DNA of 64,000 nt from Oryzomicrobium sp. (GTDB lineage: Bacteria; Pseudomonadota; Gammaproteobacteria; Burkholderiales; Rhodocyclaceae): positions 62,001 through 126,000 of the forward strand of contig NZ_JAJTBG010000006.1 in the NCBI RefSeq assembly GCF_021287045.1. Direction: 5' to 3'. Shown here piece after piece: positions 1 through 64,000 of this stretch. The notes beneath the pieces were generated by a model, which saw only the letters and a program-made list of their open reading frames with translations, made no database searches and had not been told where the DNA came from. Numbering within the stretch: position 1 is the stretch's first letter; every line of letters starts with the position of its first letter. The position numbers and the translations under genes were made by a program.

Positions 1-933
1 GCCGATGCCGGAGGTCTCGACGATGAGCAGGTCGAAGCCGGACACCTTGCAGGCGGCGATCACCTCGGGCAGGGCGGCGGAAATCTCGCTGCCGGTGTCC
101 CGGGTGGCCAGGGAGCGCATGTAGATGTTGGCCCCCTCGATGGCGTTCATGCGGATGCGGTCGCCCAGCAGGGCACCGCCGGTGCGCTTGCGCGACGGGT
201 CGATGGAGACGATGCCGAGCTTGAGCTGGTCGTCCTGGTCGAGGCGGAAGCGGCGCACCAGCTCGTCGGTGAGCGACGATTTACCGGCGCCGCCGGTGCC
301 GGTGATGCCCAGGGTCGGCGTGGCGGTCTGGGCGGCAGCCTCGCGCAGGGCGGCCTTCACATCCTCGCCGTAGGCGCCGTTCTCCAGGGCGGTGATGACC
401 TTGGCCAGGGTGCGCCGGTCGCCGGAGCGCAGCCCGGCCAGCACGGCCTCGACGCCCTGGGGCGCGGCGGCGGTCAGGTCGTAGTCGGAGGTTTCCACCA
501 CCTCGTTGATCATGCCCTGCAAACCCAGGGACTGGCCGTCGCCGGGGGAGTAGATGCGGGTCACGCCGTAGTCGTGCAGCTCGGAAATCTCGGAGGGCAC
601 GATCACCCCGCCGCCGCCGCCGAACACCTTGATGTTCTCGCCGCCGTGCTGGCGCAGCAGGTCGATCATGTACTTGAAGTACTCGACATGACCGCCCTGG
701 TAGGAGGTGATGGCGATGCCCTGCACGTCTTCCTGCAGCGCCGCGTTGACGATGTCGCCCACGGACCGGTTGTGCCCCAGGTGGATCACCTCGGCGCCGG
801 TGGATTGCAGGATGCGGCGCATGATGTTGATCGAGGCGTCGTGGCCGTCGAACAGGGCGGCGGCGGTGACGAAGCGCACCTTGTGGCGGGGCTTGTAGGG
901 GACGAGCTTGTGGGCAACGGAAAGGTCGGTCAT
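1..933 (-). CDS. icmF: Fused isobutyryl-CoA/methylmalonyl-CoA mutase IcmF (N-terminal part, gene runs off the window)
   Basis: Only the first 311 residues are in the window; IcmF proteins are usually about 1,090 residues. These enzymes use adenosylcobalamin to rearrange the carbon skeleton of branched acyl-CoAs and carry their own GTPase chaperone. Residues about 18-145 form the B12-binding domain, with the DGHDAS form of the DxHxxG cobalamin ligand motif (D29, H31). A MeaB-type G domain follows, with Walker [10 protein letters not shown] at residues 211-219 and a KSSLTDEL helix. The mutase barrel would lie beyond position 1. The order B12 domain then G protein in one chain is diagnostic of IcmF rather than MutB or MeaB alone. 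The ATG at 933 opens right at the domain start. A palindromic site lies about 115 bp upstream. Confidence 0.9.
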
Positions 934-1048
934 GGGCGAGGTTCCGGAAGGCAAGCACTGCGGTCGAACCGGGCCGCCATCCTGCACGGGGCGGCCGCAA
1001 CGGGCGGGCCCGGGAAATCCGGGCCGGAGAGTGATGGCACCTTAGCTA

Positions 1049-1067
1049 ACGTTGACGTCAACGTCAA
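1049..1067. promoter_or_regulatory. Palindromic operator-like site upstream of icmF
   Basis: Positions 1049-1064 read ACGTTGACGTCAACGT, a perfect 16-bp palindrome. The overlapping stretch 1052-1067 has TTGACG/CGTCAA arms. The site sits between icmF (minus strand, start 933) and the downstream end of the small membrane gene (stop 1131). The shape resembles the TTGACG-N4-CGTCAA operators described for MerR-type LiuR regulators of branched-chain amino acid and acyl-CoA degradation, which would suit IcmF. The regulator assignment is inference; the palindrome is directly visible. Confidence 0.55.
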
Positions 1068-1130
1068 CTTAACCGAATCGCAAGCCATCGCTCTTACTGC
1101 AACCCAGGCCCGGCGCGGTTGGGGTAGTTT

Positions 1131-1421
1131 TCAGGGAGTCGGGGTCAGGCCCGAACCGTGATGGGGCGCGGTACGGCCGGCCGGCGCATGGCCGTGGTCG
1201 GCCTGGGGGCGCTGGGGCAGCATGAACCAGGTGAGCAGGCTGGAGCCGGCGCAGATCAGCCAGAACAGGAAGAAGCCCAGGGAATAGGTGGCGTAGGACG
1301 ACATTTCCACCGTCCCGCCGAGGAAGTACAGCTGCTGCGGGTTGATCACCCAAAAGAAGAGGAATTCGGCGACCGCCGCGGCAACGAAGGATGGCCACAG
1401 CACCCAGATGACCTTGTTCAT
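1131..1421 (-). CDS. Small membrane protein, 96 aa, unknown function
   Basis: A 96-residue protein with two clear hydrophobic segments: residues about 4-26 (beginning VIWVLWPSFVAAAVAEF) and about 46-68 (beginning YSLGFFLFWLICAGSS). The short tail is rich in His and Pro. ATG 1421 is preceded by GGGAGG at good spacing, which supports this start over longer readings of the frame. I do not recognise the family with certainty; it has the look of small inner-membrane proteins of betaproteobacteria. It lies between icmF and a flavin-binding protein gene, all on the minus strand, with 197 bp to icmF, so it need not be cotranscribed with either. Confidence 0.65.
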   Translation of the reverse strand: MNKVIWVLWPSFVAAAVAEFLFFWVINPQQLYFLGGTVEMSSYATYSLGFFLFWLICAGSSLLTWFMLPQRPQADHGHAPAGRTAPHHGSGLTPTP

Positions 1422-1583
1422 GGAACGCCTCCCGTCAGGTTGTGGGGTACTGGGTATGACCGGGCAGGCGGCGCGGAAGTTGCGCGCGACGCTGCCGATC
1501 CGGCAACGATTGGACGGCTCCCGAAAAGCGGCCAAGCCAAACCCCGCGCCAGATAATGGTTTCCGGGCAGTGGCTGCAAAGAA

Positions 1584-1638
1584 CAAGGCAGGGCGCGGCT
1601 TTCCAGGCACACCTGCTGGAAAGGCCCACCCTGCCTTG
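1584..1638 (-). terminator. Long hairpin terminator after the FMN-binding protein gene
   Basis: Arms CAAGGCAGGG (1584-1593) and CCCTGCCTTG (1629-1638) enclose a second pair, CTTTCCAG/CTGGAAAG. Read on the minus strand, the hairpin starts 17 nt after the stop codon at 1655 and is followed by TTCTTTG. The T-run is short, so efficiency is uncertain. Confidence 0.6.
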
Positions 1639-1654
1639 GCTTCCGGCCGGTGCC

Positions 1655-2356
1655 TCAGCAATACCGCTCCGGCAGCGGCGGCACCGCCAGGCCGGCGCAC
1701 TCCGCCTCGGGGCGAGGCTCGCCGGCCACCACCCGCAGGGGCACCACCCCGGCCCAGGCCGGCCGCTCCAGATCCTGGGGCAGGTCCTTGGGCGGGCCGC
1801 TGCGCACCTTGGCCGCCGCCTCGTCCAGGGAGATGCGCAGCAAGGCGGTGCCAGCCAGTTCCTTGTCGTCCGGCGGCCGCACCTGGGAAGCGCGCCCGGG
1901 CACCGCGTGGTCGAGGAACGCCGCCAGGGACGCGGCCTTGGCCGCCGGATCGGCCACCTCCTCGAAGGTGCCGTAGATCACCACCGAGCGGTAGTTCATC
2001 GAATGGCGCAGGGCCGAGCGTGCCAGCACCAGGCCGTCCATATGGCTGATGGCGACGCAGGCGGTGCCGCCGGTCAGCACCTCCACCAGCCGCGACGCCC
2101 GGGCGCAGTGAATGTACAGGTGGTTCCCCTCGCGCCAGCAGGCGGTGGGAATGCAATGGGGCACACCGTCCTGGACGAAGGCCAGGTGGCAGACCAGAGC
2201 CGCGTCCACGATGGCATTGACGCTCTCCCGGTCATAGGCGGCCCGCTCCGGATGGCGGCGCACCCGGGTGCGTTCCGAAGGGGCGTCGGTGCCGCGGCGG
2301 GGTGGCGTGGTCGACGTGGTCGGCGTGGGTAGCGAGGAGGAATCGGTCTCGGACAT
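1655..2356 (-). CDS. Pyridoxamine 5'-phosphate oxidase-like FMN-binding split-barrel protein
   Basis: A 233-residue protein with a low-complexity Ser/Thr/Pro N-terminus. From about residue 35 it has a Pyridox_ox_2/NimA-like split barrel: RHPERAAYDRE, then VCHLAFVQDGVPHCIPTACW, LYIHCARASR and MNYRSVVIYG. These match the family of flavin nucleotide-binding proteins that often annotate as pyridoxamine 5'-phosphate oxidase-related. Substrate is unknown. The start at 2356 is the only ATG in the frame between the domain and the divergent MocR gene. The gene is divergent from the MocR-type regulator at 2455 with 98 bp between them. MocR regulators commonly control the neighbour they diverge from, so this protein is its probable target. 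Confidence 0.82.
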   Translation of the reverse strand: MSETDSSSLPTPTTSTTPPRRGTDAPSERTRVRRHPERAAYDRESVNAIVDAALVCHLAFVQDGVPHCIPTACWREGNHLYIHCARASRLVEVLTGGTACVAISHMDGLVLARSALRHSMNYRSVVIYGTFEEVADPAAKAASLAAFLDHAVPGRASQVRPPDDKELAGTALLRISLDEAAAKVRSGPPKDLPQDLERPAWAGVVPLRVVAGEPRPEAECAGLAVPPLPERYC

Positions 2357-2454
2357 GGCAGTGCTTTCACGGATGGAACGATGAGGTGCCCAGCCTAACG
2401 CCCCTGTGGCACCATAACGAGAACCAGAATTTGCACAGACGATAGAACCACGCG
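2357..2454. promoter_or_regulatory. Divergent control region between FMN-binding protein gene and MocR regulator
   Basis: A 98-bp spacer that must hold both start regions. It contains an imperfect inverted pair, CTGTGGCA and TTGCACAG, around position 2420, a plausible but unproven MocR operator. No -35/-10 pair could be called with confidence. Confidence 0.35.
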
Positions 2455-3993
2455 ATGGACTACGCCCACCTCCTCGACCACCTGAAAACCGCCGTATCCC
2501 CGGACGGGCCGCGCCGCCAGGGCCTCTACGCCGCCCTGCGCGGCGCAGTCCTGGACGGTCGCCTGCCCCCGGGCACCAAGCTGCCCGCCTCCCGCGCCCT
2601 GGCGGCGGAGCTGGCCCTGGCACGTAACACGGTGATCCACGCCTACGAGCAACTGGTGACCGAGGGCTACCTGGTGGCCGACCGGCGCGCCACCCGGGTG
2701 GCGCCCCTGCCCCTCGGCATGGCCGGCGACCGGGCCTCCGGCGACGCCGCCGCCGACCCGGCGGACATCCGCCTGCCGCCGCCCACCACCTCTGCCCTGC
2801 CCCCCCTGGCCCACCGGGCCGCCCGCATCAATGCCCGGCGCCACGGCCTGGACGGGCCGCCCCGCCCCTTCTCGCCCGGGGTGCCGGACCTGGGGCGCTT
2901 TCCCTTCGCCGCCTGGCGCGCCTGCCTCGACGCGGCCTGGCGCGACGCCACCCCGGCCCAGCTGCACTACAGCCCGCCCGGGGGCGATCCCTTGCTGCGG
3001 GAGGCCATCGCCCGCCACCTGGCGGTATCCCGGGGGGTGCGCTGCACCCCGCAGCAAGTGGTGGTCACCCCGGGCATCCAGGGCGCCATCGCCGTGTGCG
3101 CCTGGCTGCTGGCCGAGGCCGGCGCCACTGCCTGGCTGGAGAACCCGGGCTACCCGGGCGCCCGCAGCGCCTTCGCCTGGGCCGGCCTCGACGTGCGCGG
3201 CATCGCCGTGGACGGCCAGGGCCTGGCCCCCACCGCCGCCGACTGGGACGAGGCGCCGCCCCGGCTGATCTACCTGACCCCGGCCCACCAGTACCCCCTG
3301 GGCACCGTGCTCAGCCTGGAGCGCCGCCTGGCCCTGATCGCCCGGGCCAGGCAGTGCGGCGCCTGGCTGCTGGAGGATGACTACGACGCCGAATTCCGCT
3401 ACGAGAGCCGCCCCCTGCCCGCCCTGCAAGGGCTGGACACGGACGCCCCGGTGCTCTACCTGGGCACCTTCAGCAAGACCCTGCTGCCCGGACTGCGCCT
3501 GGCTTACGTGGTGGCCCCCGAGGCCATCGCCGCCGACCTGGGCCGGGCCGTCACCGACCTGCTGCGCCCCGGCCAGGGGGTGGAACAGCGCGCCCTGGCG
3601 GACTTCATCGCCAAGGGCCGCTTCGCCGCCCACCTGCAACGCATGCGCCGCCTCTACGCCGAGCGCCAGGCCCTCTTGCGCCGCCTGCTGGCCGAACGCC
3701 TGCCGGCGGTAGCCGGGCTGCCCGCCACCGTCACCGGCGGGGCAGCGGGCCTGCACCTGACCCTGGCCCTGCCACCGGACCTGCCGGACCGGGCCGCCGT
3801 CGCCACCCTGGTCCAGCGCGGCCTGGACCCGCGCCCGGTGAGCGCCTACTGCCTGGCCGGCACCGCCCCGGCCGGGGGCAACGGCCTGGTGCTGGGCTAC
3901 GGCAATACCGACGCGGCGATCCTGCCGGCGGCGGTGGAACAGCTGGCCGCCGGCCTGGCCGACGCCCGCGGCGCGCAGCGGCGCCGGCCCTGA
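2455..3993 (+). CDS. MocR/PdxR-type transcriptional regulator (GntR HTH fused to aminotransferase domain)
   Basis: 512 residues, the normal size for the MocR subfamily. Residues about 15-80 are a GntR winged helix (LYAALRGAVLDGRLPPGTKL, LALARNTVIHAYEQLVTEGY). Residues about 130-505 are a fold-type I aminotransferase domain, with the PLP lysine K341 in GTFSKTLLPGLRLAYV and the family motif LLEDDYDAEFRYE. Such proteins bind PLP as an effector and do not usually act as enzymes. The known member PdxR controls vitamin B6 synthesis. Divergence from an FMN-binding pyridoxamine oxidase-like gene makes a B6- or flavin-linked regulon likely, but no pdx gene is present here. Confidence 0.88.
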   Translation: MDYAHLLDHLKTAVSPDGPRRQGLYAALRGAVLDGRLPPGTKLPASRALAAELALARNTVIHAYEQLVTEGYLVADRRATRVAPLPLGMAGDRASGDAAADPADIRLPPPTTSALPPLAHRAARINARRHGLDGPPRPFSPGVPDLGRFPFAAWRACLDAAWRDATPAQLHYSPPGGDPLLREAIARHLAVSRGVRCTPQQVVVTPGIQGAIAVCAWLLAEAGATAWLENPGYPGARSAFAWAGLDVRGIAVDGQGLAPTAADWDEAPPRLIYLTPAHQYPLGTVLSLERRLALIARARQCGAWLLEDDYDAEFRYESRPLPALQGLDTDAPVLYLGTFSKTLLPGLRLAYVVAPEAIAADLGRAVTDLLRPGQGVEQRALADFIAKGRFAAHLQRMRRLYAERQALLRRLLAERLPAVAGLPATVTGGAAGLHLTLALPPDLPDRAAVATLVQRGLDPRPVSAYCLAGTAPAGGNGLVLGYGNTDAAILPAAVEQLAAGLADARGAQRRRP

Positions 3994-4009
3994 CCGACCT
4001 TAACCAGCC

Positions 4010-4474
4010 TCAGCCCCGCAATCCGCCCACCAGGCGCACCCACAGCCGGGCCAGCCAGCCCGGCAGCAGCGGTGACGGCACCGGAGCCGGCGCATCCCGC
4101 AGGGTCAGCACCAGCCGGCCGCCCCCGTCCGCCGCCACGGTCTGCCAGCCGGCCACCTGCACCACATGGACCGTGCCCGGGGCGAGGCGGTAGCGCACCC
4201 GGCAATACTGTTCCGCCACCCAGCGCGGCGCCCCGATCAGGGCGCCCCGGCCGGACTGGACGTGCACCACCGCCCCGGCCCGCAGGGCGATACGCAGGGA
4301 CTGGCCCGGGGCCAGGATATGGACGACCGGTTCGGGGATCGCCGGCGCGGGCGCCGGGCCGGCGTCGGCCAGGCGGGCAGCCGGCGTGGCTCCCGCTCCG
4401 GCCGGGGAAACGGGCCTCGAACGCAACGGGACGACGGACGCGGGACAAGGGCAGGAGCGGGGGCAGGCAGACAT
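4010..4474 (-). CDS. DUF2917 domain protein
   Basis: 154 residues. The N-terminal third is low-complexity (Pro/Ala). From about residue 50 the sequence VVHILAPGQSLRIALRAGAVVHVQSG and the continuation with VHVVQVAGWQTVAA match the cupin-like DUF2917 pattern seen next to GntR/MocR-type aminotransferase regulators in betaproteobacteria. Function is not known. ATG 4474 is preceded by CCGGAGA at about 8 nt; the frame stays open to 4648 but would then run into the divergent regulator. The divergent neighbour at 4647 is the probable regulator. Confidence 0.7.
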   Translation of the reverse strand: MSACPRSCPCPASVVPLRSRPVSPAGAGATPAARLADAGPAPAPAIPEPVVHILAPGQSLRIALRAGAVVHVQSGRGALIGAPRWVAEQYCRVRYRLAPGTVHVVQVAGWQTVAADGGGRLVLTLRDAPAPVPSPLLPGWLARLWVRLVGGLRG

Positions 4475-4578
4475 GGCGGAATCTCCGGAAACAGGAGACT
4501 CCAGCCTAATCGCCCCCCCCCGGCGCCGACAGGCACACGGCCGGACAGAATCGGGCGCAACAGGGGCCGGTTCTACAC

Positions 4579-4610
4579 TCTGTTCCGCAACAAACCGGCC
4601 GTATCTGTTC
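4579..4610. promoter_or_regulatory. Candidate MocR operator: direct repeat TCTGTTC
   Basis: TCTGTTC occurs at 4579-4585 and again at 4604-4610, a 25-bp period (a bit over two helical turns), in the 172-bp spacer between the DUF2917 gene and the MocR-type regulator. Direct repeats in such divergent spacers are typical MocR sites. The assignment is inference. Confidence 0.4.
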
Positions 4611-4646
4611 TGTATCGCCCGGCGCGCCCGGTCCATAATCGGCCCC

Positions 4647-6086
4647 ATGGACGCACCACCCCTCTACCGCCAGCTGGCCGACCATTACCGCCAGGCCATC
4701 GCCGCCGGCGCCCTGGTCCCCGGCGACCGCATGCCCTCGGTGCGCGCCCTCATGGCGCGCCACGGGGTGAGCCTGTCCACCGCCCTACAAACCTGCCGGC
4801 ACCTGGAAAGCCTGGGGCTGCTGGAGGCCCGCCCCCGCTCCGGCTACTTCGTCCGTCCGCCCCGGCGCGGCAGCCTGGCGCCGGTGGAGGAACCCCGCCC
4901 CACCCTGCCCGACCCGGCCCAGTACATCGGCATCCATCAGAAGGTTTCCGCTATTCTGGCCCGGGGCCAGGCCCGGCCCGACGCCCTCAACCTGGCGGTG
5001 GCCTGCGGCGCCCCCAGCCTGTATCCGGCGGCGGCCCTGCAACAGGCGGCGATGCGCGTCCTGCGCCGCCAGCCGGCCCTGTTCGGCACCGCCGTGCCCT
5101 TCAACGGCGCTCCGGCCTTCCGCACCGCCCTGGCCCAGCAGGCCCTGGCATCACGCATGACCCTGGGGGCCGACGACATCATCGTCACCCACGGCTGCGT
5201 CGAGGCCCTCAACCTGGCGCTGCGCGCCGTGGCCCGTCCCGGCGACGTGGTGGCGGTGGAAACCCCCACCTTCTATGGCCTGTTGCAGATCCTGGAGAAC
5301 CTGGGGATGCGCGCCCTGGAGATTCCCACCAGCCCCCAGACCGGCATTTCCCTGGAGGCCCTGGACTTGGCGGCGGATGCCTACGCCAACATCAAGGCGG
5401 TGGTGGTGGTGCCCAACCTGCAAAACCCCCTCGGGGCGATCATGCCCGACGCCCACAAGGCGCGGCTGGCGGCCTGGGCCGAGGCCCGGGGCATTGCCCT
5501 GATCGAGGACGACACCTACGCCGCCCTGGGCAACGACGATGCCCCCCTGTCGGCGCTGAAGGCTTTCGACGCCACCGGCAACGTCATCCACTGCGCCTCG
5601 CTGCACAAGACCCTGGCCCCGGGCATGCGCCTGGGCTGGATCGCCCCGGGCAAGTGGAAGCCCCGGGTGGAAATGCTCAAGTACGCCCAGTCCCGGCCCA
5701 ACGAGGCCCTGCCCCAGTTGGCGGTGGCGGAGTTCATGGGTTCCGGCGGTTTCGAGCGTCACCTGCGCCGGCTGCGCGTTCAGTTGCGCGAACAGCGCGA
5801 GCGGTTGGGCGAGGCGGTGGCCGCCTATTTCCCCGCCGGCACCCGGCTCAACGTGCCGCCGGGGGGCTTCGGCCTGTGGATCGAGCTGCCCGGGCAGTTG
5901 CCCTCGGAACGGCTGTTCGACGCGGCCCTGGGCGAAGGCATCCGGGTCTCGCCGGGGGTGATGTTCGCCAACTCGGGACGCTTCGACCATTTCCTGCGCC
6001 TGAGCTGCGGCGCCCCCTGGAGCCAGGCGCTGGACGAGGGCATCCGCCGCCTCGGCGGGGTGGTGGCCCGGCTGGCCGGAGCCTGA
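4647..6086 (+). CDS. MocR-type regulator or PLP-dependent aminotransferase with GntR domain (second copy)
   Basis: 479 residues from ATG 4647 (MDAPPLYRQLADHYRQAIAAG). Residues 1-75 are a GntR winged helix (GDRMPSVRALMARHGVSLST). Residues about 95-475 are an aminotransferase domain with PLP lysine K321 in CASLHKTLAPGMRLGW and the motifs VPNLQNPLGAIMPD and ALIEDDTYAALG. The frame is open upstream to 4386, but that part overlaps the divergent DUF2917 gene and does not look like protein, so the start next to the HTH is preferred. The domain order equals that of the regulator at 2455, yet the two differ clearly in sequence, so they are distant paralogues. A YdcR/PtsJ-like role is possible. Confidence 0.85.
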   Translation: MDAPPLYRQLADHYRQAIAAGALVPGDRMPSVRALMARHGVSLSTALQTCRHLESLGLLEARPRSGYFVRPPRRGSLAPVEEPRPTLPDPAQYIGIHQKVSAILARGQARPDALNLAVACGAPSLYPAAALQQAAMRVLRRQPALFGTAVPFNGAPAFRTALAQQALASRMTLGADDIIVTHGCVEALNLALRAVARPGDVVAVETPTFYGLLQILENLGMRALEIPTSPQTGISLEALDLAADAYANIKAVVVVPNLQNPLGAIMPDAHKARLAAWAEARGIALIEDDTYAALGNDDAPLSALKAFDATGNVIHCASLHKTLAPGMRLGWIAPGKWKPRVEMLKYAQSRPNEALPQLAVAEFMGSGGFERHLRRLRVQLREQRERLGEAVAAYFPAGTRLNVPPGGFGLWIELPGQLPSERLFDAALGEGIRVSPGVMFANSGRFDHFLRLSCGAPWSQALDEGIRRLGGVVARLAGA

Positions 6087-6091
6087 ACGGC

Positions 6092-6670
6092 TCAGTGCAG
6101 CCGGCGGGCGGACGACGCCGCCCCTTTCCCGCTGGCGGCGTCGGACAGGCCGTCCGCCTCGCCTTCCAGCCAGGCCAGCACTTCCGGGGCGATCACCCGG
6201 GCCGGATCGAGCAGGATCAGTTCGCCCCAATCCATGCACGCCCGCCCCCGGACCACGGCGGCATCGGCGCCGGGGCGGCCCGCCGCCAGGGGTTCGATGC
6301 GGCCCGGCGCCAGATCGAGGGAATCCCCCACTGCATCGACCAGCAGGCCGGCCAAAACCGATTCGTCCCGCCGCCGCGCCGCCACCACGACCACCCGGGA
6401 AGCGATGCCCGGCTGGAGCGGCCGCCCCCCCAGGAGGGGATGCAGGTCGAGCACCGGCACCAGGGAGTGGCGCAGCTTGATTGCGCCCCTCAGCAGGGGC
6501 GGCAATCCGGGCGCGACGATCAGTTCGCCGTGGGTCACCACTTCGCGCACCTGGTCCCGGGGCACGGCGCAGACGTCGTCGCCCAACTGGAAGCAGAGGC
6601 AGGCCAGCCCGGCGGCCTCACGGCGGGCCGGGGCGGCGATTGCATGATGGCGGATCAAGGTACGGGTCAT
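6092..6670 (-). CDS. CheW-like coupling protein (second, separately promoted copy)
   Basis: 192 residues with one CheW domain: LACLCFQLGDDVCAVPRDQVREV, LPPLLRGAIKLRHSLVPVLDL, then a SRVVVVAARR strand and the C-terminal LILLDPARVIAPE. CheW proteins couple chemoreceptors to CheA. The canonical NLRG motif is replaced by KLRH, so this is a diverged copy. It lies downstream of the main chemosensory operon but behind a hairpin (6857-6884) and has its own copy of the promoter block found before the operon. ATG 6670 is chosen over 6733 because the CheW domain begins soon after it. The C-terminal 20 residues are low complexity. Confidence 0.8.
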   Translation of the reverse strand: MTRTLIRHHAIAAPARREAAGLACLCFQLGDDVCAVPRDQVREVVTHGELIVAPGLPPLLRGAIKLRHSLVPVLDLHPLLGGRPLQPGIASRVVVVAARRRDESVLAGLLVDAVGDSLDLAPGRIEPLAAGRPGADAAVVRGRACMDWGELILLDPARVIAPEVLAWLEGEADGLSDAASGKGAASSARRLH

Positions 6671-6757
6671 GGCGGTTCTCCTCGGCGCAACCCGAATCCG
6701 GGAATGGCCCGGCCGGGACGGCGATGTCGCCATTACACCCGGCGGAGCGCCGCGGCA

Positions 6758-6819
6758 CCGTCGGCGAAGGCGGAATCCAGGCTAGGCGGCGGCTGATCCT
6801 GCTGTCGGGAAATTCCTAC
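6758..6819 (-). promoter_or_regulatory. Promoter block B (62 bp), copy of the block at 14219-14280
   Basis: Aligned without gaps to 14219-14280, 50 of 62 bases are identical. Its upstream end holds TGTCGGGAAATTCCTACC (6803-6820), a near-palindrome of the form TGTCGG-N6-CCTAC. It precedes the separate cheW-like gene, as the other copy precedes the chemosensory operon, so it is probably a shared promoter/operator unit. Confidence 0.6.
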
Positions 6820-6856
6820 CCGGCCGGACGCCGCAGACACGCAACGCAGACACGAA

Positions 6857-6884
6857 AGCGGCAAGGCCCGAAGGCCCTGCCGCT
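6857..6884 (-). terminator. Hairpin after the chemosensory operon
   Basis: Arms AGCGGCAAGGCC (6857-6868) and GGCCCTGCCGCT (6873-6884) with one mismatch and a 4-nt loop, 24 nt downstream of the cheW stop on the minus strand. Only a CTTTCG follows, so it may be a weak terminator or an RNA-stabilising end. Confidence 0.5.
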
Positions 6885-6907
6885 GCGTGGTTGGACGATC
6901 CCGCCGT

Positions 6908-7480
6908 TCAGGCCGGCACGGCGTCCGCATCGCGCGGGGCCGATTCTCCGACCACCGGCATTTCCGTACCGCCTCCGACGGAGAGGGCCTCCAGTTCTTC
7001 CAGGGCCAGTACCCGATCCAGGTTCAGGATCAGGATGAAGCCCTGGTCCATCTTGGCCATGCCGCGGATGAAGTCGGTGCGCAGGCGGGTGCCGAAGGAT
7101 GGCGGCGGCTCGATGCGGGAATCGGGGATGTCCAGCACCTCGTTGACCGCATCCACCAGGACGCCGACCACCTGGACTTCGGCCTCCCGGACCACCTCGA
7201 CGATGACGATGCAGGTGCGCCGCTCCACCTGGGTGGACTCGCCGCCGAAGCGGCGGCGCAGGTCAACCACCGGCACCACGGCGCCGCGCAGGTTGATCAC
7301 GCCGCGCACCGAGGCCGGCATCATCGGCACCGCCGTCAATTGGCCGTACTCGATGATCTCACGCACGTTGAGGATGCCCACGGCGAACACCTCGCTGCCC
7401 AGCTGAAAGCTCAGGCACTGGGTGGCATCGCCGCCCTCGGGCCGGGCGATGCCGATCTGGCTGTTGATCTGGGTGCTCAC
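6908..7480 (-). CDS. cheW: CheW chemotaxis coupling protein
   Basis: 190 residues. The CheW domain runs from about residue 20: CLSFQLGSEVFAVGILNVREIIEY, then MPASVRGVINLRGAVVPVVDLR (canonical NLRG), CIVIVEVV and VGVLVDAVNEVLDI. The C-terminal stretch FILILNLDRVLALEELEAL is typical. The start is taken as GTG 7480, which has GAGGAG 8 nt upstream; the ATG at 7513 would overlap the receptor gene that ends at 7491. It is the last gene of the chemosensory operon. With the receptor just upstream and the CheA two genes upstream it should form the signalling core. Confidence 0.9.
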   Translation of the reverse strand: MSTQINSQIGIARPEGGDATQCLSFQLGSEVFAVGILNVREIIEYGQLTAVPMMPASVRGVINLRGAVVPVVDLRRRFGGESTQVERRTCIVIVEVVREAEVQVVGVLVDAVNEVLDIPDSRIEPPPSFGTRLRTDFIRGMAKMDQGFILILNLDRVLALEELEALSVGGGTEMPVVGESAPRDADAVPA

Positions 7481-7490
7481 GGCGCGCTCC

Positions 7491-9644
7491 TCAGAACAGG
7501 ACGAAGTCGCCACTGGCCGCCGCTTCCAGGCCCGGCTGGTGACGTGCCTCAGCCTGGGCGCGGCGATTGCCGGCGGCCCGGGACAGGGAGATGACGCTGG
7601 CGTTGCCGTGGCCGGTATTGAAGAAGCCCATCAGCTGCTGCAACTGCTCGGCCTGGCCGGTCATTTCCTCGGCGGTGGCCGCCAGCTCCTCGGACGAGGC
7701 GGCGTTCTGCTGGGTGGTCTGGGTCAGCTGGGACATGGCCCCGTTGATCTGGCCCACGCCCAGGGCCTGCTCCTTGGAGGCGGCGGTGATTTCCTGCACC
7801 AGATCGGAGGTCCTCTTGATCGACGGCACGATCTCATCGAGCAGCTTGCCCGCGTGCTCGGCCAGGGACACGCTGTTGCCTGCCACCTGGCCGATCTCCT
7901 GGGCGGCCACCTGGCTGCGTTCGGCCAGCTTGCGCACCTCGGCGGCCACCACGGCGAAGCCCTTGCCGTGTTCCCCGGCTCGGGCCGCTTCGATGGCGGC
8001 ATTGAGGGCCAGCAGGTTGGTCTGGTAGGCGATGTCGTCGATGATGCCGATCTTGGCGGCGATCGACTTCATGGCCGCCACCGTGTCGGTCACCGCCTTG
8101 CCGCCATCGACGGCCTGGGCCGCGGCCTTGCTGGCGATGGTGTCGGTGACCTCGGCGTTCTCGGTGTTCTGGTTGATCGAGCTGCTCATCTGCTCCATGG
8201 AGGCGCTGCTCTCCTCGACGCTGGAGGACTGCTGGGCGGCGGCGCTGGACAAGGCCTGGGAGGTGGTGGAGATCTGCTCGCTGGCGTTGGTCAGGGCGTC
8301 GGCGGCGCTTCGCACCTCGGTGACCACACTGCCCAGGCGGTCGACCATGCTATTGACGCAGTCGCGCAGCTCCTGGAGCTTGCCCTGGTAGTTGGTGGCG
8401 ATGCTCTGGGTCAGGTCGCCCTGCTCCACCGCCGCCAGTACGCGCATGGCCTCGTTGAGGGGGCCGATGATGGCGTCCAGGGTGTCGTTGATGCCCGCCA
8501 CGATCTTGCGGAAGTCGCCCTCGTGCCGAGCAGCGTCGGCCCGGATATCGAGGCGCCCCTGCATGGCGGCGGCGGCCAGGGTCGACGTGTCCTCGATCAA
8601 GGCCTTCAGGTTGCTGCGTACCTGTTCGACGGTGTCGTTGATGAAAGCCTTCTTGCCCGGGAAGCGGGCCAGGGGCGCATCGAAGTTGCCGCGACCGAAT
8701 TCGGCGATGCAGGCCATGGTCTGCTTCTTGACCGCGATGTGGCCTGCCACCATGCCATTGACCCCCTCGGCCATGGTGCGGAATTCGCCCTGGAAGCGCT
8801 CGACACGGATCACGGCGTCGATGTCGCCCTTGTCGTGCTCGCTGCTGACGTGGTTCATCTCATTCAGCAGCGACTGGATCGTGCCTTGCATGGCGGCCAT
8901 GCTGGCCAGAAGGGAGGTTTTGTCTCCACTTTGCAGAGCCACTTCCTCGCTCAAGTCTCCCTTGGCAATCCGTCCAACGCAGGCTGCCGCGTAAGCAGGA
9001 TCGCCCCCAAGCTGGCGCAACACGGTACGGCTGACGAGCCATCCCAGTCCCACCACGGCCCCCAGGGTCGCCAGGCTGATGATGATTGCCTGCATCACCG
9101 CCGCCCCCAGCACCTCTTGGGCCTCCGTAGCCGACCGGTGACCAATTTCCAGGTTGTAGTCGAAGTGCTCGCGCATGGCATCGTCAAGCTTGCCAATCAC
9201 CCCCAGGTTCGCCATCACCAGGTCGCGAGCTTGCGCCGACTTCCCCTCCCGGGACAACGCCAGGGCCTGGTCGCGCAGCGTCAGGTAGGCTGACAGCGCA
9301 GTCCGATCCGCTTGCAGCAGTTGCCGGTCCTTGTCGTCGGCAACCAACGGCTCATAGGCTTTCAGCCCGTCTTCCACCTTGGTCAGGCTGGTGCGAATCT
9401 GCCCTTCCAACTCGGCCTTGTACCCTTTGTCGTCCTGGGCAATGTGCTGCCACAACTGGGCGCGCATCATTGCCAGGGGTTCATAGGCCCGCTGCAGCAC
9501 TTGCAGGCTGGGGGTCACGTTGATGTTGGTGAAGTTGGCGATAGTGAACACCCGGTTGATCTGGATGACGGCCAGGCCGGCGAGCAGGATGAGGCCGACG
9601 GCAGCCGAGGCGATCAGCAAGATGAGGCGTTGTTTCATGGTCAT
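7491..9644 (-). CDS. Methyl-accepting chemotaxis protein with 4HB-type periplasmic domain and several HAMP-like repeats
   Basis: 717 residues. TM1 is at about 7-27, a four-helix-bundle ligand domain at about 30-185, and TM2 at about 186-208. A long stretch (about 210-430) follows with HAMP-like segments, among them [14 protein letters not shown] and [18 protein letters not shown]. The signalling hairpin is about 440-680, with the conserved tip [30 protein letters not shown]. The tail ends GDFVLF rather than the xWxxF pentapeptide that binds CheR/CheB, in keeping with the absence of those genes here. AAGGAG precedes ATG 9644. The ligand is unknown. Confidence 0.9.
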
Positions 9645-9755
9645 GATGCGCTCCTTGGGAAGCAGAATGCGGATGGATTCGAGTCACATGGGGAAAGCAG
9701 GGGGCGGGCGGGTGGAGGGGTGGAAGGTGGGGTCAGGCGGCACATGGGACGTCTC

Positions 9756-11927
9756 CTAGCCGAGGCGGCCCAGGCGGCGGGCTTCCTGATCGGCGGCCTG
9801 CTGCACCAGGGGCGGCACGTCGAGGATCAGGGCCACTTCGCCGCTGCCCAGGATGGTGGAGCCGGCGATGCCGCGCAGATGGCGGAACATCTGCCCGAGG
9901 GGTTTGATGACGGTTTGGAATTCGCCGAGCAGGCGGTCAACCACCAGGCCGGCGCGGCGGTTGCCGTACTTCACTACCACCACGTTCTGCCGCCCGCCGG
10001 AGGATTCCAGGTCAAGCAGGTGGCCCAGGTTCAGGCAGGGCAATGCCTCGCCGCGCAGGTCCAGGTAGTGGCTCGGCTGGGCGCGCTGGTCGCAGGCCGG
10101 CAATTCGACGCATTCCTGAACCAGGTCCAGGGGCACTACGAAGGGGCTGCCGCCAACCTGGATGAGGAAGCCGTCGATGATCGCCAGGGTGAGGGGCAGG
10201 CGGATGCGCATGGTGGTGCCGGCACCCTCGCGGCTGTCGATGTCGATGCTGCCGCGCAGGGCGGCGATGTTGCGCTTGACCACGTCCATGCCGACGCCAC
10301 GGCCGGACAGGTTGGTGACCTGGTCGGCGGTGGAAAAGCCCGGCTCGAAGATCAGGGCGAACACTTCCCGGTCGTCGAGCACCTGGCCCGGGGCCACCAG
10401 GCCCCGCTCCCGGGCCTTGGCCAGGATCTTGTCGCGCTTGAGGCCGCCGCCGTCGTCGGCCACTTCGATGACGATACTGCCGGACTCGTGGTAGGCGTTC
10501 AGCCCGAGCCGCCCCCGGGCCGGCTTGCCGGCGGCCAGGCGTGCCTCCGTGGGCTCGATGCCGTGGTCCATGGCGTTGCGCACCAGGTGCATCAGGGGGT
10601 CGCCGATCTTTTCCACTACGGTCTTGTCGAGCTCGGTCTCGGCGCCGGTGATGACCAGCTCGATGTCCTTACCCAGTTCACGGGAAACGTCGCGCACCAC
10701 CCGGGGGAAGCGATTGAAGGATTCGCCGATCTCCACCATGCGCAGGGACAGGGCCCGGTCGCGGATGACCTCGACCTGGCGCTCCACCAGGGCCACCGCT
10801 TCGATCAGGGCGCCGTTGCCGTTGCGCTGGGCGAGCAGCCCGGCGGAAGCCCCGGCGATGACCAGTTCGCCGACCTGGTTGATCAGCTCTTCGAGCTTGT
10901 CGGCATCCACCCGGACGAAGCGGCTGGCGGCGGGCTTGCTGTCCCGGACCTTGGCCTGCTTGTCCAGGGCGGCCTGGACCAGGACGGGGGGAACCCCCGC
11001 CTCCTGGGTCAGGATTTCGCCCAGCCTCGGCGGCGCGGCACGGCGCTGCCGATCCAGGGCCCGCTCCACCTCGGCCGCCGTCAGGGCACCGCTGGCCACC
11101 AGGATTTCGCCCAGCCGGTCGGTGCCCTCGGGGGCCTCTGCCATGAGCCGCAGGTAGTCGCCCAGGGCCGCCCGGGGTGGCAGGATGGCGATGCGGCAGT
11201 CGTCGCGGACGAAATCGAAGGTGCTATCGATGGCCTCCCGGCTGGCGTCACTGAGAAAGTCCAGTTCGAAGCCCAGGTAGCAGCACTCCGGGTCCATCTC
11301 GTCCGCCGGGGGCAGCCTGTCCCACAGGGGCGTGATGTGCGTGATGGTGCCCAGGGTGCCCAGGTAGCGCAGGAAGGCGCTGGGGTCCATGCCCAGCTTC
11401 ATCACGTCGGGGCCGAAGCGCAGGGAGATGTGCCAGGCCTGGTTATGGGCTCGCTCAACTTCTTCTTCTGCCGCCAGGCGGGACGGCTCATCCGTCGCGG
11501 GCGCCGTGGTGGCCACGGTGGCGCCCGTATCGCCGCAATGGGACTGGAGGGCCGCCACCAGATCGGCGCGCCGCGCCGCATGGGCGGCGGCCGTGTCTTC
11601 TGCCAGCGTCTCGCCGGCGGCCTGGCCGACCATCAGTCCGAGCTGGTCGCCGCACTCCAGGAGCAGGGCGATCAATTCGCCATTCACCGCCACCTGGCCG
11701 CTGCGCACCCGGTCGAGCAGGGTTTCGGCCACATGGGCGAAGGCTACCAGCTCGTCCAGGCTGAACAGGCCAGCGGAGCCCTTGATGGTGTGGATGGCAC
11801 GGAACGTGGCGGCGATGGCTTCGCCGTCGGCCGGGTCCTGCTCCAGGGCGAGGAGGGAATCCTCCATGCCGAGCAGCAGTTCCCGGGCTTCGGCGACGAA
11901 GGTCTGCAGGACTTCATCCACGTTCAT
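9756..11927 (-). CDS. cheA: CheA histidine kinase with two internal MshEN-like repeats
   Basis: 723 residues. An Hpt (P1) domain lies at about 1-105, with the phosphorylatable H46 in RAIHTIKGSAGLFSL. A variable region (165-260) contains HISLRFGPDVMKLGMDPSAF. Two 24-residue repeats follow at 271-294 and 301-324, each starting RLGEIL and ending LDRQ or LDKQ. Dimerisation (P3) is at about 335-400 and the ATPase (P4) at about 400-585, with LVRNAMDHGIEP (N451) and ADDGGGL. The C-terminal CheW-like P5 domain is about 585-710 (FVVPLDLVQECVEL). It autophosphorylates and passes phosphate to the CheY-type receivers encoded upstream. There is no P2 domain of the E. coli type. The start overlaps the STAS gene by 14 bp, so the two are translationally coupled. 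Confidence 0.92.
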   Translation of the reverse strand: MNVDEVLQTFVAEARELLLGMEDSLLALEQDPADGEAIAATFRAIHTIKGSAGLFSLDELVAFAHVAETLLDRVRSGQVAVNGELIALLLECGDQLGLMVGQAAGETLAEDTAAAHAARRADLVAALQSHCGDTGATVATTAPATDEPSRLAAEEEVERAHNQAWHISLRFGPDVMKLGMDPSAFLRYLGTLGTITHITPLWDRLPPADEMDPECCYLGFELDFLSDASREAIDSTFDFVRDDCRIAILPPRAALGDYLRLMAEAPEGTDRLGEILVASGALTAAEVERALDRQRRAAPPRLGEILTQEAGVPPVLVQAALDKQAKVRDSKPAASRFVRVDADKLEELINQVGELVIAGASAGLLAQRNGNGALIEAVALVERQVEVIRDRALSLRMVEIGESFNRFPRVVRDVSRELGKDIELVITGAETELDKTVVEKIGDPLMHLVRNAMDHGIEPTEARLAAGKPARGRLGLNAYHESGSIVIEVADDGGGLKRDKILAKARERGLVAPGQVLDDREVFALIFEPGFSTADQVTNLSGRGVGMDVVKRNIAALRGSIDIDSREGAGTTMRIRLPLTLAIIDGFLIQVGGSPFVVPLDLVQECVELPACDQRAQPSHYLDLRGEALPCLNLGHLLDLESSGGRQNVVVVKYGNRRAGLVVDRLLGEFQTVIKPLGQMFRHLRGIAGSTILGSGEVALILDVPPLVQQAADQEARRLGRLG

Positions 11928-12234
11928 GGCCGTCTCCCGGCTGAGTCAGGCCGAAGGCCTTGCGCAGCCCGTACAGCTCGATCAGCCCCGACACCGTCGG
12001 GCTGCATTCGGCCAGGGTCAGACGGCGGTTTTCGGCCCGGGCCTGGCGGTAGAGCAGCAGCAGCAGCTGGATGCCGACGGTGTCGATCTCGTCCACCTCG
12101 GCCAGGTCCAGTTGCACCTCGGGGCCGGCGCACAGGGTGAGCAGCTGGGCCTTGACCCCGGCGGCGTAGATGTTGAACTCGCCCTGGAAGCGCAGGCGGG
12201 TGGTGCCGCCCTCGTTGTGGCAATGAATTTCCAT
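11914..12234 (-). CDS. STAS-domain protein of the chemosensory operon
   Basis: 106 residues, a single STAS domain similar to anti-sigma-factor antagonists: LRFQGEFNIYAAGVKAQLLTL, VQLDLAEVDEIDTVGIQLLLLLYRQA and RRLTLAECSPTVSGLIELYGL. The residue where SpoIIAA is phosphorylated (Ser in DSSG) is here the Thr of DTVG. It lies between cheY and cheA and overlaps cheA by 14 bp. Stand-alone STAS proteins occur in several environmental chemosensory clusters, where their role is not settled; no partner kinase of the SpoIIAB type is visible nearby. Confidence 0.85.
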   Translation of the reverse strand: MEIHCHNEGGTTRLRFQGEFNIYAAGVKAQLLTLCAGPEVQLDLAEVDEIDTVGIQLLLLLYRQARAENRRLTLAECSPTVSGLIELYGLRKAFGLTQPGDGHERG

Positions 12235-12244
12235 GACCGTCTCC

Positions 12245-12613
12245 TCAGGGCTGAACCAGTTTGGCCACCGCCAGCAGCATCTGGGCGGGCTGGAAGGGCT
12301 TGACCACCCAGGCCTTGGCGCCGACGGCCTGGCCTCTCTGCTTCATGGCCTCGCCGGCCTCGGTGGTGAGCATGATCACCGGGGTGAAACGGTGCTCCGA
12401 CAGCTTCTTCAGCTCGGCAACGAAGGTCAGGCCATCCATCACCGGCATGTTCACGTCGCTGATGATCAGGTGGGCCTTGTGGGCCTTGAGCTTGTTCAGC
12501 CCGTCCTGGCCGTCGCAGGCTTCCACGGTGTCGTAGCCGGCCCCCTTGAGGGCGATGCTGACGACCTGCCGCAGGGACGCGGAGTCGTCCACGATGAGAA
12601 TGGTCTTTGCCAT
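12245..12613 (-). CDS. cheY: CheY-type response regulator (stand-alone receiver)
   Basis: 122 residues, one receiver domain with all key residues: acidic pair D9/D10, phospho-acceptor D53 in ISDVNMPVMDG, a Thr in MLTTEAG and Lys in WVVKPF. It has no output domain. It closely resembles CheY proteins of chemosensory clusters and is the likely phosphate acceptor for the CheA two genes downstream. It sits 10 bp before the STAS gene and 10 bp after the receptor gene. Confidence 0.92.
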   Translation of the reverse strand: MAKTILIVDDSASLRQVVSIALKGAGYDTVEACDGQDGLNKLKAHKAHLIISDVNMPVMDGLTFVAELKKLSEHRFTPVIMLTTEAGEAMKQRGQAVGAKAWVVKPFQPAQMLLAVAKLVQP

Positions 12614-12623
12614 GGTGTTGCTC

Positions 12624-13802
12624 CTAGAAGAAGGTGATTTCGGATTCAGCCGGGGTCGAGCCGGTTTGGCCGCCATGGGCGGCGTGCTGCTCGACCGTGG
12701 TGTAGGTACGGGCCAGGTCGGCCAGCCAGGCGCGGGCGTCCAGATGGCGGTCTCCCTGGGCGAGGAAGCTGCCGAGCTTGTCCATGTCGTTGCGCACGTG
12801 GCCGAGCATCTGGCCCACCCGGTCCTGGAACTGGAGGGACACCAGGGCGTCGGAGACCTCGGCCTGGATGCCCTGGTTTTCCTGACGCAGGGTGTCGGTG
12901 GCCATGGACAGGTCGGCGGTGATGTCGTGGAAACGCTCCAGGATGCGGCCCACCGATTCCCGGGCCTGGTCCAGGGTCTGCTCATCCACCTGGGCCCCCA
13001 GGTCGGCAGCGCTCAGGGTGCCGTCGATGGTCGAGGTGACCAGTTGGACCTTCTCGGCGATCTGTTTGCCGGCGATGGCGGATTCGTTGGCCAGTTCGCG
13101 CACCGCGTCGGCCACCACGGCGAAGCCACGCCCCACCTCCCCGGCCCGGGCGGCCTCGATGGCGGCGTTGAGAGCCAGCAAGTTGGTCTGGCCGGCGATG
13201 CGTCCGACGCTGGCCGCCATCTTTTCCAGCTCGCCAATCACGTCGGCGAGGCGAGCCAATTGGTCGAGCATGGCCCGCTTGCTGTCCATCAGGCGGGTCA
13301 GGGCCGCGAGGATGTGGTCCAGGTCCTGGCGGCTCACTTCGAGCACCGGCAGCAAGCCGCCGCCCACCGAGGAATCGGTGGTCTGGGTGGTTTTGCCGAG
13401 GCGCTGGACGATGCCGGCGAAGCGTGCGGACAGGTCGCCGATGGCCGACTCGCTCTGGGTGCGCGCCAGTTCGATCTGCTGGGACCAGGTGGGCAGGATG
13501 CTGCCCTGGACCCCGTCGACCCGGGCTTGCAGGCTCTCTTGTTCTTCCCGGTTGTTCGCGGCGCGGACCTCCAGTTCGGATTCGAGCTTGAGTCGGGCGT
13601 CGATCAGGCGGCGGGCCCGGACCTGGCTCCAACGGGCGGCGGCGGCACCGCCGGCAAACAGGACGCCGGCCGCGGCGATCGCCAGAGGGTCGCCCCAGCG
13701 GTAAGCCAGGAGCCCGGCGGCGGAAGCCAGCCCCAGGGTCGCGGGGGGCAGCCAGAAAGATGCGAGGCTGGGGGCACGGGTGCTGGGGATAGCGGAATTC
13801 AT
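12624..13802 (-). CDS. Small membrane chemoreceptor-like protein with a CheZ-like FQDxxxQ motif
   Basis: 392 residues. Two transmembrane segments lie near the N-terminus (about 15-33 and 39-56) with almost no periplasmic part. A cytoplasmic coiled coil follows, with the receptor tip motif [21 protein letters not shown] at about 202-222. Residues 325-331 read FQDRVGQ inside [18 protein letters not shown]. This has the same D-x3-Q spacing as the catalytic FQDLTGQ of CheZ. A flexible linker follows and the chain ends SEITFF. ATG 13802 overlaps the stop of the upstream receiver gene by 4 bp (ATGA), fixing the start. The tip identifies it as a CheA-coupled signal transducer; the phosphatase activity is inferred from the motif. 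Confidence 0.85.
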
Positions 13803-14158
13803 GACCGGTCCTCCACCAGGCCGCGCACTGCCTGGGTGAGCTGTTCGAAATCGACGCTCTTGTCGAAGAAGAAGTCCGCCCCGGCGGTGGTGCAGCGGCG
13901 GCGGAACCCCAGGTGGTTGGAGAAGATGGCCACCACGGTGGCCGGGGACTCCAGCTTGATCTTGGTGAGCAGGGCGATGCCGCTGCCGTCGGGCAGGTCG
14001 AGGTCCAGGATCACGCACTGGGGATGGAACAGACGGAAGTAGCGCAGCCCTTCGGCCAGGTGGTCGGCCACGGCGATTTCCATGCCCGGCAGGGGGGCCA
14101 GGGCCAGACGGAGGCGCTCGCTGATCAGCTTCGAGTCTTCGACGATGAGGGTTTTCAT
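13799..14158 (-). CDS. Stand-alone receiver (response regulator) heading the chemosensory operon
   Basis: 119 residues: a single receiver domain with the acidic pair E7/D8, acceptor D52 in [12 protein letters not shown] and the conserved Lys in [12 protein letters not shown]. It has no DNA-binding output, so it probably acts as a second CheY or a phosphate sink for CheA. It is quite different from the CheY at 12245. ATG 14158 is preferred to the ATG 12 codons upstream because the beta-1 strand KTLIVEDS begins at once. It is the first gene of the operon, and its stop overlaps the next start. Confidence 0.85.
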
Positions 14159-14218
14159 GGGGCTGTTTCCAAAGGCGTGCGGCGATGACTGCATTACAGG
14201 CCAATGGACGCCCCGGCG

Positions 14219-14281
14219 CCGTCGGCAACGGCGGAACGTGGGCTAGGGAGCGGCTGAATCTCCTGTCGGAAAATTCCTACA
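14219..14281 (-). promoter_or_regulatory. Promoter block A upstream of the chemosensory operon
   Basis: Matches block B (6758-6819) at 50 of 62 bases. It contains TGTCGGAAAATTCCTACA (14264-14281), an imperfect inverted repeat of TGTCGG and CCTACA. On the transcribed strand both copies then show CCTAGCC, N14, GCCGACGG, which faintly resembles a sigma-28-type spacing. Which sigma factor or regulator reads it is unknown; the NarL-type regulator encoded next door (14382) is one candidate. Confidence 0.6.
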
Positions 14282-14288
14282 TGGCACC

Positions 14289-14338
14289 CCGCAAACGAAA
14301 AACCCGCCGGGGCAACCGGCGGGTTTTTTCGTTTGCGG
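14289..14338. terminator. Strong bidirectional-type terminator between kinase/regulator pair and chemosensory operon
   Basis: A 22-nt left arm (14289-14310) pairs with 14316-14338 around the 5-nt loop GGCAA. The stem has an inner GC part (CCCGCCGG) and an A/T part giving a T-run on either strand. It terminates the response-regulator gene that ends at 14382 and separates it from the operon starting at 14158. Confidence 0.85.
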
Positions 14339-14381
14339 ATAGTGAGGATGCCGGCGCCGCCGGCCCGCCCTGGCTTGCGCC

Positions 14382-15011
14382 CTACTCCTGGGCCAAGCCG
14401 TGGCGCAGGGCGTAGCGCACCAGGTCGGCGTTGTTGTCGATGGCGAGCTTTTGCATCAGGCGGGTCTTGTGGGTGCTCACCGTCTTGGCGCTGACGTGGA
14501 GCCGATCGCCCACCTCGGCCAGGGACAGGCCGCCGCTCAGCAGTTGCAGCACCTCGAATTCCCGATCGGACAGCACTTCGTGGGGCGGTGCGTCCTCGGG
14601 GGCGCCGAACACCATGGCGTCGACCAGGTCGGGATCGATGAAGCGGCCGCCGCCCGCTACCTTGCGCACCGCCGCCAGCAGAATGGCCGGATCGCTATCC
14701 TTGGTGACGTAGCCGGCCGCGCCGGCGCGCAGCGCCCGGGACACCAACTGGCTCTCGTTGTGCATGCTGAGTACCAGAATCGGCACCTGGGGCGCCTCGC
14801 CGTGGGCACGGCGGATCAGGTCCAACCCGCTGAGGCCGGGCATGGACATGTCCATCAGCAGCAAATCCACCCCGCCCTGGCGCAGTTGGGCCAGGACTTC
14901 GCTGCCCTGGCTGGCCTCGGCGCAGACTTGCAGGTCCGCTTCGGCGGTGATGAGCTGCTTGAGGCCGCCACGCACGATGCTATGGTCGTCGGCGATCAGG
15001 ATACGGATCAT
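14382..15011 (-). CDS. NarL/FixJ-family response regulator
   Basis: 209 residues. The receiver domain (1-120) has D8/D9, acceptor D54 in LLMDMSMPGLSG and Lys in GYVTKDSD. A LuxR-type helix-turn-helix follows at about 145-205 (LSDREFEVLQLLSGGLSLAEVGDRLHVSAKTVSTHKTRLMQKL). This architecture is a two-component transcription factor. Its start codon overlaps the stop of the cognate kinase by 4 bp (ATGA at 15008-15011), so the pair is translationally coupled. Targets are unknown; the adjacent chemosensory promoter boxes are candidates. Confidence 0.92.
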   Translation of the reverse strand: MIRILIADDHSIVRGGLKQLITAEADLQVCAEASQGSEVLAQLRQGGVDLLLMDMSMPGLSGLDLIRRAHGEAPQVPILVLSMHNESQLVSRALRAGAAGYVTKDSDPAILLAAVRKVAGGGRFIDPDLVDAMVFGAPEDAPPHEVLSDREFEVLQLLSGGLSLAEVGDRLHVSAKTVSTHKTRLMQKLAIDNNADLVRYALRHGLAQE

Positions 15012-16555
15012 GGCGCCACATCCTCCCGGGGGATGGTGATGTACAGGGTGGTGCCCCGGCCGGGCACGCTGTGGATGCGCAAGGTGCCGCCCAGGGCCTC
15101 GAGGCGTTCGCCCATACCAACCAGGCCAAAGGAATTGGGCCGGACCAGGGAAGGGTCGAAGCCCTTGCCGTCGTCGGCAATGCTCAGTTCCACTTGCTGG
15201 TCGCCCAGGTGAAACCGGACGGTCACCGCGCTGGCCCCGGCATGGCGCATCACATTGGTCAGCGACTCTTGGACGATGCGGAATAGGGCCGTGGCCCGGC
15301 CATCGTCCAGGGATTCCTCGCCGCTGGCGCCGAACGTGCAGACGATGCCGGTGCGCTGGCGAAAATCGTCGGTGAGCCATTCCAGGGCCGGCACGATGCC
15401 CAGGTTGAGCATGGCCGGACGCAACTGGCTGGCCACTTGGCGCATCACTCCGACGGTGTCGTCGAGCAACTTCTGGATGGTTTCCAGGCGCCGGCCGATG
15501 TCCGGCGAGACTTCGCCCAGGTCGCGGCGCAGCAGGCTCACATCCATCTTCAGGGCGGTGAGCAGGGAACCCTGCTCGTCGTGCAGCTCCCGGGCGATGC
15601 GCTTGCGCTCTTCCTCGACCGCCTCTCCCCAATGGGCGGCCAGTTCGCGCAGGCGCTGGGAGGATTCACGCAGTTCCTGCTCCATGCGCTTGGTTTCGGT
15701 CAGATCGAGTACGAAGGACACGCCGCGTTCGACCTCTCCATCCAATCGTGCGCTGCCGACCAGGACCGGGAAACGGGTCCCGTCGACCCGCAGGCAGGTC
15801 TTCTCATAAGGCAGGATGGCCTGGCCCGCCGCCATGGCGGCCCGGGCACGCCGGGTGGTTTCATGGCATTCCGGCGCCACCAGCCGCTCCCAGGAGACCT
15901 CTCCGGCCAGAACATCCTCACGGCGCAGGCCGAACAGTTCCAGGAAGGCCGTATTGGCATCGATGACGTGGTTATCTCGCCCCCAGAACATGACGCCAAT
16001 GATGTTGGCGTCCACCAGGTAGTGGATCAGGGCATTGCGCTCCTGCAAGGCGACTTCGGCCTGGCGGCGTTCGGCAACCTCGGCACTGAGGCGCCGGTTG
16101 GCGGCCTCCAGCTCGGCGGTACGCTCCCGCACCCGCTCTTCCAGGTCGCGGCGCAGGGCCTGCAAGGTGAGGTGGGTGGCGATGCGGGCCTGCACCTCTT
16201 CGCTCTTGATCGGCTTGGCGATGTAGTCCACCCCGCCGCTGGCAAAGGCCTTGACCCGGTCCTCCACCGCGCTGGCGGCGCTGATGAAGATTACCGGAAT
16301 GTCCGCGCAGCCCGGCTCGGCCTTGAGCCGGGCGCAGGTCTCGTAGCCGTCCATGTCGGGCATGCAGATGTCGAGCAGGACCAGGTCCGGACGGCCCTGG
16401 GCCACGGCAGCCAACACCGCGGCGCCGTCGTTGACGGCCAGCACCGTATAGCCCCAGCGCTCCAGCAGCCGGACGAGCAGGTGCCGGTCCAGCGGCGAAT
16501 CGTCCGCCAGCAGGATCGTACCCGACGGGTTGGGGACTGCGCTTGTCTGCGTCAC
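15008..16555 (-). CDS. Receiver-PAS-HisKA_3 sensor kinase (partner of the NarL-type regulator)
   Basis: 515 residues from GTG 16555. A receiver domain (about 12-130, acceptor D62 in VLLDICMPDMDG) is followed by a short coiled coil (about 135-175). A PAS domain (about 180-300) contains DANIIGVMFWGRDNHVIDANTAF. The kinase core is of the HisKA_3/NarX type, with the histidine in RKRIARELHDEQGSLLTALK and ATPase motifs IVQESLTNVMRHAGA and IADDGKGFD. No membrane segment is present, so sensing is cytoplasmic. GTG 16555 has AGGAGGG at ideal spacing; ATG 16585 is a less likely alternative. The N-terminal receiver suggests input from another phosphorelay. Confidence 0.88.
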   Translation of the reverse strand: MTQTSAVPNPSGTILLADDSPLDRHLLVRLLERWGYTVLAVNDGAAVLAAVAQGRPDLVLLDICMPDMDGYETCARLKAEPGCADIPVIFISAASAVEDRVKAFASGGVDYIAKPIKSEEVQARIATHLTLQALRRDLEERVRERTAELEAANRRLSAEVAERRQAEVALQERNALIHYLVDANIIGVMFWGRDNHVIDANTAFLELFGLRREDVLAGEVSWERLVAPECHETTRRARAAMAAGQAILPYEKTCLRVDGTRFPVLVGSARLDGEVERGVSFVLDLTETKRMEQELRESSQRLRELAAHWGEAVEEERKRIARELHDEQGSLLTALKMDVSLLRRDLGEVSPDIGRRLETIQKLLDDTVGVMRQVASQLRPAMLNLGIVPALEWLTDDFRQRTGIVCTFGASGEESLDDGRATALFRIVQESLTNVMRHAGASAVTVRFHLGDQQVELSIADDGKGFDPSLVRPNSFGLVGMGERLEALGGTLRIHSVPGRGTTLYITIPREDVAP

Positions 16556-16607
16556 GTTGCCCTCCTGGAACCCTGCCGTGCCCATGCGTGCTGGGACCGA
16601 CAGCCAA

Positions 16608-16620
16608 CTACATACTGTAG
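16608..16620. promoter_or_regulatory. Small palindrome upstream of the sensor kinase gene
   Basis: CTACATACTGTAG: arms CTACA and TGTAG with a 3-nt centre, about 55 bp before GTG 16555. It shares the ACA/TGT ends of the boxes at 6803 and 14264 and could be an autoregulatory site. This is only a visual match. Confidence 0.3.
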
Positions 16621-16687
16621 CGGATGGAAACCACATGCAACCTGACTAATACTGTCATGGGAAGCGGGCCGCCGGCATGGCCCAAGA

Positions 16688-16712
16688 AAAAGCCCGGCAT
16701 AGCCGGGCTTTT
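16688..16712 (-). terminator. glmS terminator
   Basis: Perfect arms AAAAGCCCGGC (16688-16698) and GCCGGGCTTTT (16702-16712) around a 3-nt loop, about 45 nt past the glmS stop. On the minus strand it ends in a T-run (CTTTTTCTTG). Confidence 0.85.
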
Positions 16713-16758
16713 CGGGAGGCTGGAGATAAACGGCGGCCGGTGGAAGGCCGCCAGGCGG

Positions 16759-18606
16759 TCACTCCACGGTGACCGATTTCGCCAGGTTGCGCGGCTTATC
16801 CACGTCGGTGCCCTTGACCAGCGCGGCGTGGTAGGCGAGCAGTTGCAGGGGCACCACGTGCAGCACCGGGGAGAGCTTGCCGTAATGCTCGGGCAGCTGG
16901 ATCAGGTGCACCCCGTCGGCCTCGCCGGCCCCCAGGTCCACCCGTGCGTCGGCAAAGACGTACAGCTCGCCGCCCCGGGCGCGCACTTCCTGGAGGTTGC
17001 TCTTGAGCTTTTCCAAGAGTTCGTCGTTGGGGGCCACGGCAATCACCGGCATATCCCGGTCCACCAGGGCCAGGGGGCCGTGCTTGAGCTCGCCGGCCGG
17101 GTAGGCTTCGGCGTGGATGTAGGAGATTTCCTTGAGCTTCAAGGCCCCTTCCAGGGCGATCGGGTAGTGGATGCCCCGACCCAGGAACAGGGCGTGGCGC
17201 TTGTCGGCGAAGTGCTCGGCCCAGGCCTGGATGGCCGGTTCCTGCTCCAGCACGGCGGACACGGCGGCGGGCAGGTGGCGCAGGGCGTCGATTTCCCGGG
17301 CCTCGTCCGCGGCGGTAAGGCGGCCCTTGGTCTTGGCCACGGCCAAGGTGAGCAGGTAGAGGGCGGCGAGCTGGGTGGTGAAGGCCTTGGTGGAGGCCAC
17401 GCCGATCTCGGGGCCGGCCCGGGTGATGAAGCGCAGGGCCGATTCGCGCACGATGGCCGATTCGGGCACGTTGCACAGGGCCAGGGTATGAGGCTGGCCC
17501 AGGGCCTTGGCGTGCTTGAGGGCGGCCAGGGTGTCGGCGGTCTCGCCGGACTGGGAAATGGCCACCACCAGCTGGCGCGGGTTGGGCACCGAGGTGCGGT
17601 AGCGGTATTCGCTGGCGATCTCCACGGTGCAGGGCACGCCGGCGATGCTTTCCAGCCAGTAGCGGGCGGTCAGGCCCGAGTGGTAGCTGGTGCCGCAAGC
17701 CAGGATCAGCACGCTGTCGATGTCGCGCAGCACGGCCTCGGCCTCGGCACCGAACAGGCCGGGCTGGACCGATTTGGCGGCGCCCACCAGTTCCAGGGTG
17801 TTGGCCAGGGCGTCGGGCTGCTCGAAGATTTCCTTCTGCATGTAGTGGCGGAAGCGCCCCAGTTCCACGGCGTCGGCGGACAGCTGGGAAAGCACGGCGG
17901 GGCGATCCACCGGAGTGCCGTCGGAACGCAGGACGCGGTGGCCGGCCGGGGTCAGCTCGGCCACGTCGCCGTTTTCCAGGTAAACCATGCGCCGAGTCAC
18001 CTGGAGCAGGGCGGAAGCGTCGGAGGCAGCGTAGTTGCCGTCGTCGGCCAGGCCGAGCAGCAGCGGCGAGCCTTCCCGGGCGACGATCACCCGCGTCGGG
18101 TCTTCCTCGCGCACCACGGCGATGGCGTAGGCGCCCTTCAGCTGGCGCACCGTGGCACACACGGCGGCAAGCAGGTCGGCGGAGCCCTTCAGCTCGCGCT
18201 GCACCAGGTGGGCGATGACCTCAGTGTCGGTGTCCGAGGTGAACACGTAGCCCTGGGCCTGCAATTCGGCCTTGAGGCCCTCGTAGTTCTCGATGATGCC
18301 GTTGTGCACCACCGCCAGCCCGCCAGAGATATGGGGGTGGGCGTTGCGCTCGCAGGGCACCCCGTGGGTGGCCCAGCGGGTATGGGCGATGCCGGTTTCG
18401 GCAGCCAGGGGGGGCGCGCCTTCCGGCGCGGCTAGGGCGGCCAGTTCGGCCACCCGGCCGACGGCGCGGCGCCGTTCCAGATGGCCGCCGTTGATCACCG
18501 CCAGGCCGGCGGAGTCGTAGCCCCGGTATTCAAGCTTGCGCAGCCCTTCGAGAAGGACGGGAACGATGTTGCGGCCGGTGGCCGCGGCGGCGACGATGCC
18601 ACACAT
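16759..18606 (-). CDS. glmS: Glutamine-fructose-6-phosphate aminotransferase (isomerising)
   Basis: 615 residues, close to the usual 609. It makes glucosamine-6-phosphate from fructose-6-phosphate and glutamine, the entry step to UDP-GlcNAc. The class II amidotransferase domain (1-240) has the catalytic Cys2 (MCGIVAA), with HTRWATHG and HNGIIENY. Two SIS domains follow at about 290-430 and 460-605 ([35 protein letters not shown]), and the C-terminus ends [13 protein letters not shown] as in all GlmS. It lies in one unit with glmU, separated from it by a small membrane gene, and ends in a strong terminator. No glmS ribozyme is visible. Confidence 0.97.
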
Positions 18607-18621
18607 GGGGATTTCTCCTGC

Positions 18622-19074
18622 TTACTTGGCGGGGGTGGCGGCTTCGGCGGCGCCGGTTGCCGGAGCGAGGTCGCCGGCCTGGGCGGCGCCGGTGGGCAGA
18701 TTGCCCTTCAGGGCCTCATCGACGGCGCGCTTGGCGAAGGTGGGGCCGGTGCCGTAGAGCAGCCCGACGCCCAGGGCGGCCAGGGCCAGGCCGAACAGGA
18801 GCTGCTTACCAGGGCGGGCATTGTCGCTCCAGCGCTTGACGCAGAAGGTGACGGCGCCGGCCAACGAGATCGCGAACACCCCGGCACCGGGCCGCCAACC
18901 ATAGACCATGCAGGCGATGGCGGCGAGCAGGGGGGCCAGGATGAACAGGCGCCACTTCCAGCCGAAAGCGAACGAGGTGACCAGACTGTCGGTGTAACCG
19001 ACCAGCACCAGCACCAGCCCGGAAGCCACCGAGACGGCGACCACCAGGACGAACAGGGTGAACCAGATATCCAT
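18622..19074 (-). CDS. Small membrane protein between glmU and glmS
   Basis: 150 residues with about four hydrophobic segments: MDIWFTLFVLVVAVSVASG, LFILAPLLAAIACMVYG, GVFAISLAGAVTFCV and LLFGLALAALGVGLLYG. The cytoplasmic or periplasmic tail is rich in Ala. I do not recognise the family. ATG 19074 places the first membrane segment at the N-terminus; an upstream ATG at 19116 is possible but adds unlikely sequence, and the ribosome binding site is weak for both. It lies 15 bp before glmS and 64 bp after glmU, so it is probably cotranscribed. Confidence 0.65.
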   Translation of the reverse strand: MDIWFTLFVLVVAVSVASGLVLVLVGYTDSLVTSFAFGWKWRLFILAPLLAAIACMVYGWRPGAGVFAISLAGAVTFCVKRWSDNARPGKQLLFGLALAALGVGLLYGTGPTFAKRAVDEALKGNLPTGAAQAGDLAPATGAAEAATPAK

Positions 19075-19138
19075 GGAAAAAGTCCAGGTTGCGAATGATG
19101 AGTGGGAGAAGGCCAAAGCCCGGCGACGCCGGGCCGGG

Positions 19139-20533
19139 TCAGTCCTTCTTGGCCGCCTTGACCGGGCGCACCCAGTTGGGCACGGTGGTCTGGCGAGCGC
19201 GGGAGACGGTGAGCAGGCCGGCCGGTGCGTCCTTGGTCAAGGTGGTGCCGGCGCCCAGGGTGGCGCCCTTGCCGACCCGCACCGGGGCTACCAGTTGGGT
19301 GTCGGAGCCGATGAAGGCGTCGTCCTCGATCACCGTGCGGAACTTGTTGGCGCCGTCGTAGTTGCAGGTGATGGTGCCGGCGCCGATGTTCACCCGTTCC
19401 CCCACGTCGGCGTCGCCCACGTAGGCCAGGTGGTTGGCCTTGGAGCCGGCGCCGATCACGCTGTTCTTGACCTCGACGAAGTTGCCGACGTGAGCCTCGG
19501 CCCCCAGGCGGGTGCCGGGACGCAGCCGGGCGTAGGGGCCGACGATGGCGTCCGGGCCGACCACGCAGTCCTCCAGGTGGCAAAAGGCGGCGAGACGGGC
19601 CCCGGCCTGGACGGTGACGTTCTTGAGCACGCAGTAGGGGCCCACGTCCACCGCCTCTTCCAGCACCACCTTGCCTTCGAACACAGCGCCGACGTCGATG
19701 GCCACGTCGCGGCCGCAATTGAGCTCGCCGCGGATGTCGATGCGCGCCGGGTCGGCCAGACGCACCCCGGCTTCGAGCAGGCGCCGGGCCAAGTGGCCCT
19801 GCCAGCTGCGCTCCAGCTCGGCCAGCTGGACCTTGCTATTGACGCCCAGGACTTCCCACTCGGCGGCGGGATGGGCGGTGTGCACCGGCACACCTTCAGC
19901 CACCGCCAGGGCGATCACGTCGGTCAGGTAATACTCGCCCTGGGCATTGTCGTTGGACAGGCGGCCCAACCAGTCGCCCAGATGGGCCGTGGGCAGGGCC
20001 AGGATGCCGGTGTTGACCTCGTCGATGGCCTTTTCCGCCGGACTCGCGTCCTTTTCCTCGACGATGTGGGTCACCCGGCCGGCGCCGTCGCGGACGATGC
20101 GGCCGTAGCCGGTGGGGTTGGCCAGGCGCACCGTGAGCACGGCCAACCCGTCGCCGGCGGCGCGCACCAGACGTTGCAAGGTTTCGGCCTGGATCAGGGG
20201 CACGTCGCCGTAGAGCACCAGGGTCACCGGCGCCGCGCTCAGGTGAGGCACTGCCTGGGCCACGGCGTGGCCGGTGCCGAGCTGGGGCGATTGCAGCGCC
20301 CAGGCCAGGTCCGGCGCCTCCAGGGCCGCGCGAACCACCTCGCCGCCATGGCCGTGCACCACGGTGATGCCCTGGGGCGCCAGGGAGCGGGCGGTGTCCA
20401 GCACGTGGGCGGCCAGGGCCTTGCCCGCCAGGGGATGCAGCACCTTGGGCAGGTTGGAGTGCATGCGCTTGCCCTGGCCGGCGGCCAGGACCACCACGTT
20501 GAGGGCGGGCAGGGGGGAATGGGAGGCAGACAC
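19139..20533 (-). CDS. glmU: Bifunctional GlcNAc-1-P uridyltransferase / glucosamine-1-P acetyltransferase
   Basis: 464 residues (usual about 456). The enzyme makes UDP-GlcNAc for peptidoglycan and LPS. The N-terminal uridyltransferase (1-235) shows [26 protein letters not shown] and the NTGI motif. The C-terminal left-handed beta helix (255-455) shows [27 protein letters not shown] and [11 protein letters not shown]. The start is GTG 20533, because the Rossmann strand begins about 12 residues later and no better start exists. A GC hairpin (19118-19134) lies directly after the stop. A terminator-like hairpin ends only 16 bp upstream of the start, so the promoter arrangement is unusual. Confidence 0.96.
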
Positions 20534-20548
20534 GAGGGGCGGGCTCTC

Positions 20549-20576
20549 AAAAAAACAACCCGGCAGGGCCGGGGTT
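20549..20576 (-). terminator. Hairpin with T-run between the winged-helix gene and glmU
   Basis: On the minus strand AACCCCGGC and GCCGGGTT (one bulged C) form a stem followed by GTTTTTTT. It lies about 100 nt past the winged-helix gene stop (20675) and only about 16 nt before the glmU start. It can be the terminator of the upstream gene and at the same time an attenuator for glmU. Confidence 0.7.
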
Positions 20577-20674
20577 ATCCGCCGGACAGGTCAGCCGGCG
20601 GTGCTGCGGTTCGGACGTATTTTCGCGCAGAAGGGGGGCGCCGCGCCAGGAAAGACGCCACGCCCGCCGGGGCA

Positions 20675-21382
20675 TCAGGCCGACTTGCGCTCCTCCTGGG
20701 CGCCCAGGACCTCGTCGAGCACCTGCTTGCCGCGCTGGGAGACGAACCAGTGCAGCACGCTCTTGTCGTTGATGCGCGCCTCGATCAGCCCCAGGGCCTT
20801 GAGGGCGGCGAGCCGGCCGCTGATCTGCTCCCGGGGCAGGCCGGTCTTGTCGGCCAGGCCGGCCAGGTTGCCGTAGACGAAGTTTTCCTCGTTGATGGCG
20901 CGCAGGATGCCCACGTCCTGGTAAGAGAGGCTGTTGGCATCGTTCTCGGCGCTTTCCGGGGTCTTGTCCACCTGCGGCGGCGGGGCGGTGTTCAGGTCGC
21001 GCAGGGCGCCGACGTCGCTGCGCATTTGCTCCAGCTGGCTGAACAGGCGCTGGGTGACGTTTTCGACGAAGCGGCGGGTGGCCACCACGTAGAGCACCGA
21101 GAAGCCAGCGAAGACGAACAGGTCCAGGGGCCGGGTGCGGGCCGACTCCAGCAGGTTGGACGAGATCATGTTGAGGAAGAGGGGCACGGTCAGCGCCGCC
21201 ACCACCCCGAGCAGGGCATAGCGCCCCCGTTCCGGCGCCGCGCCCCGGGGCCGGTCGGCGAGAAAGGCGTTGGCCAGCCCGCCGAGCAGGCCGGTGACCA
21301 CGATGATGGCCAGGATGGCCATCAGGTGTGGGTCGGCCAGCCCTGACGGCTGAGCGACCTGAAGTGTCGTTTGCAGTTCCAT
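20675..21382 (-). CDS. Membrane-anchored winged-helix protein (YEATS-associated type)
   Basis: 235 residues. Three hydrophobic segments lie at about 20-42 (MAILAIIVVTGLLGGLANAF), 54-75 (YALLGVVAALTVPLFL) and 87-102 (LDLFVFAGFSVLYVVA). A short coiled coil follows (SQLEQMRSDVGALRDL). A winged-helix domain fills about 150-228: YQDVGILRAINEEN, LADKTGLPREQISGRLAALKALGLIEARI. This resembles the membrane modules described next to YEATS-like domains, but that match is from memory. It could be a membrane-tethered transcription factor. It appears to be a single-gene unit, with the gltD terminator upstream and its own terminator-like hairpin (20549-20576) downstream. GGGGG precedes ATG 21382. Confidence 0.7.
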   Translation of the reverse strand: MELQTTLQVAQPSGLADPHLMAILAIIVVTGLLGGLANAFLADRPRGAAPERGRYALLGVVAALTVPLFLNMISSNLLESARTRPLDLFVFAGFSVLYVVATRRFVENVTQRLFSQLEQMRSDVGALRDLNTAPPPQVDKTPESAENDANSLSYQDVGILRAINEENFVYGNLAGLADKTGLPREQISGRLAALKALGLIEARINDKSVLHWFVSQRGKQVLDEVLGAQEERKSA

Positions 21383-21495
21383 CGAAACCCCCAGAACTAA
21401 ATCCGGCCTACAGCCGGGTCTCCTCGGCGGCGGTTCATGCCGCCGCGCCGTTTCGTTTCTACGATCAGCGCATAACTATGCCACAGTCCGGCCCA

Positions 21496-21533
21496 TGAAA
21501 AACCCCGCCCGGGCACGGGGCCGGGGCGGGGTT
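21496..21533 (-). terminator. gltD terminator
   Basis: Arms AACCCCGCCC (21501-21510) and GGGCGGGGTT (21524-21533), 25 nt past the gltD stop on the minus strand, followed by a run of Ts (TTTTTC). Confidence 0.85.
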
Positions 21534-21557
21534 GCACGGGCCTTGTGCGGACGCCGC

Positions 21558-23029
21558 TCAGCGGGGCAGCGAGGTCGCGCCCATGAGGAACTGGTCCACC
21601 TCGCGGGCGGCCTGACGGCCTTCGCGGATGGCCCACACCACCAGGGACTGGCCACGGCGCATGTCGCCGGCGGCGAACACCTTGTCCACGTTGGTGGCAT
21701 AGCAGCCCTCACCGTCGGTGCTGGCCTCGGCGTTGCCGCGGGCGTCCTTCTTCACGCCGAAGGCGTCGAGCACGCCGCCCACCGGGTTGGTGAAGCCCAT
21801 GGCGAACAGCACCAGGTCGGCCTTGAGTTCGAACTCGGAGCCCGGCACTTCGCTCATCTTGCCGTCCTTCCACTCCAGGCGGACCGCCTTGAGGGCGCGG
21901 ACGTTGCCGTTGCCGTCGTCGATGAACTCCTTGGTGGCCACGGCGAAGTCGCGGGAGCAGCCTTCTTCGTGGGACGAGGAGGTGCGCAGCTTGATCGGCC
22001 AGTAGGGCCAGGTCAGGGCCTTGTTCTCCTGGGCCGGCGGCTGGGGCATCAGTTCGAACTGGGTCACGGACAGGGCGCCATGGCGGTTGGAGGTGCCGAC
22101 GCAGTCGGAACCGGTATCGCCGCCGCCGATCACCACCACGTGCTTGCCCTTGGCGGAGATGGGGTTAGCGCCGTCACCGGCCACTTCCTTGTTCTGCGGG
22201 ATGAGCAGTTCCAAGGCGAAATGCACGCCCTTGAGGGCACGGCCAGGGACCGGCAGATCACGGGGCACTTCGGAACCGCCGGTGAGCAGCACGGCGTCGA
22301 ATTCCTTGTCCAGCTGGGCCGGGGTCACCACCTCGGTGGCATCGTTGATGATGCCGGCGGGCACGTCGGCCTTGCTGCCGGCCACCAGCACCTTGGTCTT
22401 GAAGGTGACGCCCTCGGCTTCGAGCTGGGCGACGCGGCGGTCGATGGTGCTCTTTTCCAGCTTGAAGTCGGGAATGCCGTAGCGCAGCAGGCCGCCGACC
22501 CGGTCGTTCTTCTCGAACACGGTCACGGCGTGGCCGGCGCGGGCCAGCTGCTGGGCGGCCGCCAGGCCGGCGGGGCCGGAGCCGACCACCGCCACCTTCT
22601 TGCCGGTCTTGGCCGCAGCGGGCTGAGGCTTCACCCAGCCGTTTTCCCAGGCCTTGTCGATGATGGCGTGCTCGATCGACTTGATGCCCACCGGCTCCTC
22701 ATTGATGCCCAGGGTGCAGGCGGCCTCGCAGGGGGCGGGGCAGATGCGGCCGGTGAATTCCGGGAAGTTGTTGGTGGAGTGCAGGACGGCGATGGCCTCT
22801 TCCCACTTGTTGCGGTACACCAGGTCATTCCAGTCAGGAATGATGTTGTTGACCGGGCAGCCGTTGTTGCAGAACGGAATGCCGCAGTCCATGCAACGGG
22901 CGCCCTGGATGGCCGCATCCTTGTCGTCCAGGCGGGCGACAAACTCCTTGTAGTGCTTGAGCCGGGCCTCGACGGGCTGATAAGCCTCGGAGAGACGCTC
23001 GAACTCCATGAATCCGGTCGGCTTACCCA

Positions 23030-23030
<1 letters not shown>
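21558..23030 (-). CDS. gltD: Glutamate synthase small (beta) subunit
   Basis: 490 residues. It supplies electrons from NADPH through FAD to the large subunit. The N-terminal Fe-S region has [17 protein letters not shown] and [16 protein letters not shown]-binding [17 protein letters not shown] is at about residue 155 and NAD(P)-binding [13 protein letters not shown] at about 290. The C-terminal [16 protein letters not shown] is typical. The start at 23030 touches the stop of gltB (1-bp overlap), so the two subunits are coupled at translation. A terminator follows at 21496-21533. Confidence 0.96.
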
Positions 23031-27742
<4,712 letters not shown>

Positions 27743-27802
27743 CTCGCAAACCCCCTAATGTTTGGGCGGGCGAGCAGGTTGACAGCAAATCAGGGGCGGC
27801 AA

Positions 27803-27832
27803 AAAAGCCGGGCTCAGACGCTCCCGGCTTTT
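27803..27832 (-). terminator. Terminator between aroB and gltB
   Basis: Arms AAAAGCCGGG (27803-27812) and CCCGGCTTTT (27823-27832) with a 10-nt loop. On the minus strand it is followed by TTGCC after a T-run of six. It ends the pil/aro transcription and lies about 60 bp upstream of gltB. Confidence 0.8.
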
Positions 27833-27989
27833 GTATCCGCTTTCCCGACGAAAGTGGTCAGTCGTTTTCACAGACGAACCGCAAACTATACGCCGTTAGA
27901 ACTAGGCGATCAAGGCATTGCGGCGCAACAATTTCACGGTCGCCGCACGCGCTCTTCGCTCCGTGCCAACGCCCCGCCCCGCAAGGGTT

Positions 27990-29075
27990 TCAGGCAGCCA
28001 CCCGGGCGGCGATGGCCGCCCGGATTTCCGCCTCCGGCGCCGCATCGCTGAGCACCGCCCGACCGAGCCGCTCGAGCAGCACCAAGCGTAGGCGCCCGTC
28101 CTGGACCTTCTTGTCGTGGCTCATCAGTTCCAGATAGCGCTCCGCCCCCAGATTGGGGCCGCACACCGGCAGGCCGGCCGCGCGGAACAGGGCCTCGATG
28201 CGTTGCACGTCGGACTCGCCCAACCAGCCGAGACGGCGGGACAGCTCGGCCGCCATCATCGTGCCGGCGGCCACCGCCTCGCCGTGCAGCCATTCGCCGT
28301 AGCCCAGCCCGGTTTCGATGGCATGGCCGAAGGTATGGCCCAGGTTGAGCAGGGCCCGCTCACCGGCTTCCTTCTCGTCGGCGGCCACCACTTCGGCCTT
28401 GTGCTCACAGGAACGGCGCACCGCGTAGGCCAGGGCCTCCTTGTCGCGGGCGAGCAGGCGCGTCATGTTGGCTTCCAGCCAAACCAGGAATTCCGGATCG
28501 CGGATCAGGCCGTACTTGATGACTTCGGCCAACCCGGCGGCCAGCTCCCGATCGGGCAGAGTATCCAGGGTGTCCAGATCGGCCAGCACCAGCTTCGGCT
28601 GGTAGAAGGCGCCGATCATATTCTTGCCACGGGGGTGGTTGATGGCGGTCTTGCCGCCCACCGACGAATCCACCTGGGAGAGCAGGGTGGTGGGGATCTG
28701 GATGAAGGGCACACCCCGCTGGTAACACGCTGCCGCAAAACCGGTCATGTCGCCGATGACGCCGCCCCCGAGGGCGATCAGGGTCGTCGAACGCTCGGCA
28801 TGCTGTTCCAGCAGCACATCGAAGATCCGGTTCAGGGTCGGCCAATCCTTGTAAGCCTCACCATCGGGCAGCACGATCTCGATCACCGCCACGCCCGCCT
28901 GGCGCAACGCGGCGGCCAACCGGCTCAGGTACAGAGGGGCCACGGTTTCGTTGGTGACCACGGCCACGCCGGCTTTCTTGACGAAGGGCAGGATCGGCGC
29001 CACATCGTCCAGCAGGCCGGTGCCGATGTGGATGTCGTAGGCGCGATCGTCCAGGGCTACGCGCAGGGGTTGCAT
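27990..29075 (-). CDS. aroB: 3-dehydroquinate synthase
   Basis: 361 residues. It catalyses the second step of the shikimate pathway (DAHP to 3-dehydroquinate) with NAD and a divalent metal. Motifs: [35 protein letters not shown] (NAD binding), [32 protein letters not shown] and the metal ligands in [12 protein letters not shown] and [15 protein letters not shown] 29075 lies inside the 3' end of aroK (19-bp overlap), a usual arrangement in proteobacteria. Confidence 0.97.
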
Positions 29076-29623
29076 GAAGAAGCCTCGTGCTCGGAATCGG
29101 GAAATTGCCGGGTGAGTTCGCGCAGCAGGAACTGGGCGACCGCCTGGGCGCTGGGCCCGGGGGATTCGACCACTAGATCGGCCACTTCGCGGTACAGGGG
29201 ATCGCGCTGAGCGTGGAGCTCGCGCAGGCGCCCAAGGGGGTCGGCCACTTGCAACAGGGGACGGTTGCGGTCGTGGCGGGTGCGCTCGAACAACAGTTCC
29301 GGCGACGCCGCCAGGTAGACCACGAAGCCACCTCCCTTGAGGTTGGCCCGGTTTTCCGGATTGAGCACGACGCCCCCTCCGGTGGCCATCACCACCGGGC
29401 ATTCCTGGGTCAGGTCGGCGATGGTCTGGGCCTCGCGGCGGCGAAACCCGGCCTCGCCCTCGATCTCGAAGATGATGGGAATGGCGACACCGGTACGGGC
29501 CTCGATTTCGTGATCCGAATCGATGAACCGCTTGTGCAGGCGCCGGGCAAGCAGACGGCCGACCGTGGTCTTGCCCGCACCCATCAGCCCCACCAGGTAA
29601 ATATTGTCAGGAAATGGCTTCAC
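29057..29623 (-). CDS. aroK: Shikimate kinase
   Basis: 188 residues. It phosphorylates shikimate with ATP. Walker A is [18 protein letters not shown] (residues 12-29), the shikimate-binding motif [11 protein letters not shown] follows, then [14 protein letters not shown] and ATGGGVVL. The lid region [12 protein letters not shown] contains the catalytic arginines. It overlaps aroB by 19 bp and follows pilQ after a hairpin, the standard pilMNOPQ-aroKB order. Confidence 0.96.
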
Positions 29624-29644
29624 GCCGGGATTCTAGCAGGAATG

Positions 29645-29680
29645 AAAAACGCCCCGGTCCGGCAGAAGCCGCCCGGGGCG
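29645..29680 (-). terminator. Terminator after pilQ
   Basis: CGCCCCGG and CCGGGGCG close a stem-loop at 29650-29680, followed on the minus strand by TTTTTCATT. It lies 14 nt past the pilQ stop and 22 bp before aroK, so some read-through must feed aroK unless it has its own promoter. Confidence 0.75.
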
Positions 29681-29694
29681 CACGAGGCCCGCGC

Positions 29695-31773
29695 TCAGCG
29701 CAGGGTCAGGGATTCGCTGATGATCTTGGGCGTGATGAAGACCAGCAGTTCCGTCTTGTTGTCCTGCTTGTCCTCGTGGCGGAACAGGAACCCGATCAGG
29801 GGCAGATCGCCGAAGAAGGGGATGCGGGTGGTGCTACTTTGCAAGTTTTGCTGGTAGATGCCACCAATCACCACCGTCCCACCGTTTTCCACCAGTACCT
29901 CGGTCTTGACGTGTTTGGTATCGATCGCCACGCCGGCGCCAGTCGATATGGTGGTGTTCGGAGTGTCCTTATTCACGTCCACCGATAGGGTGATGCGCCC
30001 GTCCGGCGTGATTTGCGGCTTCACCTTGAGTGACAGGTTGGCCTTACGGAAACTGACCGACGTCGCCCCGGAGCTGGTGGCCTGCTGATAGGGGATTTCC
30101 ACCCCCTGTTCGATCAAAGCTTCGACCTGGTTGGCCGTCACGACCCGGGGGCTGGAAACGATCTTGCCACGGCCATCAGCCTCCAGCGCCGAGATTTCCA
30201 GATCGAGGAAACGGGAAGCGTTGGAGTTGTAAAGAACAAAGGACAGCGCCCCCGCTGCTGAACCACCAATGGTGGATGCCGGCAGGTTCACGTTGAAGTC
30301 TTTGCCCAGAGTCGGCTGGGTTGTAACCTGATTCGCAAAGTAGGCAGTTTGGTTAAGGTTACCGCCAGTGATGATATTCGGCCCACCTGGCAACCTTTGC
30401 TGCGTGCCGAACCCCAGCCGTGCGCCAAGGCTACGGTTGAAGGAATCCGAAGCCTCAACGATCTTGGCTTCGATCATCACCTGACGCACCGGCCTGTCCA
30501 CCGTCGAGATCAACCGTCGCACTTCTTCCTGACGGGAGGGCGTATCGCTGACGAACAAGATGTTGGTGCGCGGATCATAGGATGCCTTGCCCTTTTTCGA
30601 CAGATGATCGGTCAGCAGCTTGAGCACGTCCGGCGCCTTGGCATAGTTGAGCTGGTAGCTCTCCTGCGTGACGGCTTCCAGGTCTCCAATCTGCTGCTTG
30701 GCTTCCAGATCAAGCTTTTCCCGGGTGGCGATCTCGTCCCGCGGCGCGATCAGGATGACGTTGCCGTTGCGGCGCATGTCCAGCCCCTTCTGCTGGAAGA
30801 TGATGTCCAGCACCTGGTCCGCCGGTACATCCTTGAGCACCAGGGTGGTGGTGCCTGTCACCGTTTCACTGATTACGGCGTTGAGCCCCAGTTCCTCGGC
30901 CATCACCCGCAGCAATTGGCGTACGTCGCCATTGTGGTAGCTGATCGAAACCTTGGGCCCCTGATAACCAAGCTTGCTTCCTTGCACCAGCTTGTTCGGG
31001 TTTTCGACGATCTGTTTGACCTCAACGACAAACTGATTCTCTGCCTGATAGGCACTATGCTCCCACAGCCCTCGGGGGGAAATCGTGAGTTGAACGTTGT
31101 CGCCCTTCTGGGCCGCCGTCACCGCCGTCACCGGTGTGGCGAAATCGGCCACATCGAAGCGGGTACGAAGAGACTCAGGCAAAGTGGCTTTCTGTATATC
31201 CACCAGCAAAACCGATCCCTGCTGGCGGATATCTATGCCAACGCCGGGGTCCGACAAATCCACCACCACCCGGCCTTCGCCATCCTTGCCGCGACGGAAA
31301 TTGATGTCGCGCACCGCATGGCGAACTTCGGTCGGGCGCTCTTCGGCAAAACGGGTCTGACTCACCGCCGCAGCCCCCCGTACGACAGGCTTCAGGCTCA
31401 CGAACAACGCATTGCCATCCAGCCGGGTCTGATAGGTCATCGACTGGTTGAGGTTAAGCACCAGCCGGGTCTTGGCCGGGGTTTCCACCAAATTGACGCT
31501 CAGCAGGTCACCCTCGTTGAGCACCTGGGAATTGCGCCCCAGACCATTGGCGACTCCTTGCAGGTCGAGGGCGATGCGTGCCGGGTTGGCCACGGCGAAA
31601 CCGACCGGCGGAGCCGCCAGGGGCTCGCGGAAGGTCAGCTTCATCAGGACTTCGCCCCCCTGCTGGGTGACGTTGAACGACTCGATCCGGTTCTGCCCGT
31701 CCGCCGCGCCCGCAGCGGGTGCCAGCAGCACCGCGGCGGCGGCAACCAGCACTCTTAGCCACTTGCGAATCAT
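29695..31773 (-). CDS. pilQ: Type IV pilus secretin
   Basis: 692 residues. It forms the outer-membrane pore for the type IV pilus. Signal peptide 1-23 (VLVAAAAVLLAPAAGA). Two AMIN domains bind peptidoglycan (about 28-125 and 150-245), with a secretin/TonB short domain at about 300-350 (VSISYHNGDVRQLLRVMAEE). An N1-type domain follows with YQLNYAKAPDVLKLL. The secretin domain (about 440-685) carries VEIPYQQATSSGATSVSFRKA and VIGGIYQQ and ends TELLVFITPKIISE. The start overlaps the pilP stop by one base (TAATG). It is the last pil gene. Confidence 0.96.
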   Translation of the reverse strand: MIRKWLRVLVAAAAVLLAPAAGAADGQNRIESFNVTQQGGEVLMKLTFREPLAAPPVGFAVANPARIALDLQGVANGLGRNSQVLNEGDLLSVNLVETPAKTRLVLNLNQSMTYQTRLDGNALFVSLKPVVRGAAAVSQTRFAEERPTEVRHAVRDINFRRGKDGEGRVVVDLSDPGVGIDIRQQGSVLLVDIQKATLPESLRTRFDVADFATPVTAVTAAQKGDNVQLTISPRGLWEHSAYQAENQFVVEVKQIVENPNKLVQGSKLGYQGPKVSISYHNGDVRQLLRVMAEELGLNAVISETVTGTTTLVLKDVPADQVLDIIFQQKGLDMRRNGNVILIAPRDEIATREKLDLEAKQQIGDLEAVTQESYQLNYAKAPDVLKLLTDHLSKKGKASYDPRTNILFVSDTPSRQEEVRRLISTVDRPVRQVMIEAKIVEASDSFNRSLGARLGFGTQQRLPGGPNIITGGNLNQTAYFANQVTTQPTLGKDFNVNLPASTIGGSAAGALSFVLYNSNASRFLDLEISALEADGRGKIVSSPRVVTANQVEALIEQGVEIPYQQATSSGATSVSFRKANLSLKVKPQITPDGRITLSVDVNKDTPNTTISTGAGVAIDTKHVKTEVLVENGGTVVIGGIYQQNLQSSTTRIPFFGDLPLIGFLFRHEDKQDNKTELLVFITPKIISESLTLR

Positions 31774-32324
31774 TATTTCCCCTCCCTCGTATCCTGCAGC
31801 AAGAGCGTGTTGCTCCGCTCCACCCAGTCTCCCGTGGAGTCCTGGACGAGCTCCCGCACAGCCACTTCGCTTTCCTTGATTTCCGTCACGATGCCAAAGT
31901 CCTGGCCCACGTAGTCGCCGATCCGCACCTGCTTGATCTTCTGGTCGAACTGGACGACGGCGTAGGGCGTCTTGCCGATCTTCAGGTAGCCGATCATGCG
32001 CAGCGATTCGAGGGGCACCCGCTCCAATTCGTTGTTGCGCGCATCCCGGGCCTCGAAGTCCGGGGAGAACTTGCTCGGCCCCGAGCCCTTGCGACCTTCC
32101 GGCTCCAGCTTGGCAACGCGGAAGGGGTCGAGGGTACCGCCCGGATCGTAAGCCGCCGGCTCGTAGGGCTTCACCGCCGGCAGCGGCGGCACCCGACCGC
32201 GCAGATCCTTGCCACTTTCGGCCATCCAGGCCTTCAGGTCGTCGTGGTTGTTGGAGCACCCGGCCGCCAGGACGAGGGCGCCGAGCATGGCGCAGGCGGC
32301 CGGCCAAGTCGGCATGCGGCTCAT
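31773..32324 (-). CDS. pilP: Type IV pilus assembly lipoprotein PilP
   Basis: 183 residues. Lipoprotein signal peptide with lipobox LAAGC at residues 19-23; the chain is anchored to the inner membrane. The C-terminal beta domain (about 95-180) has PLESLRMIGYLKIGKTPYAVV and VRIGDYVGQDFGIVTEI. It links PilN/PilO to the secretin PilQ. It overlaps pilO by 4 bp and pilQ by 1 bp. Confidence 0.95.
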   Translation of the reverse strand: MSRMPTWPAACAMLGALVLAAGCSNNHDDLKAWMAESGKDLRGRVPPLPAVKPYEPAAYDPGGTLDPFRVAKLEPEGRKGSGPSKFSPDFEARDARNNELERVPLESLRMIGYLKIGKTPYAVVQFDQKIKQVRIGDYVGQDFGIVTEIKESEVAVRELVQDSTGDWVERSNTLLLQDTREGK

Positions 32325-32980
32325 TTCTTGGCTCCCTTGGCCGCCTTCTTCTGGGCCGCCACCTCGTTATCGTCCAGGTAACGGAAGGTCCGCGCCGTAG
32401 CGTCCAGGACCAGTCCGCCATCCTTCGGCTGGGGCGTGATGCTCATGTTGCTCAGGGTAACGATGCGCGGCAGCTTGGCGATGTCGGCGGCAAAAGCGCC
32501 GAAGTCGTGGTAATTGCCGATCAGCTTGAGCTGGATCGGCAGCTCGGCATAGAAATCCTTGAGGGCTTCGCTGCCCGGCTTGAACAGCTCGAATTGCAGC
32601 CCACGCCCCAGGCCGGCCTGGTTCACTTCGACCAGCAGCGACTCCACCTCGGCCTTGTTGGGCAACTGCTTGAGCATGGCGCCGAAGGAACGGTCGATCT
32701 CGCTGAGTTGCTGGGTGTAGAGCTCCAGGTTCACCGACTGCTTCTTCTTGTCCAGGTATTCCTGCTTGAGCTTATCCAGCTCCTGCCGCTTACCGTCGAG
32801 TTCGGTCAGCTGATCCGACCAGACGAACCACCAGCCGGCCACCAGCAGGGCGATGAAAATGCCCACCAGCACCGCCACCCGCGGCACCAGAGGCCAGGCA
32901 CCGGGGTCGTTGGGGTTCAGGTTGCGGAACTGGGCCGCGAGGTCCTGGACGTCGATCTTGGGAAGCTCGAACGAGGTCAT
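32321..32980 (-). CDS. pilO: Type IV pilus assembly protein PilO
   Basis: 219 residues. One N-terminal membrane helix (about 33-52, VAVLVGIFIALLVAGWWFV), a coiled coil (55-110), then a ferredoxin-like periplasmic domain (about 115-200: YAELPIQLKLIGNYHDFGAFAADI). It pairs with PilN to form the inner-membrane alignment complex. ATG 32980 overlaps the pilN stop by 4 bp. Confidence 0.94.
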   Translation of the reverse strand: MTSFELPKIDVQDLAAQFRNLNPNDPGAWPLVPRVAVLVGIFIALLVAGWWFVWSDQLTELDGKRQELDKLKQEYLDKKKQSVNLELYTQQLSEIDRSFGAMLKQLPNKAEVESLLVEVNQAGLGRGLQFELFKPGSEALKDFYAELPIQLKLIGNYHDFGAFAADIAKLPRIVTLSNMSITPQPKDGGLVLDATARTFRYLDDNEVAAQKKAAKGAKK

Positions 32981-33567
32981 GGCTTGTCCTTCGCCGCCAC
33001 CGGCTTGGCATCCGAAGCATTGGCATCGGGGCGGGTGATGAATACCGTCATGCTGAACTCGGAAAGGCGCCGCTTGTTGACGTCCACTGCCTTGATCTCG
33101 ATCAGCGCCGGACGCTCCAGCCAGGGCGATGCCTCGAGGTTGCGCATCAGGGTGGACACCCGGGCGTTGGACTGGGCATAGCCCCCCAGGGTGACTTTCT
33201 GCCCTTCCTGCTTCATCAGCTTGAGATAGACCCCGTCCGGCACCTGCTTGGCCAGCTCGGAGAGCAGCAGCACCGGCTCGGCCCGGTCGAGTTGCAGGGA
33301 TTCGATCACCTGCTTGCGCGCCAGCAGGGCCTGGGTCTGCTCCTTGAGGCGCTTGATCTGCTCGATCTGCTTGTCGAGGGTGGCGACCTCCTGCTTGAGG
33401 AAGGCGTTCTCCTCTTCCTGCGAGGAGATGTAGCCGGAGATCACGGAGAACACCAAGACGATGATGACCACGGCCAGGGCCGCGGCCAAACCGGCCAGGC
33501 TGTAGAACTGCTGGCGCCGCGCCTTGCGCTTGGCTTCCCGGTGGGGGAGCAGGTTGATCCGGATCAT
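32977..33567 (-). CDS. pilN: Type IV pilus assembly protein PilN
   Basis: 196 residues. It begins MIRINLLPHREAKRKARRQQ, the short cytoplasmic motif that docks into PilM. One membrane helix (about 23-45), a coiled coil (50-80) and a periplasmic ferredoxin-like fold (about 90-180) follow. Starts and stops overlap pilM and pilO by 4 bp each. Confidence 0.95.
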   Translation of the reverse strand: MIRINLLPHREAKRKARRQQFYSLAGLAAALAVVIIVLVFSVISGYISSQEEENAFLKQEVATLDKQIEQIKRLKEQTQALLARKQVIESLQLDRAEPVLLLSELAKQVPDGVYLKLMKQEGQKVTLGGYAQSNARVSTLMRNLEASPWLERPALIEIKAVDVNKRRLSEFSMTVFITRPDANASDAKPVAAKDKP

Positions 33568-34643
33568 GCGTCGAACCTCCGCATCGCCAGGCCGCAGGCC
33601 ACCAGCAGGGCGGGGGCGTCGTTGGCCAAGTTCTTGGCCCGCACCTTGTCCGACACCGGCATGCCGGCAAAGGGATTGGCGACCTGGGTATTGACCTGGG
33701 TGCGAGCAGCCACCGCCTCGTCGATGCCCGGAATCACGGCACAGCCGCCGGCCAGGACGACCTGGTGCACCTGGCTGTACTGGGTCGAGGTGAAGAAGAA
33801 TTGCAGGGCCCGGGACACTTCCAGGGCCAGGTTCTCGACGAAGGGTCGCAGCAACTCGCCCTCGTAGTCGTCGGGCAGGGTGCCGGCGCGCTTGGCCGAC
33901 TCCGCCTCGTCGAGGGGCATGCCGTAGTGGCGGGAAATGTCCTGGGTCAGCTGGCTGCCGCCGAAGGCCTGTTCCCGGGTATATACCGGCTGGCCGTTGC
34001 GCAGCACCGTGAGATTGGTGACGTTGGCCCCCACGTCCACCAGGGCGATGATCTGGTTCTGCCCGCCGTCGGGCAACTGGCGCTCGACGAAGGAAAAAGC
34101 CGCCAGGGTGGCGTAGGATTCCACGTCCATCACCACCGGCTTGAGCCCGGCGCTCTCGGCCACGGCCACCCGGTCCTCAACCTTTTCCTTGCGCGAGGCA
34201 GCGATCAGCACTTCGACCTCGTCCGGCGACGACGGCGCCTCGCCGATGACCTGGAAGTCCAGGTTCACCTCTTCGAGGGCGAAGGGAATGTACTGGTTGG
34301 CCTCGGACTCCACCAGGACTTCGAGTTCTTCTTCGCGCTGGCCGGCCGGAACGATGATCTTCTTGGTGATCACCGCCGCCGCCGGCAGGGCCATGGCCAC
34401 GTTGCGGGCGGTGGAGTTGAGGCGCCGCCAGGCTTTCTTGACGGCATCCGAGACGGCATCGAGATTGACCACGTTGCCGTCGGCCACTGCATCCTTGGGC
34501 AGAGGCTCGATGGCATAGCGTTCGACGCGGAAGTCGTTCTTGCCCAAAGCGGACAGCTCCACCATTTTCACGGCGGAGGAACTGATATCCAGGCCCACCA
34601 AGGGCTGCGCCTTGGGGCCGAATAGAGAGAGGTCGAGCCGCAA
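33564..34643 (-). CDS. pilM: Type IV pilus assembly protein PilM
   Basis: 359 residues, an actin-like ATPase fold on the cytoplasmic side. Motifs: VGLDISSSAVKMVELS, then DAVKKAWRRLNSTARNVAMALP, IIALVDVGANVTNLTVL, AFGGSQLTQDISRHYG and VVLAGGCAVIPGIDEAVA. The only start near the N-terminus is TTG 34643, with AGGGGGA upstream. It heads pilMNOPQ and is divergent from mrcA, as is common in proteobacteria. Confidence 0.94.
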   Translation of the reverse strand: MRLDLSLFGPKAQPLVGLDISSSAVKMVELSALGKNDFRVERYAIEPLPKDAVADGNVVNLDAVSDAVKKAWRRLNSTARNVAMALPAAAVITKKIIVPAGQREEELEVLVESEANQYIPFALEEVNLDFQVIGEAPSSPDEVEVLIAASRKEKVEDRVAVAESAGLKPVVMDVESYATLAAFSFVERQLPDGGQNQIIALVDVGANVTNLTVLRNGQPVYTREQAFGGSQLTQDISRHYGMPLDEAESAKRAGTLPDDYEGELLRPFVENLALEVSRALQFFFTSTQYSQVHQVVLAGGCAVIPGIDEAVAARTQVNTQVANPFAGMPVSDKVRAKNLANDAPALLVACGLAMRRFDA

Positions 34644-34828
34644 ACCGATTCCCCCTGAAATGTTTCTTAGGAAACTATTTCAAAAATTTTCTTTAAAAAT
34701 TAACCGCTTGCAGCTGATACAAATAATTTACGTCAAATGCTAGCAACAAGGCATGGAGGTGTAAAGCGATTTTTGGCTTAACGGCTGCCTCCGTATAATT
34801 GCCCCACCTCACTGGAACCATTCTCATC
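34644..34828. promoter_or_regulatory. AT-rich divergent promoter region pilM/mrcA
   Basis: 185 bp, clearly richer in A and T than its surroundings. On the plus strand there is a good promoter for mrcA: TTGGCT at 34773-34778 and a perfect TATAAT at 34794-34799, 15 bp apart. Because TATAAT covers 34799, a TTG start there is excluded. No equally clear pair was seen for pilM. Confidence 0.65.
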
Positions 34829-37117
34829 GTGTCAAACGTCTCGCGCTGGATTCTGTACCCGCTGCTCCTCATCGTCAGCCTGATGGTGGTGGGCGCCGCC
34901 CTGGTGGGCATCGTCGTCACCATGGCCTATCCCAACCTGCCCTCCCTGGAGGCCCTAACCGACTACCGGCCGAAGATCCCCCTGCGCATCTACAGCGCCG
35001 ACGGCCAGCTGATCGGCGAATTCGGCGAAGAACGGCGCGCCGTGGTGCGCATCCAGGACGTGCCAGCGGTCATGAAGCAGGCCATCCTCTCCGCCGAGGA
35101 CGAGCGCTTCTACCAGCACGGCGGGATCGACACCCTGGGCATCCTGCGCGCCGCGGTGGCCAACCTGACCTCCGGCGGCAAGCGCCAGGGCGCCTCCACC
35201 ATCACCATGCAGGTGGCGCGCAACTTCTACCTGTCGTCGGAAAAGACCCTCACCCGCAAGCTCTACGAGGCCCTGCTCTCGTTCAAGATCGAGCACAGCC
35301 TGACCAAGGACCAGATTCTCGAGCTGTACATCAACCAGATCTACCTGGGCCAGCGCGCCTACGGCTTTGCCTCCGCCGCCCAGATCTATTACGGCAAGTC
35401 CATCAAGGACTTGACGGTGGCCGAGGCGGCCATGCTCGCCGGCCTGCCCAAGGCGCCCTCCGCCTACAACCCGGTGGCCAACCCCAAGCGTGCCCGGCTG
35501 CGCCAGCAGTACGTGCTGCGCCGCATGCACGAACTCGGCTTCATCACCGACAAGCAGCAGCAGGAAGCCCTGGAACAACCCCTGGTGGTCAAGCGCGACG
35601 CCAACGCCTTCGCGGTGCACGCCGAGTACGTCACCGAAATGGCCCGCCAGATGGTGGCCGAGCGCTTCCCCGACGATGTCTATACCCGGGGTTACAAGGT
35701 CATCACCACCCTCAACACCGCCGACCAGGAAGCCGCCTACAACGCCCTGCGCCGCGGTGTGCTCGACTACGACCGGCGCCACGGCTACCGGGGCGCCGAG
35801 GCCTTCATGGACATGAAGGACGTGAGCGGCGACAACGACGAGGCCTTTGACGAATTCCTCGCCGACCACCCGGACAGCGACGACCTGGCAGCCGCCGTGG
35901 TGCTGGCCGCCGACGCCAAGCAGATCAAGGTGTACAAGCGCGGCGGCGAAATCCTCACCCTCACCGGCGACGCCATCAAGTTCGCCCAGCGCATGCTCGA
36001 CGAGAAGGCGCCCCCCAACAAGCGCCTGCGCCGCGGTGCCCTGGTGCGCCTGGCCAAGGCCGACAAGGGCGGCTGGCAGATCGCCCAGCTGCCCGAGGTG
36101 GAAGCGGCCTTCGTCGCCGTCTCGCCCAAGGACGGCGCCATCCAGGCACTGATCGGCGGCTTCGACTTCAACCGCAACAAGTACAACCACGTCACCCAGG
36201 CCTGGCGCCAGCCCGGTTCCAGCTTCAAGCCCTTCATCTACTCGGCGGCTCTGGAAAAGGGCTTTACCCCGGCCTCGGTGATCAACGACGAGCCCCTCAC
36301 CATCCCGGCCTCGCAAACCGGCAGCACCGCCTGGGAACCGAAGAACTACGACGGCAAGTACGAGGGCCCGATGCGCATGCGCACCGCCCTGGCCAAGTCG
36401 AAGAACCTGGTGTCGATCCGCATCCTTCAGGCCATCGGCACCCACTATGCCCAGGACTACGTCACCCGCTTCGGCTTCGACGCCGACAAGCACCCGCCCT
36501 ACCTGACCATGGCCCTGGGCGCCGGCTCGGTGACCCCCTGGCAGATGGTGTCGGCCTACGCCGTGTTCGCCAACGGCGGCTACCGCATCCGCCCCTACGT
36601 GGTGAAGGAAATCCGCGACGAGCGCGGCCAACTGCTGGCCCAGGCCGAACCGGTGCAGGCCGGCGACGAGAACATCCGCGCCATCGACGCACGCAACGCC
36701 TACCTGATGGACTCGATGCTGCGCGACGTGACCATCTACGGCACCGCCGCCAAGGCCAGCGTCCAGCTCAAGCGGCGCGACCTGGCGGGCAAGACCGGCA
36801 CCACCAACGACTACGTGGACGCCTGGTTCTGCGGCTACCAGATGAGCACCACCGCCTGCACCTGGATCGGCTACGACCAGCCCAAGCGCATCGGCGAAAC
36901 CGGCGGCGCCGCCGCCCTACCGGTATGGATCGGCTACATGTCCCGAGCCCTGCGCGACGTCCCCGAGGAAACCCGGCCCACCCCCGAGGGGCTGACGGCG
37001 GTGGACGTGGTCAACGAGCGGCGCGGCGGCACGGTGAAGGAGTTCTTCTACAACGAGAACGTCCCGGCCCAGATTCCGCCGGAACCGAAGGACGACGGCG
37101 CCAAGCCGGTAGACTGA
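34829..37117 (+). CDS. mrcA: Penicillin-binding protein 1A (bifunctional transglycosylase/transpeptidase)
   Basis: 762 residues from GTG 34829. N-terminal membrane anchor (about 5-30). Glycosyltransferase family 51 domain (about 45-225) with ILSAEDERFYQHGGID, GASTITMQVARNF and ELYINQIYLGQRAYGF. An OB-like insert follows. The transpeptidase (about 410-700) has SxxK in PGSSFKPFIYSA, SxN-like region in LAKSKNLVS and KTGTTNDYVDAW. It polymerises and cross-links peptidoglycan. The start is placed downstream of the TATAAT at 34794. Confidence 0.94.
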   Translation: MSNVSRWILYPLLLIVSLMVVGAALVGIVVTMAYPNLPSLEALTDYRPKIPLRIYSADGQLIGEFGEERRAVVRIQDVPAVMKQAILSAEDERFYQHGGIDTLGILRAAVANLTSGGKRQGASTITMQVARNFYLSSEKTLTRKLYEALLSFKIEHSLTKDQILELYINQIYLGQRAYGFASAAQIYYGKSIKDLTVAEAAMLAGLPKAPSAYNPVANPKRARLRQQYVLRRMHELGFITDKQQQEALEQPLVVKRDANAFAVHAEYVTEMARQMVAERFPDDVYTRGYKVITTLNTADQEAAYNALRRGVLDYDRRHGYRGAEAFMDMKDVSGDNDEAFDEFLADHPDSDDLAAAVVLAADAKQIKVYKRGGEILTLTGDAIKFAQRMLDEKAPPNKRLRRGALVRLAKADKGGWQIAQLPEVEAAFVAVSPKDGAIQALIGGFDFNRNKYNHVTQAWRQPGSSFKPFIYSAALEKGFTPASVINDEPLTIPASQTGSTAWEPKNYDGKYEGPMRMRTALAKSKNLVSIRILQAIGTHYAQDYVTRFGFDADKHPPYLTMALGAGSVTPWQMVSAYAVFANGGYRIRPYVVKEIRDERGQLLAQAEPVQAGDENIRAIDARNAYLMDSMLRDVTIYGTAAKASVQLKRRDLAGKTGTTNDYVDAWFCGYQMSTTACTWIGYDQPKRIGETGGAAALPVWIGYMSRALRDVPEETRPTPEGLTAVDVVNERRGGTVKEFFYNENVPAQIPPEPKDDGAKPVD

Positions 37118-37164
37118 CCCGGCGCCGGCCCCGGAGCCGCCCGCGCCGGGTGGCTCCATACGGC

Positions 37165-37223
37165 AAACGGCCCTGGTGAAGGGAGGCGCGACCTGCGTGC
37201 GCCACCCATCGCCAGGGCCGTTT
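37165..37223 (+). terminator. mrcA terminator
   Basis: Arms AAACGGCCCTGG (37165-37176) and CCAGGGCCGTTT (37212-37223) with a long loop that can itself form GGCGC/GCGCC, followed by TTCTTCC. It lies about 50 nt after mrcA and 37 nt before the cyaY stop on the other strand. Confidence 0.75.
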
Positions 37224-37259
37224 TTCTTCCGTACCGAACGTTACGCGACGTGCAGCGCC

Positions 37260-37586
37260 TCAGCGCAGCCGCACCGGCGCCCCACCGTGAGTCGCGATCA
37301 GGGCCTCCAGGCGCTCGAACAGTTCCACGCCGTCCCGGGTGTCCTTCCACACGCCGTCCTCGGCGCGAAAGTGGAAGCCGCCGGAGCGGGCCGCCACCCA
37401 GATTTCCCGGGCCACACCGTGGCGGTTCACCACGATCTTGCCACCATCGTCGAACTCTACCTCCAGGATGCCCCCGGGGGCCAGTTCGAAATCGAAGTCG
37501 GCCCCCGCATCCACCGCCGCCTCCAGGGCGGCCTCCAGGCGCGCCAGGGTGGCGTCGGCCAGGGCGTTGAATTCGGCATCATTCAT
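37260..37586 (-). CDS. cyaY: Iron donor protein CyaY (frataxin)
   Basis: 108 residues, normal length. N-terminal acidic helix MNDAEFNALADATLARLEAALE, then FDFELAPGGILEVEFDDGGKIVVNRHGVAREIWVAARSGGFHF, the conserved frataxin beta sheet. It binds iron and tunes Fe-S cluster assembly with IscS. It is divergent from lptM-lysA with 123 bp between, the usual arrangement in gamma- and betaproteobacteria. Confidence 0.96.
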   Translation of the reverse strand: MNDAEFNALADATLARLEAALEAAVDAGADFDFELAPGGILEVEFDDGGKIVVNRHGVAREIWVAARSGGFHFRAEDGVWKDTRDGVELFERLEALIATHGGAPVRLR

Positions 37587-37709
37587 GCTGTGCTACCATC
37601 CTTGTCCATTTTTCGGGCGCTGCGGCGCGTCCATGCTGACATTACTGACATCGCGGCGGGAACGCCGCAGCAGCGCCGCTCCCAGCCTGCTTTCAGCCTT
37701 TTCTCGCCC

Positions 37710-38036
37710 ATGATCAAACATCCACGGCACTCTTCCGGCACCACGCGGGCACCCCGGGCGCTCGCCCTGGCCGTTCCCGCCGTCCTCGGCCTTGGCCTTG
37801 TCCTGGCGGGCTGCGGCACCAAGGGGCCGCTCACCCTGCCGCCGGGCCAGGGCCTGACGCCCGGGCATGTGCCGATCGTGCCGGTAGTCGGCGTCGGCGT
37901 CCAGCCGCCCGCCGCCACGGCCAAGCCGGCGCCGCAAGGCACGACGGCAACCCCGGCGTCGCCGGATGTTAGCACGGGCCAACCCAGCGCCCCCGCCACC
38001 GGCGCCACCAGCACCTCCACCCCATCCAAGCCATGA
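37710..38036 (+). CDS. lptM: LPS-assembly lipoprotein LptM (YifL-like)
   Basis: 108 residues, though the conserved part is just the N-terminal half. Lipoprotein signal with lipobox LAGC followed by GTKGPLTLPP, the hallmark CGxKGPL motif of the YifL/LptM family that stabilises the LptDE complex. The rest is a Pro/Thr/Ala-rich tail longer than in E. coli (67 residues). The stop overlaps the lysA start by 4 bp (ATGA), and the cyaY/lptM/lysA neighbourhood is conserved. Confidence 0.85.
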   Translation: MIKHPRHSSGTTRAPRALALAVPAVLGLGLVLAGCGTKGPLTLPPGQGLTPGHVPIVPVVGVGVQPPAATAKPAPQGTTATPASPDVSTGQPSAPATGATSTSTPSKP

Positions 38037-39307
38037 CCCTGCTCGCTCCCGAACTCACCCGCATCGACGGCCGCCTGCATCTCGAAGGCGTCGCCCTGGA
38101 CGCCCTGACCGATCAGTACGGCACCCCCTGCTACGTCTATTCCCGCGCCGCCCTGACCCGGGCCTACCGGGAATACGCCGACGCCCTGGCCGCCCACCCG
38201 GCCGGCCAAGGCGCCCTGGTCTGCTACGCGGTCAAGGCCAACTCCAACCTGGCCATCCTCAACGTCTTCGCCCGCCTGGGCGCCGGCTTCGACATCGTCT
38301 CCGGCGGCGAACTGGCCCGGGTGCTGGCTGCCGGCGGCGACCCGGCCAAGGTGGTGTTCTCCGGTGTGGGCAAGACCGCCGCCGAGATGCGCCAAGCCCT
38401 GGAGGCCGGCATCCGCTGCTTCAACGTCGAATCCGCCCCCGAGCTGGACCGCCTCAACGCGGTGGCCGGCGAGCTGGGCCAGCGCGCCCCGATCAGCCTG
38501 CGGGTGAACCCGGACGTGGACCCCAAGACCCACCCCTACATTTCCACCGGCCTCAAGGAGAACAAGTTCGGCGTGGCCTTCGACGAGGCCGAGGCCCTCT
38601 ATGCCCGCGCCGCCACCCTGCCGCACATCGCGGTAACCGGTATCGACTGCCACATTGGCTCCCAAATTCTCGATCCCTCGCCCTTTGTCGAAGCCCTGGA
38701 CAAGATCCTCGGCCTGGTGGACCGGCTGGCCGCCCGGGGCATCGCCCTGCACCACGTGGACATCGGCGGCGGCCTGGGCATCCGCTACCAGGCCGACGAC
38801 GCGGAACCCAAAGTGCGCGACTACCTGAACCCGCTGCTCGACAAACTGGCCGGCCGTGGCCTGTCGGTGGTCATGGAGCCGGGCCGCCGCCTGGTGGGCA
38901 ACGCCGGCCTGCTGCTGACCACCGTGGAATTCCTCAAGCCCAACGCCGCCAAGAGCTTCGCCATTGTCGATGCGGCCATGAACGACCTGGCCCGCCCGGC
39001 CCTCTACGACGCCTGGCACGAGATCGTGCCAGTGGTCGAGCGCAGCGACGCCCAGGCGCGCACCTACGAGATCGTCGGCCCGGTGTGCGAAACCGGCGAC
39101 TTCCTCGGCCACGACCGGCAACTGGCCCTGGCCTCGGGCGACCGCCTGGCGCTGCAATCGGCCGGCGCCTACGGCATGGCCATGAGCTCCAACTACAACA
39201 CCCGCCCCCGGGCCGCCGAAGTGATGGTGGACGGCAGCCAGGCCCACCTGGTGCGCCGCCGCGAGACCGTGGCCGAGCTATACGCCGGGGAAGCCCTGCT
39301 GCCCTGA
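38033..39307 (+). CDS. lysA: Diaminopimelate decarboxylase
   Basis: 424 residues. A PLP enzyme making lysine from meso-diaminopimelate. The PLP lysine is in CYAVKANSNLAIL (about residue 67). Further motifs are FDIVSGGEL, HIGSQI, HHVDIGGGLGI, EPGRRLVGNAG and VGPVCETGDFLGHDR (active-site Cys), and a C-terminal YGMAMSSNYNTRPR. It is coupled to lptM by a 4-bp overlap and is the last gene of that unit. Confidence 0.97.
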   Translation: MTLLAPELTRIDGRLHLEGVALDALTDQYGTPCYVYSRAALTRAYREYADALAAHPAGQGALVCYAVKANSNLAILNVFARLGAGFDIVSGGELARVLAAGGDPAKVVFSGVGKTAAEMRQALEAGIRCFNVESAPELDRLNAVAGELGQRAPISLRVNPDVDPKTHPYISTGLKENKFGVAFDEAEALYARAATLPHIAVTGIDCHIGSQILDPSPFVEALDKILGLVDRLAARGIALHHVDIGGGLGIRYQADDAEPKVRDYLNPLLDKLAGRGLSVVMEPGRRLVGNAGLLLTTVEFLKPNAAKSFAIVDAAMNDLARPALYDAWHEIVPVVERSDAQARTYEIVGPVCETGDFLGHDRQLALASGDRLALQSAGAYGMAMSSNYNTRPRAAEVMVDGSQAHLVRRRETVAELYAGEALLP

Positions 39308-39479
39308 GGCCCCCACGCCTCCCCGACAAACCGGCGCGTCGCCTGCCCAGGCCCGCGCCGGTTTGCCGTCTACGCCCGGCCGACCTTACGGCGTGACCGA
39401 ATGCCGCAGGCCCCCGCCTCCTGATTCCGCCTTGCTCCGGCTAGAATCGGACCGTTCCCCGTTGCCCCCTCCCCTGCCC

Positions 39480-40829
39480 GTGCCCACATCCACCTCGCCC
39501 GCAGCCCCCGGCACACCCACCGCCCTGCTGCACCGCCTCGTGCCGCTGCGCCGCTTCGAGGTGGCCAGCCAGCTGGCGGTACTCCTCGCCGCCACCCTGG
39601 GGCTGGGCATGCCCCTGCCCCTGCCGGTCATGCTCTCGGCCATCGGCGTCCTGCCCCTGGCCAACCTGGTGCTGCGCCGCCAGTTGCACAGCCTGGCCGG
39701 GCGGGATGCCGCCGCCGGCGAAAAGCTGGTGCTGGCCCAGTTGGCCGTGGACGTGGCGGTGCTGGCGGTGCTGCTCTACTGCGCCGGCGGTTCGGCCAAC
39801 CCCTTCGTCTCGATGCTGCTGGTGCCCCTGACCCTGGTGGCCGCTTCCCTGTCGGCCCCTTACGTGGCGGCCATGGCCGCCCTCACCTTGGGGGCCTATT
39901 CCCTGCTGATGGTGGTCTACCATCCCCTGCCCACGCCCCGTCTCGACCTTTCGGCCCTGGACGCCCTGTTCGCCCCGGCGGAGGGTAGCGAGCACGTACA
40001 CAGCGGCTTCGGCCTGCACGTGGTGGGCATGTGGTTCAACTTCGTGGCCAGCGCCACGGTGGTGGGTATCTTCGTCACCCGCCTGGCCCGGGCCCTGCGC
40101 GAGCGGGAACAGGCCCTGGCCGAGGCCCGGGAACAGGCTCTGCGCCACGAGCACCTGATCGGCATCGCCACCCTCGCCGCCGGCAGCGCCCACAAGCTGG
40201 GCACGCCCCTGTCCACCCTGGCGGTGACCCTGCACGAGTTGCGCCGCGAGCGGCCCGACGATGCCGAGCTCCAGGACGAACTGGCCTTGCTCGAAGACCA
40301 GGTGGGCCGCTGCAAGACCATCCTCAAGGAAATCGCCGCCGCCGCCGAGCCGGCCCGGACGCCCTTGCCGGTGGCGGACTGGCTCGCCGCCCTGGCTGAC
40401 GAATGGCAAGTGATCCGCCCTCGGGCCCGGCTGGTGTGCGACCTGTCCGGCGCCGGCACCACGCCGGTGGCCCCGGAACGGGCCCTGGAGAACGCCCTGC
40501 TCAACCTGCTCGACAACGCCGCCGACGCCACGCCGGAAGGGGGCGAGCCCCTGCGTTTCACCGGCCGCATCGACGGCGACCGGCTGATCCTGTCGATCGC
40601 CGACCGGGGCCCCGGCCCCGGCGCCCTGGGCCAGCGCCTGGGCGCGCCGGTGGCCTCCAGCAAGCGCGACGGCCTGGGCATCGGCTACTTCCTCGCCAAC
40701 GCCGCGGTGGAGCGCCTCGGCGGCCAGGTCAGCCTGGTGCCCCGGGACGACGGCCCCGGCACCCTGACCCGCATCGACCTGCCCCTCATCCGCCTGGGCC
40801 CCGGCCCTGCCACCCCCGACACGCCATGA
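39480..40829 (+). CDS. regB: Redox-sensing histidine kinase RegB/PrrB
   Basis: 449 residues from GTG 39480. Six membrane helices lie at about 30-200, with the quinone-binding motif GGSANPF (about 103-109) conserved in RegB. The H-box is GIATLAAGSAHKLGTPLSTLAVTL with H238. A cysteine (C278 in EDQVGRC) lies exactly 40 residues after the histidine, as the redox-active Cys265 does after His225 in Rhodobacter RegB. The ATPase part is LLNLLDNAADATPEGG and GIGYFLANAAVERLGG. A TAGAAT at 39442-39447 is a possible -10 box, which argues for the downstream GTG rather than earlier in-frame starts. It overlaps regA by 4 bp. Confidence 0.9.
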   Translation: MPTSTSPAAPGTPTALLHRLVPLRRFEVASQLAVLLAATLGLGMPLPLPVMLSAIGVLPLANLVLRRQLHSLAGRDAAAGEKLVLAQLAVDVAVLAVLLYCAGGSANPFVSMLLVPLTLVAASLSAPYVAAMAALTLGAYSLLMVVYHPLPTPRLDLSALDALFAPAEGSEHVHSGFGLHVVGMWFNFVASATVVGIFVTRLARALREREQALAEAREQALRHEHLIGIATLAAGSAHKLGTPLSTLAVTLHELRRERPDDAELQDELALLEDQVGRCKTILKEIAAAAEPARTPLPVADWLAALADEWQVIRPRARLVCDLSGAGTTPVAPERALENALLNLLDNAADATPEGGEPLRFTGRIDGDRLILSIADRGPGPGALGQRLGAPVASSKRDGLGIGYFLANAAVERLGGQVSLVPRDDGPGTLTRIDLPLIRLGPGPATPDTP

Positions 40830-41392
40830 CCGACACGCCGCCCCTCCCCTCCGCCGATACCGACGCCCCCACCCTGCTGCTGGTGGACGACGACGAGGTG
40901 TTCCGCCGCACCCTGGGCCGCGCCCTGGAGCGGCGCGGCTTCGCCGTGAGCGTGGCCGAGGACGCCGAATCGGGCTACGCCCTGGCCGCCCAGGAGCCGC
41001 CGGAATACGCGGTGGTGGATCTGAAGCTGCCCGGCGATTCCGGCCTGACCCTGGTGGAACGGCTGCACGCCCTGGGGGCCGACACCCGCATCGTGGTGCT
41101 CACCGGCTACGCCAGCATCGCCACGGCGGTGGAGGCGATCAAGCTCGGCGCCACCCACTACTTGGCCAAACCGGCCAACGCCGATGAGGTGGTGGCGGCC
41201 CTGGCGCGCAGCGGCGGCGACGCCTCGATCCCGGTGGCCGACAACCCCCTGTCGGTGGACCGGCTGGAGTGGGAGCATATCCAGAAGGTGCTGGCCGACC
41301 ACGACAACAACATCTCGGCCACCGCCCGGGCGCTGAAGATGCACCGCCGCACGCTGCAACGCAAACTGGCCAAGCGCCCGGTACGCGAGTAG
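40826..41392 (+). CDS. regA: Response regulator RegA/PrrA/ActR
   Basis: 188 residues. Receiver with D21/D22, acceptor D65 in YAVVDLKLPGDSGL and Lys in HYLAKPANADE. The output is a Fis-type helix-turn-helix, NNISATARALKMHRRTLQRKLAKR, almost invariant in RegA/PrrA/ActR proteins. A short Pro linker joins the domains. Together with RegB it would adjust respiration, carbon and nitrogen genes to redox state. ATG 40826 overlaps the regB stop. Confidence 0.95.
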   Translation: MTDTPPLPSADTDAPTLLLVDDDEVFRRTLGRALERRGFAVSVAEDAESGYALAAQEPPEYAVVDLKLPGDSGLTLVERLHALGADTRIVVLTGYASIATAVEAIKLGATHYLAKPANADEVVAALARSGGDASIPVADNPLSVDRLEWEHIQKVLADHDNNISATARALKMHRRTLQRKLAKRPVRE

Positions 41393-41470
41393 GCGGGCGC
41401 ACCAAGCCTCCCGCCTGCGGCGCTGCTAGACTCCGGTCTTTTCCTACAACAATGACCGGAGACACCGCCC

Positions 41471-42115
41471 ATGCTGACCTTCTACCATTTCCCCGGCGCC
41501 TGCTCCCAGGCCGTGTTCGTCGCCCTGGAAGAACTGGGTCTGGCCCATCGCCGCGTGGCCGTGGACCTGATCCGCGGCGAGGCCCAGTCCGCCGAATTCC
41601 AGGCCATCAACCCGGCCGGCCAGATTCCCGCCCTGGCCCTGCCCGACGGCCAGCTGTTGAGTGAAGCCGCCGCCATCCTCACCTGGCTGGCCGACACCCA
41701 CCCGGGGGCCGACCTGCTGCCCACCTCGCCCCTGGCCCGCGCCCGGGCGGCGGAATGGATGAGCTTCATCGGCTACAGCCTGCACGCCGCCTCCGGCCCG
41801 GTGTGGAAGCCGGCCAAGTTCCTCGCCGACCCGACCCGGGAAGCGGGCATCAAGGCCGCCGGCAGCGAACGCTACCTGGCGGCCCTAGCGGTGGCCGAGC
41901 AGCGCCTGGGCGACAAGCCCTGGCTGCTCGGCGAGCACTACTCCCTGGTGGATGCCTACCTGCTGCCCTTCTGGCACTGGCCCCAGCGCTGGCGGCTCGA
42001 CCTGTCCGCCTTCCCGCGCCTGGCCGCCTGGCACCAGCGCATGCTGGCCCGTCCGGCGGTGCAGCGGGTACTGGCCGCCGAGAAGGACGAACTGAAGGCC
42101 CTGCTGGCCAAATGA
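41471..42115 (+). CDS. Glutathione S-transferase family protein
   Basis: 214 residues. Thioredoxin-like N-terminal domain (1-78) with TFYHFPGACSQAVFVALEEL (S12/Q13 region where the glutathione-activating residue lies) and cis-Pro motif NPAGQIPALAL, LLSEAAAILTWLAD. The helical C-terminal domain (90-205) has WLLGEHYSLVDAYLLPFWHW. It is probably a beta-class-like enzyme of unknown substrate. ATG 41471 has CCGGAGA upstream. Its stop overlaps the start of the Hsp15-like gene. Confidence 0.9.
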   Translation: MLTFYHFPGACSQAVFVALEELGLAHRRVAVDLIRGEAQSAEFQAINPAGQIPALALPDGQLLSEAAAILTWLADTHPGADLLPTSPLARARAAEWMSFIGYSLHAASGPVWKPAKFLADPTREAGIKAAGSERYLAALAVAEQRLGDKPWLLGEHYSLVDAYLLPFWHWPQRWRLDLSAFPRLAAWHQRMLARPAVQRVLAAEKDELKALLAK

Positions 42116-42579
42116 GCGAACACGCAGCGATGACCGATCCCGCCGCCGCAGACCGCGACGCCGAGCCGCCGGTGACGCCCCTGGATCAGGTGCCCGGGGC
42201 CGACCCGGCCGGGCGCCTGCGCCTCGACAAGTGGCTGTGGGCGGCACGCTTCTTCAAGACCCGCAGCGCCGCCGCCACCGCCATCGACGGCGGCAAGGTG
42301 CGCTGGAACGGCGGGCCGGCCAAGGCGGCCCGGGAGGTGAAGGCCGGCGATGAGCTGGAGATCTTGGCCGGGGAGCAGCGCTACACGGTCACGGTACGGG
42401 CGGTGAATCCCCTGCGCCGCCCGGCCCCGGATGCCCGGGCCTTGTACGAGGAAAGCGCCGCGTCCCGGGACAAGCGCCACACCGCCGCCGAACTGCGTCG
42501 CCTTGCCCCGACTCCCGGCGAGGGGCTGAAGGGCCGCCCCACCAAGCGCGACCGGCGCCAGATCGACCGCTTCCGCTGA
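42112..42579 (+). CDS. hslR: Hsp15-type ribosome-associated S4 RNA-binding protein
   Basis: 155 residues. The S4 domain (about 35-105) begins RLRLDKWLWAARFFKTRSAAATAIDGGKVRWNG, the Hsp15 signature, followed by GDELEILAGEQRYTVTVRA. The tail is very basic (RPTKRDRRQIDRFR), also typical. Hsp15 recycles stalled 50S subunits carrying nascent chains. The N-terminus has an acidic extension of about 35 residues; ATG 42130 is an alternative start. It is coupled to the GST gene by a 4-bp overlap. Confidence 0.9.
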   Translation: MSEHAAMTDPAAADRDAEPPVTPLDQVPGADPAGRLRLDKWLWAARFFKTRSAAATAIDGGKVRWNGGPAKAAREVKAGDELEILAGEQRYTVTVRAVNPLRRPAPDARALYEESAASRDKRHTAAELRRLAPTPGEGLKGRPTKRDRRQIDRFR

Positions 42580-42626
42580 AGCGGCGCTCCCAGCCCCCCC
42601 CGGGCCGTCCGGCCGGCAGGGCGCCG

Positions 42627-43514
42627 CTAGAAGCTCGTCCCGGGCAAGGCCAGGGTCAAGGCCAGGGGAATGAAGCCCAGGGCCGCCAGGTTGCCGATCA
42701 TCACCATCGAGGCCACCTTGTCCGGCTCCTGGTGATAGCGCTCGGCGAACACGTAGTTGAGCACCGCCGGCGGCAGGGCGCCGAACATGATCAGGAGCGC
42801 CCGCTGCTGGCCTTCCAGCCCCAGGGCCCAGATGGTGGCGAAGGCCAGGGCCAGGCCCACCAGGGGCCGGCCCACGGCGCTGGCCGCGCCCAGGGGGATC
42901 GACGACAGGCTGGAGCTGGCCAGGCGCACCCCGAGGGAAAACAGCAATAGTGGAATCGACACGTCGCCGAGCATCTTGATGGCGATCTTGAGGGGCGCCC
43001 ACACCGGGAAGTGGGTCAGGCTGACCGCCACCCCGGCGACGCTGGCGATCACCGTGGGGATCTTCCACAGGTTGGCGAGGCGGGTGTGGTGGTCCAGGTA
43101 CCAGGCACCGAAGGAAAAGTGCAGCAGGTTGGACACGAGGAACAGCACCACCGCCGGGGCCAGGGCCTGCTCGCCGAAAGCCAGCACCGCCAGGGGCAGG
43201 CCCAGATTGCCGCAGTTGTTGAACATCCAGGTGGGCACCAGGGTCTTGGCCGCCACGCCGGAGGAGCGGGCGATCAGCAGCGCCGCCGCGCCGGAGCCCG
43301 CCACCCCCACCAGGGCGCCCACCGCCAGGCCCCAGTTGGCCACCAGGTCGAAGGACTTGTCGGCCATGGCGGCAAACACCAGGGCGGGGACGAACACGTC
43401 CATGTTGAGGTGGTTGGCGAAGGTCATGTCCGGCTTCTTGCGCCGGCCGTACCACCAGCCGGCGGCGATCACCGCGAACACGGGAAAGACGATGGCGACG
43501 ATGCGCATCAGCAT
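42627..43514 (-). CDS. AEC-family (auxin efflux carrier-like) membrane transporter
   Basis: 295 residues with about eight to ten hydrophobic helices: MRIVAIVFPVFAVIAAGWWYG, NHLNMDVFVPALVFAAMA and NCGNLGLPLAVLAFG (a conserved AEC motif), IPLLLFSLGVRL and LPPAVLNYVFAERY. AEC members export small organic acids or amino acids; the substrate cannot be predicted. It is a single gene, convergent with the Hsp15-like gene. Confidence 0.88.
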   Translation of the reverse strand: MLMRIVAIVFPVFAVIAAGWWYGRRKKPDMTFANHLNMDVFVPALVFAAMADKSFDLVANWGLAVGALVGVAGSGAAALLIARSSGVAAKTLVPTWMFNNCGNLGLPLAVLAFGEQALAPAVVLFLVSNLLHFSFGAWYLDHHTRLANLWKIPTVIASVAGVAVSLTHFPVWAPLKIAIKMLGDVSIPLLLFSLGVRLASSSLSSIPLGAASAVGRPLVGLALAFATIWALGLEGQQRALLIMFGALPPAVLNYVFAERYHQEPDKVASMVMIGNLAALGFIPLALTLALPGTSF

Positions 43515-43681
43515 GGGGGGATGTCTCCGTTTTATCGTTGTTGTCGGCGCCGACCGTCGCGTGGGCGCGGCGGGGCCAGGAGGAATGGTAGCCTGCTAAG
43601 GTTTTTTCCGGTGTTTTTTACCCAGCCCTGCCAAACCCCGCGCCAGTGGCCGATCTTCAGGCATCTACCGCCAAGAGCCAA

Positions 43682-43722
43682 TAAAAACGCCACTCTCCGG
43701 CGCTCATGCCTGAAGAGTGGCG
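43682..43722 (-). terminator. hslVU terminator
   Basis: Arms CGCCACTCT (43688-43696) and AGAGTGGCG (43714-43722), about 50 nt past the hslU stop, followed on the minus strand by TTTTTATT. Confidence 0.85.
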
Positions 43723-43773
43723 TGGATACTAGACTTTAGGCCAACGGCCGTAGAAGCCCCCGGCCGTTCTGCC

Positions 43774-45123
43774 TTACAGCACGTAGCGCGACAGGTCCTC
43801 GTTGCCGGCCAGGTTGCCGAGACGCTCCTCGACGAAGGGGGCGTCGATCACCACCTTGGTCAGGCCCGGCTTGCCGGCGTCGAAGCTGACTTCTTCGAGC
43901 AGCCGCTCCATCACCGTGTGCAGGCGGCGGGCGCCGATGTTCTCGGTCTTCTCGTTCACCTGGCAGGCGATCTCGGCCATGCGCTTGATGCCGTCCGGGG
44001 TGAATTCCAGGCCCACCCCCTCGGTGGCGAGCAGGGCCTCGTACTGGCGTGTCAGGCAGGCGTCGGTCTGGGTCAGGATGCACTCGAAGTCGGCCACCGA
44101 CAGGGAGCCCAGCTCGACCCGGATCGGGAAGCGTCCCTGCAATTCCGGGATCAGGTCCGAGGGCTTGGCCAGGTGGAAGGCGCCGGAGGCGATGAACAGG
44201 ATGTGGTCGGTCTTGACCATGCCGTACTTGGTGGAAACGGTGGTGCCTTCCACCAACGGCAACAGGTCGCGCTGCACGCCCTGGCGCGACACGTCGGCGC
44301 CCTGGGCCTCCGAGCGGCTGGCGATCTTGTCGATCTCGTCGAGAAAGACGATGCCGTTCTGCTCCACGTTCTTCAGGGCGTCGAGCTTCACCTCCTCGTC
44401 GTTGACCAGCTTGGCCGCCTCCTCGTCGGTGAGCAGCTTGAGGGCCTCGGGAATCTTCAGCTTGCGGGTCTTCTTCTTGCCGCCGCCCAGGTTCTGGAAC
44501 ATGCCCTGGATTTGGCTGGTCAGTTCTTCCATCCCCGGCGGGGCGAAGATCTCCGCCTGCATGCCGGGCAGGGCCACCTCGATCTCGATTTCCTTGTCGT
44601 CCAGGCTGCCCTCGCGCAGCATCTTGCGGAATTTCTGCCGGGTGGCCGAATCCTGGGGCGCCGCCTCGCCCTCATGGGCGAGGAAGCCGGCGCCGCCGCT
44701 GCCCCGGGCCGGCGGCAGCAGGGCGTCGAGCACCCGCTCCTCGGCGGCATCCTCGGCGCGCACCCGCACCTGCTTCATGGCCGATTCGCGCCCGTTCTTG
44801 ATGGCGATCTCCATCAGGTCGCGGATGATGGTGTCCACGTCCCGGCCCACATAGCCTACCTCGGTGAACTTGGTGGCCTCGATCTTGATGAACGGGGCGT
44901 TGGCCAGCCGGGCCAGGCGCCGGGCGATTTCGGTCTTGCCCACGCCGGTGGGGCCGATCATCAGGATGTTCTTGGGGGTGATCTCCTGGCGCAGCGGCTC
45001 GGCCACCTGGGCGCGCCGCCAGCGGTTGCGCAGGGCGATGGCCACGGCCTTCTTGGCGGCGTTCTGGCCGACGATGTGCTTGTCCAGCTCGCTGACGATC
45101 TCGGCGGGAGTCATGGTACTCAT
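43774..45123 (-). CDS. hslU: HslUV protease ATPase subunit
   Basis: 449 residues. AAA+ unfoldase: Walker [16 protein letters not shown] at about 57-71, the [16 protein letters not shown] pore region, Walker [15 protein letters not shown], and sensor 2 near [20 protein letters not shown]. The chain ends LSRYVL, the C-terminus that docks into HslV. The middle I-domain carries a Gly/Ala-rich stretch. It starts 14 bp after the hslV stop, so both are in one operon and end at the hairpin at 43682. Confidence 0.97.
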
Positions 45124-45137
45124 GGGCGGCGTCTCCC

Positions 45138-45674
45138 TTAATCCAGGGTCTCGATGGTGAAGTTGCGGTTGGTGTAGATGCAGATGTCCCCGGCGATCTC
45201 CAGGGACTTGCGCACCATCTCCTCGGGCGGCAGTTCGGTGTTGTGCAGCAGGGCCAGGGCCGCCGCCTGAGCGTAGGCGCCGCCGGAGCCGATGGCCACC
45301 AGGCCGTGCTCGGGTTCGAGCACGTCGCCGTTGCCAGTGATGATCAGGGAATGTTCCCGGTCGGCGATGGCCAGCATGGCCTCCAGCCGGCGCAGCACCC
45401 GGTCGGTGCGCCAGTCCTTGGTCAGGTCGACGGCGGCGCGGATCAGATGGCCCTGGTGCTTCTCCAGCTTGGCCTCGAAGCGCTCGAACAGGGTGAAGGC
45501 ATCCGCCGTGGCGCCGGCAAAACCGGCCAGGATGCGATCCTGGTAAAGCTTGCGCACCTTGCGCGCGGTGCTCTTGACGACGATGTGGCCGAGGGTCACC
45601 TGGCCGTCGCCGCCCAGGGCGACGGTGTTGCCCCGGCGCACCGAGACGATGGTCGTGCCGTGGTATTGCTCCAT
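45138..45674 (-). CDS. hslV: HslUV protease catalytic subunit
   Basis: 178 residues. The mature N-terminal nucleophile is Thr7 after MEQYHG (TTIVSVRRG), revealed by autocleavage. [33 protein letters not shown] and [15 protein letters not shown] are family hallmarks. It forms a double hexamer with HslU. Transcribed ahead of hslU. Confidence 0.97.
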
Positions 45675-45735
45675 GATGGCTCCGAAAAGGACGAAGGGGC
45701 GCCTGCCGGCGCCGTCGCAGGCGGGAAGGCCCCGC

Positions 45736-47016
45736 CTAGCGCTTGGGGGAAAGAACCTGGGCGACCGCGCTGACCCCGACCAGGGTGAGCAGCTCCGCCA
45801 CCAGTTGGTTGGCGCCGCGGATCACCACGGTCTTGCCGGCGGTCTTGAGGGGGGTGAGGGCGTTGAGCAGGGCGCCGGCGCTGGAGAAGTCCATGCGCGC
45901 GGCCCGGCTCAGGTCGATGGTCACCGGATTGCGCAGGGCGGCAAAGTCGGCCAGCCCGGCAAAGCGCTCGCCGGCCAGCTGGCCGGAAAGACAGAAGGCG
46001 TCGTCGCCGGCCGGGGCGGCACGCTCGGGCACCGCCGTGACCACGGCCTTGACCGGCTCCCAGGCGGGAGGCGACACCTCGAAGGTGACGGCATAATCCA
46101 CCGCCTTTTCCTCGAAGCCGGCGGTATCTCCGCTCAGGGCCAAGAGGTTGAGCAGCAGCAGCCAACAGCCCTCGGCCTCGGGCTTGCCCGCCTCGCAGCG
46201 AGGCAGCAACCGGGACATGAGACCGTCGATGCCCGACAGGGCGATGCCGATACGGCGCTGCCGCGCCTGGTCGAAACAGGCCGCCAGGCGGGCACAACCT
46301 TCCGGGTCGATCAGGGTGACCTTGGCGAAATCCCAGGCCAGGGATGCCCCCGGCCGCCCCTGTTCCAGGGCGCGGGACAGGGCGGCAAAGCCCTCGTCGT
46401 TGCCGGCTTCCAGGGCCCCCTTGAACTGGAGGGCGCCCCGGAGCGCCGCCGGCGCGGGACAGGCATCCGGCTGGATCTGCCAGGTGGGCGGCGACTTCTC
46501 GAAGGCGTTGGCGAAGGCCAGGGCCAGCTGGTCGAACTCGGCGCGCTGGTTGAGCACCTGGCACAGGTCGAGCTGCATCAGCCACAGCCGCTCGGCCAAG
46601 GCGCCCTGGCGATGCTGCTCCCGGGCCTCGGCGAGGATCGCCGCCACCTGGGTGTCGGCACCGTTGGCGTAGAGCATGGCCACCTGTTCGAGCAGCCCCT
46701 GGAGCGGGCTCGCCTCGTGCTCCAGCTGGATGCCCACGTCGGAGACTTCCAGGCCGGCGAAATCCAGGGCCCCCAGGTCGTCGTCGGGAAATTCGGTGGA
46801 GGCATCCAGGGCCGGCGCCGTGGCGGCGCCCCGGGACTGGGTGCCCTGGCTACCGGTGGGGAAATCGAGGGGCGGCACCGACAGCGTTCCCAGCCGCTCC
46901 GCCTCGGCGGACGCAGGGCGCGGCGAGGCTGGCGGCGGCACGGCGGCGCGGGGCCGCGGCACCGTCTTCGGCTCGTCATCCGAAGGTTTTGGCTTTTTGA
47001 ACAGCGAGAAAACCAT
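45736..47016 (-). CDS. STAS-domain protein with two STAS-like segments, unknown function
   Basis: 426 residues. An N-terminal low-complexity part (Pro/Ala, residues 1-90), then a helical region that looks like tetratricopeptide-type repeats ([27 protein letters not shown]). A first STAS-like segment is near 225-285 ([22 protein letters not shown]). A helical part with [34 protein letters not shown] follows. A better STAS domain closes the chain at about 335-426 ([22 protein letters not shown]). It lies 61 bp upstream of hslV on the same strand. Such proteins are common in Rhodocyclales next to hslVU, but no function is established that I know of. Confidence 0.75.
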
Positions 47017-47202
47017 GGGAACGGGAATCAGGGGCTCGCCGGAGGCGAATGTAGGCCGCCGGTTGCATTTCCGCTGTCAGGACGGCGGCGGAAACCCGGG
47101 CGGGGAAGAAGGTTTTAGCACAAGGCCGCCCCCCGGGCAATGTTGCACAGCAACGCTCGCCCGGCGACGGACGGTCGTTCGACCGTCGCCGGACCGCCCG
47201 GT

Positions 47203-48024
47203 TCAGGCGCCCGAACGCCCCGCCGAGGCGCGCAGCACCCCCAGCAGAGCCAGGGCCGCCAGTACCAGGGAAAGCACGGCGCCGAAGGGCTGGTCGAGCA
47301 ACAGGGCCAGGGCGAAGGCCGCCACGTAGCCCCCCAGGCCGCAGCCCATGGCGTAGACCAGCCCGCGCCGCCAGCTGCCGGCCCGGTGGAAGGCCAGGAA
47401 GGGCGGCACGAACACCAGGGCAAAGGCAGCCATCACCCCGACGCTCATGGTGGCGAAGCCCAGGGCCGCCGCCACCAGCAGGTCGAACAGCAGGTGGGCG
47501 CGGGAGGCGGAACGGCCCCGGGCGCGGAAGTGGTCGGGGAAGAAATGGGCGGTGAGCAGGGCCCGGGACAGGAAGGCCACACCGAGGATGGCCACCGCCA
47601 GCACCGCCAGGGCGGTGAGCAGTTCGGCGGTGCCGGTGAAGTACAGCTGGCCGTCCAGCAGAGCATGGCCGAGGCGCTCGGCCACCGGTAGGTTGGCCAC
47701 CAGCAGCACTGCCACGCCCCAGCCGAACAGCAGCAGCAGAGCATAGGCGGCACCGCGCAGGGCCGGTGCTAGGCCCTCGGCGCCGTGCTTGCCGGCGGCC
47801 GCCACCAGGGCGCCGAGCAGCCCGCCCACGGCCGGCGGCCAGGCCAGGGCCAGCACCACCAGGGCACCGGCGGCGGCGGTCTGGGCCAGGGCCAGGGCCG
47901 CCAGCCACTCGTCCTTGAGGCGCAGGTAGGCGCCGAGCAGGGGCAGCAGCAGGGCGTAGGGCAGCCCGGTGAGAAAGGGGGTGAGGAACAGGGGATCGAA
48001 CAGCAACTCCGTCTGCAAGGTCAT
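47203..48024 (-). CDS. znuB: Zinc ABC transporter permease (ZnuB-like)
   Basis: 273 residues with about eight membrane helices (FLTGLPYALLLPLLGAYLRL, then ALLLLFGWGVAVLLVA and LLFDLLVAAALGFATMSVGV). This is the ABC-3 (ZnuB/MntB) family layout, though more diverged than E. coli ZnuB. Metal specificity is inferred from the operon (zur, ZnuA-like binding protein). It overlaps the ATPase gene by 4 bp and ends the operon. A GC hairpin without a T-run (47161-47192) follows. Confidence 0.85.
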   Translation of the reverse strand: MTLQTELLFDPLFLTPFLTGLPYALLLPLLGAYLRLKDEWLAALALAQTAAAGALVVLALAWPPAVGGLLGALVAAAGKHGAEGLAPALRGAAYALLLLFGWGVAVLLVANLPVAERLGHALLDGQLYFTGTAELLTALAVLAVAILGVAFLSRALLTAHFFPDHFRARGRSASRAHLLFDLLVAAALGFATMSVGVMAAFALVFVPPFLAFHRAGSWRRGLVYAMGCGLGGYVAAFALALLLDQPFGAVLSLVLAALALLGVLRASAGRSGA

Positions 48025-48653
48025 GCCCCATCCCCCGTGCGCGGCACCACGGCCACCCGGCGCTGGCAGGCGCAGGCCAGGAAGTCGGCGTCGTGGCTGA
48101 CCACCAGGAAGGCCCGGCCGGCGGCGGCCTGGGTGCGCAGTGCCTCGGCCAGGTGGGCGACCCCGGCCGGGTCCAGGTTGTTGGTCGGCTCGTCGAGGAT
48201 CACCAGGGCGGCGTCACTGCCCAGGCTGGCCCACAGGGACAGGTACTGGCGCTGGCCGCCGGACAGGCGGTCGAGCCGCTCGTCGAGGCGGTGCTCCAGC
48301 CACGGCGGCAGCCCAGACGGGCTGGCGCCGGTGAGGGCAAGCAGTTCGCGGCCGGTCAGGGGCACGCCGTCCAGGGGCGGTTGCTGCTGGTTCTGGATCG
48401 ACACTGCCAGGCCAGGGGCACGCTCCAGACGGCCGCCGAACAGGCGGGCGGCACCCACCAGGGCGCGCAGCAGGGTGCTCTTGCCGCAGCCGTTGGGCCC
48501 GGCCATTCCCACCACTTCGCCGGCGGCGACGGTGAACGACACCGGCCCCACCACCGGCCGGTCGTAACCGGCCACCAGGGCGTCGCCGCGCAGCAGCGCG
48601 CCGCCGCCCAGGACAGCGTCGGGCGCCAGGGAAGGGGCCTGCGCTCCACTCAT
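48021..48653 (-). CDS. znuC: Zinc ABC transporter ATPase (ZnuC-like)
   Basis: 210 residues, a single short ATPase domain. Walker A GPNGCGKSTLLRAL, Q-loop near NQQQPPLDGVPLTG, signature LSGGQRQYLSLW, Walker B ALVILDEPTNNLDP and switch His in VVSHDADF. It powers uptake through the permease at 47203. Starts and stops overlap both neighbours by 4 bp. It lacks the C-terminal extension of E. coli ZnuC. Confidence 0.9.
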   Translation of the reverse strand: MSGAQAPSLAPDAVLGGGALLRGDALVAGYDRPVVGPVSFTVAAGEVVGMAGPNGCGKSTLLRALVGAARLFGGRLERAPGLAVSIQNQQQPPLDGVPLTGRELLALTGASPSGLPPWLEHRLDERLDRLSGGQRQYLSLWASLGSDAALVILDEPTNNLDPAGVAHLAEALRTQAAAGRAFLVVSHDADFLACACQRRVAVVPRTGDGA

Positions 48654-49576
48654 TTGAGGGCCGTCTTGAGGCGGGCCAGGGTGTCGTCGAACAGGCCGAA
48701 CAGGTCCTTGGCCTCGGCGTCGCCCCCCACGGTGAAGGGCAGCACCACAGCGGGAATCTTGGCCCGCTCGGCCACCCACTTCGACGGTCCGTCGTTCTGG
48801 TAGGCGGCGCGGATCACCATGCGCGCCGGGGTGGCCTGCTGGCGGGCCAGCACGTCGGCCAGGGAGGCGCTGGTGGGCTCGACCCCGGGCTTGGGCTCCA
48901 GGGCCCCCACCTCGGTCATGCCCAGCCAGGCGGTGAGGTAGGCGAAGGCCTTGTGCTGGACCCACACCCGGGTGCCCTTGAGGCTGGCGCCGTCCTGCTC
49001 CCAGCGGGCCATGGCGGCTTTCCAACGGGCGCGAAAGCCGTCCAGGTTGGCCCGGTAGGTGCCCGCCTTGGCCGGATCTATGTCGGTCAGACGCTGGGCC
49101 AGGCCTTCCGCCACCTTGAGGATGTTGCGCGGGTCGAGCTGGATGTGGGGGTTGCCGGCGGGGTGCACGTCCCCGTCGGCCCGGTCGAGGCGGGCGGGGA
49201 TTTCCAGCCGGGTCACCAGGTTGGCGGCTTCCAGGTAGCCGGGCTGGCCCACCTGGATGCGGCTGTTGCCGGATTCGCGCAGCACCACCGGCAGCCAGCC
49301 GATTTCCAGCTCGGCTCCGGTGGCCACCACCAGCTGGGCGCGCCGGGCGGCGGCGATCAGGCTGGGCTTGGCGTCCACCCGGTGGGGGTCCTGCATGGCG
49401 GTGGTGGCCTGGTAGACGTTCACCTCGGCGCCCCCCACCTCCTTGGCCAGGGCGGCCCATTCGGGAACGGTGGCGAACACCTGGACGGCGGCCGATGCCG
49501 GTGCGGCACCGAGGAGCAGGGCGAACGCGGCGGCGGCGGACAGGGCCCCCGCCAGGGCGTATTTGAAGGGTTTCAT
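48650..49576 (-). CDS. znuA: Zinc ABC transporter periplasmic binding protein (ZnuA-like)
   Basis: 308 residues with a signal peptide (1-29, ending ASA-A). The cluster A-I fold shows the metal-binding histidines in MQDPHRVDAKPS, AGNPHIQLDP and VWVQHKAFAYL, and the acidic E/D expected late in the chain. The long His-rich loop of E. coli ZnuA is absent. It captures the metal in the periplasm and hands it to ZnuBC. It lies 14 bp after the outer-membrane protein gene, in one operon. Confidence 0.88.
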   Translation of the reverse strand: MKPFKYALAGALSAAAAFALLLGAAPASAAVQVFATVPEWAALAKEVGGAEVNVYQATTAMQDPHRVDAKPSLIAAARRAQLVVATGAELEIGWLPVVLRESGNSRIQVGQPGYLEAANLVTRLEIPARLDRADGDVHPAGNPHIQLDPRNILKVAEGLAQRLTDIDPAKAGTYRANLDGFRARWKAAMARWEQDGASLKGTRVWVQHKAFAYLTAWLGMTEVGALEPKPGVEPTSASLADVLARQQATPARMVIRAAYQNDGPSKWVAERAKIPAVVLPFTVGGDAEAKDLFGLFDDTLARLKTALK

Positions 49577-49590
49577 CGGTGCTTCTCCGG

Positions 49591-51086
49591 TCAGAACTTG
49601 TGGGCGCCGTGGGTGCCCAGGCTCATGATGTATTGCAGCCAGACCACGTTGTCGGTCATGTCGGGGCGGGACTGGTCCCGGTTGTATTGCAGGCGCACCC
49701 GAGAGAACTCGGAGGGGCTCCAGTCCACCATCACCGAGTTGCGCCGGGGATTGTAGGACTCCAAATAGGGCATCGCCGCCATCGGCACCAGGCCCTCCTG
49801 GACCACGCCGATCTGGGCGTTGCCGGAACTCAGGCGGTCGTGGCGCATGCCCACCCGCCAGGTGGGCATGAACTGGTAGACCGCCTGGGCGTACCAGCCG
49901 GACTGGGTGGAGCGGTAGCCGCCGTCCACCGCCCCCACCGGGCCGCCGGCACCGCTGTCGTCGTAGCCGAAGGCGCCGTTCTCGGTGCGGCGGAAGTATT
50001 CGCCCTGGAACTTGAAGTTGCGGTACTGGGGGTTGCCCTGGGGCGCCCATTTCCAGACGAAGTCGGCGATCCAGGTCTTGCTCGTGCCGGTGAAGGTCTG
50101 GGTCACGCCGCTGGCCAGGGGATCGTCGTAGGTCCGCCCGTTGGGCTTGGTCTGGAAGTAGGACAGGCCGGTCTTCCAGCTGTGGGACGCGCCCACGTCG
50201 CCGCCCAGGTGGGCGAACAGGGCGCCGGACATGAAGCCGTTCTTGTTGCGGCTCTCGTCCCGGGACGGGAAGCTGCGCGCCCGGGCAGCCTCGGCGCCGA
50301 TCTCGAAGAAGGTCTCGGTGGGCGCCAGCCAGCGCGCTTGCACCCCGTCCATGCCCAGGTTGAAGCCGAAGAAGGCCTGGTAGGGCAGGGGCGCGTCGGC
50401 GAAGTCCCACTCGTGGGGGTGCTGCTCGTTCAGGTAGCCGACGCCGGAGAGGAAACGGCCGGCCTTGATGTTGAAGCCCTGGCCCAGCCCCAGGGTCTGG
50501 ATGCTGGCTTCTTCCACCCCCACCGTGTTGTCCGGCGCCAGGGAGGCGCGCAGGGTGCCGCGGAACAGATGGTCCACGTTGGCCGAGATGGCCAGCTCCG
50601 ACTCGCCCAGGTTGAAGCTGCGCGCCGTCGGCATGGCCTCGCCCAGGGTCGGCACGAAGCCCTGGATACGGTAGGGCCGGTCCGGGTTCTGGGAGGTGTT
50701 GACGTAGGTACCGGTGAGGATCAGGGAGATTTCCGGGTTGAACGCCGAGGCCGAGGCCGGGCGCTGGCTGGCGGCCTGGGCGCTGACCTGGGCCGCCGTG
50801 GCCACGTTTTCGGCGGCGCTGGCCCGGGTTTCGGCGGCGCTGGCGGCGTTCTGGGCCGTGGTGGCGCTGCCCTGGGCGGCCACCGCTGCGGTCTCGGCCT
50901 TGCCGGCGCGGGTCTCGGCCGACTGGAGGCGGGCCTCCAGGGCGGCGATGCGTTTCTCGTAGCCGTCCTTCATGGCTTTCAGCTGGGCGCGGATCTCGGC
51001 CAGGTCGTCCTTGTCGGCGGCCAAGGCCGGCAACGGGAACGCCGTCGACAAGGCCAGCGCCAGGGCGGTGCTGCGCAGGGAATGGT

Positions 51087-51090
<4 letters not shown>
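49591..51090 (-). CDS. Outer-membrane beta-barrel protein with N-terminal coiled coil, in the zinc operon
   Basis: 499 residues. Signal peptide 1-24 (ALALALSTAFPLPALA). Residues about 26-112 are a heptad-like Ala-rich coiled coil (AETRAGKAETAAVAAQ and similar). Residues 118-499 are rich in alternating aromatic/hydrophobic strands (ISLILTGTYVNTSQ, FLSGVGYLNEQHPHEWDF, FKFQGEYFRRTE) and the chain ends in Phe, as outer-membrane barrels do. It has no TonB box or plug domain, so it is a porin-like protein rather than a TonB-dependent receptor. Context suggests zinc passage across the outer membrane; that is inference. Confidence 0.75.
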
Positions 51091-52219
<1,129 letters not shown>

Positions 52220-52223
<4 letters not shown>

Positions 52224-53227
52224 TGCCCAGCCTCAACGTCGGCGGCCGGCTTTTGCAGGCAGCCGTTCAGGCCCCGTTCGAGCAGTTCCCGGGGCAGGTT
52301 GCGGCCGATGAAGACGAAGCGCGAGCGGCGCGGCTGGCCCGCCGGCCAGAGTCCTTCCGGGGTGCCGCCCATCATCATGTGCACGCCCTGGAAGACGATC
52401 CGCTCGGGCCGCCCATCCATGGCCAGCACACCCTTGTAGCGCAGCAGGTCGTTGCCGTAGACCATCACCAGGCCGCCCAGGAAGTCCTCCAGGCGGGCCC
52501 CATCGAAGTCCCGCTCGGCCTCGAAGACGAAGGCGCTGATGTCGTCCTGGTGGTGATGGCGGTGGGAGGTGAGGAAATCCGGCGCCACCTCCAGGATGGC
52601 ATCCAGGTCGAAGCCGCGCACGTCGAGCAGGGCGTCCAGGGGGGCATTGCCGAAGGGGGCGTCCATCAGCCGGGCCCGGGGGTTGATGGCGCGCAGCCGG
52701 GCGGTCAGCTCCGCCAGGGCCGCCGGCTCGGCCAGGTCGGTCTTGGACAGCAGCAGCCGGTCGGCAAAGCCGGCCTGGGCGCGGGCCTCGCCGTGGGCGT
52801 CGAGCTGGGCGGCGCCGTGCACCGCATCCACCACCGTCACCACCGCGTCGAGCTTGTAGCAGCGCGCCACGTCCTCGTCGGCGAAGAAGGTCTGGGCCAC
52901 CGGCCCCGGGTCGGCCAGGCCGGTGGTCTCGATGATCACCCGGGCGAAGTCGATCAGGCCGGCCTCGCGGCGGATCGCCAGGTCGGTGAGGATGCGGATC
53001 AGGTCGCCGCGCACGGTGCAGCAGATGCAGCCGTTGTTCATCTCGACGATGGTCTCGTCGGAGCCGAGCAGCAGCTCGTTGTCCACGCCCACCTCGCCGA
53101 ACTCATTCTCGATCACGGCGATGCGCTCGCCGTGGCGTTCGGTCAGGATGCGATTGAGCAGGGTGGTCTTGCCCGCGCCGAGAAAGCCGGTGAGCAGGGT
53201 GACGGGAATGGGGGCGGTGCGGCTCAC
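52220..53227 (-). CDS. COG0523 (CobW-type) GTPase, probable zinc metallochaperone, copy 2
   Basis: 335 residues. Same architecture as its neighbour: LLTGFLGAGKTTLLNRIL, VIENEFGEVGVDNELL, metal motif NGCICCTVRGDLI, ETTGLADPGPV and LLSKTDLA. The histidine stretch is SHRHHHQDD (about 222-230). Closer in length and motifs to YjiA/YeiR-type proteins. Two tandem COG0523 genes point to different client proteins or metals. It is 112 bp downstream of zur and overlaps copy 1 by 4 bp. Confidence 0.9.
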
Positions 53228-53339
53228 GGACGGACTCCGGCGGATGTTGCGGCAAACGAAGGGAGGAGCATGGCGGCGGCCCCCGGGCGGCAGCGGGCCG
53301 CGCCGCTCCGACGGGCGGCGCGGGACAGGGGTGCCACGG

Positions 53340-53816
53340 TCAGGCCTTGCCGCTGTTGCAGCGGTCGCACTGGCCGTGCAGATCGAGCTCGGCGCGCTGC
53401 AACTGGAAGCCGGCGGGCAGCTCCGGCGGCGGCGGTGGCGGGGTGTCGAGGCAATACACCTGGCCGCAGTCGTCGCAGTGGAAGTGCAGGTGGTTCTGGT
53501 GCTTACCGTCCCGGGCGGCGGCGTAGCGGGTCACCCGGGTGGCGTCCACGCCGCGGGTGGCCAGGCCGGCCTCGGCCAGCCAGTCGAGCACCCGGTAGAG
53601 GGTCACCCGGTCGCCGGCGTCCGGCCCCAGGGCGGTCTCCACGTCGTGGTGAGACATGGGCGTGGGCGCCTCGCGCAGCAGGGTCAGCACCCGCACCCGG
53701 GCCGGGGTGACCCGGGCGCCGATGGCGCGCAGGGCGGCGGCCGCCGGAGAGGCCACCGGGGCCGCGCCGTCTGCGTCAGCGGCAGAGGGAGGGAGGGGGG
53801 ACGGAGCAGTAGCCAT
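53340..53816 (-). CDS. zur: Fur-family regulator, probable Zur
   Basis: 158 residues. Ala/Pro-rich N-terminal extension (1-25), winged helix (about 28-95: IGARVTPARVRVLTLLREAPTPMSHHDVETAL, VTLYRVLDWLAEAGL), then the metal-binding dimerisation part with HQNHLHFHCDDCGQVYCLD and terminal CDRC: two Cys pairs for a structural zinc. Being the first gene of a zinc-uptake operon and lying behind a palindrome, it is best read as Zur. The specificity is inferred from context. Confidence 0.88.
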   Translation of the reverse strand: MATAPSPLPPSAADADGAAPVASPAAAALRAIGARVTPARVRVLTLLREAPTPMSHHDVETALGPDAGDRVTLYRVLDWLAEAGLATRGVDATRVTRYAAARDGKHQNHLHFHCDDCGQVYCLDTPPPPPPELPAGFQLQRAELDLHGQCDRCNSGKA

Positions 53817-54167
53817 GGCGCCATGATAAACGCTACACGACCGCAAATGCAACAGAGTTGCACAAATGGAATAAAAACATGGCGACACCCCTGCGCCAAA
53901 CCCCAATAGGGACGGGCATCTTCACGATGCCATCCTGGAGAGCAAGCAATGGCGCGGCATTCGGCGATGGCAACGCGGAGATGCCCGCCAGTCGCGGCGA
54001 TTGCAGGGGGGTGGCACACCGCCCCGGGAGAGTCCCAGGCCCGTGCCGAAATTTCCACGGTGCGGCGGCAGCCTGACAGCCTCATCCATGGCACCCGGCC
54101 GGCTGGCCGCGTCCCATGGGGACGAAGGCACGGGGCAGAGCGCGGGTCTCCGCCCGGCCGCCCCGGC
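53817..54167. other. 351-bp stretch without a gene between zur and rlmI
   Basis: It holds the zur promoter region with a palindrome (53848-53862) at its left end and a small hairpin (GGCATC/GATGCC, 53915-53931). The remainder is GC-rich and I see no convincing gene: the open frames in it lack family-like sequence or a ribosome binding site. No clear terminator for rlmI (ends 54168) was found. Confidence 0.5.
53848..53862. promoter_or_regulatory. Candidate Zur box upstream of zur
   Basis: TGCAACAGAGTTGCA: perfect 6-bp arms TGCAAC and GTTGCA around a 3-nt centre, in an AT-richer patch 32-46 bp before the zur start. The place and shape suit autoregulation of the zinc operon by its own first gene product. 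The protein-site match is inference. Confidence 0.6.
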
Positions 54168-55376
54168 TCAGTCCACCTGGACGAGCAGGCCCTTCAGGTA
54201 TTCGCCCTCGGGGAAGGCCAGGGCCACCGGGTGGTCCGGGCCGCCGGCCAGGCGGCGCAGAATGCGGGCGTCGCGGCCGGCGTCGCTGGCGGCGCCGGCG
54301 ACGATCTTCTGGAACAGGTCCACGCCGATGCCGCCGGAGCAGGAATAGGTGAGCAGCAGCCCGCCCGGAGGCAGCAGGCGCAGGGCCAGCAGGTTGATGT
54401 CCTTGTAGGCCCGGGAGGCGCGCTCGGCGTGGGCCGCGGAAGGGGCGAACTTGGGCGGGTCGAGAATGATCAGGTCGAACTGTTCGCCGGACTTGCGGAT
54501 GGCGCGCAGCTCCTCGAACACGTCGGCCTCGCGCCACTCGGCCCGGGCCGGGTCGAGCCCCGGGTTGAGGGCCAGGTTGCGCTTGGCCTGTTCCAGGGCC
54601 GGGCCGGAGGAATCCACCGACACCACGTGGGCGGCACCGCCGGCCAGGGCTTGCAGGGAAAAGCCGCCGGTGTAGCAAAAGCAGTTGAGCACGCGCTTGC
54701 CTTTGGCCAGCTGGCCGGTGAGCAGCCGGTTCTCGCGCTGGTCCAGGTAGAAGCCGGTCTTGTGCCCGCCGGCCACGTCCACGCCGAGGCGCACGCCGTT
54801 CTCGACGATGGAGAGCGGCGCCTCCCCTTCCCCGGCCAGCCAGCCGGTGGTGGGCTCCAGCCCCTCCATGGCGCGCACGTCGGAATCGGAGCGCTCGTAG
54901 ACCCGGGTCACCCCCAGGGGGGCGCCGGCCTGGAGCAGGGCATGGACGATGGCCTTGCGCCATTTGTCGGCGCCGGCGCTGGTCAGCTGCACCACCACCG
55001 TGTCGCCGTAGCGGTCGGCGATCACCCCGGGCAGGCCGTCGGATTCGGCGTGGAGCAGGCGCACCCCGCCCTCCGGCCCCAGATCGGCGGCCAGCTCGGG
55101 CAGGGCCTGGCGGCGGGCCACGGCGGCGGCGATGCGGCGTTTGAAGAAGGCGTCGTCGATGGATTCGGCGGCGTCGAAGGTCCACATGCGCACCCGGATC
55201 TGGGATTTGGGGCTGTAGGCGCCCCGGCCGAGCGGCGTGCCGTCGTCGGCCAGCACCTCCACCGTGTCCCCGGGCCGGGCCCGGCCCTCCAGGCGGCCGA
55301 CCGAGCCGGCGAAGATCCAGGGGTGGCGGCGCCGCAGGGAGCGGTCCTTGCCGGGCAGGAGGACGAGTTGGGCCAT
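54168..55376 (-). CDS. rlmI: 23S rRNA (cytosine-C5)-methyltransferase RlmI-type
   Basis: 402 residues. A PUA domain at 1-75 (LVLLPGKDRSLRRRHPWIFAGSV), then a Rossmann methyltransferase with LNCFCYTGGFSLQALAGGAAHVVSVD (SAM binding) and the IILDPPKFA motif; the cysteine of YSCSGG is the catalytic nucleophile region. RlmI modifies C1962 of 23S rRNA in E. coli. ATG 55376 begins directly before the PUA domain. Low-complexity sequence upstream in the same frame is not used. Confidence 0.88.
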   Translation of the reverse strand: MAQLVLLPGKDRSLRRRHPWIFAGSVGRLEGRARPGDTVEVLADDGTPLGRGAYSPKSQIRVRMWTFDAAESIDDAFFKRRIAAAVARRQALPELAADLGPEGGVRLLHAESDGLPGVIADRYGDTVVVQLTSAGADKWRKAIVHALLQAGAPLGVTRVYERSDSDVRAMEGLEPTTGWLAGEGEAPLSIVENGVRLGVDVAGGHKTGFYLDQRENRLLTGQLAKGKRVLNCFCYTGGFSLQALAGGAAHVVSVDSSGPALEQAKRNLALNPGLDPARAEWREADVFEELRAIRKSGEQFDLIILDPPKFAPSAAHAERASRAYKDINLLALRLLPPGGLLLTYSCSGGIGVDLFQKIVAGAASDAGRDARILRRLAGGPDHPVALAFPEGEYLKGLLVQVD

Positions 55377-55420
55377 GGGGAGGCTTTCGCAGAACGGGAG
55401 AAAAACGGGGGAAGACGGAA

Positions 55421-55450
55421 AAACGCACTGCGGCGCCCGGAAGGCGCCGC
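55421..55450 (-). terminator. Terminator of the lpxL-dapF-xerC-mbfA unit
   Basis: Arms GCGGCGCC (55430-55437) and GGCGCCGC (55443-55450), about 160 nt past the mbfA stop on the minus strand, followed by AGTGCGTTTTTCC. It also sits about 55 bp ahead of rlmI. Confidence 0.6.
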
Positions 55451-55610
55451 GAAGGCGGGAGTGTACTGACCCGGAGCGGGGGATGCCAGCGGCGCGCGCA
55501 CCCCGGCGGTCAAGCAAGCGCCGGAGCCGGCAGGATAGGGCGGAGACTCGGCAGCGGCACGGCAGTATCGGGGCAAGGGTTAGAAAGCGCCTCGACTCCC
55601 GCCACGCCCC

Positions 55611-56789
55611 CTAACTGCCGAATAGCCCTTCCAGCCCGCGCCCGGCCCCGTAGGTGACGGCGGCAGCGGCCAGGCCGATGACCAGCTGGCGCAGCCCGGA
55701 CCAGGCGGCATGGCGGCCGGTGAACAGGGAGATGCCGGCGCCGATGGCGAACAGGCCCAGGGCGCTGGCTATGGCACAGCCGATGATGGCCGTCTGGCCG
55801 TCGAGATAAAAGAGGGGCAGCACCGGCACCAGCGCCCCCACCAGGAAGACCACGAAGGAAGCCGCCGCGGCATTGCCGGCGGAACCGCCCAGGTCGTCCG
55901 GGTTGATGCCCAGCTCTTCCCGGGCCAGGGTGTCGAGAGCAGCGGACTTGTCGGCGATCACCCGGGCGGCGATGGCCTCGGCCTCGGCGGCCTCGAAGCC
56001 CTTGGCCCGGTAGATCAGGGCCAGCTCGGCCTGTTCCTCGGCGGGCACCTCGGCCAGTTCGTCGGCCTCGGCGGCGATCTGCCTGGCGTACATCTCCCGG
56101 CTGCTCTGTACCGAGATCCACTCGCCCATGGCCATCGAGCAGGCGCCGGCGAGCATGCCGGCCAGGCCGGTGGCGAGCACGGTGGACGCTTCGAACTGGG
56201 CGCCGGCCACCCCCATCACCAGGCTGAAGGTGGACACCAGCCCGTCGTTGGCCCCCAGCACCGCGGCGCGCAGGGCGTTACCGCCGCCGGCGCCGTGGCG
56301 GCCTTCGAGCCGGGCGTAGGCGCCGCCGTCCCAGGCTGCCCCGCCCGGGGACGCCAGGCGGGCGAGCAGGCGGGCGTGGGAGCGTTCCTGGGCGGGCATC
56401 TGGGTGCCGCTGGCCTCGCGCTGGGCGTCGTAGGTGGTGCGGTCCTGGCTTTCCTGGGCGGCCACCACCGGCAGCACGGTCTTGGCCCCCAGACGCCGGG
56501 CCAGGGCCATCAGCACCCGGGCGCGCCAGGAGGGCAGCAAGGGCGGGCGCTGGGCGCCGGCCTTGACCAGGCGGCGGCACCAGAACTCGACGTGGGCCTC
56601 TTCCACCTGGGCCAGGCGGCGGTACACGTCGGCCAGCTCGGGCTGGGGCTCGTGGTCGGCCATGGCCCGGTACAGGGCGGCGCTGTCCACCTCGCTTTGC
56701 AGGTTGCGCCGGTAGCGGCGCAGGTCGTCGGGATTGGCGCGACCGCCCCGGGGTAGGGCTGCTTGCTTGGATTCGTCCGGGGCGCTCAT
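55611..56789 (-). CDS. mbfA: Membrane-bound ferritin-like protein (erythrin-VIT1 fusion, MbfA type)
   Basis: 392 residues. Ferritin-like (rubrerythrin) four-helix domain at about 20-165 with RRNLQSEVDSAALYRAMADHE and QVEEAHVEFWCRRL carrying Glu/His iron ligands. The VIT1/CCC1 transporter domain at about 170-392 has LRAAVLGANDGLVSTFSLVMGVAGA, SMAMGEWISVQSSRE and three further membrane helices. MbfA proteins export iron from the cytoplasm under iron excess or peroxide stress. Start overlaps the xerC stop by 4 bp. It is the last gene of the long unit. Confidence 0.9.
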   Translation of the reverse strand: MSAPDESKQAALPRGGRANPDDLRRYRRNLQSEVDSAALYRAMADHEPQPELADVYRRLAQVEEAHVEFWCRRLVKAGAQRPPLLPSWRARVLMALARRLGAKTVLPVVAAQESQDRTTYDAQREASGTQMPAQERSHARLLARLASPGGAAWDGGAYARLEGRHGAGGGNALRAAVLGANDGLVSTFSLVMGVAGAQFEASTVLATGLAGMLAGACSMAMGEWISVQSSREMYARQIAAEADELAEVPAEEQAELALIYRAKGFEAAEAEAIAARVIADKSAALDTLAREELGINPDDLGGSAGNAAAASFVVFLVGALVPVLPLFYLDGQTAIIGCAIASALGLFAIGAGISLFTGRHAAWSGLRQLVIGLAAAAVTYGAGRGLEGLFGS

Positions 56790-57817
56790 TTGCGCTTGGC
56801 CCGGGGGTGGGCGGCGTCGTACACCTTGGCCAGGTGCTGAAAGTCCAGGTGGGTGTAGACCTGGGTCGAGGCAATGCTGGCATGGCCAAGCATCTCCTGC
56901 ACGGCGCGCAGGTCGCCGGAGGATTGCAGCACGTGGGAGGCGAAGGAGTGGCGCAGCATATGGGGATGGACATGTACCTCCAGCCCGAGGCGGCGCGCCC
57001 GCTGGTCGAGGCGCACCCCCACCATGGCGTCCGACAGGCGGCGCCCGAGGCGGGAGACGAACAGGGCCGGCTCGTCCGGCGCGGCCAGCTCGCCGCGCAC
57101 CGCCAGCCAGGCTTCGATGGCGGCCTTGGCGGCGGACCCCACCGGCACGATGCGTGGCTTGGAACGCTTGCCCAGCACCCGCACCTCGCCCCCGGCCAGG
57201 TCGGCCAGGCAATCGAGGTTAAGGCCGGTCAGCTCGGCGCGGCGCAGCCCCGAGGAATAGAACAGCTCGAACATGGCCTTGTCGCGGCAGAGCAGGCGCG
57301 GGTCGGCGTTGTCGCCGGCGCCCGGATCGTCGCCGTCGAGCAGGCGCTGGGCCTCGTCCGGGGAGAGAACCTTGGGCAGGCGCTTGGGCGATTTGGGCGC
57401 CCGCACCCCTTCCACCGGATTGGCACCCGGGCCGCCCCGGGCGGCGAACCAGCGGTAGAAGCCGCGCCAGGACGAGAGCAGCCGGGCGATCGAGCGCCCG
57501 GACAGCCCGCCGCCGTGCAGGGTGGCGGCAAAGCGACGGATGTGGTGGCCCTGGATGGCGTCCAGGGTCAGGGGCGAGGCCAGCCCGGCGGCCAGGCCGG
57601 CCAGCCGCTCCAGGTCGCGACCGTAGTTGGCCACGGTGTGGGGCGAGGAGCGGCGCTGGTCGCGCAGCTCGGCGCAGAAGGCGGCGATGCGGGCGGCATC
57701 GGCGGGGGCCACGGCCGGCGCCGGGGCCAGGGTCGGTTCAGCGCCGGAGGGCAGGCGCTGCATTGGCGCCGCCCCCCCGGTGCGAGGCCGGGGAGCCGGC
57801 TTGGCCCGGGTGGTCAT
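56786..57817 (-). CDS. xerC: Site-specific tyrosine recombinase XerC
   Basis: 343 residues, about 40 longer than E. coli XerC because of an N-terminal Pro/Ala extension. Core-binding domain about 40-125 (FCAELRDQRRSSPHTVANYGRDL), catalytic domain about 150-335 with Arg in YSSGLRRAELTGL, Lys in GKRSKPR, the HxxR in HPHMLRHSFASHVL, His in LGHAS and nucleophile Tyr in TQVYTHLD. It resolves chromosome dimers with XerD at dif. ATG 57763 is an alternative start. The dapF-DUF484-xerC order is conserved in proteobacteria. Confidence 0.93.
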   Translation of the reverse strand: MTTRAKPAPRPRTGGAAPMQRLPSGAEPTLAPAPAVAPADAARIAAFCAELRDQRRSSPHTVANYGRDLERLAGLAAGLASPLTLDAIQGHHIRRFAATLHGGGLSGRSIARLLSSWRGFYRWFAARGGPGANPVEGVRAPKSPKRLPKVLSPDEAQRLLDGDDPGAGDNADPRLLCRDKAMFELFYSSGLRRAELTGLNLDCLADLAGGEVRVLGKRSKPRIVPVGSAAKAAIEAWLAVRGELAAPDEPALFVSRLGRRLSDAMVGVRLDQRARRLGLEVHVHPHMLRHSFASHVLQSSGDLRAVQEMLGHASIASTQVYTHLDFQHLAKVYDAAHPRAKRK

Positions 57818-57822
57818 GGCGC

Positions 57823-58512
57823 TCAGGCCGGGCGGGCCACCCGCAGAAAGGCAGCCGAAACCAGTTCGCCGAGGCGCTCCAGGTACAGGGTGCCCATGTC
57901 GGCGTAGAAACGCTGGGCGTCCTCGCTGCCCAGGGCGATCATGCCCAGGGTGGCGCCGCCGCTGCGCAGGGCGATCAGGGCCTGGGAGCGCACGTGGGGG
58001 GCGTCGGGGCCGAACCAGGAGGAGGTCTCGAAGCCGTGGGCGGCGCCACAGTAGGGCTTGCCCAGGGTTTCGGCGAACACCGCCAGCTCCTCGCCGAAGG
58101 CCAGGAAGTCGGGCAGCTCGGCGCCCTCGCCCATGCCCGCCGGGGTGTCCCACAGGCGCAGGGCCACGTGGGGCACCTCGAAGTCTTCCTTGAGCTGCAT
58201 GTGCACCGCGTTGGCCACGGCCAGGGGCGAGGCGGCGGCCACCAGGGAGACAGCCAGCCGGTGCAGCTTCTCGGAGATGGCGTCGTTCTGCTCGCCGTAA
58301 CGCATCAACTCCATCAGCCGGCCTTCCAGGGTGCGGTTCTGCTCGCGCAGGGTGAGCATCTGACGCTCGGTGATGGAGATGGCGCGGCCGCCGTGGGGGT
58401 GGGGAATCACCACCCGGGCCATCAGGTCGGCGTAGTCCTCGAAGAACTGGGGGTGGTTCTGCAAGTAGTGGGCGACGTCTTCGGCGCGCAGGGCGGCGGT
58501 GGTGGCGCTCAT
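57823..58512 (-). CDS. DUF484 family protein
   Basis: 229 residues, a GAF-like fold. [32 protein letters not shown] is the DUF484 signature, followed by a coiled coil (about 45-80) and [37 protein letters not shown]. It almost always sits between dapF and xerC in proteobacteria. Its function is unknown. It overlaps dapF by 4 bp and is 5 bp from xerC. Confidence 0.92.
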
Positions 58513-59339
58513 AGGGTGATTTCTCCGGAAAAGACGGTGACGGCCGGGCCGGTCATGAGCACCGGGGTGCCCTCGCCGCCCCAGGCGATGGTCAGGAAGC
58601 CGCCCCGGGTCTCGACCCGGACCGGGGAATCGAGCAGGCCCCGGGCGATGCCGGACACCACGGCGGCGCAGGCGCCGGTGCCGCAGGCCAGGGTCTCGCC
58701 GGCGCCGCGCTCATAGACGCGCAGGCGGATGCTGTGGCGGTCCGCCACCTGCATGAAGCCGGCGTTGACCCGCCTGGGGAAGCGCGGGTGGGATTCGATG
58801 ATCGGCCCCTGGCGCTCCACCGGGGCGCTGTCCACGTCGGCCACCACCTGGACGGCGTGGGGGTTGCCCATGGACACGGCGGTGATCAGGACCTCCTCGT
58901 CCCCCACTTGGAGGGGCTGGACCGTCTCCCGGCTGGGGCTGACGAAGGGCACCTGGTCCGGTTCGAACACCGGCACGCCCATGTCCACCGTGACCTCGCC
59001 GTCGTCGTTGAGGCGCGGTTCGATGATGCCCTTCTGGGTTTCGACCCGGATGGCGCGCTTGTCGGTCAGGCCCTGGTCGTGCACGAAGCGCACGAAGCAG
59101 CGGGCGCCGTTGCCGCATTGCTCCACCTCGCCGCCGTCGGCGTTGAAGATGCGGTAGCGGAAATCGACGCCGGGCTGGGAGGCGGGCTCCACCAGCAGCA
59201 ATTGGTCGCAGCCGACGCCGAAGTGGCGGTCGGCCAGGGCGCGCACCTGGGCGGCGCTGAGGTTTACGGACTGGCGCACGCCGTCGATGACGACGAAGTC
59301 GTTGCCCAGGCCGTGCATCTTGGAAAACTTGAGGTTCAT
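58509..59339 (-). CDS. dapF: Diaminopimelate epimerase
   Basis: 276 residues. It converts LL- to meso-diaminopimelate for lysine and peptidoglycan. The two catalytic cysteines are in [12 protein letters not shown] and [27 protein letters not shown] at the N-terminus and a GNPHAVQVV motif are typical. It overlaps DUF484 by 4 bp and follows the acetyltransferase gene by 19 bp. Confidence 0.97.
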
Positions 59340-59358
59340 GATGGGGTAGCGTAACGCG

Positions 59359-59901
59359 TCAACGCGGGGTGGTGCTGGATAGATTGCGGACCATTATAAA
59401 GTCGTCCATGACGAAGCCGTTGCCGATGTCCTTGGTGACGGATTCGCGCACGGCAAAGCCGTGCTTGCGGTAGGCGCCGATGGCCGGGGCGTTGTGCTTG
59501 TTGACCGCCAGGACCAGGGTTTGGCAGCCCCGGGCGGCGGCCCGTTCCACCACGTGGGCGATCAGGGCGCCGCCCAGGCCGCCGCGCTGGTGGGCCGGGT
59601 CCAGGTAGAGCTTGTCGAGCTTGGCTTCATCCCCTTCCGGCGAAAACAGGGTGGAGGCGAAGCCGATGCGCGCGCCGTCGCGCCATAGCACGTCCCAGGC
59701 CACGTCGTCCCGGCCCAGTTCCTCGGCCAGCACCGTAGCGTTGTAGCGCTGCGCCAGCATGTAATCGATCTGGCCCTGGGTGATGATGCCCGGGTAGGTG
59801 GCCTGCCAGATGCGCCGGGCCAGTTCGGCCACCGGGCCGATGTCGGCCGCATCCATGGGGCGGATGGCGGCGCCGGCGGGCAGTCGGGAAGCGTTGCTCA
59901 T
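59359..59901 (-). CDS. GNAT-family N-acetyltransferase
   Basis: 180 residues with a single GNAT domain: [20 protein letters not shown], then [29 protein letters not shown] (acetyl-CoA pyrophosphate loop, QRGGLG) and [19 protein letters not shown]. The substrate is unknown. It lies between lpxL-like and dapF genes with 16- and 19-bp gaps, so it is cotranscribed with them. Confidence 0.9.
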
Positions 59902-59917
59902 GGCCGTCCTCAGTTCC

Positions 59918-60796
59918 TCAGTAGATGCGCGGCTCGCCCGGCGGGCGGGTCTTGAAGCGCTTGTGCACCCAGTAGTACTGCTCGGGCATGGTCAGCACCC
60001 AGCGCTCGATCTCGGCATTCATGCGCCGGGTGTCGGCGTCCAGGTCGTCGGTGGGGTAGTCGGTCCACGGCTCGCCGAACTCCACTTCGTAGCCGGCGCC
60101 GTCGGGCAGTGCCCGGGTGACCACCGGCAGCACCGTCGCCCGGCCCAGGGTGGACAGCCGGGGTAGGCCGGAAATGGTGGCCGCCTGGACGCCGAAGAAG
60201 GGCACGAAGATCGAATCCCGGGGGCCGTAGTCCATGTCCGGCAGGTAGTAGAACGGCCGGTGCGCCTTGAGGGCCCGGGCAATGCCGCGCACCCCGTCCT
60301 GGCGCGACAGCAGCTGCTGGTCGCCGAAGCGGGTGCGGCCGTGCAGCAGCCACTTGTCCAGGATCGGGTTCTTCTGGTGGGCGTACATGCTGGCGCAGTT
60401 GTAGCTCATGGCGATGCGCGCGCCGCCCCAGTCCAGGCCGACGAAGTGGGGGGCGAGCAGGATCACCGGCTGGCCGACCAGGGCGTCGAAGCGCTCCTGG
60501 TTCTTGAAGCGCACCAGGCGGCGGATGCGCGCCTCGGGGGCGAACCACAGGATGCTGCGCTCGAGGAAGCTGCGCGCCACCATGGCGAAGTGGTCCTTGG
60601 CCAGGCGCACCCGTTCGGCGTCGGACAGGTGGGGGAAGCACAGCTTGAGGTTGGTCAGCACGACCTTGCGGCGCGGCGCAGCCAGCCAGTAGAACAGGCT
60701 GCCCAGCCCGCGGCCGATGGCGACAAAGGCCGGCAGGGGCAGCCAGTGCAGCAGCCAGAGCAGCCCCAGGGCGAGGTAAGTGAAGAATTTGCTCAT
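59918..60796 (-). CDS. LpxL/HtrB-family lysophospholipid or lipid A acyltransferase, copy 1
   Basis: 292 residues. One N-terminal hydrophobic helix (about 5-35), then the catalytic HX4D motif in LLAPHFVGLDWGGAR and YYLPDMDYGPRDSIFVPFFG, ending VHKRFKTRPPGEPRIY. The family adds secondary acyl chains to lipid A at the inner membrane. Two copies in tandem probably acylate different positions; which is which cannot be told from sequence alone. Overlaps copy 2 by 4 bp. Confidence 0.9.
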   Translation of the reverse strand: MSKFFTYLALGLLWLLHWLPLPAFVAIGRGLGSLFYWLAAPRRKVVLTNLKLCFPHLSDAERVRLAKDHFAMVARSFLERSILWFAPEARIRRLVRFKNQERFDALVGQPVILLAPHFVGLDWGGARIAMSYNCASMYAHQKNPILDKWLLHGRTRFGDQQLLSRQDGVRGIARALKAHRPFYYLPDMDYGPRDSIFVPFFGVQAATISGLPRLSTLGRATVLPVVTRALPDGAGYEVEFGEPWTDYPTDDLDADTRRMNAEIERWVLTMPEQYYWVHKRFKTRPPGEPRIY

Positions 60797-61704
60797 GGGG
60801 CGGTCGGCGGAGTGTTCATGGGAGCGACGTCGACGTCCGGCGCCGGCGGCGCGCCGGACGGCTGCTTGTAGCGGTTGTAGGCCCACAGGTACTGGGTCGG
60901 GCATTCCCGGATCATGGCCTCCACCTCCCGGTTGATCTGGGCGGCGCGGGCCACGGTATCGCCCTCCAGGGGCGTGAGCGGGGGACGGATGTGGTAGTGG
61001 TAGCCCTGGCCGTCCGGCAGGCGCTCCATGTACACAAACAGGGTGGCGGCGCCGGTTTCGGTGAGCCGGGCCGCCAGGGTCATGGTGTAGGCGGGGCGGC
61101 CGAAGAAGGGCAGCCACTCGCCCTGGCCGGCGCCGGGGGCCTGGTCGGGCAGCAGGCCGACCATTTCCTTGTGCTTCAGAGCGCGGATCAGGGTGCGCAC
61201 CCCGGCCAGGTCGGCGGCGGCCACCCGCATCCGGTCGCCGCGCACCCGGCCGGCCAGGAGGAATTCCTTCATCCAGGCCTGCTTGGGCTCCCGATACAGC
61301 ACCGTGATCGGCACCCCGTGGGCGTGGCGGGCCAGGTACTGGGCGGCGATCTCGAAGCAGCCCAGGTGGGGCGTGAGGAAGATCACTCCCTTGCCCCGAG
61401 CCTGGGCTTCGGCCACGTGTTCCCAGCCGCTCACCCGCTTGACCCGGTCGGTCACCGCCTCCAGGGAGGACAGCCAGGTGGAGGGCAACTCCAGGGCTCC
61501 CTTGCCGGACTCGGCCATCGCCTCCGGCAGCAGCCGGTCGGCCTCGGCAACCCCCAGGGCCAGGGCAAGGTTGGCCCGGGCCTGCTCCCGGACGCGGGGG
61601 GCGAAACGGTAGGCCAGCCGCCCGAGCATGGCGCCGGCGCCATGCAGCAGCGGCAGGGGCAGCCGGGCGATTCCTTTGAAAATAAGGCGGTAAATCAGGG
61701 ACAT
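60793..61704 (-). CDS. LpxL/HtrB-family lysophospholipid or lipid A acyltransferase, copy 2
   Basis: 303 residues. N-terminal amphipathic/hydrophobic helix, catalytic HX4E in IFLTPHLGCFEIAAQYL, then VGLLPDQAPGAGQGEWLPFFG (family block) and YLWAYNRYKQP near the C-terminus, followed by a Pro-rich tail. It heads a minus-strand unit of seven genes reaching mbfA and is divergent from metK, with 207 bp between. Spacing to copy 1 is a 4-bp overlap. Confidence 0.9.
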   Translation of the reverse strand: MSLIYRLIFKGIARLPLPLLHGAGAMLGRLAYRFAPRVREQARANLALALGVAEADRLLPEAMAESGKGALELPSTWLSSLEAVTDRVKRVSGWEHVAEAQARGKGVIFLTPHLGCFEIAAQYLARHAHGVPITVLYREPKQAWMKEFLLAGRVRGDRMRVAAADLAGVRTLIRALKHKEMVGLLPDQAPGAGQGEWLPFFGRPAYTMTLAARLTETGAATLFVYMERLPDGQGYHYHIRPPLTPLEGDTVARAAQINREVEAMIRECPTQYLWAYNRYKQPSGAPPAPDVDVAPMNTPPTAP

Positions 61705-61799
61705 GAATAGGGTCTTTAGTGCCCGTCGGCTTGACCGGGTCCGGCCAAAAAGCGAGAATTATCGGACCGCCGAGTTAAACGGACAACTTGCAGGGCGGC

Positions 61800-61911
61800 G
61801 CCGGCCATGAAAAGCCGGCGACAAATACTGCTAAAGCGTCACCGCTCGCATCCCCGGAGCCGGTACGCCGGCAACAATCCGGGGATTTTGTTTTTGGAGC
61901 GTCCACCACTC
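61800..61911 (+). ncRNA. Structured metK leader with terminator-like hairpin (possible attenuator/riboswitch)
   Basis: A first hairpin is GCCGGC (61800-61805), 8-nt loop, GCCGGC (61814-61819). A second hairpin has outer arms ATCCCCGG (61850-61857) and CCGGGGAT (61879-61886) and inner arms GCCGG/CCGGC (61859-61872). It is followed at once by TTTTGTTTTT and then GGAGC, the probable ribosome binding site, 26 nt before ATG 61912. The upstream gene is divergent, so this terminator shape can only act in the metK leader. No known SAM riboswitch class was recognised. Confidence 0.55.
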
Positions 61912-63078
61912 ATGTCGAACAACTACTTCTTCACTTCGGAGTCCGTCTCCGAAGGCCATCCCGACAAAGTCGCGGACCAGATTTCCGACGCCATCCTGGA
62001 CGCCATCCTGACCCAGGACCCCAAGGCCCGCGTCGCCGCCGAGACCCTGTGCAACACCGGTCTGGTGGTGCTGGCCGGCGAGATCACCACCCACGCCAAC
62101 GTGGACTACATCCAGGTGGCCCGGGACACCATCCGCCGCATCGGCTACGACAACACCGAGTACGGCATCGACTACAAGGGCTGCGCCGTGCTGGTGGCCT
62201 ACGACAAGCAGAGCCCCGACATCGCCCAGGGCGTGGACAAGGCCCACGACGACGGCCTGGACCAGGGCGCCGGCGACCAGGGCCTGATGTTCGGCTACGC
62301 CTGTGACGAAACCCCGTCCCTGATGCCCCTGCCGATCTACCTGTCCCACCGTCTGGTGGAACGCCAGTCCCTGCTGCGCCGCGACGGCCGCCTGCCCTGG
62401 CTACGCCCGGACGCCAAGTCCCAGGTCACCATCCGCTACGAGGACGGCAAGCCGGTGGCCATCGACACCGTGGTGCTGTCCACCCAGCACTCTCCGGACA
62501 TCCCCCTGGACAGCCTGCGCGAGGCGGTGATCGAGGACGTGATCAAGCCCGTGCTGCCCAAGGAGCTGATCAAGGGCGAGATCAAGTACCTGGTGAACCC
62601 CACCGGCCGCTTCGTCATCGGCGGCCCGCAAGGCGACTGCGGCCTGACCGGGCGCAAGATCATCGTCGACACCTACGGCGGTGCCGCCCCCCACGGCGGT
62701 GGCGCCTTCTCCGGCAAGGACCCCTCCAAGGTGGACCGTTCCGCTGCCTATGCCGGCCGCTACGTGGCCAAGAACATCGTCGCCGCCGGCCTGGCCAGCA
62801 AGTGCCTGGTGCAGGTGTCCTACGCCATCGGCGTGGCCCAGCCGACCTCGATCATGGTCGAGACCTTCGGTACCGGCAAGGTGAGCAACGAGAAGCTGAC
62901 CGAACTGGTGCGCGCCCACTTCGACCTGCGCCCCAAGGGCATCGTGCAGATGCTCGACCTGCTGCGCCCGATCTACCAGAAGACCGCCGCCTACGGGCAC
63001 TTCGGCCGGGACGAGCCGGAATTCACCTGGGAAGCCACCGACAAGGCGCAGATCCTGCGCGCCGCCGCCGGGCTGTAA
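61912..63078 (+). CDS. metK: S-adenosylmethionine synthetase
   Basis: 388 residues. It makes SAM from methionine and ATP. Motifs: [20 protein letters not shown] (His/Asp at the ATP/Mg site), [16 protein letters not shown] and [19 protein letters not shown] (P-loop-like). It is not followed by ahcY but by a separate HD-GYP gene. ATG 61912 is fixed by the conserved N-terminus; in-frame sequence upstream is the RNA leader. Confidence 0.97.
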
Positions 63079-63125
63079 AGCAGGGCAAGCAAGGCCCGGT
63101 TCCGGCGCCAGCCGGGACCGACCGC

Positions 63126-63149
63126 GACGGGGAGCTTCGGCTCCCCGTC
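63126..63149 (+). terminator. metK terminator hairpin
   Basis: Perfect 10-bp stem GACGGGGAGC/GCTCCCCGTC closed by a TTCG tetraloop, about 47 nt past the metK stop. A short ATCGTTTC follows, so it may be a modest intrinsic terminator. Confidence 0.65.
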
Positions 63150-63211
63150 ATCGTTTCGGCCGGCCGAGCCTGGGCTGGCCGGTCCAGACAGGGGGAGCGT
63201 GGCGTATTTCT

Positions 63212-63239
63212 TTGGTCCGTTCCGGCACGTGCCTATAAA
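63212..63239 (+). promoter_or_regulatory. Promoter of the HD-GYP gene
   Basis: TTGGTC at 63212-63217 and TATAAA at 63234-63239 with a 16-bp spacer, about 30 bp ahead of ATG 63270. A sigma-70-like match judged by eye. Confidence 0.5.
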
Positions 63240-63269
63240 CTAGGCAGCCTACCCATTTCAGATACGCGC

Positions 63270-64000
63270 ATGCTCAAGCGAATCTCGGTCGACCATCTGC
63301 GGGTCGGCATGCACCTGCACGAACTCTGCGGTTCCTGGATGGAGCACCCGTTCTGGCGCTCCGCCTTCCTGCTCGAAGACCCGGAAGACATCCAGCGCAT
63401 TCTCGACAGCAGCATCCGCGAGGTGTGGATCGACACCACCAAAGGCTTCGACGTGGCCGAAGGCCAGGCCAAGGAGGAATCCGACGCCGCGGTGGAGCGC
63501 GAGCTGCTGCGCGCCGCCGGCAGCGAGCCCGCGCCGGCTATCGAAAAGGTCTCCATGTCCATGGAGCTGGAACGGGCCGCCCGCATCTGCGCCAAGTCGC
63601 GCCAGGCGGTCACCTCCATGTTCCAGGAAGCGCGCATGGGCAAGGCCCTGGACGCGGCCAACGCCCAGCCCCTGGTAGACGAGATTTCCAATTCGGTGCT
63701 GCGCAACCCCGGCGCCCTGATCAGCCTGGCCCGACTCAAGACTGCCGACGACTACACCTACATGCACTCGGTGGCGGTCTGTGCCCTGATGATCGCCCTG
63801 GCCCGGGAACTGGGCCTGAGCGAACCCGAAGTGCGCGAAGCCGGCATGGCCGGCCTGCTCCACGACCTGGGCAAGATGGCCATCGACCCGGCCATTCTCA
63901 ACAAGCCGGGCAAGCTCACCGACGCCGAGTTCCTAGCGGTGAAGAGCCATCCGGCCGAAGGCCACGCCATGCTGCTGGCCGGCAGCGGGGTGAGCGACGT
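63270..64000 (+). CDS. HD-GYP domain c-di-GMP phosphodiesterase (5' part, runs off the window)
   Basis: 243 complete codons are present; the gene continues past 64000. The N-terminal DUF3391 domain (about 1-130) begins MLKRISVDHLRVGMHLHELCGSW, as in many HD-GYP proteins. The HD part begins DDYTYMHSVAVCALMIALAREL and has the HD pair in AGLLHDLGKMAIDPAILNKPGKL, with VKSHPAEG following. The GYP motif lies beyond the window. It would degrade c-di-GMP, fitting with pilus and possible c-di-GMP-responsive chemosensory genes in the same window. Confidence 0.9.
   Translation, partial: MLKRISVDHLRVGMHLHELCGSWMEHPFWRSAFLLEDPEDIQRILDSSIREVWIDTTKGFDVAEGQAKEESDAAVERELLRAAGSEPAPAIEKVSMSMELERAARICAKSRQAVTSMFQEARMGKALDAANAQPLVDEISNSVLRNPGALISLARLKTADDYTYMHSVAVCALMIALARELGLSEPEVREAGMAGLLHDLGKMAIDPAILNKPGKLTDAEFLAVKSHPAEGHAMLLAGSGVSD

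Follow-up and report, generated by a model that had tools for sequence, protein, structure and literature searches.

Cyclic di-GMP (c-di-GMP) and chemosensory arrays both feed the decision to move or to settle. The two are reportedly linked by MapZ, an adaptor protein. Links described elsewhere include a phosphodiesterase recruited by CheA (PMC10212136) and CheY-like c-di-GMP-binding regulators of the flagellar motor (PMC5677366); these regulators act at the CheY-like level, whereas in the system considered here it is the kinase that carries the putative receptor domain.

The closest described counterparts of this domain are the MshEN domains of ATPases. In MshE of Vibrio cholerae (5HTL), the N-terminal subdomain MshEN_N is a four-helix bundle made of two tandem 24-residue motifs with a spacer of 5 residues, and it continues into a C-terminal subdomain (MshEN_C) and the ATPase. 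MshEN_C is not the main c-di-GMP-binding half: isolated VcMshEN_N (residues 1-62), cut off from that subdomain, binds c-di-GMP at 0.35 µM (PMC5013675). In the pilus ATPase PilF of Thermus thermophilus, GSPII-C is reported to bind c-di-GMP (PMC11731258, PMC12002112), and GSPII-B undergoes local helix unwinding and subdomain reorientation upon binding (PMC11731258). Other MshEN-like domains share the fold and do not bind, as described for PilF GSPII-A and XpsE (PMC12002112, PMC5013675), and the Xanthomonas PilB family is likewise said not to bind (PMC10333796). Isolated N-terminal constructs of GSPII-A do bind when the motif residues are those of the consensus (PMC12002112), and in PilF and MshE changing the position-3 Gly, the last Gln or the position-1 residue is reported to abolish or weaken binding.

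Fusions of MshEN to CheA are not a new idea, as CheA is named among MshEN fusions by Wang et al. 2016, in one clause and a supplementary table (PMC5013675). Those fusions, which may include the present subfamily, appear to have the same kind of architecture as the protein described here, and the available text of that paper describes no CheA tested for binding or activity. Beyond that mention, our searches of open-licence PubMed Central articles found no experimental study of an MshEN-CheA, and the retrieved sections of PMC12943098, PMC10212136, PMC7288161 and PMC10333796 contain none. What is new here is the conservation of the module, its probable repeated loss, and the conserved operon in which it is found.

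The DNA analysed, hereafter the window, is a stretch of 64,000 nucleotides from an Oryzomicrobium sp. genome that encodes a CheA with two tandem MshEN-like motifs. By examining profile matches, predicted structures, and the phylogenetic distribution of the module among related CheA proteins, we hypothesize that residues 271-324 are a genuine MshEN_N four-helix module, placed after a P2-like domain and before P3, which probably binds c-di-GMP and biases the kinase, a reading to which we assign a probability of roughly 0.65.

Results

Domain organization of the CheA protein

The CheA histidine kinase (P0001, 723 aa) is encoded at 9756..11927 on the minus strand, as are all other window features given below, and its Hpt, H-kinase_dim, HATPase_c and CheW domains all score above the Pfam cut-offs. 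The P1 Hpt domain (residues 5-95, 11643..11915; PF01627, 56.1 bits) contains HTIKGSAG at residue 46, which we take to be the phosphoacceptor His site. It is followed by a P2-like domain (residues ~161-255, 11163..11447), for which the Pfam scan of window proteins gave no match and which has a predicted alpha/beta fold with weak ferredoxin-like matches and is conserved across the homologue alignment (n=44). The two MshEN motifs come next, and then the P3 dimerisation domain (residues 335-393, 10749..10925; PF02895, 37 bits), the P4 ATPase domain (residues 443-580, 10188..10601; Pfam match, with the N, G1 and G2 boxes present) and the P5 CheW-like domain (residues 586-710, 9798..10172; PF01584). 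HLVRNAMDHG at 447, DDGGG at 491 and GRGVGMDVV at 542 are presumably the ATP-site boxes. The kinase domains are thus intact, in the order P1, P2-like, MshEN_N, P3, P4 and P5. A preliminary description made from the sequence had placed the module between P1 and the dimerisation domain; it does lie directly before P3, and is preceded by the P2-like domain rather than simply by P1. Unlike the domain of MshE, the module is internal, lacks MshEN_C, and leads into P3.

Tandem motifs and profile matches

Motif I (residues 271-294, 11046..11117) reads RLGEILVASGALTAAEVERALDRQ and motif II (residues 301-324, 10956..11027) reads RLGEILTQEAGVPPVLVQAALDKQ; they are separated by a 6-residue spacer (residues 295-300, 11028..11045), one residue longer than that of MshE. 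The pair maps to exactly 10956-11117, which confirms the two tandem 24-residue motifs of the preliminary description, and the motifs are identical at 11 of 24 positions. When the window CheA was shuffled, 11 identities at some offset between 24 and 40 were reached in 3 of 2000 shuffles; the bare internal repeat is unusual without being overwhelming, and by itself only suggestive.

The MshEN-like identity proposed for the repeat has since gained support from the family profile, a sequence profile search of the PDB, the predicted fold, and the conservation of ligand residues. The NCBIfam model NF053729 ('cyclic di-GMP-binding domain-containing protein, MshE-related') spans residues 271-324 over its full length (model positions 1-53 of 53), scoring 35.1 bits (E 8.4e-9) against the whole CheA, just below the curated cut-off of 38, and just above that cut-off both on the stretch found in the genome scan (39.4 bits, E 2.1e-9) and against an 80-aa segment (40 bits, E 2.5e-10). 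The same model matches all 39 homologous segments at E <= 0.01. In a search of the PDB with the segment profile, PilF, PilB or MshE made up the first 14 of 16 rows (best E 1.3e-18), and the top-scoring stretch was PilF 298-360 (43.1 bits), which corresponds to GSPII-C because it contains P335; GSPII-C of this pilus ATPase is thus the best sequence match in the PDB. The NfrB glycosyltransferase models PRK11234 and PRK15489 match 33 and 39, respectively, of the 39 CheA modules; NfrB is linked to exopolysaccharide and is not a kinase, and what it shares with CheA is these module-matching models.

The Pfam model PF05157 (MshEN, T2SSE_N), proposed earlier as a check, does not match the window CheA. 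In three other proteins of the same genome, a PF05157 match directly follows an NF053729 match, from which we infer that PF05157 models the C-terminal subdomain. Its silence is therefore uninformative for a CheA that lacks this subdomain, and as a test it would have dismissed the idea trivially, the model covering the other subdomain. Nor is the missing C-terminal subdomain a bar to binding, given that isolated VcMshEN_N and the consensus-matched GSPII-A constructs bind.

Motif residues compared with the MshEN consensus

Both motifs start with R, where the consensus admits R, K or L, and have the expected G at position 3 and Q at position 24 (R271, G273 and Q294; R301, G303 and Q324); positions 2, 17 and 21 are hydrophobic in both (L272, V287 and L291; L302, V317 and L321). 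The equivalents of G273, Q294, G303 and Q324, which occupy the same positions in MshE, are reported to touch the ligand in MshE and PilF (PMC5013675, PMC11731258). Position 17 is V in both motifs of the window CheA, the consensus being L; in a PilF GSPII-A variant, reverting both Leu to Ile cost 2.4-fold (PMC12002112). Gly occupies position 10 in motif I (G280), and motif II has A310 instead (with G at 311), so that motif II departs from the consensus twice, having no Gly at position 10 and no hydrophobic side chain at position 7. The preliminary description had singled out this imperfect turn of motif II; the substitution is real, and as an objection to binding it is weak, since among the best 80 of at least 575 related loci just 23 have G at position 10 of motif II. 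The relaxed search motif of Wang et al. 2016 likewise allowed [GAS] at this position (PMC5013675). Motif II begins with P in 42 of the same best 80 of at least 575 loci, as it does in PilF GSPII-C (P335), from which the window CheA differs by having R at both motif starts.

Predicted fold of the module

An AlphaFold2 model of the module (80 aa, 39-row alignment) has helices at 272-278, 284-296, 302-308 and 314-330, with a mean pLDDT of 83.3 and a pTM of 0.70; the last helix is predicted to end at about residue 330, five residues before P3, an end that is unsure because the last ten modelled residues have a pLDDT of ~66. The structural comparison called for earlier bears out the resemblance: the top six rows of a Foldseek search of the PDB with this model are all c-di-GMP-bound PilF GSPII-B variants or MshE, superposing at an rmsd of 0.8-1.4 Å over 56 columns with a probability of 0.97-1.00 and E values of only 0.33-1.3, and for this short query no match in the PDB attained E 0.001. 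GSPII-B is the best fold match, and MshE (5HTL) aligns with the module model at 1.2-1.4 Å across 56 columns. Xanthomonas PilB, with its N-terminal domain, takes rows 8 and 10, and the fold therefore cannot separate binders from non-binders. A longer model (residues 158-335) retrieved no MshEN structure in the best 50 of 1409 Foldseek rows, which held only weak ferredoxin-like and unrelated matches. The domain very probably has the fold of a c-di-GMP sensor and is likely to work as one.

Conservation and loss of the module among related CheA proteins

Among 61 genomes searched, including that of the window, 56 had some match to the window CheA. From among the matches listed we drew 47 homologues at 48 loci (L010-L057; L039, which was used as the outgroup in the core tree, has no row), and leaving out L053, L054 and L057 (partial or fused frames) gave 44 near-full-length homologues, which include the window CheA and a paralogue in its own genome. 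Removal of five without an intact module gave alignment A1 (39 homologues), and 25 of those 39 form alignment A2. A second set comprises 80 named loci, those that scored best, out of at least 575 relatives, in similarity to a query containing the module; several of them apparently come from the same genomes as relatives in the first set. By title these 80 of at least 575 loci are mostly Beta- and Gammaproteobacteria, including Azospira, Azoarcus, Thauera, Pseudomonas, Zobellella and Ectothiorhodospira, with single records labelled Nitrospira, Nitrospirota and Deltaproteobacteria.

The module is present in 39 of the 44 near-full-length homologues drawn from the matches listed, which bears out the earlier suggestion that related CheAs share the arrangement. 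The full set of G273, Q294, G303 and Q324 is retained in 38 of the 44 homologues (38 of the 39 module carriers), in 27 of the 61 genomes, and in 80/80 of the named loci, the best 80 of at least 575, a figure biased upward because the ranking query includes the module. The spacer between the motifs varies from 6 to 22 residues across the homologues counted. The dN/dS of the module is 0.56 to L011 and 0.37 to L012, compared with 0.38 and 0.40, respectively, for P1 and 0.39 and 0.47 for the P2-like domain; to L011, the values for P3-P5 are 0.24-0.36 and that for the linker at residues 126-160 is 1.0. Purifying selection thus acts on the module, and is no stronger there than on neighbouring domains.

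An intact module is missing from five of the 44 homologues (L037, L038, L051, L055 and L056), all of which retain the CheA core, and the module is therefore dispensable for the kinase. L051 retains a decayed motif I, L055 nothing of the module but the final helix of motif II, and a sixth deviant, L050, has a module without the motif I Gln. A tree of the P3-P5 core places several module-less CheAs next to carriers (L038 with L036, support 96/81; L056 with L026, 99/91; L055 with L047 and L049, 100/98), an arrangement that points to three or more losses, provided that the module was ancestral; the tree is midpoint-rooted, with the outgroup inside an open fork, some long branches, and bootstrap values that had not settled.

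A wider search of 200 genomes of the phylum found 35 with a match at E <= 1e-20, and we read 15 of the 34 other than the window's own, three from the same class and twelve from other classes. The three same-class CheAs resemble the window CheA, one of them (L154) having H at the Gln position of motif I. The twelve from other classes (L141-L152) keep the order of P2-like domain and MshEN module in a contracted form, in which motif I abuts or nearly abuts motif II; nine of the twelve have no Gln in its place in motif I.

Discussion

A candidate c-di-GMP receptor within the kinase

That c-di-GMP binds this module and thereby affects the kinase is probable. The module would bind one c-di-GMP with an affinity that is roughly sub-micromolar to micromolar, the ligand most likely sitting across both motifs as in MshE. 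Binding would then fix or reorient the segment joining the P1/P2 arm to the P3 dimer helices, and the altered segment may change autophosphorylation or phosphotransfer to the neighbouring CheY, such that chemosensory output would respond to c-di-GMP in addition to receptors. This reading does not itself predict the sign of the effect; going by what c-di-GMP does in general, the likelier one is that motility signalling is damped when c-di-GMP is high. If true, no link between c-di-GMP and the array could be shorter than such a receptor domain inside the kinase. On a larger scale, we regard as evenly balanced the proposition that a large and widespread CheA subfamily acts as direct c-di-GMP receptors, re-tuning the whole array without an adaptor, and that repeated loss of the module in different lineages has uncoupled c-di-GMP from chemosensing there. 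Among natural relatives some carry the module, some lack it and some hold it in decayed form, and its ligand residues are conserved.

The c-di-GMP reading is supported by the full-length NF053729 match in the window CheA and the matches in all 39 homologous segments, the PDB profile hits, the predicted fold with its first six Foldseek rows, the presence of the ligand residues R, G and Q and the conservation of the Gly/Gly/Gln/Gln set, the binding published for isolated VcMshEN_N and for GSPII-C, the purifying selection on the module, the 48 GGDEF matches in the genome, and the predicted end of the last helix close to P3. Counting against it are the whole-protein NF053729 score below the cut-off and the lack of a PF05157 match; Foldseek E values that never reached 0.001, the longer model with no MshEN row, and the match to PilB; the departures of motif II from consensus at positions 7 and 10, and the existence of non-binding relatives (PilF GSPII-A and XpsE). 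Further counts against it are a module dN/dS to L011 above those of P1, the P2-like domain and the core domains; flanking GGDEF-like ORFs that are not clearly enriched; the absence of an intact module from 5 of 44 homologues; and the loss of the motif I Gln in one of three same-class and 9 of 12 distant CheAs.

Several of these observations would also suit other explanations. The module may bind c-di-GMP as a tether or localisation signal (for the array, the pole or a partner protein) with no gating of phosphorylation, as its behaviour as a separable add-on, absent or decayed in five of 44 homologues that keep the core, and the wide range of its inter-motif spacer would allow; yet it lies directly before P3 with its last helix predicted to run to residue 330, a position well suited to influencing the P1/P2 arms, and we consider a tether unlikely. 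A little less probable still is that the MshEN_N fold was kept and c-di-GMP binding lost, leaving a structural spacer or protein-docking domain, as is reported of N-terminal domains in some PilB/XpsE proteins. Such a scaffold has precedents in PilF GSPII-A and XpsE, relatives that do not bind; the match of Xanthomonas PilB to our model, the off-consensus positions 7 and 10 of motif II, and the distant CheA group with its abutting motifs and frequent loss of the motif I Gln all point the same way. It would not, however, need the Gly/Gly/Gln/Gln set that is kept in 38 of 44 homologues and in all of the best 80 of at least 575 carrier-biased loci, nor does it sit well with the position-3 Gly, last Gln and position-1 residue being present in both motifs of the window CheA. 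Chance resemblance, in which a helical linker merely happens to contain a repeat, is hardly credible: although shuffling gives an equally good repeat in 3 of 2000 cases, profile E values of 1e-9 to 1e-10, PDB hits almost only to the MshEN family, the fold match, and conservation in relatives make it very unlikely, and we reject it on the profile matches and conservation.

Operon and genome context

The kinase with its putative c-di-GMP-binding module lies in a chemosensory operon. The ORF of a STAS-domain protein (11914..12234) shares 14 bases with the start of cheA, and is preceded by a CheY-like single receiver of 122 aa (12245..12613; PF00072, start chosen by eye) and by an ORF with an MCPsignal domain (12624..14228; Pfam), receptor-like and of uncertain true start, which is overlapped in another frame by a single receiver protein (13799..14194; PF00072). 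Downstream of cheA are, by their Pfam matches, a chemoreceptor with a 4HB domain, several HAMP domains and an MCPsignal domain (7491..9644), a CheW coupling protein (6908..7513), and a second CheW-like protein (6092..6733). In related loci with enough flank, taken from the 80 best-ranked of at least 575 relatives, there is upstream of cheA a receiver in 62/64, a STAS protein just upstream in 49/78, and a receptor-like protein in 37/64, and downstream an MCP in 57/57 and CheW in 53/54. Stage 1 F7 clusters are described as having an anti-sigma-factor antagonist ahead of cheY and cheA, which serves as a lead only to the chemosensory class, such as F7 or F8, of the present system.

A diguanylate cyclase as a conserved neighbour is unsupported. 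GGDEF-like ORFs occur in the flanks of 12 of the 80 loci, over 772 kb (~1.6 per 100 kb), by a crude pattern that undercounts (the GGDEF-EAL protein of L069 was missed), and the 48 matches found by profile in the 3.91 Mb of the window's own genome amount to ~1.2 per 100 kb, so the flanks are not clearly enriched. The same genome contains one FliM and two CheB methylesterase domains, neither CheB being on the window's contig. The paralogous CheA (G000:C10:98690-100831) also has an intact module, and one of the two CheB domains lies ~4.3 kb from it.

Conservation and variation of the MshEN module

The predicted c-di-GMP-binding module of the window CheA, of MshE type, comprises two 24-residue motifs, and position 16 of the first is occupied by a glutamate (E286, window 11070-11072) that is invariant across an alignment of 39 CheA homologues with intact modules. 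The published MshEN consensus, by contrast, leaves the same position free (PMC5013675).

The genome that contains the window encodes a second CheA of the same subfamily (L043, G000:C10:98690-100831; 59% identity), in which the module is intact, and profile matches place a CheB methylesterase domain approximately 4.3 kb and a GGDEF domain approximately 5.7 kb from this paralogue. Naturally decayed modules are also found: the CheA at locus L055 has lost all of the module except the final helix of motif II, and the one at L051 retains a degenerate motif I. A distant group of CheA proteins (L141-L152), outside the window's class and within the same phylum, has the P2-like and MshEN domains in the order of the window CheA; in this group the module is contracted, motif II being reached directly or nearly directly from motif I, and the motif I glutamine is absent from 9 of the 12 proteins.

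P2-like domain and gene neighborhood

The P2-like domain (about window 11163-11447, minus strand) is strongly conserved among homologues; it has no match in Pfam, and its predicted model gave weak ferredoxin-like matches.

The gene for a STAS-domain protein (window 11914-12234, minus strand) shares 14 bases with the 5' end of cheA. Of 78 related loci (those with enough flank among the best 80 of at least 575), 49 likewise carry a STAS gene just upstream of cheA. The chemosensory cluster (window 6092-14228) encodes two CheW proteins; profile search of this cluster found no CheB methylesterase, and the genome's two CheB domains both lie on contigs other than the window's. Upstream of the cluster, domain matches identify a receiver-PAS-HisKA_3 hybrid kinase (window 15008-16636), followed by an open reading frame that, judged by eye, resembles a LuxR-type response regulator.
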